A DNA stretch of 39,172 nt, taken from NCBI GenBank assembly GCA_018883715.1, contig JAHLFP010000004.1, positions 1 to 39,172 on the forward strand. Reading direction: 5' to 3'. The notes below the pieces were generated by a model that saw nothing but the letters and a program-made list of their open reading frames with translations, had not been told where the DNA came from and searched no databases. Below are positions 1-39,172 of this stretch, in pieces (position 1 is the stretch's first letter; each line of letters starts with the position of its first letter). The stretch comes from Candidatus Allofournierella pullistercoris (lineage in GTDB: Bacteria; Bacillota; Clostridia; Oscillospirales; Ruminococcaceae). The translations under genes were made by a program, and so were the position numbers.

Positions 1-2
1 TG

Positions 3-922
3 GTGGATTCGGATGTGCAGACCACGTGGAATGTAATCCCCGCCCTGCCCCACAAGGATGGTACGCTTTTGGAACTGTCCGGCATTCTGGGCATTCTGAA
101 CACCTATGATGTTCTGGACTTCAATCTCACCTCCACCGAGGACGGGTACACCTACGACATCACCCGCCACTACGGGGACGGTTCTAGCCAGAAGATTGTG
201 GTGAATGCCGTATCCTATCAGGCAGGGGATGGTGGACAGATTGAGGTTCTCTGCGATGGAGAGAAGAAGGAACAGGTGGGAACGGTGGGCACCGAATCTG
301 GCGTGTACGTAGCTCCGGATTTTCTACGTTACGTTCTTCAGGTAGACACCGACTACTACCCGGACAGTGGGTTGGTTGTGTTCGTGTCCGACAACTTGGA
401 TTTCTTTAGCCAGGAAACTTCTTGCGTTGACGAGCGTGTTTCTGTAACATATCACGATGATACCAATACCACGGTTACTCCTGTGCAAACAAATGGAGCT
501 GAATCAAGCGTTTTGGATCAATTCTACGGCGAAGACTACCAAACCGGACAGGTAACCGAAGAAATGGTTCAAGAGCGTTATGATTACGCATACAACGATG
601 CTATTCAGGAAGGATTCTCTGAAGCAGATGCAAAATGGTTGGCACAGCAAGCCGCTGACCGTTACCGTGCAAAGGCAGAGGAAAAGGCTCAGACTTTAGC
701 CAGTCCATCGTGTATGCCGCTGATGGTGGTACTCATCATTCAAGCGCACAGGGCGAAGTGGTGACAGTAGATGCTGTGGGTGCTGTAAACTGGGCTTATT
801 CTGGTAAGAACTGGGGTTACAAGATTACCTTTGTATTCAATAAGAATGGTTCCATCCAGACCGGAACTAGAATCAGTGACGGTGGCAACGTTGCACTCAA
901 GACGAGCATCCCTCCAATCTGA
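3..922 (+). pseudogene. Hypothetical, possibly extracellular protein, 5'-truncated by the window edge; C-terminus continues in another frame (apparent frameshift near 680-700)
   Basis: ORF 3..764 looks coding up to ...AKAEEKAQ, then ends in a low-complexity tail. The -1 frame continues ...SDFSQSIVYAADGGTHHSSAQGEVVTVDAVGAVNWAYSGKNWGYKITFVFNKNGSIQTGTRISDGG... to a stop at 922. Confidence 0.5.
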
Positions 923-1006
923 CATTCCCACAACCTGAAAGCAGGCTTTCAATCGCTGGCTAGAAGTCAAAGGCGAAGTCCAATGGGGGACGATACAGCG
1001 ACGCAA

Positions 1007-1175
1007 CAACACGCTTCCGGGTGAACTATTCACAGTCGGGAAGCCCCTGCCAACAGCAACATGCTTCCGAGTGAACTATTCACAGCCAGGAACCCCTACC
1101 AACAGCAACACGCTCCCAGGTGAACCGCCCCGATTGAAAAGTCCCGGCTAACAGAAACACGCATCCAGGCGAACC
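1007..1175. repeat. Degenerate tandem repeat, four units, period ~49-50 bp
   Basis: Units start caacacgcttccgggtgaac (1007), caacatgcttccgagtgaac (1057), caacacgctcccaggtgaac (1106), aaacacgcatccaggcgaac (1155). Confidence 0.85.
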
Positions 1176-1362
1176 GAACCAAGAATGCCACCATACGGCG
1201 AGCAGTGGAATGTTGCAACCGAATGTTGCTCATAATTTTGCCCATTTGGGTTAAATGGATAGCAGGATAGGGCTTGATTATACAGCCCCTTTATTATAAG
1301 ATAGAAAAAGGATTTCGGCCGTGCAAGGCGGTCAACTTAGAACCCAAGGAGGAAACGCATCT

Positions 1363-2961
1363 ATGGCCGATTTACGGCAGGAGATTCAGCGCCGGCGCAC
1401 CTTTGCCATCATTAGCCACCCGGACGCTGGTAAAACCACCCTTACGGAAAAACTGCTCTTGTACGGTGGTGCGATTCAGCAGGCAGGCAGTGTAAAGGGC
1501 AAGCAAAGTGCCCGCCATGCAGTCAGTGACTGGATGGAAATTGAAAAACAACGTGGTATTTCGGTCACCAGTTCGGTGTTGCAGTTTGAGTACGACGGCA
1601 AATGTGTGAACATTCTGGACACTCCCGGACACCAGGACTTTTCCGAGGATACCTATCGCACCCTGATGGCTGCGGACGCCGCCGTCATGGTGATTGACGC
1701 CGCAAAGGGTGTAGAGGCCCAGACCATTAAGCTGTTTAAGGTCTGCACCCTGCGCAAGATTCCCATCTTCACCTTTGTGAACAAGATGGACCGGGAAGCA
1801 CGGGACCCCTTTGACCTGATGGAGGAAATTGAGGAGATTCTGGGCATCCAGACCTATCCCATGAACTGGCCCATCGGCTGCGGCAAGGAGTTTAAGGGCG
1901 TGTTTGACCGCTCCAGCCGGCATATTCTGGCTTTCCAAAGTGACGGAAAGGCCAACGGCGTTAAGATTTTGGATAAAATCGAGGCGGAACTGGGCGATGC
2001 CAAGCTGGATGACCTGATTGGCAGCCAGCTGCACGAAAAACTGGCCGAGGACATTGAACTGCTGGACGGCGCAAGCTATGAGTTTGATATGGAAGCGGTG
2101 CAAACCGGACAGCTCAGTCCCGTGTTCTTTGGCTCTGCCCTCACTAACTTTGGTGTGGAACCCTTCCTGCGGGAGTTTTTGCGCCTGTCTCCCAGTCCTC
2201 TGCCCCGTAAAAGCGGGGATGAACTGATTGAGCCAGCGCAGGAGACTTTCTCTGGCTTTATCTTTAAGATTCAGGCCAACATGAACAAGGCGCACCGGGA
2301 CAGAATTGCCTTTATGCGTATCTGCTCCGGCAAGTTTGAGCGTGGCATGGAGGTCACCCATGTGCAGGGGGGTAAGAAAATCAAGCTGGCCCAGTCCACC
2401 CAGCTGATGGCGCAGGACCGTGCCACGGTGGACGTGGCCTATGCGGGAGACATTATCGGCTTGTTTGACCCGGGTATCTTCTCCATCGGTGACACCCTTT
2501 GCACCGGAAAGGCAAAGATTCAATACGCAGGCATCCCCACCTTTGCCCCCGAGCACTTCGCCCGGATTACCCAGGTGGACACCATGAAGCGCAAGCAGTT
2601 TGTGAAGGGAATGGAGCAGGTGGCACAGGAAGGCGCCATCCAGATTTTCCGCGAGCTGAACGGCGGTATGGAAGAAGTGATTGTGGGTGTTGTGGGCGTG
2701 CTTCAGTTTGAGGTACTGGAGTACCGGCTGAAAAACGAGTACGGCGTGGACATCCGCTTGCAGAAACTGCCCTTTGAGCATATCCGCTGGATTGAAAACG
2801 AAGGGCTTGACCCCAAGACCCTGGACCTGACCAGCGATACCAAGCGCATCGAGGACTTGAAGGGCAACAAACTGCTGTTGTTTACAACCCCCTGGTCCAT
2901 CAACTGGGCACTCCAGCATAACGAGGGCTTGCAACTCAGCGAGTTTGGAACAAACGAATAA
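1363..2961 (+). CDS. prfC: Peptide chain release factor 3 (RF3)
   Basis: MADLRQEIQRRRTFAIISHPDAGKTTLTEKLLLYGGAIQQAGSVKGK... GTPase motifs typical of RF3; SD aaggagg upstream of ATG 1363. Confidence 0.96.
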   Translation: MADLRQEIQRRRTFAIISHPDAGKTTLTEKLLLYGGAIQQAGSVKGKQSARHAVSDWMEIEKQRGISVTSSVLQFEYDGKCVNILDTPGHQDFSEDTYRTLMAADAAVMVIDAAKGVEAQTIKLFKVCTLRKIPIFTFVNKMDREARDPFDLMEEIEEILGIQTYPMNWPIGCGKEFKGVFDRSSRHILAFQSDGKANGVKILDKIEAELGDAKLDDLIGSQLHEKLAEDIELLDGASYEFDMEAVQTGQLSPVFFGSALTNFGVEPFLREFLRLSPSPLPRKSGDELIEPAQETFSGFIFKIQANMNKAHRDRIAFMRICSGKFERGMEVTHVQGGKKIKLAQSTQLMAQDRATVDVAYAGDIIGLFDPGIFSIGDTLCTGKAKIQYAGIPTFAPEHFARITQVDTMKRKQFVKGMEQVAQEGAIQIFRELNGGMEEVIVGVVGVLQFEVLEYRLKNEYGVDIRLQKLPFEHIRWIENEGLDPKTLDLTSDTKRIEDLKGNKLLLFTTPWSINWALQHNEGLQLSEFGTNE

Positions 2962-2969
2962 ACCACCCA

Positions 2970-3004
2970 AAGCCCTGCGGTCTGCCTACTGCGGGGCTAT
3001 TTTT
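2970..3004 (+). terminator. Intrinsic terminator after prfC
   Basis: agccctgc...gcggggct followed by attttta. Confidence 0.75.
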
Positions 3005-3030
3005 ATGAAAGGAAGAGGAGGTGAGTCCAG

Positions 3031-4014
3031 CTGAATATCTATGACATTGCACGGGAGGCCGGAGTGTCCATTACCACCGTGTCCCGTGTGCTGAATGGTA
3101 AGGGAAAGGTAAGTGAAGCTACCCGGCAACGTGTGAAGGAGGTGCTGGCCCGCCACCACTACCAGCCCAGCGCCATTGCAAGGGGAATGGTGAGCAAATC
3201 CCTGCGGAATGTGGCGGTTTTACTGCCGGATTTACGCACCCCCACATACGCAAAAGCTGCCCATGTGGTGGAAAGCGAGTGCGCCCACCGGGGTTATCAT
3301 GTGATTGTCTGCAATACCGGAGACGGGGCAGAGGATGCACTGAGCTATCTGCAACTGATGAGCCAGCGACAGGTGGACGGGGTGATGTTCATCGGCTCTT
3401 GTTACAGCGCCCTGCGCCAGCATGCTTAGCTGGAGGGACTGTTGCATGGAACGCCCTGTGTAAGTTTGAACTGTGAGCTGGGATTGTCCGGTGCCTACAG
3501 CGTCATGGTGGACGACCGGGCGGGGATGATGCAGGCGGTGGAGCACCTGTTGCATAAGGGCCATGAACGGGTTGCCTTTGTGACGGATGGCCAGAACGAC
3601 TCTGCCCAGCGCAAGCTGGAGGGGTATCACTCGGTGCTACAGCGGTGGGGCAAACAGCCCTGGGTGATTCCGGCGGAAAATACGCTGGAGGGTGGCATGG
3701 AGGCGGCCCGGCATTTTTTAAGCCAGCAAAATGGCTATACCGCCCTGGCCTGCGCCGAGGATATTCTGGCGGCGGGGGTGTTGAAGGAGCTGTGCCGCAG
3801 TGGGATTTCGGTGCCGGACACCATTGCCATTACGGGGTACAACTCCAGTGTGTATGCCAAAATCTGTGAGCCAACCCTGACCACGGTGGACAGCCGCTGG
3901 GAGATGCTTGGCCTGATGGGGGTACAAACCCTGACCAGCTTGATGGAGGGCCACCCGGAAAGCTGTGCCAGCATGACCATTCAACCTGCCCTTGTGGTGG
4001 GACAAAGCAGTTGA
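3031..4014 (+). pseudogene. LacI-family transcriptional regulator, interrupted by in-frame TAG at 3427-3429 and lacking an ATG/GTG/TTG start (CTG at 3031)
   Basis: NIYDIAREAGVSITTVSRVLNGKGKVSEATRQRVKEVL... LacI HTH; the same frame continues after TAG with LEGLLHGTPCVSLNCELGLSGAYSVMVDDRAGM... periplasmic-binding-like domain to TGA at 4014. SD aggaggtgag precedes CTG. Confidence 0.85.
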
Positions 4015-4060
4015 AAAAACCATCTCTTCCCTTTGTGGGGCGGAGATGGTTTTCTTTTTG
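4014..4060 (+). terminator. Intrinsic terminator after LacI-family gene
   Basis: aaaaaaccatctc...gagatggttttcttttt stem and T tract. Confidence 0.75.
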
Positions 4061-4135
4061 GAAAAATATTCCGGTCATATTGTACAACAAATTTCGTCAT
4101 GGTTTGTCAACTCCTACAATCTTACATAACATGGC

Positions 4136-4188
4136 TTGCGTTAGTTCGTTTACGGGCGTATGATAAAGCAAGAAAGGAAAGCGCTTTC
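4136..4188 (+). promoter_or_regulatory. Sigma-A-like promoter (TTGCGT-17-TATGAT) with downstream LacI/CRE-type palindromic operator gaaagcgctttc
   Basis: TTGCGT 4136-4141, TATGAT 4159-4164, perfect palindrome GAAAGCGCTTTC 4177-4188. Confidence 0.65.
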
Positions 4189-4248
4189 ACACAAGCTTGC
4201 AAGCGGGTTGAAGGCGTCCCTAAGGAGAGAAGGAGGAGAGGTATAAGG

Positions 4249-5259
4249 ATGCGGATACAGGCACAAGAGATGCAAAAGACCTTTGAGGAAATCCTCATCG
4301 GTCGGTCAGTGCCCAGTGACATTGCCCAGATTGCCGCCCGGAATTTTACCCAGACCAGTCTGGACGGGGTTTACAGCCACGGCGTCAATCGGTTCCCCCG
4401 GTTGATTGAGTATCTGGACAAAGGGGTGGTGAACCCACAAGGTCGCCCGGAATGCGTGGCCCGTGTGGGAAATCTGGAGCGATGGGATGGCCGGATGGGA
4501 CTTGGCAATGTGAATGCCACCCTCGCCATGGACAGAGCCTGTGACCTTGCGGCGGAAAACGGCATGGGTCTTGTGGCCATTGCAAACACCAACCACTGGA
4601 TGCGGGCAGGTGCGTATGGCTGGCAGGCGGCAAACCGGGGCTGTATCGCCCTGTGCTGGACCAACACCATGCCCAACATGCCTGCTTGGGGTGGCAAGGA
4701 GCCAAAACTGGGCAACAACCCCCTGGTGGTGGCAATTCCCCAAAGTGACGGCAACCATGTGGTGCTGGACTGCGCCATGAGCCAGTTTGCCTATGGCAAA
4801 ATCGAGATGGCACGGATGCAGTCCCAGCAGTTGCCAGTTCCCGGCGGATGGGACACAAAGGGAAACATCACCACCGACCCGGCGGAAATCGAGCGCAGCC
4901 AGCGGGTACTGCCCATTGGATACTGGAAGGGCAGTGGACTTTCGCTGGTGCTGGATTTGGTGGCGGCGATTCTCAGCGGCGGAAACACGGTGACGGATGT
5001 GGGAACCCGCTACACCGAGGAAGTGGGCCTCAGCCAGGTAATGCTTGCCATTGACCCCTCCCACATGAACACAAAGGCCATGACGGATGGCATTATTCAG
5101 CGAGTGCTGGAGGACATCCAGTCCTCTACCCCGGCACAGCCGGGAGAAAGCATCCGATACCCCGGACAGCGGGAAAAGAAGGTGCGGGCGGAAAACCAGG
5201 CCCAGGGCATCCCGGTGCTGGATGAGGTTTGGGAAAAAATCTGTCAGCTGAAAGGCTGA
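4249..5259 (+). CDS. dlgD: Ldh_2-family dehydrogenase, 2,3-diketo-L-gulonate reductase-like (YiaK/DlgD)
   Basis: TSLDGVYSHGVNRFPRLIEYL, NTNHWMRAGAYGWQAA, LPIGYWKGSGLSLVLDL are close to YiaK/DlgD motifs; ATG 4249 after an SD. Confidence 0.85.
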   Translation: MRIQAQEMQKTFEEILIGRSVPSDIAQIAARNFTQTSLDGVYSHGVNRFPRLIEYLDKGVVNPQGRPECVARVGNLERWDGRMGLGNVNATLAMDRACDLAAENGMGLVAIANTNHWMRAGAYGWQAANRGCIALCWTNTMPNMPAWGGKEPKLGNNPLVVAIPQSDGNHVVLDCAMSQFAYGKIEMARMQSQQLPVPGGWDTKGNITTDPAEIERSQRVLPIGYWKGSGLSLVLDLVAAILSGGNTVTDVGTRYTEEVGLSQVMLAIDPSHMNTKAMTDGIIQRVLEDIQSSTPAQPGESIRYPGQREKKVRAENQAQGIPVLDEVWEKICQLKG

Positions 5260-5292
5260 TGGCAAGATAGAAACTGCAAGGAGGAATTCGCA

Positions 5293-6651
5293 ATGGAATA
5301 TGTAATTGGCATCTTACTGCTGGCGGCATTTTTTGGGCTGGTGGTATACGCAGTGCGTGGCGGCAACCTGATGATGGGCATGCTCATTATGGCGGTGGTC
5401 TGGACCGCACTTCCCCTGATTGGAAACGCACTGGTGACAAACCCGGCGTTCATTGAATCCGGCGCAGGTGTGGTGGATTTGACCTTAACCGAAGCCTTGA
5501 ACAAGGTGTTCCAGTCCGGGCCGGAAGGCTGGGGCAGTGTGCTGGTAAACGTAATGTTCGGCGCATGGTTTGGACGTGTTCTGCTGGAAACCGGCATCGC
5601 TTCCACCTTGATTCGGAAAACCGTGGAACTGGGCGGCGACCGGCCTGCGGTTATCTGCATTTTGCTTTCCATCGTGACCACCGCCATCTTCTCCACCTTG
5701 TTTGGTGCAGGCGCTGTGGTGGCAATCGGCGTGATTATCCTGCCCATCCTCATGAGCCTGGGCATCCCCAAAGTGCTGGCAGAGGTTTCCTTTATGATGA
5801 GCGTGGGTGCAGGTATGTACCTGAACCCTGTGCTGACCGGCCAGTTTCAGGCCTTCTTCCTGGATGCAGAGGGCAAACAGCAGGTTACTTATGAAAGCAA
5901 TGTTACGTTTGGCTTAATCGGTCTTGGTGTACAGCTGGCAGTGGTAATTCTCATGATTCTCTTCACCCTGCGCCCCAAACGGGTGGTACACGCATGGGCC
6001 ACCACCAAAAGCCGGAAGGAACTGCACCGGGATAACGCCCCCGGTATTGCCTTGATTACCCCCATTATCCCGGTGGTTCTGCTGATTGCCTTTAATGTTC
6101 CCATTATTTTGGGCTTTACCATTGGTTCTTTCTATGCCTTGTGGGTGTGCGGACGACTGAGCAGCTGGCGTGCCACCTGCCGGGTGGTGAACAAGGACTA
6201 CTTTGACGGCGTGGTGGATACCGCTCCTCTAATTGGCTTCTTGCTGGTTCTGCCCATGTTCAACAAGTCCGCTGAGCTGTGCGCTCCCTACTTCAAGGCA
6301 CTGCTGGGCGGGTTTATTCCAGACTCCACCCTGGTGATTGGCATCGCTTTTGCCATTTTGGCACCTTTGGCTCTGTTCCGTGGCCCGCTGACCCTGTTTG
6401 GCTGTGGTGCGGCGGTACTGGGCATCCTGAACGGATTTGGCTTCCCGGTGCACTGGCTGTTCTGCTTGTTGGTTATTCCTTCCATCAGCATGAACGTGTC
6501 CGCCTGTGTAACCCAAAGCTGGATTGCATGGGGTGTTGGCTACACCAAGGTCTCCACTCGGGACCACATGAAGTTGAGCATTCCTGCCGCCTGGGCGGTT
6601 TGCATCATCATGGAAGTAGTGGCCTACTTTATGTTTGGCATGGCGGCTTAA
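5293..6651 (+). CDS. Multi-spanning membrane transporter, CitMHS/GntP-like ion transporter superfamily
   Basis: 452 aa, many hydrophobic segments, internal repeat style of IT-superfamily permeases; operon position. Confidence 0.65.
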   Translation: MEYVIGILLLAAFFGLVVYAVRGGNLMMGMLIMAVVWTALPLIGNALVTNPAFIESGAGVVDLTLTEALNKVFQSGPEGWGSVLVNVMFGAWFGRVLLETGIASTLIRKTVELGGDRPAVICILLSIVTTAIFSTLFGAGAVVAIGVIILPILMSLGIPKVLAEVSFMMSVGAGMYLNPVLTGQFQAFFLDAEGKQQVTYESNVTFGLIGLGVQLAVVILMILFTLRPKRVVHAWATTKSRKELHRDNAPGIALITPIIPVVLLIAFNVPIILGFTIGSFYALWVCGRLSSWRATCRVVNKDYFDGVVDTAPLIGFLLVLPMFNKSAELCAPYFKALLGGFIPDSTLVIGIAFAILAPLALFRGPLTLFGCGAAVLGILNGFGFPVHWLFCLLVIPSISMNVSACVTQSWIAWGVGYTKVSTRDHMKLSIPAAWAVCIIMEVVAYFMFGMAA

Positions 6652-6676
6652 GTAAGGAAAAGGAGGAACGCACAAG

Positions 6677-8806
6677 ATGGCACAACGAAAAGTACGCATG
6701 GGCATCGACGTGGGCGGCACCCACACTAAAGCGGTGGCCATTGACAACGCAACCCATGAAATTATCGGAAAATCCAGCGTAAAAACAACCCATGACGACC
6801 CCATGGGGGTAGCCGCAGGCGTGGTACAGGCATTCCAAAACTGCCTGCGGGAAAATTCCATCGACCCAGGGGATGTAATCTTTGTGGCACACTCCACCAC
6901 CCAGGCCACCAACGCCCTGATTGAGGGCGACGTGGCAACCGTGGGCGTGCTGGGTATGGGCCCAAAGGGCCTGCAAAGCCTGCTTGCAAAGGCACAAACC
7001 CATCTGAAAAGCATCGACCTTGGCAGTGAGCGAAGCATTCCCATCTGCAACCGGTATCTGACCGACACCCAGCTCAGCGATGAGACGGTAAGCAATGCCA
7101 TCCGGGAGCTGGTGGGCGAGGGTGCTCAGGTGATTGTGGCAAGCGAGGCCTTTGGTGTGGATGACTTGACCAACGAGCAGGGAGTGGCCCAGATTGCCCA
7201 GTCCATGGGCTTGCAGGCCACCGTAGCCAGTGAAATCACCAAGCTGTATGGCTTAACCCGCCGCACCCGTACCGCCGCAATCAATGCCTCCATCCTGCCC
7301 AAGATGTTGAACACGGCGGACAGCACCGAGCAATCCGTTCGCAAGGCTGGGGTACACGTTCCCCTGATGATTATGCGTGGCGACGGCGGCGTTATGGAAA
7401 TCAACGAGATGCGCAAACGTCCGGTACTTACCATGCTCTCCGGCCCGGCGGCTTCGGTCATGGGAAGCCTGATGTACCTGCGGGCTTCCAATGGTGTGTA
7501 TTTTGAGGTAGGCGGAACCACCACCAACATTGGTGTTATCAAGAATGGTCGTCCCGCCATCGACTATTCCGTTGTGGGCGGACACCGCACCTATATTTCC
7601 AGCCTGGATGTGCGGGTGCTAGGTGTAGCCGGCGGCAGCATGGTTCGGGCGGATAAAAACGGCGTCAAGGACGTGGGGCCACGAAGCGCCCACATCGCCG
7701 GACTGGACTATGCAGTCTTTACCCCGGAAGAGGAAATTGTGGACCCGCAGGTGGTGTTCTTCAGCCCCAAAAAAGGCGACCCCTCGGACTATGTGGCAAT
7801 CCAGCTGAAAAGCGGTAAGCGGATTACCATCACCAACACCTGTGCCGCCAACGTGCTGGGTCTTATTGACCCCAAACACTTTGCCTATGGCAATGCGGCC
7901 GCCGCACGGAAGGCCATGCAGCCTTTGGCCGATTTAATGGGCATTACAGTGGAGCAGGTTGCCACCCAGATTCTGACCCGTGCTTACGAAAAAATCTCCC
8001 CCATTATCCAGGAGCTGGCGGAAAAATACCGCCTGCAAAAGGACCAAATCCGCCTTGTGGGTGTGGGCGGCGGTGCGGCCGCACTGATTGGATTCTGCTC
8101 GGATAAAATGGGCCTGAGTTACTCCATCCCGGAAAATGCCGAGGTTATCTCCTCCATCGGTGTGGCACTGGCCATGGTGCGTGACGTGGTGGAACGTGTG
8201 GTTCCCAACCCCACCCCGGAAGACATTCGGAGCATCAAGGCGGAAGCCATCAACAAGGCGGTGGAATCCGGCGCCGCCGCTGGCAGTGTGGAGGTTCACA
8301 TCGAGATTGACCCCCAGACATCCAAGCTCACCGCCATTGCCCTTGGCTCCACCGAGGTCAAGACCACCGACCTACTGAAAGAATGCGAAGAGCAGGAGGC
8401 AAGACAGCTTGCGGCAGAAGACCTGAAGCTGTCCCCCAGTCAGGTGGAACTGGAGTGCATGAACGATTATTTCTATGTGTACACCGCCGCCAGCAACAAA
8501 GACAAGCGCTCCCTGCGCCTTTTGGATAAAAAAGGATTCATCAAGGTGCAGTGCGCCGACGGTCAGGCCGTACAGTGCAAGGTGGGAAGCTACCGTTCCG
8601 TGGTCACCAAGATGTGGGAAGATTTGGCGGTGTACAAGGCGGATGCCATCCTGCGCCCGGACTACTACATCTGCGCTGGCGCACGGGTGATGGACTTCTC
8701 CGGCAGTGTGGCACTGGAGCAGATTCTCATGCTGATGGATGTGGAGATGCAGACGGTGGAATCGGATCAGGAGGTTATCCTGATTGGCAGTCGCAACGCA
8801 CTGTAA
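6677..8806 (+). CDS. Hydantoinase/oxoprolinase-family protein (HyuA/ATP-dependent type)
   Basis: MGIDVGGTHTKAVAID... VAHSTTQATNALIEGD... VYFEVGGTTTNIGVIKNGRP... RLVGVGGGAAALIGF; actin-like ATPase motifs of the family. Confidence 0.85.
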   Translation: MAQRKVRMGIDVGGTHTKAVAIDNATHEIIGKSSVKTTHDDPMGVAAGVVQAFQNCLRENSIDPGDVIFVAHSTTQATNALIEGDVATVGVLGMGPKGLQSLLAKAQTHLKSIDLGSERSIPICNRYLTDTQLSDETVSNAIRELVGEGAQVIVASEAFGVDDLTNEQGVAQIAQSMGLQATVASEITKLYGLTRRTRTAAINASILPKMLNTADSTEQSVRKAGVHVPLMIMRGDGGVMEINEMRKRPVLTMLSGPAASVMGSLMYLRASNGVYFEVGGTTTNIGVIKNGRPAIDYSVVGGHRTYISSLDVRVLGVAGGSMVRADKNGVKDVGPRSAHIAGLDYAVFTPEEEIVDPQVVFFSPKKGDPSDYVAIQLKSGKRITITNTCAANVLGLIDPKHFAYGNAAAARKAMQPLADLMGITVEQVATQILTRAYEKISPIIQELAEKYRLQKDQIRLVGVGGGAAALIGFCSDKMGLSYSIPENAEVISSIGVALAMVRDVVERVVPNPTPEDIRSIKAEAINKAVESGAAAGSVEVHIEIDPQTSKLTAIALGSTEVKTTDLLKECEEQEARQLAAEDLKLSPSQVELECMNDYFYVYTAASNKDKRSLRLLDKKGFIKVQCADGQAVQCKVGSYRSVVTKMWEDLAVYKADAILRPDYYICAGARVMDFSGSVALEQILMLMDVEMQTVESDQEVILIGSRNAL

Positions 8807-8872
8807 CCCAATTTCAAAGCAAATGGATTCATAACAGGCAGAGTAAAACGGCAAAACAAGGGAGGAACCCAG

Positions 8873-9598
8873 ATGAAACAGGCAATCCATCGGCTGGTGC
8901 AGGCCATGACCCAGTCCCAGCAAGCACCCCCACCCCCACCGCCTGCTCCCCGGTATTCTGTTCGCCAGATTGCAGTGGAGCTGCTCTGCCTGGCAGATGC
9001 CGCCTTTGACGATTATGCCTTTGACCGGGACCCGCTGGCAGGGAGGCTTACTCCGTCTCTGCGGCGGGAACTGGGGGAAAAGGCAAGGGAAAGTGGGCGA
9101 CAGCTGGCAAGGTCTGTTCGACAGCGGATGGGGAAGGCCACAGTGGAGGAAATCTGCAAGGCATACGGGGCGAGGGTGCTTCGCCAGCCCCAGCCCCAGC
9201 ACACCGACCAGGTGCTGTATGCCCAGTTTTGCCTGCCGGACACCATCACGGTGTTTGAACATTGCCTGCAAACGGCGGAGCGGGTGGGGGAAGAATCCCA
9301 GATACCCGTCCTGACCCGGAGTGTACTGGAGCCTATTTTGCTGGCCCATGAGCTGTACCACCTGCTGGAAAGCAAGGACAACCAGCTTTTTGCGGCCCAG
9401 TATCGGCTTCGCCTTTGGAAGGTGGGGGCATGGAAGAATGATTCCCCGGTTCACTGCTTGTCGGAACTGGCGGCCATGGCCTTTGCCAAGGAGCTGTTAC
9501 AGCTTTCCTTCTTCCCCTTTGCCCTGGATGCACTTTTGGTGTATGGATACGATGCCGCCCTTGCCTGTGACATCCGAGACGAGGTAATGACACAATAA
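8873..9598 (+). CDS. Uncharacterised protein with HExxH (HELYH) putative zinc metallopeptidase motif
   Basis: ...VLEPILLAHELYHLLESKDN...CLSELAAMAFAKELL...; N-terminal PPPPPPAP stretch; SD gggagg upstream. Confidence 0.7.
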   Translation: MKQAIHRLVQAMTQSQQAPPPPPPAPRYSVRQIAVELLCLADAAFDDYAFDRDPLAGRLTPSLRRELGEKARESGRQLARSVRQRMGKATVEEICKAYGARVLRQPQPQHTDQVLYAQFCLPDTITVFEHCLQTAERVGEESQIPVLTRSVLEPILLAHELYHLLESKDNQLFAAQYRLRLWKVGAWKNDSPVHCLSELAAMAFAKELLQLSFFPFALDALLVYGYDAALACDIRDEVMTQ

Positions 9599-9640
9599 AA
9601 AAGAGCCATATCCCAGATGGGATATGGCTCTTTTACTTTT
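9598..9640. terminator. Intrinsic, probably bidirectional terminator
   Basis: aaaaaagagccatatcccagatgggatatggctcttttactttttt. Confidence 0.85.
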
Positions 9641-9661
9641 TTAAGATAGACAGAACGGAAA

Positions 9662-9895
9662 TTAGTCCAGCTGGGTGTCCTGCTCTTCGCAGGTGTCTTC
9701 AGCGCAATCCTCGCACTGGCAAGCTTCCTCGGCGCTGGCGGGTTCTTCGTCCAGCTCCAGGTCGTCGCTGAACAGCAGCTGCTCATACTCGTCCAGTTCC
9801 TTTTCTCGGCGACGGATATACAGCCATGCAGCGGTCAGAGCGCCTACGGCGCTTGCTAAAAACACAAGAATTGCAACCAGGGTAGAACACTTCAT
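9662..9895 (-). CDS. Small single-TM protein with acidic, Cys-containing tail
   Basis: MKCSTLVAILVFLASAVGALTAAWLYIRRREKELDEYEQLLFSDDLELDEEP...; preceded by an SD (aggaggatttttt on the minus strand). Confidence 0.7.
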   Translation of the reverse strand: MKCSTLVAILVFLASAVGALTAAWLYIRRREKELDEYEQLLFSDDLELDEEPASAEEACQCEDCAEDTCEEQDTQLD

Positions 9896-9967
9896 AAAAA
9901 ATCCTCCTTGCATATCATTTGCAGGTACTATCTTTATTATAGCCCGGTTTTTACCGGAATACAACCT

Positions 9968-11011
9968 TTATTTCATGGCAGGGCGATAGGCTTTGAATGC
10001 GCCGGGGATGGGATACCGCTCCTCCAGCTCCTCTCCGCTGGCCCACTGGCATCCTTTGGGGGCGGGTGCCTCCTCTACGCTGACCTGCCAGCCCTGCATC
10101 TGCCATTCCACATGGCTGAAGATATGCCGTGCCGGGGCAAGGGGAGACAGTTCTTTCACTGTAAAACCAAGTTCCTCCAGGTGGGCAAGGATTTGCTCCT
10201 GGCTCATGGCCTGCTCCACCACCAGCGGCTGCCACAAACCTGCCAAAAGCCCCTTTTTACCCCGTTGCTGGACAAGGCATCCCTGGGGGCTGTGTATCAC
10301 AAGCAGGGTCACGTCCACCAGTTTGCGGGCCTTGGCGGCTTTTTTCACCGGAAGTTCCAGCTGAGTCCCGGCGGCTTTTGCCCTGCAAAGGTGGGCAAGG
10401 GGGCATTGGTGGCACAGGGGCTGTCCACCGGGCAGGCAGACCAGCGCACCCAGTTCCATGAGTGCCTGGTTGTAGTCGCCAGCTCGTTCCGGTGGTTGGT
10501 GGTGTTGCACCCACTGGGAAAAGGCTCGGCGGGTGGCGGGGGAGAGGATGTCCCGGCTGTCGTTGTACAAGCGGCTGAACACCCGAAGCACGTTGCCGTC
10601 CACCGCCACAACCGGCAGACCAAAGGCGATGGAGCCAATCGCCCCGGCGGTATACTCCCCAATGCCGGGCAGGGTGAGCAGGGTGTTGTAATCCCCCGGA
10701 AGCTCGCCCCCGTACTGCTCACAGACAATCTGTGCGGCCTTTTGCAGGTTGCGCACCCGGTTGTAGTAACCCAGTCCCTCCCACAGTTTGTGCAGTTTCT
10801 CCTCCGGGCAGTCCGCCAGATGCTGGATGGTGGGAAGCTGCTCCATCCAGCGGTGGTAGTACTCCAGTGCCGCCGCCACACGGGTTTGCTGAAGCATGAT
10901 TTCGCTGACCCAGATGTGATACGGGGTAGGGTCCTGCCGGAAAGGCAGGGTGCGGGCATTTTGCTCAAACCAGTCCAGCAGAGCAGGCGCAATGGGAGCC
11001 AGATGTTCCAT
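9968..11011 (-). CDS. mutY: A/G-specific adenine glycosylase
   Basis: WVSEIMLQQTRVAAALEYYHRWM, LPGIGEYTAGAIGSIAFGLPVVAVDGNVLRVFSR, C-X6-C-X2-C-X5-C FeS motif (CLPGGQPLCHQCPLAHLC). Confidence 0.95.
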   Translation of the reverse strand: MEHLAPIAPALLDWFEQNARTLPFRQDPTPYHIWVSEIMLQQTRVAAALEYYHRWMEQLPTIQHLADCPEEKLHKLWEGLGYYNRVRNLQKAAQIVCEQYGGELPGDYNTLLTLPGIGEYTAGAIGSIAFGLPVVAVDGNVLRVFSRLYNDSRDILSPATRRAFSQWVQHHQPPERAGDYNQALMELGALVCLPGGQPLCHQCPLAHLCRAKAAGTQLELPVKKAAKARKLVDVTLLVIHSPQGCLVQQRGKKGLLAGLWQPLVVEQAMSQEQILAHLEELGFTVKELSPLAPARHIFSHVEWQMQGWQVSVEEAPAPKGCQWASGEELEERYPIPGAFKAYRPAMK

Positions 11012-11091
11012 GCAGAGAGAATCCTCCTTGTTGTTTGTGTTGATAGTATAGCATGCAGGCGGGCGGGGTGACAATGCGTGTAAAAAAATGG

Positions 11092-11135
11092 TTGACAAAC
11101 AGGTGGGTTAGTTATATAGTTAGTTACATGAGTAA
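11092..11135 (+). promoter_or_regulatory. Promoter TTGACA-17-TATAGT with a small inverted repeat ttac-atga-gtaa just downstream
   Basis: TTGACA 11092-11097, TATAGT 11115-11120, ttacatgagtaa 11124-11135. Confidence 0.65.
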
Positions 11136-11159
11136 TGAACCAACGAAGGAGGGGGTTAC

Positions 11160-11552
11160 TTGCGATTCGATTACAGCGAAAGCGGTGCCTTGTATTTACA
11201 GATTGCAAAAATGCTGGAGGACGGCATCTTACAGGGCATCTATCTGCCGGGGGAGGCAGTGCCCAGCACCAACGAGCTGGCACGGGAGTACAGCATTAAC
11301 CCGGCAACCGCCGCAAAGGGCATCAATCTGCTGGTAGAGCAGGAAATTTTGTACAAGAAACGAGGAATTGGAATGTTTGTGGCATCCGATGCCCCACAGC
11401 GCATCCAAACCAAGCGACAGGGGCTTTTTTACGACAGCTATATTGTGGAAGTGGTACAGGAGGGACTTCGCCTTGGCCTGAGTGCCCAGCAGATGAACCA
11501 GATGATTGAAAAAGCCGCCCAGCAACTGCAAGATAAGGAGGGAAAAGCATGA
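11160..11552 (+). CDS. GntR-family (YtrA-type) transcriptional regulator, TTG start
   Basis: MRFDYSESGALYLQIAKMLEDGILQGIYLPGEAVPSTNELAREYSINPATAAKGINLLVEQEIL; SD gaggggg. Confidence 0.9.
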   Translation: MRFDYSESGALYLQIAKMLEDGILQGIYLPGEAVPSTNELAREYSINPATAAKGINLLVEQEILYKKRGIGMFVASDAPQRIQTKRQGLFYDSYIVEVVQEGLRLGLSAQQMNQMIEKAAQQLQDKEGKA

Positions 11553-12427
11553 GCCAGAAAACCGGATTGACAGTGGAAAACCTGACCAAACAGTATGGAA
11601 AGCAAACGGTGCTCAACCAGCTGAATTTAAAGCTGGAAAAAGGGCATATCTACGGCCTGCTGGGACGCAACGGAGCAGGCAAAAGCACCCTGATGAAGAT
11701 TATCAGCGCACAGATTCTCTGGAACGGGGGCAAGGTGGAACTGGATGGAGAGAAAATCTGGGAAAACCAGGAAAAGCTGAGCCAAATCTGCTATGTGCAG
11801 GAGATGGAAGGCGCCTACCAGATGGGGCTTTCGGGCATGAAGGTGAAAGACTACTTAAAGATGGCAAGCCTTTACTTCCCCAATTGGGACGAGAACTACG
11901 CAAGACAGCTGGTGCAGGAGATGAACCTGCCGGAAAAAAAGACGATTAAGGGGCTTTCCAAGGGTATGCGCAGCATGGTGTCCGCCGTGGTGGCACTGGC
12001 AAGTAAAGCGCCCTACACCCTGATGGACGAACCGGTGGCGGGGCTGGATTTGGTGGCGCGGGAGTACCTGTACCAGCAGATTATGTCCCAGCAGGAGGAC
12101 CGCTGTTTTGTCATATCCACCCACCTGGTGGAGGAGGCTTCCAGCCTTGTGGACCGGGTGCTGTTCTTGAAGGACGGGGTCATTGTGGTGGACGAGGAGA
12201 CGGATACGCTGGTCAGCCAGTTCTGGAAGCTGAGCGGCCTCACCGAAGAGGTGGAACAGCTGGCAAAGGGGTTGCCGGTGGTACACCGCACCACCCTGGG
12301 ACGGAAAACCACCCTGTGTCTGCGTTTGGATGAGCGCCAGCGGCAGGCACTGGCCCACCAGCCCCTGGTTCCCATGGAGCTGGCACAGGTGTTCCTGGCC
12401 TTGTGTGGCGGAAAGGAGACAAGATGA
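11549..12427 (+). CDS. ABC transporter ATP-binding protein
   Basis: Walker A GRNGAGKST, signature-like KGLSKGMRSMVS, Walker B TLMDEPVAGLD. Confidence 0.95.
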   Translation: MSQKTGLTVENLTKQYGKQTVLNQLNLKLEKGHIYGLLGRNGAGKSTLMKIISAQILWNGGKVELDGEKIWENQEKLSQICYVQEMEGAYQMGLSGMKVKDYLKMASLYFPNWDENYARQLVQEMNLPEKKTIKGLSKGMRSMVSAVVALASKAPYTLMDEPVAGLDLVAREYLYQQIMSQQEDRCFVISTHLVEEASSLVDRVLFLKDGVIVVDEETDTLVSQFWKLSGLTEEVEQLAKGLPVVHRTTLGRKTTLCLRLDERQRQALAHQPLVPMELAQVFLALCGGKETR

Positions 12428-13164
12428 AACAGTTACAAAAGGGGATTTTCCCCTACTGCGTTCGGATATGGCTTTTGTTCACGGCATTCATTGGTGGAAT
12501 GATTGTGGTGCGCCGCCTGATGCTGGAACTGGGAGTGGTTTGTGCCGGAATCTGGGGAGAGGAAGCCATTGGTGTGGCTGTCCTGAATGGCTTTGCAGAG
12601 GGCTTTTCGGTGTACAGCGATACGCTGGAATGGATGGTCACCCTGTTCAGTGTGGCCATGTCCATGGAGCTTGCGGGCAAGATGTGGAACATCCACTTCC
12701 AGTTTGGACGGATGCGCAAAAACTTCTTTGGCGAATCCCTGCTACTTCTCGGTGGTCTTACACTGTGCCAAGTGATTCTGTATCTGGTGCTGTCTGGGGT
12801 GCATGATCTTCTGCTGGGCCATCGGGATCGCCTATTTGGTGATGGGTCCATGCCGGTTACCATATCCCCCTGGATTGCCGCTGTGGCCATTGGGGTGCTG
12901 ATTTTTGGGCTTCTTTGCTTTTCCTATCAGTACGCTCTGCGGAGTCCGACCACGAAAAAGATACTCATGGCGGTGGTCAGCTATGGGTCTGCCTATGGAG
13001 CCACCATCCTGTCCATGCTGATGATTGAATACGACTGGGCTATCTGGGCTTCCATCGCAGTTGGCATTGTCTTTGGTATACTGGGCGTTGTGGGGCTGTA
13101 CCGTCTGTGTCCCACCCTTGGCATGGAATCCATGCAAGAACAGCAAAAGGAGGCGGTGGCATGA
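12424..13164 (+). CDS. ABC transporter-associated membrane protein
   Basis: Overlapping start with preceding CDS; multiple TM segments. Confidence 0.75.
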   Translation: MKQLQKGIFPYCVRIWLLFTAFIGGMIVVRRLMLELGVVCAGIWGEEAIGVAVLNGFAEGFSVYSDTLEWMVTLFSVAMSMELAGKMWNIHFQFGRMRKNFFGESLLLLGGLTLCQVILYLVLSGVHDLLLGHRDRLFGDGSMPVTISPWIAAVAIGVLIFGLLCFSYQYALRSPTTKKILMAVVSYGSAYGATILSMLMIEYDWAIWASIAVGIVFGILGVVGLYRLCPTLGMESMQEQQKEAVA

Positions 13165-13808
13165 AATGGGTGCTTGCACAGCGTGACCGATGGCTGAAAC
13201 AAGCAGCAGCGGTTGGGATTACCTTTGTGGCGGTTTGGCTTTTTTCCTTGGTTATGGGGCTTGTGGTTATGCGTTCAGAACCCACCGGAAGCGGAGATAT
13301 TTTCATCCTCCCGGTGGCGCTTACCACCATCTGGTTGCAGATGTATGGAATCGCCATGTTTGACTGGCACATGAAGCAGGGTGTTGCCATGTCCACCACC
13401 CGGCGCACCCAGATTTTCCGCAGTATCTTGTGGAACGAGACAATGTGGCTGTTTATCCTAGCAGTGTATGGTGTATTTTTCCTGCTCCAGCTGCTGGTAA
13501 CCCACTTTGTGCCAGGTCTTGGCATGGAAAACGTGTCTCCCGCCATGGGCTGGTTGCTGATGGCAGGAAATCTGGTTCTCAACCCCATTGTAGACCTGTT
13601 CAGCGGCGGTTTTACCAGTCTACTTCGCCGCAAGGGACTGAAGTGGATGTTGGGGATTTTCCTAGTGGTGAATGTGGCCATGACGGTGGTCCTGTCTTTG
13701 GTAACTGCACTGGGCGGCGGCCTGCCCCAGATTTTGCTGGTGAGCGGTGTGTTGCTTGTGGTGGTAGTGGTCTGGTTTATCAGCCAGATGCGTTACTGGC
13801 AGGTATAA
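13161..13808 (+). CDS. ABC transporter-associated membrane protein (second permease-like subunit)
   Basis: ATGA overlap with preceding CDS; multiple TM segments. Confidence 0.75.
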   Translation: MKWVLAQRDRWLKQAAAVGITFVAVWLFSLVMGLVVMRSEPTGSGDIFILPVALTTIWLQMYGIAMFDWHMKQGVAMSTTRRTQIFRSILWNETMWLFILAVYGVFFLLQLLVTHFVPGLGMENVSPAMGWLLMAGNLVLNPIVDLFSGGFTSLLRRKGLKWMLGIFLVVNVAMTVVLSLVTALGGGLPQILLVSGVLLVVVVVWFISQMRYWQV

Positions 13809-13810
13809 AA

Positions 13811-13850
13811 AGAACAGCGGTGGACAGTGGGTCTGCCGCTGTTTTTATAT
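13811..13850 (+). terminator. Intrinsic terminator
   Basis: aacagcgg...ccgctgtttttata. Confidence 0.7.
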
Positions 13851-13941
13851 TGTCAGAACCAGGGAAAATGTGATACACTAAAGCAAAGAAAAATGCAATC
13901 GAAGGCCAGTCTGGTCAGCGTTATATTTGGGGAGGCTATCC

Positions 13942-14847
13942 ATGGAGCAAACAGTGTCCAACCTTTGGAAAAAGGAGTTCCGACATACCGTCAGCGTCCT
14001 TGCAGGCGGTTTTATCCTGATGCAACTGGCATCCTATTTTGTTTCGCTTGCGGTTGCACAGGTGACACACGCCGCCCGCATCTGGCTGAGTATGGATGCC
14101 TGGACATTTATCAATGATATCTGTTTGTACGGACTAGGCTTGCCTCTGCTGATGCTCATGAGCCAGGACCTGCCCAGCGGTGCCAAGATGCCCCTGCGCC
14201 CCCAAAAGGCCATGCGTCCCAAGCAGTTTTTCAGGGTGCTGTGCATCTCGTATGCGGTGGTGGTGCTGGCAAACATTGTCACCACCATGCTTACCTCGTT
14301 TTTACATGGGTCAAATGACCTAGTGAGTGGCATGATGGAGGAAATTTCCCCCTTTGGCGGTTTTGTGCTCATGTCTCTTGTACCTGCCATTGGAGAGGAA
14401 CTGGTGTTCCGGGGATACCTGTATAAAAAGCTGATTCGCTTTGGAGAAAAGCCCTATATTATGCTTTCCGCTTTGTTCTTTGCCACCTTCCATGGCAATC
14501 TGGAACAGGCGGGATATGCCTTTGCGCTGGGGCTGTGGTTGGCCTATCTGGTCTGCCGCACCGGAAGCGTGGTATACGGGGTGATGATTCACCTGTTCAT
14601 CAACTTTTTAAGTGGAGCTGTCCTGAGCCAGATTGGAAACACCACCGCCGGAGGGTTAATCAGTTACCTGATGCTTGCGATGGTGGCGGCGGGATGTGTA
14701 TTCCTGTTCCGCTTGCGGAAAAAGCTGGTGGTTCGCCCCGCCCAGCGACCTGTGCCGGATGCGGTTTCCCTTGCTGTGGGCAACCTTGGCATGGTGCTCT
14801 GGCTGATTTTGTTTCTGCTGCTTGCTGTAACAAGTTTGTGGATGTAA
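13942..14847 (+). CDS. CPBP-family intramembrane metalloprotease (CAAX/Abi)
   Basis: PAIGEELVFRGYLYKKL (EExxxR) and FFATFHGNLEQ (FxxxH) motifs within a multi-TM protein. Confidence 0.9.
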   Translation: MEQTVSNLWKKEFRHTVSVLAGGFILMQLASYFVSLAVAQVTHAARIWLSMDAWTFINDICLYGLGLPLLMLMSQDLPSGAKMPLRPQKAMRPKQFFRVLCISYAVVVLANIVTTMLTSFLHGSNDLVSGMMEEISPFGGFVLMSLVPAIGEELVFRGYLYKKLIRFGEKPYIMLSALFFATFHGNLEQAGYAFALGLWLAYLVCRTGSVVYGVMIHLFINFLSGAVLSQIGNTTAGGLISYLMLAMVAAGCVFLFRLRKKLVVRPAQRPVPDAVSLAVGNLGMVLWLILFLLLAVTSLWM

Positions 14848-14865
14848 AAAGCCGGGAAAGATAAA

Positions 14866-14898
14866 AAAGCCCCCTCTGCGGTGCAGAGGGGGCTTTTG
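14866..14898. terminator. Intrinsic terminator between convergent genes
   Basis: aaaagccccctctgcggtgcagagggggctttt. Confidence 0.85.
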
Positions 14899-14901
14899 TT
14901 A

Positions 14902-15372
14902 TTACTTTTTAGAGGGGATTAAATTCGCAAGGCGGCGGAACAGCCCAATGGGAAGTTCCAGCCCCAGCAGAATGGCCAGCACCATCACCATGGAGGTTTG
15001 CAGGGCGGAAAAGCCTGTCTTGCTGGCAAGGGCCATCTGACCCGCCACAAGGGCGCTGGCGGTGCGATACACCCCAAGTCCTGGCACAAGGGGAAAGATG
15101 CCGCAGATTAAAAACAGGGTGACAGGACACCGCAGTTGCACCGCCGAAAATCGGGACAAAAACACCACTGCCACCGTGGCAAGAAAGATGGAAACCGGAG
15201 CGGAAACAAAGGGCAGACCCGCCAGATACACAAACCAGCCCGCCCCGCCGATGATCCCACACCGGAGGGAATACCGCTGGGGTACATGAAACAGCAGGGC
15301 AAAGGCGGTAGTACCCACCCCGGCGGCCAGTACCTCAAAGAGGAAGCGTGCCAAACAGCTCACCTCCCGCAA
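14902..15372 (-). CDS. Threonine/serine exporter family protein, small subunit (ThrE_2/DUF3815)
   Basis: LFEVLAAGVGTTAFALLFHVPQRYSLRCGIIGGAGWFVYL...GIFPLVPGLGVYRTASALVAGQ. Confidence 0.85.
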   Translation of the reverse strand: MREVSCLARFLFEVLAAGVGTTAFALLFHVPQRYSLRCGIIGGAGWFVYLAGLPFVSAPVSIFLATVAVVFLSRFSAVQLRCPVTLFLICGIFPLVPGLGVYRTASALVAGQMALASKTGFSALQTSMVMVLAILLGLELPIGLFRRLANLIPSKK

Positions 15373-16135
15373 AAGAACTTACCAAACTTCCGGCAAAATA
15401 CACCCCGCTGGCAAGGCATACAATCACCAGAATCACATCCAGCATCCGCACACTGCCGGAAATATAGTTTTCGTCCGCAATATCCCGGATGGCATTGGTG
15501 AACGCCATCCCCGGCAGAAGCTGTGCCACACTGCCCGCAATGATAATGGGCAGATGCTCCCCAAGTCCCAGGGTCATCAGCGCCATGGAAATCAGAGTGG
15601 CCAGCGCCCCACCCGACATATGCAGGGCAATTTTGGACAGCCGCCTGCGCACCAGAAGTTGCAGGTACAAAAACAGGAGCAGACCACCCACCCCGCAGGC
15701 CACAGCATCCAGAGCAGAGCCGCCGAACACATACCCGAATGCACCGCTTCCGATGGAGCAGCAAAGACTCCGATACCAGACAGGCCGCACCGGCATCTGG
15801 GCAATTTCCTGAAGCTGGCGGTAGGCTTGTTCCGGGGTATGCTGTCCCGCAGAGATTTCTCTGGAAAGCTGATTCACCGAGTTGATTCGGTCCAGCCGAC
15901 TGGAACCAAGGGGGATGTGGCTTACCTTGGCTTGGTACTGTCTGCCGCCCCCGCCGGTGGACAGCAGAACCCCGTTGCTCACCACAAAACAGTCCAGCTG
16001 GTTGCAACCATATGCGGCGGAAATCCGTTGCATGGTGTCAATCACACGGGAAATTTCCGCCCCGCTTGCCAAAAGAACCTCGCCTGCCAGCGCCACCAGC
16101 TCAAACACCTGGTTTTCCCGCTGAGATTGTTCCAT
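15335..16135 (-). CDS. Threonine/serine exporter family protein, large subunit (ThrE/DUF1212)
   Basis: GEVLLASGAEISRVIDTMQRISAAYG...VVSNGVLLS...SRLDRINSVNQLSREI; overlaps the downstream partner. Confidence 0.88.
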   Translation of the reverse strand: MEQSQRENQVFELVALAGEVLLASGAEISRVIDTMQRISAAYGCNQLDCFVVSNGVLLSTGGGGRQYQAKVSHIPLGSSRLDRINSVNQLSREISAGQHTPEQAYRQLQEIAQMPVRPVWYRSLCCSIGSGAFGYVFGGSALDAVACGVGGLLLFLYLQLLVRRRLSKIALHMSGGALATLISMALMTLGLGEHLPIIIAGSVAQLLPGMAFTNAIRDIADENYISGSVRMLDVILVIVCLASGVYFAGSLVSSFAGGELFGTLPL

Positions 16136-16273
16136 TGCCCTGCCCCCTTTTCCTTTGAACAGATTGGCTTTATTATAAAGGTTTTTTTGGACAAACACAA
16201 GGCAAAATCTCTTGTTTAGCGGGGTAAAATACGTTATACTAAAAATATCATAACGAAAAGGGGGGGCGGCAGG

Positions 16274-17056
16274 ATGAACCAGCAATCGTTTCCCCATGGT
16301 TTGGGGCAGGGTATAGACAGGGAGCACCGGGAAATTTCTCTGCCGCAGGTGCTGGGACTTACGCCAGGCATCACCACCTTTGTGGGGGCGGGGGGCAAAA
16401 CCACCGCCATGCTCTTGTCCGCCTTGCAGTTGACGGCCCAGGGCGCACGGGTGATGGTCAGCACCAGCACCCACATTCTGCCCCCGGAGGAAAAGCAGTT
16501 CGGCCCCTGTTTTACCCCGGACCAGCAAACCGCCATCCAAAATCAGCTGAGCCGCCACCGACTGGCGGTGGTCACTGGCCCGGCCAACGAGAAAGGCAAG
16601 CTGACCAGTTGCAGGCAGGAGGACTGGCCCTTGCTGGCGGCCCAGGTGGAGTATCTTCTGGTGGAGGGGGACGGCTCCCGTCGGCTGCCCTGCAAAGTAC
16701 CCCAGCAGTGGGAACCAGTGATTGCGCCCAAAACCAACCGGGTGGTGGGGGTACTGGGGTTGTCCGCTTTGGGGCGGCCTTTGCAGGAGGTGTGTTTCAA
16801 CAGTCAGCTCGCAGAGGAGCGGTGGAATACCTCCGGCAAAGACCCCCTGTCCGTCCAGCGGATGGCCCAGATTGCCACCCAGCCTTGGGGGATTCAAAAG
16901 GGGGCGGACAAGGCCGAGTTTGTCCTGCTTTTAAACCAGATGGACGTTTGCAGTCCAGACCAGTTACATAAACTTATCACAGAGATTCATCGTATTCAGC
17001 CCGGTTTGCGGGTGGTGCAGGGTGCATTGCAACAGATGAAATGGGAGGAAGCATAG
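16274..17056 (+). CDS. yqeC: Selenium-dependent hydroxylase accessory/Se cofactor biosynthesis protein YqeC
   Basis: GITTFVGAGGKTTAMLLSALQLTAQGARVMVSTSTHI...LVEGDGSRRLPCKVP typical YqeC. Confidence 0.88.
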   Translation: MNQQSFPHGLGQGIDREHREISLPQVLGLTPGITTFVGAGGKTTAMLLSALQLTAQGARVMVSTSTHILPPEEKQFGPCFTPDQQTAIQNQLSRHRLAVVTGPANEKGKLTSCRQEDWPLLAAQVEYLLVEGDGSRRLPCKVPQQWEPVIAPKTNRVVGVLGLSALGRPLQEVCFNSQLAEERWNTSGKDPLSVQRMAQIATQPWGIQKGADKAEFVLLLNQMDVCSPDQLHKLITEIHRIQPGLRVVQGALQQMKWEEA

Positions 17057-17860
17057 ATGCAAGTTGTCATTCGAGGAGCAGGAGATTTAGCCACCGGAAT
17101 TGGCTGGCGGTTACACAAATGCGGGTTTCAGGTGATTATGCTGGACCTGCCAAGACCCACCTGCATCCGGCGCACCGTGGCCTTTTCCACCGTGCTGGAG
17201 CAAGCCCCCGGCACAGAGTTCACGGTGGAAGGGGTACAGGCGGTACACTGCGAAACCCCAGAGCAGGCTATAGAAGCAGTGAAAGAGAAAAAGGTTGCGG
17301 TGCTGGCAGACCCGGAAATGAAAAGTCTGGAGCACCTGGAGCTTCATGTGCTGGTGGATGCCATCCTTGCCAAGAAAAACCTGGGTACAAATATGAACCT
17401 CGCCCCGGTGGTGATTGGGGTAGGGCCGGGCTTCACAGCCGACAAGGACTGCCATTTTGTGGTGGAAACCAACCGGGGCCACTATCTGGGCCGGGTAATT
17501 GAAGAGGGCAGTGCGGCGGCAAACACCGGAGTGCCGGGGAATATTCAGGGGTACACCAGCGAGCGAATTTTGAGAAGCCCGGCGGCGGGTGTATTTGAAC
17601 CCCTGGCGGAAATTGGCCAACTGGTGAAAGAAGGACAGGTGGTAGGCCGTGTGGATGGTGTACCCATGTACAGCCAGCTGGACGGCATGGTGCGAGGCAT
17701 GCTGGCAGAGGGCATTCAGGTCACACCCGGATTTAAGTGCGGAGACGTGGACCCCCGTGGCGAAAAAGCGGATTACACCACCATCTCGGACAAGGCCAGA
17801 GCCATCGCCGGCGGTGTGCTGGAAGCCATCCTGCGTCGGTATGGAGCGTTTTTGGGGTAA
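17057..17860 (+). CDS. yqeB: Selenium-dependent molybdenum hydroxylase system protein, YqeB family
   Basis: VVIRGAGDLATGIGWRLHKCGFQVIMLDLPRPTCIRRTVAFSTVL...VVIGVGPGFTADKDCHFVVETNRGHYLGRVI. Confidence 0.92.
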   Translation: MQVVIRGAGDLATGIGWRLHKCGFQVIMLDLPRPTCIRRTVAFSTVLEQAPGTEFTVEGVQAVHCETPEQAIEAVKEKKVAVLADPEMKSLEHLELHVLVDAILAKKNLGTNMNLAPVVIGVGPGFTADKDCHFVVETNRGHYLGRVIEEGSAAANTGVPGNIQGYTSERILRSPAAGVFEPLAEIGQLVKEGQVVGRVDGVPMYSQLDGMVRGMLAEGIQVTPGFKCGDVDPRGEKADYTTISDKARAIAGGVLEAILRRYGAFLG

Positions 17861-17884
17861 CCAGCCCGGCAAGACGTAAAATTA

Positions 17885-17933
17885 GACAAGAAAACCCTCT
17901 AGGAGATTGGATTCTCTCAGAGGGTTTTTTATG
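17885..17933 (+). terminator. Intrinsic terminator after yqeB
   Basis: aaaaccctctaggagattggattctctcagagggtttttt. Confidence 0.8.
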
Positions 17934-17947
17934 GGGATTTAAGAACT

Positions 17948-18157
17948 ACCCGGGCACGTGTGGGAAAGCTAGTTATACTTTGTGCAATCGTTTTACGAAC
18001 CATAGTTTACCCGGCAACGTGTGAATACACTCGCAAGCAATCGAATTCACAGAAAACCCTTCAGACTGCACTACACTGCACCGCACAAGTTCTGTTTTAC
18101 GAAAGATGCAAAACATCCATCCGGATGGGTTAAACTTAACCCACCCGGAAACGTGTG
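17948..18157 (+). repeat. Three copies of dispersed motif ACCCGGnnnCGTGT in a degenerate repeat region
   Basis: acccgggcacgtgtg 17948, acccggcaacgtgtg 18009, acccggaaacgtgtg 18143; also gttttacgaa twice (17990, 18094) and gcaatcg twice. Confidence 0.75.
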
Positions 18158-18158
18158 A

Positions 18159-19757
18159 TTACTCCCGGCCTTTGCGGATAACCTGTCCATTCAGTGCTCC
18201 GGTGTGGGTGCCGTGGTCCACGGCGACTGCACCGTTTACAATTACATAGGCGATGCCTTCCGGGAACTGGATGGGGTCGAGGAAGGTGCTCTTGTCAATG
18301 ACGGTGTTTGCGTCAAAGATGGTGATGTCCGCCCAGTTGCCCTCTTTCAGGGTGCCACGGTTTTTCAGGTTCAGCACGCTGGCGGCCTTGCCGGTCATTT
18401 TATGAACCGCAGTTTCCAGGCTCATCAGCTGTTCCTCACGCACATACTTGCCCAAAATCCGCACAAAACTGCCGTACAGGCGGGGGTGGGGCTTACCGGG
18501 GCAGAGCAGACCGTCGGTGCAGGCGTTCATTTCAGGACGGAGCATAAAGCGTTTCACATGCTCCTCTGTGCCGTAGAAGTCCACCATGCCAACCGCATTT
18601 TCTTCCTCCATCAGCAGGTCAAAGGCGGCATTGAAGGGGTCAGTGCCTCGTTTTTCCGCCAGCTGTACAATGGAAAGTCCCACTGCATCCGCATTTTTCT
18701 CGGTTTTTACGCTGGTGACATAGATGTTTTCAAAACCAGCAAAGCTGACGAAGTTATCCCAGCCGGGGATGCCCTCTTTCATGTCCTGAATCATCTTTTC
18801 CCGCAGTTTGGGGTCAGCCAGACGCTCCACGGCCTTGTCTGTGCCACCGTCATGCACCCAGGGGGGCAGAATGGCGCCCATCATGGTGCTGCCTGCCACA
18901 TAGGGGTACTGGTCAAAGCTTACAGTGATGCCCTCCTTAGCGGCCTCGTCCAGAAGCTCCAGCACACCGTCAATCTTGTCCCAGTTCTGCTTGCCGCACA
19001 CCTTAAAGTGGCTCCAGTGTACCTTAACACCGGACTTGCGGCCAATTTCGATGACCTCTTTCATGCTGTCCAGAATGGTGTCTGCCTCACTGCGCTGGTG
19101 AATTACAAATACACCGTCATATTCCGCAACCACCTTGCACATTTCAATGATTTCCCGGCTTTCGGAATAGGCGCAGGGGATGTAAATCAAACCGGTGGAA
19201 AGACCCATAGCACCGGCTTCCATCTCACGGCGGGTGATGTCCCGCATGGCCTGAATTTCCTCTTCGGTGGGCAGACGGTTGTCCAGTCCCATGGCTTCCA
19301 TCCGGATGTTGCCGTGGGGCACCAGATACATCTCGTTCAGGCCGGGGTGCGCTTGTTCCACCATGGTAAGATACCGGTCGGTGGTTTCATAGGTCCAGTC
19401 GATTTCATCCGTGTCGCCGTCCAGACCCGCCAGATTCTTGCGCCAGGGGCTAATATACTGAACCGGCAGGGGGGCCATGGACACGCCGTCCTGTCCCAGC
19501 AGTTCGGTGGTAATGCCCTGCATGATTTTGGGCAGTACCTGGGGGTGGAGCATTACGTCCAGGTCGCTGTGGCTGTGGGTGTCGATGAATCCGGGTGCAA
19601 CGGTCAGCCCGGTGGCATCAATCACCTGGTCGGCGGTTTCCTCAATTTTAGGTGCAATCTTGGCAATTCGTCCGTCCTTCACAAGCAGATCGGCCTGATA
19701 GGCGGTTGCCCCAGTACCATCGACGATTTGTCCGTTTTGAATTAACAAAGTTGACAT
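18159..19757 (-). CDS. N-acyl-D-amino-acid deacylase/D-aminoacylase-like amidohydrolase
   Basis: MSTLLIQNGQIVDGTGATAYQADLLVKDGRIAKI...GFIDTHSHSDLDVMLHP...VHWSHFKVCGK. Confidence 0.85.
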   Translation of the reverse strand: MSTLLIQNGQIVDGTGATAYQADLLVKDGRIAKIAPKIEETADQVIDATGLTVAPGFIDTHSHSDLDVMLHPQVLPKIMQGITTELLGQDGVSMAPLPVQYISPWRKNLAGLDGDTDEIDWTYETTDRYLTMVEQAHPGLNEMYLVPHGNIRMEAMGLDNRLPTEEEIQAMRDITRREMEAGAMGLSTGLIYIPCAYSESREIIEMCKVVAEYDGVFVIHQRSEADTILDSMKEVIEIGRKSGVKVHWSHFKVCGKQNWDKIDGVLELLDEAAKEGITVSFDQYPYVAGSTMMGAILPPWVHDGGTDKAVERLADPKLREKMIQDMKEGIPGWDNFVSFAGFENIYVTSVKTEKNADAVGLSIVQLAEKRGTDPFNAAFDLLMEEENAVGMVDFYGTEEHVKRFMLRPEMNACTDGLLCPGKPHPRLYGSFVRILGKYVREEQLMSLETAVHKMTGKAASVLNLKNRGTLKEGNWADITIFDANTVIDKSTFLDPIQFPEGIAYVIVNGAVAVDHGTHTGALNGQVIRKGRE

Positions 19758-19798
19758 GGTAAAGCTCAATCCTTTCCTTTTGTGACCATTCCAAGAAA

Positions 19799-19829
19799 GC
19801 CCGCCTTTCCAGCAAGGGGAAAGGCGAGC
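19799..19829 (-). terminator. Stem-loop (possible attenuating terminator) between ygeY and the D-aminoacylase gene
   Basis: Minus strand gctcgcctttcc-ccttgct-ggaaaggcgggc followed by a weak T tract tttctt. Confidence 0.5.
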
Positions 19830-19842
19830 CTTTGCAAAACAC

Positions 19843-21027
19843 TTATTTCAGCAGAGCTTTCATTACGCCGGTGTAGCAGTCGGTTGCTTTCACCAGCTGA
19901 TCCACTTCGATGTATTCGTTGATGGTATGTGCCAGGTTTTCACGGCTGGGTCCAAGGCCAAAGGTCTTGATGCCTGCCTCACCTGCATAGTGGCTGCCGT
20001 TGGTGCAGAAGTTGTACTGGGTGATGGTGGGGTTGTAGCCCATCTCTTTCAGCTGGTGGTAAACAGCCTGTACAAAGTCGTCATTCTCGTCGTACAGCCA
20101 GCCGGGGAAGAAGCGCTCGCCCTCAATCTCGTTGCCGGTGTGGCACATCTCTTTGCCCACAGCATAGCTTGCCTTTACCTTCAGCTCCGGATCCTCTGCC
20201 ATCAGCTTATCCAGCAGAGCCTGGATGGGAGCCAGCACGCTCTCCTTGGTTTCGCCCACCAGAAGACGGCGGTCGTAGGTAGCACGGCAGTACTCAGGCA
20301 CAACGGAAGCACCGGGATAGGGAGCGGACTTAATGTCGGTCAGCTCCAGGATGCCGTCGCCCAGCACGGGATGATGGGGAGGCTCCAGGGTGCGGATGGC
20401 CTGGATTACGTTTGCCATCTTGTAGACAGCGTTGATGCCCTTTTCCGGGTTTGCACTGTGGCAGGGCTTGCCGAAGGTTTCGATGACGATTTCAGCACGG
20501 CCACGCTGACCAATCTTCATGTTCAGCTGGCTGGCTTCGCCGATGACCACATAGTCAGGCTTTACATAAGCGCTGATTTCACGGGCGGCAACGCCTTCAA
20601 AGCATTCCTCGTGTACCACGCCAGCTACATAGATTTCACCGGCAAAGTCACGGTCGGTTTCCTTGGCAAAGATGGCGGCGGCACAAGCCATAGCAGCCAC
20701 AGAGCCTTTCATGTCAGAGGTGCCACGGCCATAAATTTTGCCGTCCACAATCTCCGCACCAAAGGGGTCATGGTCCCACTTGCTTGCATCTTCCACGGGA
20801 ACGGTATCAATGTGACCGTCAAACTGTACGCGGGGGCCGGGACGGTTGCCCTTGATGCAACCGATGATGTTGCCGTATTTGTCCACATGGACGCTGTCAA
20901 AGCCGTTGGCTTCAAAAAATTCCTTCAGACGTGCCACAACGCCATCCTCGTGACCGCTGTAACTGGGGGACTGGATGAGTTTCTGGCACAGAGCCACTAC
21001 ACTGTTTTGCTGTTCCTGATTTAACAT
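19843..21027 (-). CDS. ygeY: YgeY-family selenium metabolism-linked hydrolase (M20 peptidase)
   Basis: VQFDGHIDTVPVEDASKWDHDPFGAEIVDGKIYGRGTSDMKGSVAAM...HEECFEGVA. Confidence 0.92.
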   Translation of the reverse strand: MLNQEQQNSVVALCQKLIQSPSYSGHEDGVVARLKEFFEANGFDSVHVDKYGNIIGCIKGNRPGPRVQFDGHIDTVPVEDASKWDHDPFGAEIVDGKIYGRGTSDMKGSVAAMACAAAIFAKETDRDFAGEIYVAGVVHEECFEGVAAREISAYVKPDYVVIGEASQLNMKIGQRGRAEIVIETFGKPCHSANPEKGINAVYKMANVIQAIRTLEPPHHPVLGDGILELTDIKSAPYPGASVVPEYCRATYDRRLLVGETKESVLAPIQALLDKLMAEDPELKVKASYAVGKEMCHTGNEIEGERFFPGWLYDENDDFVQAVYHQLKEMGYNPTITQYNFCTNGSHYAGEAGIKTFGLGPSRENLAHTINEYIEVDQLVKATDCYTGVMKALLK

Positions 21028-21138
21028 AGGTTGTATCCTCCTAATCCTTATACATAAGAAAAAGATATGAGTGTTGTATGAAGCGGAATTTCTTCCGCAG
21101 GATACCACGGGAAAACAGGGGAAAGTGCGAAAAAGGGG

Positions 21139-21170
21139 GTGGACTCCCGGCAAAAGCCGGGAAAATCCAC
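21139..21170 (-). terminator. Hairpin/terminator between ygeX and ygeY
   Basis: Minus strand gtggattttcccggcttttgccgggagtccac followed by cccccttttt. Confidence 0.6.
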
Positions 21171-21316
21171 AAAAAGCGGGCAAAATCAACCAGATGACCC
21201 TGCCGCTTTATAGGTAAGCACCAGGTGACAGTGGAACGTTTGAAACATGAAAGGAGAAAAGATTGTCAAAAGCAAATCCGCTGTCACAGGGTGCAAACTT
21301 GCAGAAAAACAGGGGA

Positions 21317-22525
21317 TTAGAACCGGCTGTACTTACCGCCCCAAACCACGTTGCGGTAGTTTTCCTTGTCGGTGTCGCCCTCGGTGCTGATGAACAGCAC
21401 ACGGCTGTTTTCATCCAGCTTCAGCTTCTCTTTCAGCTCTGCCAGTTCGGGGCGCAGCAGGATGTTTGCTACACAGCCGGTGGTGGCGGCGCCGCTTTCG
21501 CCGGAAACAACGGGAGTATCGCCAGCCACGGGAGCCGCCAGGATGCGCATACCATCAGCAGCAGCATAGTCGGGGCAGCTGATGAAGGCATCGGCGCAGT
21601 TCTTCAGCACTTCCCAGCCGATGGTGCAGGGCTCGCCGCAGGCAAGACCCGCCATGATGGTGTTCATGTCGCCGGTTACAAAGTGCAGCTTGCCGTCAGC
21701 GGCTTCAGCGGTGCGGAACACGCAGTCGGCCTTGTTGGGCTCAACCACGGTGATGAAGGGACGCTCTTCCTTGTAGTAGCTTGCAAAGAAGCCAGCCATG
21801 GCACCAGCCATGCTGCCAACGCCAGCCTGCAGGAACAGGTGGGTGGGCTTTTCAGCGCCTTCGGCTTCCAGCTGTTTTACAATTTCATAGCCCATGGTGG
21901 TGTAACCCTGCATAATCCACAGGGGGATGTCGGTGTAACCCTCCCAGGCGGTGTCCTGTACCATAACCCAGCCTTTTTCCTCAGCCTGGCTGTTGGCAAG
22001 GCGAACGGCCTCGTCGTAGTTCAGGTCGGTGATGGAAGCATCTGCACCCTCAGCACGGATGTTGTCCAGACGCTCCTGGGCACTGCCCTTGGGCATGTAT
22101 ACAACCGAGTGCTGACCCAGACGGTTTGCGGTCCAGGCCACACCACGGCCATGGTTGCCGTCGGTGGCGGTAACAAAGGTCACATCGCCCAGCTTTTCCT
22201 TAACTTCGTCGGACAGGATGCGGCTGGCGGGCATATCGCTGATGTCCTCGCCCAGTTTCTGAGCAATGTAGCGGCCCAGAGCATAGCTGCCGCCCAGCAC
22301 CTTAAAGGCATTCAGGCCAAAGCGGTAGCTTTCGTCCTTGATGCGCACTTCTTTCACGCCCAGAGCCTTTGCAAGACCGGGCAGAGCGGTGAGAGGAGTC
22401 TGCTTGTATACGTCAAAGCTGGCATGGAAACCATGGGCCTTGGCGGCCTCCTGCTCGCTGAAAGCGGACAGGTCGGTGGCAGGGGTATCCTGGTGAGGAT
22501 AAGTAACAATCTTAAAGTTTTCCAT
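21317..22525 (-). CDS. ygeX: Diaminopropionate ammonia-lyase
   Basis: LGVKEVRIKDESYRFGLNAFKVLGGSYAL (PLP lysine context), TFVTATDGNHGRGVAWTANRLG. Confidence 0.95.
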   Translation of the reverse strand: MENFKIVTYPHQDTPATDLSAFSEQEAAKAHGFHASFDVYKQTPLTALPGLAKALGVKEVRIKDESYRFGLNAFKVLGGSYALGRYIAQKLGEDISDMPASRILSDEVKEKLGDVTFVTATDGNHGRGVAWTANRLGQHSVVYMPKGSAQERLDNIRAEGADASITDLNYDEAVRLANSQAEEKGWVMVQDTAWEGYTDIPLWIMQGYTTMGYEIVKQLEAEGAEKPTHLFLQAGVGSMAGAMAGFFASYYKEERPFITVVEPNKADCVFRTAEAADGKLHFVTGDMNTIMAGLACGEPCTIGWEVLKNCADAFISCPDYAAADGMRILAAPVAGDTPVVSGESGAATTGCVANILLRPELAELKEKLKLDENSRVLFISTEGDTDKENYRNVVWGGKYSRF

Positions 22526-22528
22526 GAC

Positions 22529-23860
22529 TTATTTCTCCTTTTTTTCTTTGGGAAGAATCAGGTTCAGTACAATGGCGCTAATTGCCACAACAATTACTTC
22601 CGAGCTGCCAAAAATCTGGCCTACCCACTGGGGGCATCCGGCAAAAGCACCGGCAGTCTGGGGAATACCCACTGCCAGAGCCACGCTCAAACCGGCAATA
22701 AATACACTGCGGTTGCTCAGGCCGTCTCGAGCCAGCATCCGCACGCCAGTCATGGCGATGGAGCCAAACACCGTGATGGTGGCACCACCCAGAACCGGCT
22801 GGGGAATTGTAATCAGGATGGCACTCAGTTTGGGAACCAGTGCAGCCACGGCAACAATGCCGCCTGCAATGCCAAATACCACCCGGTTAATAACCTTGGT
22901 TGTTACCACAATACCAACATTCTGACCAGCGGAGGCAACGGGTACACCGCCAAACACACCACCCAGCAGGCTGCACAGGTTGTTGGCGATAACGCCACCG
23001 GTGATTTCTGCGCTGGTGGCTTCCCGCTCGTACACGCCGTTTGCGGTTGCCTCAAACTGACCGATGTCCTGCACAGCGTTCACCATAAACACCACACCCA
23101 GGCTGATGATGGCGCTCAGATGGAAGGTGGGGGCAAAATGCAGAGGTTCGGGCAGCTGAATCCAGCTTGCAGTGCCTACACTGTCAAAATGAATCATTCC
23201 CATGGCCAGTGCCACCAGATAGCCCACCACCATGCCAATCAGGGTGGCGCTGGCTTTCACCATGCCTTTACCGAACTGACCGCAGATAATTACGGTTGCC
23301 AGGGTGATAAAAGCCAGAAGCCAGTTGCGAGGGCTGCCATACATGGGGTCGCTTGCACTGCCGCCTGCCATATAGTTGACAGCGGTGTCATACAAGGAGA
23401 TGCCAATGGTCAGCACCACGCTGGCGGTGACAATGGGAGGGAACAAAAACCGAATTTTTTTGAACACAAGGCCCACCAGCATACCCATGCAGGCACCCGC
23501 AATCTGGGCGCCTATCATGCCGTTGATGCCGTGCAGCTCCACCACCGAGCGCAGGGTGGGCAGAAAGGCAAAGCCACTGCCTACCATGATGGGCAGGCCA
23601 CTGCTGATAAAGCCTTTTACACCAAATGCCTGAAGCAGGATGGCAAATGCCGCCACCAGCAGGCTTCCCTGTACCATGATAATCTGGTCAGAGGCGGAAA
23701 CACCGCCAGCAGATGCCACAATCATGGGCATGGTGATGCAGCCCACCACCATGGCAACAACGTGTTGCAAAGCCAAGGGGATGGCCTTGCCAATCGGGGG
23801 CATTCCGGTGCGTTCAAAGAGCGCTTGTTCACGGGGACTGGACTTGGTAACAGTGCTCAT
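22529..23860 (-). CDS. Xanthine/uracil permease (NCS2 family)
   Basis: AIPLALQHVVAMVVGCITMPMIVA...LPTLRSVVELHGINGMIGAQIAGA...VPVASAGQNVGIVVTTKVINR. Confidence 0.92.
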   Translation of the reverse strand: MSTVTKSSPREQALFERTGMPPIGKAIPLALQHVVAMVVGCITMPMIVASAGGVSASDQIIMVQGSLLVAAFAILLQAFGVKGFISSGLPIMVGSGFAFLPTLRSVVELHGINGMIGAQIAGACMGMLVGLVFKKIRFLFPPIVTASVVLTIGISLYDTAVNYMAGGSASDPMYGSPRNWLLAFITLATVIICGQFGKGMVKASATLIGMVVGYLVALAMGMIHFDSVGTASWIQLPEPLHFAPTFHLSAIISLGVVFMVNAVQDIGQFEATANGVYEREATSAEITGGVIANNLCSLLGGVFGGVPVASAGQNVGIVVTTKVINRVVFGIAGGIVAVAALVPKLSAILITIPQPVLGGATITVFGSIAMTGVRMLARDGLSNRSVFIAGLSVALAVGIPQTAGAFAGCPQWVGQIFGSSEVIVVAISAIVLNLILPKEKKEK

Positions 23861-23863
23861 GGG

Positions 23864-26437
23864 TTATTTTCCTCCTTTTGCCTTCTTATAGAAGGTGTCA
23901 CAGATGGGCAACTTTGTGCGGAAAACTCCATCCACCCGGTAAGCGGCATGAGCAGCAGCCGGAGCGGCAGGAATGGAACAAATCTCACCCACACCCTTGG
24001 CACCAAAGGTGTTCTGGTCGTTTGTGCCTTTTTCCACATAAATGATATCGATAGGAGGAACATCCGTTGCGCGAAGCAGACCAAGCGTGCCATATTTGGA
24101 CTTTACATAGCCATCTTCCATCTTAAAGTCCTCGGTCAGGCCGTAACCCAAAGACATGACGATGCCGCCTTCAATCTGGCCGCCGCATGCTTCCGGGTTG
24201 ACCACCTTGCCCACGTCGTGGGCGGCAACCACACGGGTTACCTTCTTGTTTTCGTCCATGATAACCACCTGTGCCGCATAGCCGTAGGCCACATGGCTTA
24301 CAGGGTTGGGCTTGTCGCTTCCCATGGGGTCGGTAATACCGGTGTACTCACCATAGAAGCTTTCGCCTTCCAAGTCTGCCAGGGTACGTCCAGACTCCAG
24401 CGCCTCTGCCAGCAACTGGGCGGCACGGCGGGTAGCCTCGCCACAGAACACCGTCTGACGGGATGCGGTGGAGGTACCAGAGTTGGGGGTAATGGCGGTA
24501 TCAGGCCGTTCGTGGAAGATAAGATGGGCAGGAATATGGGTGACTTCGTTCACAATCTGGGTGCAGACGGTGGCAATGCCCTGTCCCATGCAGGCGGCAC
24601 TGGTGCGGGTGTGCACCTTGCCATCCACAATGGCCAGGGTGCATCGACCGGTGTCGGGGATGCCTACGCCTACACCGCTGTTCTTCATACAGCCTGCAAT
24701 ACCTGCATAGGGGCTGCTCTCGAACGCTTCTTTAACGGCTTCCAGGCATTCCACATAGCCGGTATCCGGGCCAGCAATCTGACCGTTGGGCAGTACATCA
24801 CCGGGACGGATGGCGTTCCGGTAACGGATTTCCCAGGGGCTGATGCCCACTTTTTCTGCCAGCAGGTCCAGGTTCAGCTCGGCGCCAAAGCAGCTTTGGG
24901 TTACGCCAAAGCCACGGAAAGCGCCGCCCGGCACGTTGTTGGTGTACACACACATTCCTGTGATGTCAATGTTCTGGAAATTGTAAGGGCCGCCGCAGTG
25001 GGTGCAAGCACGCTGCAATACAGGCCCGCCCAAGCTGGCATACGCACCGCAGTCGGAAATCAAGGTGGCCTTCATGGCCAGTAACTTGCCGTTTTCGTCG
25101 CAGGCGGTGGTAATGTCCATTTCCATGGCATGACGTTTGGTATGGATGTTCAGGCTCTCCTGTCGGCTGAATTTCACCTTAACCGGTTTACCGGTGGCCC
25201 AGGCCATCAAGGCGGCATGGTGCTGTACGCTCATGTCCTCCTTGCCGCCGAAACCGCCGCCCACCAGCTTGGACTGGCAGCGAACCTTTTCCGGGGGGAG
25301 CTTCAGCATACGGGAGATCTCCTTCTGTTCATCATACACGGATTGAGAACCAGTGTAAAGCAAAAGGCCGCCATCTTCTTCAGGGATGGCAATGGCACAC
25401 TCCGGCTCCATGAAAGCATGATCGGTCATGGGGGTGGAGTAGTGTCCGGTAACCACATGGGCAGCGTTGGCAATGATTTCATCCACATTGCCACGTTTCA
25501 GCACCTCTTTGGTGAGAATGTTGCCCTTTTCGTGGAGTTTGGGGGCATCCGGCTGCATGGCCTTCACCGGGTCGGTCAAGGGTTCCAGCTCGGTGTAGGT
25601 TACATCCACCAGGTCCAGCACCTCGTCCAGAGTCTCCTTGTGGTTGGTGGCAACCAGCACAATGGCATCACCGATGTAGCGGGTGCAGTCACCCTCCGCA
25701 ATCAGTACGTCCCAGTCCTGGACAATGTGTCCAGTCTTATTGAAGGGCACGTCCTCGGCCCGCAGGATGCGCACCACATCGGGGTGAGCCAGGGCACGGG
25801 TCAGGTCAATCTTCTCCACCCGGGCACGGGGATACTTGGAGCGCAGAGCCTTTGCGTAAATCATGCCGGGGACGGTAATATCGTCCACAAACAGGCCGGT
25901 GCCCAGCACCTTTTCAGCGGTGTCCACACGGGGCAGGTGAGCGCCAATGCGGGCTTCGCTGTCATCGTCGGCGGGGACGGGCAGGTTTTCCCGGAACATC
26001 TTGGCAGCCAGCAGAATGGCGTCCTCGATTTTCACATAGCCAGTACAGCGGCAGATGTTGCCACGGATGGCCTTTTTCACCTCGTCACGGGTGGGTTCCA
26101 GGGTTTCGTCCAGCAGGGCCTTTGCACTGATGACCATGCCGGGGATGCAGAAACCACACTGCACCGCGCCAGTCTTGCCAAAGGCATATACATATACTTC
26201 ACGCTCCCGGTCGGTCAGACCTTCCACGGTGGTGATATGCTTGCCGTCCATCTTCTCGGTGGTAAAGACACAGGATTTCACCTTTTTGCCATCCACAATA
26301 ATGGTACAGGTGCCACAAGCGCCTTCGCCACAGCCGTTCTTTACACTGGTCAAACGAAGCTCTTCCCGAAGGAAGTCCATCAGCTTCACGTTTTTCTCGG
26401 TGCGATATTCCGCACCATTCACATACAGGGTGTACAC
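23864..26437 (-). CDS. Selenium-dependent xanthine dehydrogenase (fused 2Fe-2S N-domain and molybdopterin-binding domain), GTG start
   Basis: NGCGEGACGTCTIIVDGKKV, CGFCIPGMVISAKALL, RGNICRCTGYVKI (two 2Fe-2S clusters) fused to GGGFGGKEDMS...GAFRGFGVTQ...GAKGVGEI molybdopterin domain. Confidence 0.92.
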   Translation of the reverse strand: MYTLYVNGAEYRTEKNVKLMDFLREELRLTSVKNGCGEGACGTCTIIVDGKKVKSCVFTTEKMDGKHITTVEGLTDREREVYVYAFGKTGAVQCGFCIPGMVISAKALLDETLEPTRDEVKKAIRGNICRCTGYVKIEDAILLAAKMFRENLPVPADDDSEARIGAHLPRVDTAEKVLGTGLFVDDITVPGMIYAKALRSKYPRARVEKIDLTRALAHPDVVRILRAEDVPFNKTGHIVQDWDVLIAEGDCTRYIGDAIVLVATNHKETLDEVLDLVDVTYTELEPLTDPVKAMQPDAPKLHEKGNILTKEVLKRGNVDEIIANAAHVVTGHYSTPMTDHAFMEPECAIAIPEEDGGLLLYTGSQSVYDEQKEISRMLKLPPEKVRCQSKLVGGGFGGKEDMSVQHHAALMAWATGKPVKVKFSRQESLNIHTKRHAMEMDITTACDENGKLLAMKATLISDCGAYASLGGPVLQRACTHCGGPYNFQNIDITGMCVYTNNVPGGAFRGFGVTQSCFGAELNLDLLAEKVGISPWEIRYRNAIRPGDVLPNGQIAGPDTGYVECLEAVKEAFESSPYAGIAGCMKNSGVGVGIPDTGRCTLAIVDGKVHTRTSAACMGQGIATVCTQIVNEVTHIPAHLIFHERPDTAITPNSGTSTASRQTVFCGEATRRAAQLLAEALESGRTLADLEGESFYGEYTGITDPMGSDKPNPVSHVAYGYAAQVVIMDENKKVTRVVAAHDVGKVVNPEACGGQIEGGIVMSLGYGLTEDFKMEDGYVKSKYGTLGLLRATDVPPIDIIYVEKGTNDQNTFGAKGVGEICSIPAAPAAAHAAYRVDGVFRTKLPICDTFYKKAKGGK

Positions 26438-26451
26438 GGGGCAATCTCCTT

Positions 26452-27810
26452 TCAGCGTTTGACATAGCATCCGGCAACTGCATCGGTGGGCTGGCCATCC
26501 TTTGCAGCAAGCTGACCGCCTACAAATACCAGGCGGGGCATACCGGTAACTTCCAATCCTTCGTAAGGGGTATAATCCACATTCTGGTGCTGGGTTTCAG
26601 CACGGAGTGTTGTCTTTGCTTTGGGGTCCCAGATGGTGATGTCCGCGTCCGAGCCAACTGCAAGCACCCCTTTTTGGGGATACATGCCAAACAGCTGGGC
26701 AGGGCCTTGGGAAAGAAGCTGGCAGAACTGCATCACCGACAGCTCGCCGGAATTGACCATGCTGGTATACACCACCATGGGTCGATGTTCAATGCCTGGC
26801 CCACCGTTGGGGATTTTGGTGAAATCCGCAAGGCCAAGCTCTTTTTGTCCGTGGAAATTGTAACTGCAATGGTCGGTGGCGATGGTGTCAATCTCGCCGT
26901 TTGCCACCGCCTGGCGGAGGGCCTGCACATCGGCGGCACTGCGCAAGGGGGGACTCATTACATATTTGGCGGACTCAAACCCGGGCAGATGATACCGTGT
27001 TTCATCCAGCACCAGGTATTGGGGGCAGGTTTCTGCATACACCTTTACCCCACGTTTGCGGGCGGCACGTACCTCTTCCAGGCCAAGGGCGCTGCTCAGG
27101 TGCACCACATGAACCGGCGCACCGGTCAACTCGCCCAGATAGCACAGCCGGTTAATGGCTTCCGCCTCCACCTCAGGGGGACGGCTGGCGGGATGGGCCG
27201 CAGGGGAGAGATGACCCAGGGCTTTTTCCTGGGCTTGCAGGGCATTCACCAGCACACCGTTCTCACAGTGTACCCCCAGCAGTCCGCCCACGGGTTTCAG
27301 GGTTTGCAGAATGTCCAACAGCTGGTCGTCCGCCACCTTGAGGGCATCGTAGGCCATATAGGCCTTAAAACTGGAAACACCCCGCTCCAGCATGGAGGGG
27401 ATTTCCGCCTTGGTGGCTGGGTTCCAGTCGGTGATTGCCATATGAAAGGCATAGTTACAGCGACAGCGACCCTCTGCCTTTGCGTGCCAGGCATCCAGTG
27501 CCTGGTTCAGGGTGCCTCCCTTGTCCTGGGTGGCAAAGTCCACCAGCGTGGTGGTTCCGCCGCAGACGGCGGCAAGGCTTCCGGTGGCAAAATCATCTGC
27601 CGTTACCGTTACGCCGCTGTCCATGTCCAGATGGGTGTGTCCGTCGATAAACCCCGGGAATACATAGCACCCGGCGGCATCATAGACGGTGTCCCTCTCT
27701 GCAACGGGAAGATGCTGTCCGATGGCAACAATTTTGCCGCCATCCATAGAAAGGTCAGCACTGGTCAGCCCCGTAGGGCTGACCAGCTGGCCGTTTTGAA
27801 TAATAATCAA
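26452..27810 (-). CDS. Dihydropyrimidinase/D-hydantoinase-like amidohydrolase (YgeZ/HyuA type)
   Basis: GFIDGHTHLDMD...GGTTTLVDFATQ...SFKAYMAYDAL...VHVVHLSSALGLEEV...ATDHCSYNF. Confidence 0.9.
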   Translation of the reverse strand: MIIIQNGQLVSPTGLTSADLSMDGGKIVAIGQHLPVAERDTVYDAAGCYVFPGFIDGHTHLDMDSGVTVTADDFATGSLAAVCGGTTTLVDFATQDKGGTLNQALDAWHAKAEGRCRCNYAFHMAITDWNPATKAEIPSMLERGVSSFKAYMAYDALKVADDQLLDILQTLKPVGGLLGVHCENGVLVNALQAQEKALGHLSPAAHPASRPPEVEAEAINRLCYLGELTGAPVHVVHLSSALGLEEVRAARKRGVKVYAETCPQYLVLDETRYHLPGFESAKYVMSPPLRSAADVQALRQAVANGEIDTIATDHCSYNFHGQKELGLADFTKIPNGGPGIEHRPMVVYTSMVNSGELSVMQFCQLLSQGPAQLFGMYPQKGVLAVGSDADITIWDPKAKTTLRAETQHQNVDYTPYEGLEVTGMPRLVFVGGQLAAKDGQPTDAVAGCYVKR

Positions 27811-27839
27811 GCCAAATCCCTTCTTTCCATGCTTGCCGA

Positions 27840-30821
27840 TTACAGGCAGTAAGCGTAGTCAGAAAGAATGGTTTCCATAAGCTGTTTCAAAGGTGCATAG
27901 GTCTTGGTGTCCTGTGCCAGAACGGTCTGGTACTCATCGTTGCCCAGACGAACCTTCACAAGGCCGGTTGCACGATCCAGCACGCAGAAGCCGGGGTTGG
28001 TGCTGTCCGCCATATCTGCCTCGGAGGCAAATACGGTGAACTTATCCTTGTAAGGTGCGCTGGCATAGGGGCAGAACACAGCACAGTTGCCGCACTCGTT
28101 GCACATTTTGTCCACATGAACAATCTGCTCTTTGCGCATGCCGGGTACCTGGATGGCCAGGTTTGCACGGTTGGGGCAAACGTCCACGCAGTTTTCACAA
28201 ACAGCGTTACAGCCAAGGCAACGGTCGGACTCGGTCTTGCCGTCCACATACTCAGCCAGAGCACTGCGTTTTGCCTTCAGTACGGAAGCTTCCTCCTGGA
28301 AGGGGGACTGAGCCACGGTGCTGTTCACAATGTCCATGGCGGCGGCGGTGGCGTCGGCAATGGCTTCTACCACGGTGGCGGGGCCACGCATTGCGTCGCC
28401 AACCACATAGATGCCGTTCTCGGCACGGCAATGCTCATCCAGCACAGCCTTGCCCTTTGCGTTCACAGGGATGCCACTGCTCAGGAAGTAAGCGGTGTCC
28501 ACCTGCTCGCCGATGGAGGCGATGACGCAGGAAGCAGGCAGGCTAATCTGCTCGCCGGTGGCTTCGGGGCTGCGACGGCCGGAAGCGTCCGGCTCGCCCA
28601 GGCGCATTACATCGCACAGCAGCTGACCATTCTCAAAGCGGACAGGAGCCAGCAGTTCGCAGAACTCCACGCCATCCTCCAGAGCCAGCTCCAGCTCTTC
28701 CTCGTCGGCGGGCATGTAGCGCTTGGTACGACGGTACACAAGGCGAACATTCTCTGCACCCTGACGCTTTGCGGCACGAGCGGCGTCCATGGCGGTGTTA
28801 CCTGCACCAATGATTACCACGTCGTTGCCCAGGTTCAGGCTTTCGGGGTTTTTCTTCAAGGCTTCCAGGAAGTCCAGTACGTTCATGGCCTGCTCGCCTT
28901 CCAGCTTCAGCTGGCCATGGTTCCATGCGCCGTTTGCCACAATCACATGGGTAAAGCCCTGTGCCAGCAGGTCGGCGGGGTTCAGAACGGTGGTGTTCAG
29001 CTTTACGGTGACACCCAGCTGCTCCAGCATCTTTGCGTCGTTGGCGATGGCTTCACCGCTGATGCGGAATTCGGGGATGATGTGTTTTACCACACCGCCC
29101 AGAGCGTCCCGCTTCTCAAAGATGGTGGCCTTTGCGCCAGCCCGTGCCAGGAAGTAAGCGGCTGCCATACCAGCAGGGCCGCCACCGATGATGGCAACGT
29201 TCTCGCTGCGCTCTGCGCCAGCTTTCAGAGTGGGCAGGAAGGCGTCAAAACCGCCCTCAGCGGCAACCAGTTTTGCGTCACGGATATGTACGCTGTCCTC
29301 GTAGAAGTTACGGGTACATTTGGTGGTGCAGCGGTGGCTACAGATGGTGCCGGTGATGAAGGGCAGGGGGTTCTTCTCGCAGATAACCTTCAAAGCCTCT
29401 GCATACTGGCCCTTGCCAACCAGGTCGATGTAGGTGGGAATGTCCTGATGGATGGGGCAGCCAGCCTCCTGACAGGGAGCCACAAAGCAGTCAATCAGGG
29501 GAACCTGGGTGTCCATCTTACGGCTGGGCAGGGGCTTGATGGGCTTCACATGGTGAACGTCCTTCTTCACAGAGTCAACCAGAGCATCCAGCTTTGCCAT
29601 GTCCACGCCAGCAAAGGGAACATAGTCCATGTTCACCAGCAGGTCAGCCATGGGACGCAGACGGTTGTATCCACCGGGTTTCAGCAGGGTGGTGGCCAGG
29701 GTGATGGGCCAGATGCCGGTTTCAAAGATGGAACCGATGTTGAACTGGTCAGCACCGCCGGAGTAGGAAACACGCAGTTTGCCGTCAAACTCCTTCTCCA
29801 CCTTCTGAGCCAGGCTGATGGACAGGGGGTACAGGCTCTTACCGCTCATGTACATCTCTTCGCCGGGCAGCTCGCCACGGGCGATGGTAACAGGGAAGGT
29901 GTTGGTCAGCTTAATGCCGAATTCCACACCGTTCTTGTCGCACAGAGCCAGCAGACGACGGAACATGGGGATGGCATCCTCAAACTGCAGGTCGCCCTTG
30001 AAGTGGTGGTCGTCAAAGACGATGTAGTCGTAACCCATATCGTCCAGAGTCTTGCGAGCGAACTCGTAGCCCAGCAGGGTGGGGTTGCACTTGATGTAGG
30101 TGTTCAGCTTCTTCTCGTCAATCAGGTAGGTTGCAATCCGCTCAATTTCATCCGGCGGGCAGCCATGCAGGGTGGACAGGGTAATGGAGGTGCATACATG
30201 GGGGTTGATGCTGTCGATGTATGCCTCGTCAATGCCGGGCAGACGGCTCAGGTTTTCCTTAGCCCAGGCAACGCACTCTGCCCAGATGGGGGTGGCGGAA
30301 GCGTCCTTCATGCCCTCGATGTAGTTGTTGACCTTCTCGCTCTTGATGCCAGCCAGGTCATAGCCAACGCTCATGTTAAAGACAAAGCCGTTCTCGCTGC
30401 CCAGGCCGTACATCTTGCTGATGAGCTTCAGGGCAAACCAGCCCTTTACATACTCCTCAAAAGCCTGGGGAACCCGCAGCTCGGTGCTCCATTCCACGTT
30501 GTAGCACTCGTCCTCTGCCTTAATGCAGGGCTTGGAAACGGGCAGGTCTTCACCGTCGATAATCTGAACGGTTTTTACCTCAAAGAAGCGGCTGCCGCCA
30601 GCGTAAGCGGCAATCAAGTTCTGTGCCAGCTGGGTGTGAGGGCCAGCGGCGGGGCCAAAGGGGGTTTCCACCTGCTCGGTAAAGATGGGAAGCATCTTGC
30701 CGCTGGTGTGCTTATAGATGTCGCCTACGCCAAAGATGGTGCGGCGGCTTGCGTACTCGGTAATCACCCAGTCCATCAACTCAGAAAACGGAATGGGGCG
30801 CATGATATCGCTCATGTTCAA
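27840..30821 (-). CDS. ygfK: YgfK-type putative selenate reductase/oxidoreductase (GltD-like FAD/NAD(P) and 4Fe-4S domains)
   Basis: MRPIPFSELMDWVITEY...VAIIGGGPAGMAAAYFLARAGAKATIFEKRDALGGVVKHIIPEFRIS...CLGCNAVCENCVDVCPNRA...CNECGNCAVFCPYASAPYKDKFTVF. Confidence 0.94.
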   Translation of the reverse strand: MNMSDIMRPIPFSELMDWVITEYASRRTIFGVGDIYKHTSGKMLPIFTEQVETPFGPAAGPHTQLAQNLIAAYAGGSRFFEVKTVQIIDGEDLPVSKPCIKAEDECYNVEWSTELRVPQAFEEYVKGWFALKLISKMYGLGSENGFVFNMSVGYDLAGIKSEKVNNYIEGMKDASATPIWAECVAWAKENLSRLPGIDEAYIDSINPHVCTSITLSTLHGCPPDEIERIATYLIDEKKLNTYIKCNPTLLGYEFARKTLDDMGYDYIVFDDHHFKGDLQFEDAIPMFRRLLALCDKNGVEFGIKLTNTFPVTIARGELPGEEMYMSGKSLYPLSISLAQKVEKEFDGKLRVSYSGGADQFNIGSIFETGIWPITLATTLLKPGGYNRLRPMADLLVNMDYVPFAGVDMAKLDALVDSVKKDVHHVKPIKPLPSRKMDTQVPLIDCFVAPCQEAGCPIHQDIPTYIDLVGKGQYAEALKVICEKNPLPFITGTICSHRCTTKCTRNFYEDSVHIRDAKLVAAEGGFDAFLPTLKAGAERSENVAIIGGGPAGMAAAYFLARAGAKATIFEKRDALGGVVKHIIPEFRISGEAIANDAKMLEQLGVTVKLNTTVLNPADLLAQGFTHVIVANGAWNHGQLKLEGEQAMNVLDFLEALKKNPESLNLGNDVVIIGAGNTAMDAARAAKRQGAENVRLVYRRTKRYMPADEEELELALEDGVEFCELLAPVRFENGQLLCDVMRLGEPDASGRRSPEATGEQISLPASCVIASIGEQVDTAYFLSSGIPVNAKGKAVLDEHCRAENGIYVVGDAMRGPATVVEAIADATAAAMDIVNSTVAQSPFQEEASVLKAKRSALAEYVDGKTESDRCLGCNAVCENCVDVCPNRANLAIQVPGMRKEQIVHVDKMCNECGNCAVFCPYASAPYKDKFTVFASEADMADSTNPGFCVLDRATGLVKVRLGNDEYQTVLAQDTKTYAPLKQLMETILSDYAYCL

Positions 30822-30890
30822 TCTCCTTTTTCATATTCAACAGGTTTTTGGGCTTGCCCGCACACTTTAGGCCCGTGCGTCGGCCAATTT

Positions 30891-30930
30891 ATACCCCGCC
30901 CGCCTGGGGTTTTTGGCGGGACGGGGATAC
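30891..30930 (-). other. Very GC-rich intercistronic hairpin between ssnA and ygfK
   Basis: ccccgcccgcc (30894-30904) pairs with ggcgggacgggg (30915-30926); no T tract. Confidence 0.7.
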
Positions 30931-30936
30931 AATTTT

Positions 30937-32274
30937 TTAGCGACCAGCGTTGATGCGGTTCCACAAATCGGCGCTCTGCTCACGGCAGTGTGCCAGAACG
31001 GCTTCCTTGTCGATGCCAACCAGCTGGCGGTTTTCCATCTTCACAACACCGTTGATGATGGTGGTCACCACACTGCGACCGGTCATACCAAACAGGATAT
31101 GACTGTTGATGTTGGAAGCATTCATCGGGGTCAGGGGGTCATAGTCGGAGACAATCACGTCGGCGTAAGCGCCGGCCTTCAGGATGCCGATGGGCTTTTT
31201 GAAGAAGCGGCCAGCCATAGCGCGGTTGTTTTCAAACAGCATGGTGGGAATCTCGCCCCAGGCCACGTTGGGCTTGCAAGCATTGTGCTTGTGCAGTACG
31301 TTTGCCACCTTGTAGCTCTCGGTCATGTCGTTGGTGTAGCCGTCGGTGCCAAGACCCACGGTCAGACCTTTTTCCATCATCTTCAGGATGGGAGGGCAGC
31401 CAACGGCGTTGCCCATGTTGCTTTCCGGGTTATGTACCACCATGGTGCCGGTGTGTTTCAGCAGGTCCATCTCGGCCTCGTTGATGTAGATGCAGTGACC
31501 GCAGATGGTTTTATCGCCCAGAATGTCCATGTCATGCAGACGGAATACCAGGCGCTTGTTGTACTTTGCCAGGCTGTCGTACAAATCGTCGATGCCCTCG
31601 GCCACATGGATGTGATAGCCAGCATCCTGGGGCTTTTCAGCGGCGCAGTACTCCAGAGTCTCGTTGGACAGGGTGAAGGGAGCGTGCATACCCATCATGC
31701 CGGCAATCATGTCGGAGTCGTCCTGCTGGGCGTACTTGATGAAATCCACGTTCTCCTTAACGGCGGCTTTCATCTTGTCAGCGCCGTCACGGTCGCTGAT
31801 TTCATAGCACAGGTTGGAGCGAACACCAAACTCCTTGGCGCTCTCTGCAATGGCGAACAGGCTGCCCTCGATGCCGCCGTAGCTGGCATGGTGGTCAAAA
31901 ATGGTGGTAACACCGTTCATGATGCAGTCCAGATAGGTTGCATCGGCGCTTGCCTTGGTGTCCGGCAGCAGCAGGTTGCGGTCGATGGTCCACCACTGCT
32001 GGTCCAGAACCTCCAGGAAGTTGGTGGGGTTGTTTCCCTTGATGGTCAGACCCCGGGCAAAGGCGGAGTAGATGTGGTTGTGGGCGTTGATGAAGCCGGG
32101 CATAATCACGCCACCCTTTGCGTCCATAAAGCGGGCGTCAGGGTATTTGGCTTTCATCTCCTGGGTGGTGCCAACATCGGCAATCAGGTTGCCCTCGATG
32201 GCTACACAGCCGTTGTCCAGATAGGGCATTGCTTCATCCCGGGTGACCAGGCGACCGTTTCCGAGCAGATACAT
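30937..32274 (-). CDS. ssnA: SsnA-type aminohydrolase
   Basis: MYLLGNGRLVTRDEAMPYLDNGCVAIEGNLIADVG...GFINAHNHIYSAFARGL...NFLEVLDQQWWTIDR; SD aaaaggagacg. Confidence 0.93.
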   Translation of the reverse strand: MYLLGNGRLVTRDEAMPYLDNGCVAIEGNLIADVGTTQEMKAKYPDARFMDAKGGVIMPGFINAHNHIYSAFARGLTIKGNNPTNFLEVLDQQWWTIDRNLLLPDTKASADATYLDCIMNGVTTIFDHHASYGGIEGSLFAIAESAKEFGVRSNLCYEISDRDGADKMKAAVKENVDFIKYAQQDDSDMIAGMMGMHAPFTLSNETLEYCAAEKPQDAGYHIHVAEGIDDLYDSLAKYNKRLVFRLHDMDILGDKTICGHCIYINEAEMDLLKHTGTMVVHNPESNMGNAVGCPPILKMMEKGLTVGLGTDGYTNDMTESYKVANVLHKHNACKPNVAWGEIPTMLFENNRAMAGRFFKKPIGILKAGAYADVIVSDYDPLTPMNASNINSHILFGMTGRSVVTTIINGVVKMENRQLVGIDKEAVLAHCREQSADLWNRINAGR

Positions 32275-32575
32275 GGTTTTCGTCTCCTTTTCTATTGTGT
32301 TTTGTGACAAGGTTTATTCGCCATTGTGGCAACAAAAAACCGCCCAGAGCCAGAACTGGCCCAGAGCGGATACACAGGAAGGAGTGACAAAACAGGGGGA
32401 TTTGCGATTTTGGCACGCCGGGGGTACCTGTGTATCGCAGCCCGTGCGCGAAGCACTCCGTTACAGCTGTTTTGACAAAAGAATAAATAATGAAGGCCAT
32501 CCCAAGATGGCTGTGTTAAAAAAAGTACAAATCAATGGAAAATAGTACGGCCCAGGTGGCCGTACCCCCAGTATA
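32275..32575 (-). promoter_or_regulatory. Structured 5' leader of ssnA with candidate promoter (-10 TATACT 32570-32575) and internal intrinsic terminator (32332-32369)
   Basis: Stems gtacggcc/ggccgtac (32545-32565), gccatc/gatggc (~32497-32513), cctgtgtatc/gatacacagg (32427-32436 with 32369-32378), terminator ccgctctgggccagttctggctctgggcggtttttt. Confidence 0.55.
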
Positions 32576-32805
32576 GCAAAGTAAAGACGGGATATGCAAG
32601 GAAAAAAACTAAAAAGGCTGGAATTCTATTTTTTAGATAAATTAAGGGGCAGTTCTTTGTGTACAATGGCGAAAGACTGCACAAATCAAGGAAAAAAGGG
32701 TGGGTGAATTGGACAAAAAAGCGGTGTTTGTTTTGGTGATGTTGGTTATAGCAATAAAAACACAGCGATGAAAAAAGAAAAAATCTCCCCTTAAAATATT
32801 GCGTC

Positions 32806-32820
32806 ACCCGGAGGCGTGTT
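32806..32820 (+). repeat. Isolated copy of dispersed motif ACCCGGnnnCGTGT
   Basis: gtcacccggaggcgtgttt. Confidence 0.55.
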
Positions 32821-32856
32821 TGATTGATTTTTGGGGAAATACCTGCAAAAAAGCAT

Positions 32857-33072
32857 AAAAAAGACCCCCGGATGATGTGCAGTCAAACCGGGGGAGTGCC
32901 CACAACTGAGGATGAGAGAAATTCAGCTATTAAGAGGGCGAGGCTCAAATAAACAGGCGGTGCGGCCGCCTGGCACAGCCCTTGAGCAGGACGGTGCAGA
33001 TACAAGGGGAGCCATGGAACGAATGGACTTCTCTCCAATACCAAAAAAGAGAAGGCGACATCCCCTTGCAGT
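32857..33072 (-). ncRNA. Predicted standalone structured RNA (~215 nt) between the LytTR two-component operon and ssnA
   Basis: Extended -10 TGTTATAAT (33085-33077). Hairpin 1: caagggga/tccccttg (33003-33010/33061-33068) with inner cttctc/gagaag. Hairpin 2: gctcaa/ttgagc with inner caggcgg-tgcgg-ccgcctg (32943-32987). Terminator: cccccgg/ccggggg (32865-32894) plus T6. Confidence 0.6.
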
Positions 33073-33112
33073 TAAGATTATAACATATAATCCTGAGAAA
33101 AATGAAAGCTAC

Positions 33113-33149
33113 GCACGAAAAAACGGTAAAATTGCACCAAAAGACGGTG
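33113..33149 (-). promoter_or_regulatory. 21-bp-phased direct repeat, candidate LytTR response-regulator boxes
   Basis: gcacgaaaaaacggta (33113-33128) and gcaccaaaagacggtg (33134-33149): 13/16 identical, offset exactly 21 bp. On the minus strand they read tACCGTtTTTTcGTGC / cACCGTcTTTTgGTGC upstream of the extended -10. Confidence 0.55.
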
Positions 33150-33280
33150 AGATTCCCAATAAATCGACAGGTTTTTCGACTTGTTTACAGTAGGATACTG
33201 GCCCCCAGCAAATGCTTTTTATGAAAAAGGCTTTTTTGCGGGGCAATACAAAACAAATAGCAATAAACCTACAGTCTTGC

Positions 33281-34612
33281 TTAGGATGGTTCTGCTGATT
33301 GTTCCGGGCGAGGCAGGTGGTAAAACAGGGCAGTGGCGGTAAATTCCTCCCCCTGCCAGTCCACCGCAAAATCCCCCTCATGCCGCTCCAGCACCGCCTT
33401 TACATTCCGCAGGCCATAGCCATGGGCCAGAGAATCCTCCTTTTGGGTGGGAAAAAGCTCGGCGCCGCCACTCTGAGCGGGAGCTGGGGGCGCAGTGTTG
33501 CGCACCGACACAAGAAGTTCCTCCTCTTGCCACTGAATCCGTACCCAGATGTGCCGATGGCCCTTTACACGCTGGCAGGCTTCCAGCGCATTGTCCAGCA
33601 GATTGCACAGCAGGACGGACAGGTCCGCTTCCTCCAGCGCCAGCCCTTGCAGGTTGCACAGCCGCAGTTCCATCAAGGTGTCGTGCTGGCAGGCTATGGC
33701 AAACTTCTGGTTTAAAACCACATCCACCAGCACACTTCCAGTATGGGCCACCACAAGAGAAGGGGCAATCTGTTGCTGTACGCTGGCGATATACCGGCAG
33801 ACAGCATCGTCCTTGTTTTGTTCCGCAAGGCGATACAGGATGTTCAGGTGGTTTTTAAAATCGTGGCTTAACTGCCGCTGAGCGCCATAAGCGCCGGTCA
33901 GTTCACTGGAGTGTCGTTTTTGCAGTTCCAGTTGCTGGCTCAGCAGCAGGTTGTCCCGGCGCACGGTATGCCACAGGGTCAACTTGTCCAGTACCCAGGT
34001 CTGCAACAGGCACAGCCCCACAAGTCCGGTGCTAATGAATACGCTGATGGTCAACGGGGCGGCATATTCTTCCACCAAAAGATATACATAGGACACAAAG
34101 GTAAGGGTAAACAGGGGCAAAAAGCTACTCAAAAGCCAAGAATACGGGTTTTCCTCACCAGCTCCAAGGCGCAGTGCCAAATCCTTGTTCAGCAGAAAGG
34201 TGAGCAGCAGACACACGATGGCGGAGAGCAGTAAAAGGGGCGGGCTTTTTTCCAAGGAGTAGGCGGGCAGATGAAAGATACCTGCGGTGGTCAGTACCAC
34301 AATTCGCCGCACACAGACATCCAGCATGAGGTAAAACAGCACCCCGTACACCATCACATACCAGGGACTGTCATGGGTGTACCGGCCAAAGGCTACCAGA
34401 GAGATGGCAACGAGCAAAAACAGCACAAGGGGCGGAAGTGCCATCAGCCGAACCAGCACCAGCTCCCCAATCAGAACCAAAAACAGGCTGGGGATGAACA
34501 TCTTGCGATGGCGGCGGGGGGCGAAGGCATCGCACACCCGGACAAAGGTAATTAGTTGCAAAATATAAAGAAGACTGTTCTTTACCGTGTCAAGCCATAT
34601 GGGGTTCAGCAT
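33281..34612 (-). CDS. GHKL-domain sensor histidine kinase (AgrC-like)
   Basis: N-terminal multi-TM region; QRQLSHDFKNHLNILYRLAEQ, LCNLLDNALEACQRV, GYGLRNVKAVLERHEGDFAV. Confidence 0.88.
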   Translation of the reverse strand: MLNPIWLDTVKNSLLYILQLITFVRVCDAFAPRRHRKMFIPSLFLVLIGELVLVRLMALPPLVLFLLVAISLVAFGRYTHDSPWYVMVYGVLFYLMLDVCVRRIVVLTTAGIFHLPAYSLEKSPPLLLLSAIVCLLLTFLLNKDLALRLGAGEENPYSWLLSSFLPLFTLTFVSYVYLLVEEYAAPLTISVFISTGLVGLCLLQTWVLDKLTLWHTVRRDNLLLSQQLELQKRHSSELTGAYGAQRQLSHDFKNHLNILYRLAEQNKDDAVCRYIASVQQQIAPSLVVAHTGSVLVDVVLNQKFAIACQHDTLMELRLCNLQGLALEEADLSVLLCNLLDNALEACQRVKGHRHIWVRIQWQEEELLVSVRNTAPPAPAQSGGAELFPTQKEDSLAHGYGLRNVKAVLERHEGDFAVDWQGEEFTATALFYHLPRPEQSAEPS

Positions 34613-35328
34613 GATTCCTCTCTCGCTTTCCAAAGTAAGAATTCCCTTTGCAGGTCACGAAACAAGGGTTTGCTCACCGGGATGGTTTGCCCGGTGGAGA
34701 GGATGACAGTGTAGTTCAAAAAGCGCTTCACTACCCAGAAATTCACAAGGAAACTTCGCTGAACCAGATGAAAATCACTGTCGGATAGCTCATTTGCCAG
34801 CTGGCCAAGGCTGGTGTTGCAGACCAGTTTTTCCTGAGTGGGGTTGATAAAGTGGGCAATTACATGGTGACCGCTGGCTTCAAAATAGGCAACCGAGGGC
34901 AGCGCTACCTCCACATCCTGCCCACCACTGCGCAGCAGGATGGTTTGGTTTTTGGGGTGAAGCTGCTCCCAAAGTGCCTGCATGCAGGGGGCAAAGGTTT
35001 GGCTCAGTTGCTCCTTTAAAAGATAGCGAAAGGCGGACACCTGATACCCCTGAGGGGCATAGTCCAGATGGTTGGACACAAAGATAATCCGGGTGGTGGG
35101 GTGCTGTTGCTTCAATTGCTCTGCCAGGGCAAGACCGCTGACCTTTGGCATCTCCACGTCCAGAAACACCGCATCGTAATGGTTGCAAGCAAGCGCATCC
35201 GAAAACTCCGGCGCACTCCCGAAACAGTCCACCGGGAAGCGCAGGTCCTTTTGTGCTAAAAACGTTTGAATCAGCTGTGCAACCTGACGCAGATAGGCCG
35301 GCTGGTCGTCACACACCGCAAATCGCAA
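34606..35328 (-). CDS. LytTR-family response regulator
   Basis: MRFAVCDDQPAYLRQVAQLI...YDAVFLDVEMPKVSGLALAEQL receiver; VALPSVAYFEASGHHVIAHF...FHLVQRSFLVNFWVVKRF LytTR domain. Confidence 0.92.
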   Translation of the reverse strand: MRFAVCDDQPAYLRQVAQLIQTFLAQKDLRFPVDCFGSAPEFSDALACNHYDAVFLDVEMPKVSGLALAEQLKQQHPTTRIIFVSNHLDYAPQGYQVSAFRYLLKEQLSQTFAPCMQALWEQLHPKNQTILLRSGGQDVEVALPSVAYFEASGHHVIAHFINPTQEKLVCNTSLGQLANELSDSDFHLVQRSFLVNFWVVKRFLNYTVILSTGQTIPVSKPLFRDLQREFLLWKAREESC

Positions 35329-35341
35329 ACAAATCTCCTCC

Positions 35342-35956
35342 TCAAAACGGTTGTGGGCCTTGGGCCGGCTTTGCCGCAGCGGGAAGCTGAGCCAGCCGCT
35401 CCAATGCCTGGGGGGTGTCCACGTCCCAAAGCTCCCATTCCCACTGGGCCTGGGTAAGGCGCACCAGATGGGGGTTGTTCAGGATGACCACGCCGCCCCC
35501 TTTTTTAGGGGGCAGACAGCAAAGCTGGTCAAACAGATGGGCGGGGAACAGCACCGGGCTTTGTCCCTGATCCCCCCAGGCAAGGCGGTGGATGCAGTTC
35601 GGTTCCTGTGCAAAGGCATCCGCCAGACGCCGCAAACTGTCTGGCTGACACAGGGGCTGGTCCCCCGGCAGGAACATACATCCATCCACCCCCTGCATGG
35701 ACTGCAAGGCCAGGCGGATAATCTCGTTTCGTGCCTCCAAATTGTGGAGCAACACCGGCAAGCCCTGCTTTTTTGCCAGCTGTTCCACTTCTGGATGGCG
35801 GGTTACCACCAAAAGGCGGTCAAATTTATCCCTTGGCACACAGGCCAGGCTGTACTCCATCATGCAGCCCCCTGGCAGGGGCGCAAGCAGTTTGTTGGAG
35901 CCAAAGCGCCGTCCCTGTCCGCTTGCCATCCAGATGCATCCCAATACCGGCTTCAT
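35342..35956 (-). CDS. mocA: NTP transferase, molybdenum cofactor cytidylyltransferase-like (MocA)
   Basis: GCIWMASGQGRRFGSNKLLAPLPGG...MFLPGDQPLCQPDSLRRL...GQSPVLFPAHLFDQL. Confidence 0.85.
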   Translation of the reverse strand: MKPVLGCIWMASGQGRRFGSNKLLAPLPGGCMMEYSLACVPRDKFDRLLVVTRHPEVEQLAKKQGLPVLLHNLEARNEIIRLALQSMQGVDGCMFLPGDQPLCQPDSLRRLADAFAQEPNCIHRLAWGDQGQSPVLFPAHLFDQLCCLPPKKGGGVVILNNPHLVRLTQAQWEWELWDVDTPQALERLAQLPAAAKPAQGPQPF

Positions 35957-36339
35957 CGTTTTGCAGTTCGCTTGCTTCCGTCGGGATAATAGCAACCCGG
36001 CTGGAAGCTGGCAAAATGCAGGGCAAACAGGCTTTCACAGGACTGCTCACAGGCGGCAGTGTAGGCCTCGTAGCGCATCATCAGCTCCCGTGCCGCATCG
36101 GTCAGGGTGGAACCGCCGCCCCCCTTGCCGCCAATGTACCGACTTGTCAAGGAGCAACCCAGGTACTCCTCCGCCTGTCGCATTAGGCTTAGGGCTTTGG
36201 TGTACGCCATCCCCATCCGCTGGGCGGAAGCCCGCAGGCTTCCCAGTTCCTCGATGCCCTGAAGAAGCTGGTAGGGGCCACTGCCAAAAAAGCGTCGCCC
36301 CTCTTCGTCGCAAAGCTGTAAAAATACCCGTGGTTTCAT
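35953..36339 (-). CDS. ModE-like winged-helix molybdate-responsive regulator (HTH domain only)
   Basis: GPYQLLQGIEELGSLRASAQRMGMAYTKALSLMRQAEEYLGCSLTSRYIGGKGGGGSTLTDAARELMMRYEAY; ATGA overlap with mocA. Confidence 0.82.
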   Translation of the reverse strand: MKPRVFLQLCDEEGRRFFGSGPYQLLQGIEELGSLRASAQRMGMAYTKALSLMRQAEEYLGCSLTSRYIGGKGGGGSTLTDAARELMMRYEAYTAACEQSCESLFALHFASFQPGCYYPDGSKRTAKR

Positions 36340-36389
36340 GGAAATACCCTCCTGTTCTGCCATAAAATGGTGCAAAGCCGAGAATCTCC

Positions 36390-36418
36390 TTGGCTTTTTA
36401 TTCTTATTGTAATATAAT
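36390..36418 (+). promoter_or_regulatory. Promoter TTGGCT-17-TATAAT
   Basis: ttggct 36390-36395; tataat 36413-36418. Confidence 0.5.
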
Positions 36419-36501
36419 TGGTACAGCGTTGCAAGGCTGGAGCAAGCACGGTCTGCAATCCAAAAACAAGGCAACAAACAAAGCCAAAGGAGGACGGCTC
36501 T

Positions 36502-36828
36502 ATGGTACGATTTTCCTACCCATTCTACCCCATGCAGTGGTATAAAAATAAGAATCCCGTGTCCGGAAATGCGGGCCTTTTTAACTATAAGGTACAGCGG
36601 CAGGAGGACAGCCTGGTGGCACATTACTGGCTGGGGGTCTGGTGCATGGAGAAAACAAAGGATGTATACAGCCAGTCCTTTCCTTTAAGCGAAGAGGGCT
36701 TACAGAAAGCGGTGCAGTGGCTGACCAATGCCTTTAAAGCCACCCCGGCAGATCAGCTGGAATCCCGGGATGCCTTCTTCACCACCCAGCCCTATACCCC
36801 ACCCAAGGAAAAACAACCGGAAGAATAA
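36502..36828 (+). CDS. Conserved-looking hypothetical protein
   Basis: MVRFSYPFYPMQWYKNKNPVSGNAGLFNYKVQRQEDSLVAHYWLG...; SD aaggagg; followed by a terminator. Confidence 0.7.
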   Translation: MVRFSYPFYPMQWYKNKNPVSGNAGLFNYKVQRQEDSLVAHYWLGVWCMEKTKDVYSQSFPLSEEGLQKAVQWLTNAFKATPADQLESRDAFFTTQPYTPPKEKQPEE

Positions 36829-36861
36829 AAAATACGGCCTCAAAGGAGGCCGTATTTTTTT
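36829..36861. terminator. Intrinsic terminator
   Basis: aaaaatacggcctcaaaggaggccgtatttttt. Confidence 0.85.
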
Positions 36862-36884
36862 GCCCTCTCCACACAGGGAGGTAT

Positions 36885-38234
36885 TTATACCGTTTTAAGA
36901 TGCTTCCAGCCGCCTTTTTTCCAGCGCAGGAAAAAGACGATGGCTCGCACGTTTTCGTCCAGGGCATAGGCAATCCAGATGCCCAAAAGCCCCAGGTTAA
37001 ACACAATGCCCAGCAGATAGGCAACACCCACAGCGATAACCCACTGGCTGATGATGCCCACGGTGACGGGGTATTTCACATCGCCCACCGCTTGCAGGTT
37101 GCGCACCAGCACGATGTTAAAGCACCGACCGATTTCCAGGACAATCTCCACCAAAAACACCTGCTGACCCAGTGCAATGACTGCCGGGTCGTCGGAAAAC
37201 AGGCTGAACAGCGGTTTTGCAAAGATAGCCATCAGAACCGTGATGGTCAGGGTAATGGGGGTAAAGGTGCGCAGAACCAGGCGATTAATCCGGTCTGCCA
37301 ACTCGTGGTCCTTTGCTCCGATGCAGTAGCCCACCAGAATCGCCGCCGCCTGGCTCACTGCACTGATGAGCATATAGCACACCTGGGCGAACATATTGCT
37401 GTACATACGGGCGGTAACGGCAAAGGTGCCCATCATGTTTACAAACACAAGGCTGGCGGACTGGGACAGGTTATAGGAAAGTCCCTCGCCTCCCGCAGGC
37501 AGACCGATGGCCAGAAGCCGCTTCAAAAGGGAGGTGGGGAAGGGCTTCAGCACCGACAGCCGGATGGATGCACCAGGCACCGAGCGAAAAAAGGCCACCA
37601 TCAGCATCACCATGCCGGCCAGACGGCACAGGCTGGTGGACAAAGCCGCACCAGAAGCACCCATCTGGGGCAGGGGGCCAAGGCCGTGGATAAACATGCT
37701 GTTGCCCACCACATTGATGATGTTAATCAGTCCGGTGCTGAGCATGATAACCGTCATTCGGGCATGGGCACGCAAAAAGGCGCTGAATGTCAGCATCAGT
37801 GCCTGAAAAGGCAGGCTCAGGGTGGAAATCAGCAGGTAACTGCGTGCTTCCGGCCGTGCTTCCATGGGCACCTGCATCAGCTGGAACAGGCCGTCCACTC
37901 CAAGCAAGAGCCCGGCGGAAATCACAAGGCTGATGATCAGGTTCATACCGGTGGCAAGGGTGTACACCTGCTGAACCCGGTCCGGCTCTCGTGCCCCCAG
38001 GTATTGGCTGATCAGAATCGTAGCCGCAAGGCTGGTGACGCTGAAAGTCAAAATCAGGGTGTTCATAATCTGGTTGGCGTTGCCCACAGCGGCCACCGCC
38101 GTCTGGTTATAGTGGCTGAGCATAATCTGGTCGATGTTGCCCACCAGCATCTGGAGTAACAGCTCCACAAAAACAGGCCAGGTCATTGCCAGCAAGGAAA
38201 ACTCCTGCCCGGCCACTTGGATGCGATATTTCAT
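36885..38234 (-). CDS. MATE-family efflux transporter
   Basis: MTWPVFVELLLQMLVGNIDQIMLSHYNQTAVAAVGNANQI...; 12-TM MATE pattern. Confidence 0.92.
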   Translation of the reverse strand: MKYRIQVAGQEFSLLAMTWPVFVELLLQMLVGNIDQIMLSHYNQTAVAAVGNANQIMNTLILTFSVTSLAATILISQYLGAREPDRVQQVYTLATGMNLIISLVISAGLLLGVDGLFQLMQVPMEARPEARSYLLISTLSLPFQALMLTFSAFLRAHARMTVIMLSTGLINIINVVGNSMFIHGLGPLPQMGASGAALSTSLCRLAGMVMLMVAFFRSVPGASIRLSVLKPFPTSLLKRLLAIGLPAGGEGLSYNLSQSASLVFVNMMGTFAVTARMYSNMFAQVCYMLISAVSQAAAILVGYCIGAKDHELADRINRLVLRTFTPITLTITVLMAIFAKPLFSLFSDDPAVIALGQQVFLVEIVLEIGRCFNIVLVRNLQAVGDVKYPVTVGIISQWVIAVGVAYLLGIVFNLGLLGIWIAYALDENVRAIVFFLRWKKGGWKHLKTV

Positions 38235-38397
38235 CTCGTATCCCCCTTTAAAACTTGGATTGTCCTGCCCCATTGGCAGAACATGGCTTTCATTCGCACA
38301 CCATTATAGCACAACCGAAAACCCCAGCGAAAGAGTGAATTTCTCCTGTGTTTCTGCCGCTATTGGGCGCACAATTTGGAAGATTATACAAAGAAAC

Positions 38398-38431
38398 CCC
38401 CAGCACCGACCAAGAAGCCGATGCTGGGGGC
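38398..38431. terminator. Intrinsic terminator downstream of clpB
   Basis: cccccagcaccgaccaagaagccgatgctggggg hairpin. Confidence 0.6.
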
Positions 38432-38475
38432 AAAACAGGGGAGTGCATCTTGAAAGATGCGCTTTTTAAAAGGGA

Positions 38476-39172
38476 TTATACAAGAACCAGGCTGTCGTCC
38501 TTGGCATCCACGGTCAGGGTATCGCCGGCGTTGTGTGCGCCGCCGATAATCTCCCGTGCAATGAGGGTTTCCACCCGGCTTTGGATGAACCGCTTCAAGG
38601 GACGTGCGCCATAGATGGGGTCGTAACCCTGCTCCACAATGAGAGCCTTGGCGGCGTCGGTGACCACAAGTCCCAACTGTTTGTCCGCAAGGCGATGACG
38701 CAAATCGTCCAGTTGCAGGTCCACAATGCTGCCGATTTCCTCACGGGTCAAAGGCTTGTAGAAGACAATCTCGTCCAGACGGTTCAAAAACTCAGGACGG
38801 AACTGGCTCTTAAGCAGATCTTCCACGTGGTTGCGGGCTTCGGCGCTGATGCTTCCATCCGGCTGGATGCCTTCCAGAATATACTGGCTACCCAGGTTGC
38901 TGGTCAGGATGATGATGGTGTTCTTAAAGTCCACCACCCGTCCCTGGCTGTCCGTGATGTGTCCATCGTCCAGCACCTGCAACAGGATGTTGAATACATC
39001 CAGGTGGGCTTTTTCCACCTCGTCAAACAGCACCACGCTGTAAGGATGACGGCGCACCGCTTCGGTAAGCTGACCGCCTTCCTCATAGCCCACATATCCC
39101 GGAGGGGCACCAATCAGGCGGCTGACGCTGAATTTTTCCATGTATTCGGTCATGTCGATGCGAACCATGTTC
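38476..39172 (-). CDS. clpB: ATP-dependent chaperone ClpB, C-terminal part (5' end beyond window)
   Basis: [74 protein letters not shown]. Confidence 0.95.

Follow-up and report, generated by a model that had tools for sequence, protein, structure and literature searches.

The described RNA element closest to the leader studied here is ssnA RNA (Rfam RF03031), which was reportedly first described by Weinberg et al. in 2017 and which was catalogued before the function of its genes was known. Guanine-family riboswitches (guanine, adenine and xanthine-II) are three-way junction aptamers, and the hairpins recognized by BglG/LicT-type antiterminators are short, carry lopsided internal loops and overlap a terminator. 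No mention of RF03031 was found in the literature searched, and ssnA is absent from the riboswitch reviews consulted. Xanthine-I, the former NMT1 motif, senses xanthine and uric acid and works as an OFF switch, likely translational, on genes leading to xanthine and urate (PMC7373994). Reductive urate degradation via yanthine was solved only in 2025; urate is converted into yanthine, after which YgfK and SsnA, then HyuA, YgeW/UacY, YgeY and YgeX take over, and how gut bacteria at large control their genes for urate metabolism is still poorly understood (PMC12507026). In other, distant gut bacteria, ygfK and ssnA are induced by urate (PMC12990295), and no report of urate induction in a species carrying ssnA RNA was found in the literature searched.

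The ssnA leader and the genes behind it

The window, that is, the whole 39,172-nt stretch of Candidatus Allofournierella pullistercoris DNA analysed, holds on its minus strand a leader of about 290-305 nt that extends from a promoter-like site to the ssnA start codon (32274). Its elements and the genes that follow are listed below with the evidence for each; the sister species used for comparison is L021.

32570-32599, minus strand: promoter, -35 box TTGCAT (32599-32594) and -10 box TATACT (32575-32570), 18-nt spacer; sequence
32545-32565, minus strand: 5'-end hairpin GTACGGCC/GGCCGTAC, 8 bp; sequence
32496-32511, minus strand: second hairpin GCCATC/GATGGC; sequence
32388-32474, minus strand: anti-P1, CAAAACAG (32474-32467) with CTGTTTTG (32395-32388), excludes P1; L021 comparison and folding
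32437-32469, minus strand: ssnA RNA core, 33-nt hairpin of P1, lopsided internal loop and P2; RF03031 match and covariation
32469-32465 with 32442-32438, minus strand: P1, CAGCT/GGCTG; RF03031 match and covariation
32456-32453 with 32447-32444, minus strand: P2, GTGC/GCAC, loop TTCGC; RF03031 match and covariation
within 32437-32469, minus strand: internal loop GTAACGGA opposite G, between P1 and P2
32369-32436, minus strand: P3, GATACACAGG (32436-32427) with CCTGTGTATC (32378-32369), 10 bp; sequence, shuffles, L021 and folding
32334-32369, minus strand: intrinsic terminator hairpin (32369-32340) and T6 run (32339-32334); sequence and folding
32284-32289, minus strand: ssnA Shine-Dalgarno AAGGAG; sequence
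30937-32274, minus strand: ssnA, aminohydrolase of the reductive urate pathway; NF005540 681 bits, TIGR03314 620 bits
27840-30812, minus strand: ygfK; TIGR03315 1375 bits
26452-27810, minus strand: hyuA-type dihydropyrimidinase/hydantoinase; TIGR02033 563 bits
23864-26470, minus strand: selenium-dependent xanthine dehydrogenase-type molybdenum hydroxylase; TIGR03311 1386 bits
22529-23860, minus strand: xanthine/uracil-type permease (Xan_ur_permease); PF00860 252 bits
21317-22525, minus strand: ygeX-like PLP-dependent lyase; PF00291 164 bits, YgeX identity inferred from position and family
19843-21189, minus strand: ygeY-like M20 hydrolase; NF009555 527 bits
18159-19757, minus strand: Amidohydro_3 D-aminoacylase-like protein, candidate UacY; PF07969, UacY inferred from PMC12507026

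The sole Rfam family matched in the whole window was RF03031, found at 32469-32437 of the minus strand with 45.1 bits, above its gathering threshold of 37.3 (E=2.7e-9 for the window); the match covers only model positions 8-40 of 48. As RNA, the core reads CAGCU-GUAACGGA-GUGC-UUCGC-GCAC-G-GGCUG. It lies about 160 nt 5' of the ssnA start with the terminator in between, a cis-regulatory position upstream of an ssnA-type gene. Judged by its sequence, the leader belongs to ssnA RNA, a cis-regulatory orphan family that is catalogued but functionally unsolved, and is not categorically new. The preliminary description had not recognized it as a known element; the family was missed because the P2 hairpin was overlooked and other pairings were drawn through it. 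Its reading of the leader as a riboswitch or attenuator does fit an RF03031 core that is followed, before the Shine-Dalgarno of ssnA, by an intrinsic terminator. It was also right to set the leader apart from the canonical purine riboswitch and the T-box, as the leader gave no Rfam match at E up to 5 to purine (guanine-family) riboswitches, T-boxes or xanthine-I (NMT1).

The window copy shares with RF03031 its sequence, its P1/P2 core and its place upstream of ssnA. It differs in that it occurs singly, with its terminator placed beyond an extra helix, P3, and in lacking an outer stem, GATAG/CTATC, seen in another family of the order. Xanthine-I resembles ssnA RNA as a small helical RNA with conserved bulges, but ssnA RNA precedes urate-degrading genes and is coupled to a terminator. 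With the guanine family the leader would share purine-linked control via terminators.

Transcription would be expected to start near 32563, 5' of both core and terminator. The TTGC of the promoter and a block TTTGCTATACTG are kept in the sister species, and the -10 box recurs in relatives. The perfect 8-bp hairpin noted earlier at the 5' end is present at 32565-32545 and reappears in the sister species as GCGGTC/GACCGT, with its bases changed and the hairpin kept; the second hairpin reported with it is likewise found (32511-32496). Immediately upstream of the leader, at 33281-35328 of the minus strand, lie a GHKL-type sensor kinase and a LytTR response regulator. In several genera (L003, L006, L007, L014, L018, L022), a divergently transcribed gene faces the ssnA leader; its product, about 210 aa long and by eye PAS/HTH-like ('...LAKGIAQQFGNNCEVVVHDLSDN...'), may regulate the ssnA operon at the DNA level.

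The gene order ssnA-ygfK-hyuA-xdh-permease-ygeX-ygeY-uacY matches by sequence the full set for reductive (oxygen-free) urate degradation, with UacY as a candidate. Since the RNA precedes a complete set of urate-breakdown genes, uric acid or a close breakdown product is the obvious candidate signal. Elsewhere the RNA is followed by non-homologous genes that are all purine-linked: a Xan_ur_permease and then a xanthine dehydrogenase-like gene with an early frame stop (L054, 1-4300), or a PnrA-like Bmp ABC lipoprotein gene (L055, 1-1500). The common factor of the genes behind the RNA is an oxidised purine. A MobA-like nucleotidyltransferase, a LysR-type HTH protein that is ModE-like by eye, and YqeB flank the operon in the window (35342-36624 on the minus strand, 17057-17860 on the plus strand), and probably serve selenium/molybdenum cofactor maturation; an HTH gene of similar kind lies directly upstream of the tandem ssnA RNA of genome G352 (L056, 7513-8190).

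Conservation, tandem copies and terminator designs

The core was searched in genomes sampled from the same family (398), from the order (396) and from the class (388), and 22, 16 and 1 genomes, respectively, exceeded the cut-off. These matches are confined to two families of the order (f1 and f14), the one from the class sample being the source genome itself. Weaker matches below the cut-off (L023-L025, L046-L051), several of them inside coding sequence by eye, were dropped. Within the family, 19 of the 23 genomes whose ssnA scores above the cut-off carry the RNA. The other four are members of a single genus; in three of these a coding frame, by eye apparently a carbamate kinase, stops no more than about 250 nt upstream of ssnA. 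In the second family (L031-L037), the core bears the extra outer stem and a short hairpin abutting the terminator, an arrangement that resembles that of the window.

In the 35 distinct cores compared, standard pairs make up 98.1% of pair cells, four of the nine core pairs show double changes, and P2 (GTGC/GCAC) is paired in every sequence. The covariation score of the core was reached by none of 500 shuffles and was far lower in every slid control; related sequences can beat shuffles without any structure, yet the slid control retains this relatedness and the separation is clear. Both P1 and P2, the helices of RF03031, covary in this set, which holds the window copy. Conservation and covariation upstream of ssnA orthologues, the check by which the preliminary description was to stand or fall, were thus found for the core in many genera, and the description was not refuted on this point. 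Sixteen of the 33 core columns are invariant. The internal loop is near-invariant (AA, G and A, plus the G on the opposite side), as expected of a binding pocket, and is the likely site of one.

Two cores in series occur in five of seven members of the genus and in one genome of each of two other genera (L009, L010, L011, L012, L015, L027 from G352 and L020 from G354), spaced 116-176 nt apart and each with its own T-run behind it. The first copies of the genus have an A-U pair in P1 (CAACU/GGUUG), whereas the second copies have G-C (CGGCU/GGCUG or GGCCG), which indicates that the two copies evolved apart. In tandem relatives TTTTTTTAACA flanks the first core on its 5' side; in the window the GCCATC/GATGGC hairpin comes next instead. 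From these sequences, the simplest account would be that the window lineage lost its first copy.

A T-run lies 3' of the core in all 44 distinct copies, having been picked by hand in eight where the first run was too short or not behind a hairpin. In 23 of the 44, the terminator uses P1 or P2 strands (for example, AAAACGGCUGUAA/UUACAGUCGUUUU in L011.2 and GGGCCGGAUGUUC/GAAUGUCCGGCUC in L055), so that core formation excludes termination, the logic of an ON switch. In one design (A), the 3' arm of the terminator pairs with the 5' side of P1, over 13 contiguous pairs in L011.2 and 11 in L010.2; the pairings of 7 bp seen in first tandem copies are weak when taken singly (p about 0.05-0.2). In another (B), the 3' side of P1 is itself the 5' arm of the terminator (L005, L016, L019, L026 and L055; 11-15 contiguous pairs, p at most 0.005). 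A ligand that stabilised P1, if there is one, would turn genes ON in both. In the copies of a third group, it is the flank of P1 that pairs with or beside the 5' arm of the terminator, as in L007 (GGAUGGACGC/GCGUCCAUUC, p<0.002) and also in L037 and L038, the remaining members being individually not significant. The window copy belongs near this third group.

Folding of the window copy

P3 starts directly 3' of P1 and ends directly 5' of the terminator, with which it has 1 nt in common (3 nt in the sister species). This is the 10-bp pairing abutting the terminator that had been noticed beforehand, and it holds up beyond chance: no perfect inverted repeat in the leader is longer, its length is reached in 4% of dinucleotide shuffles, and its specific placement, joining the core flank to the stretch before the terminator, has p=0.006. 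In the sister species it becomes GATACACATG/CATGTGTATC, with one compensatory change in what are two sequences from one genus, and in both it sits 29 nt before the U-run. The terminator reported ahead of the ssnA Shine-Dalgarno is present too (32369-32340, T6) and recurs in the sister species, where CTGTTTTG of anti-P1 is also kept. A P3 that reaches two pairs further into the terminator is incompatible with P1, and the result calculated for it was disregarded.

Other pairings of the preliminary description fared less well. The strings of its closing helix cggagtg/cactcc and of its pseudoknot half GCACG/CGTGC do exist, but both were rejected, as they consume P2 strands and lack a counterpart in the sister species; the domain boundaries drawn with the closing helix cut through the conserved P2 hairpin. 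The other half, TGCGAT/ATCGCA, is present and forms a helix in one of two tied folds, with no counterpart in the sister species either. Taken together, the earlier observation is partly confirmed and the earlier interpretation partly supported.

The bistability that had been suggested is borne out in silico. Two predicted folds of the leader tie at -49.6 kcal/mol, one with anti-P1 and the full terminator, the other with a P1-like helix, P3 and the terminator minus one pair; the exact core costs 2.1 kcal/mol above them. In stepwise folding, anti-P1 is favored at 0.99 before the 3' arm of P3 is made, and P3 at 0.98 afterwards. On paper, then, the modelled leader is bistable, and a ligand stabilising P1 would tip the balance. 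Core and anti-P1 exclude each other in the window copy, yet forcing the core does not remove the predicted terminator (arm pairing 0.81 vs 0.74; 0.91 vs 0.91 in the sister species), and its removal with the core formed costs 18.5 kcal/mol, beyond what a ligand would normally pay. Relief of termination in this copy is something that we infer, because the terminator stands in both folds, its overlap with P3 is 1 nt and the cost of removing it is so large.

The proposed switch and its alternatives

The leader is probably a transcription-terminating ON riboswitch for urate or yanthine that controls the reductive urate operon. The 33-nt hairpin core would be the sensor, with the lopsided, conserved internal loop as its likely pocket, and the proposed ligand, urate or the pathway intermediate yanthine (2,8-dioxopurine), would stabilise P1. 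In the absence of ligand, the 5' side of P1 would pair with the downstream CTGTTTTG and the terminator would form fully; in its presence, P1 and then P3 would form, and P3 would take the base of the terminator, a trimming through which termination might be relieved in the window copy.

A riboswitch of the same architecture might sense something else, namely xanthine, a later intermediate such as ureidomethyl-hydantoin, a selenium compound or the molybdenum cofactor. Several intermediates occur along the pathway (PMC12507026), and the operon, with a MobA-like gene upstream, encodes a molybdenum hydroxylase of selenium-dependent type, but the other genes found behind the RNA, purine transporters and xanthine dehydrogenase, point to a purine and not to the cofactor or a late intermediate. 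We give this reading a small chance of being correct. It is quite improbable that the family is a riboswitch of which the window copy is a decayed or rewired member, its twin and its own P1-based terminator lost and the downstream terminator reduced to a simple attenuator or operon insulator. The terminator does fold in both states, the P1-built terminator of the relatives' second copies is here a mere remnant (CTGTTTTG), and this genome lacks the first copy present in five of seven genus members; however, the core is whole and scores above the gathering threshold, and P3, with its exact placement before the U-run and its compensatory change, is kept in the sister species.

The hairpin could also be the site of an RNA-binding antiterminator protein (BglG/LicT-like) sensing urate or another signal, the RNA itself binding no metabolite. 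A hairpin of about 33 nt with a lopsided internal loop and an overlap with terminator strands does resemble ribonucleic antiterminator sites, and a near-invariant core would suit recognition by a protein as well. BglG/LicT targets, however, need a CAT_RBD protein, and no BglG-type CAT_RBD domain was found in the genome, which is 88.6% complete, so that this is not absolute, while four control genomes matched; nor does any recognisable RNA-binding gene adjoin the RNA in the window. We regard such a protein-based switch as rather unlikely. An ANTAR search gave no match in any control genome and so carries no weight either way.

Returning to the favored reading, a ligand-binding ON switch, the locus is of value for the link between an orphan RNA and a pathway, for the tandem copies and for the terminator designs, which predict an ON switch; the tandem copies and designs also offer natural test constructs. 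An orphan RNA joined to a solved pathway leaves a short list of ligands and a possible regulator of gut urate removal, with relevance to gout. More tentatively, ssnA RNA could prove to be the first natural yanthine aptamer or an ON switch selective for urate, with which certain gut-type anaerobes turn on reductive urate degradation, often through two complete switches in series ahead of one operon.
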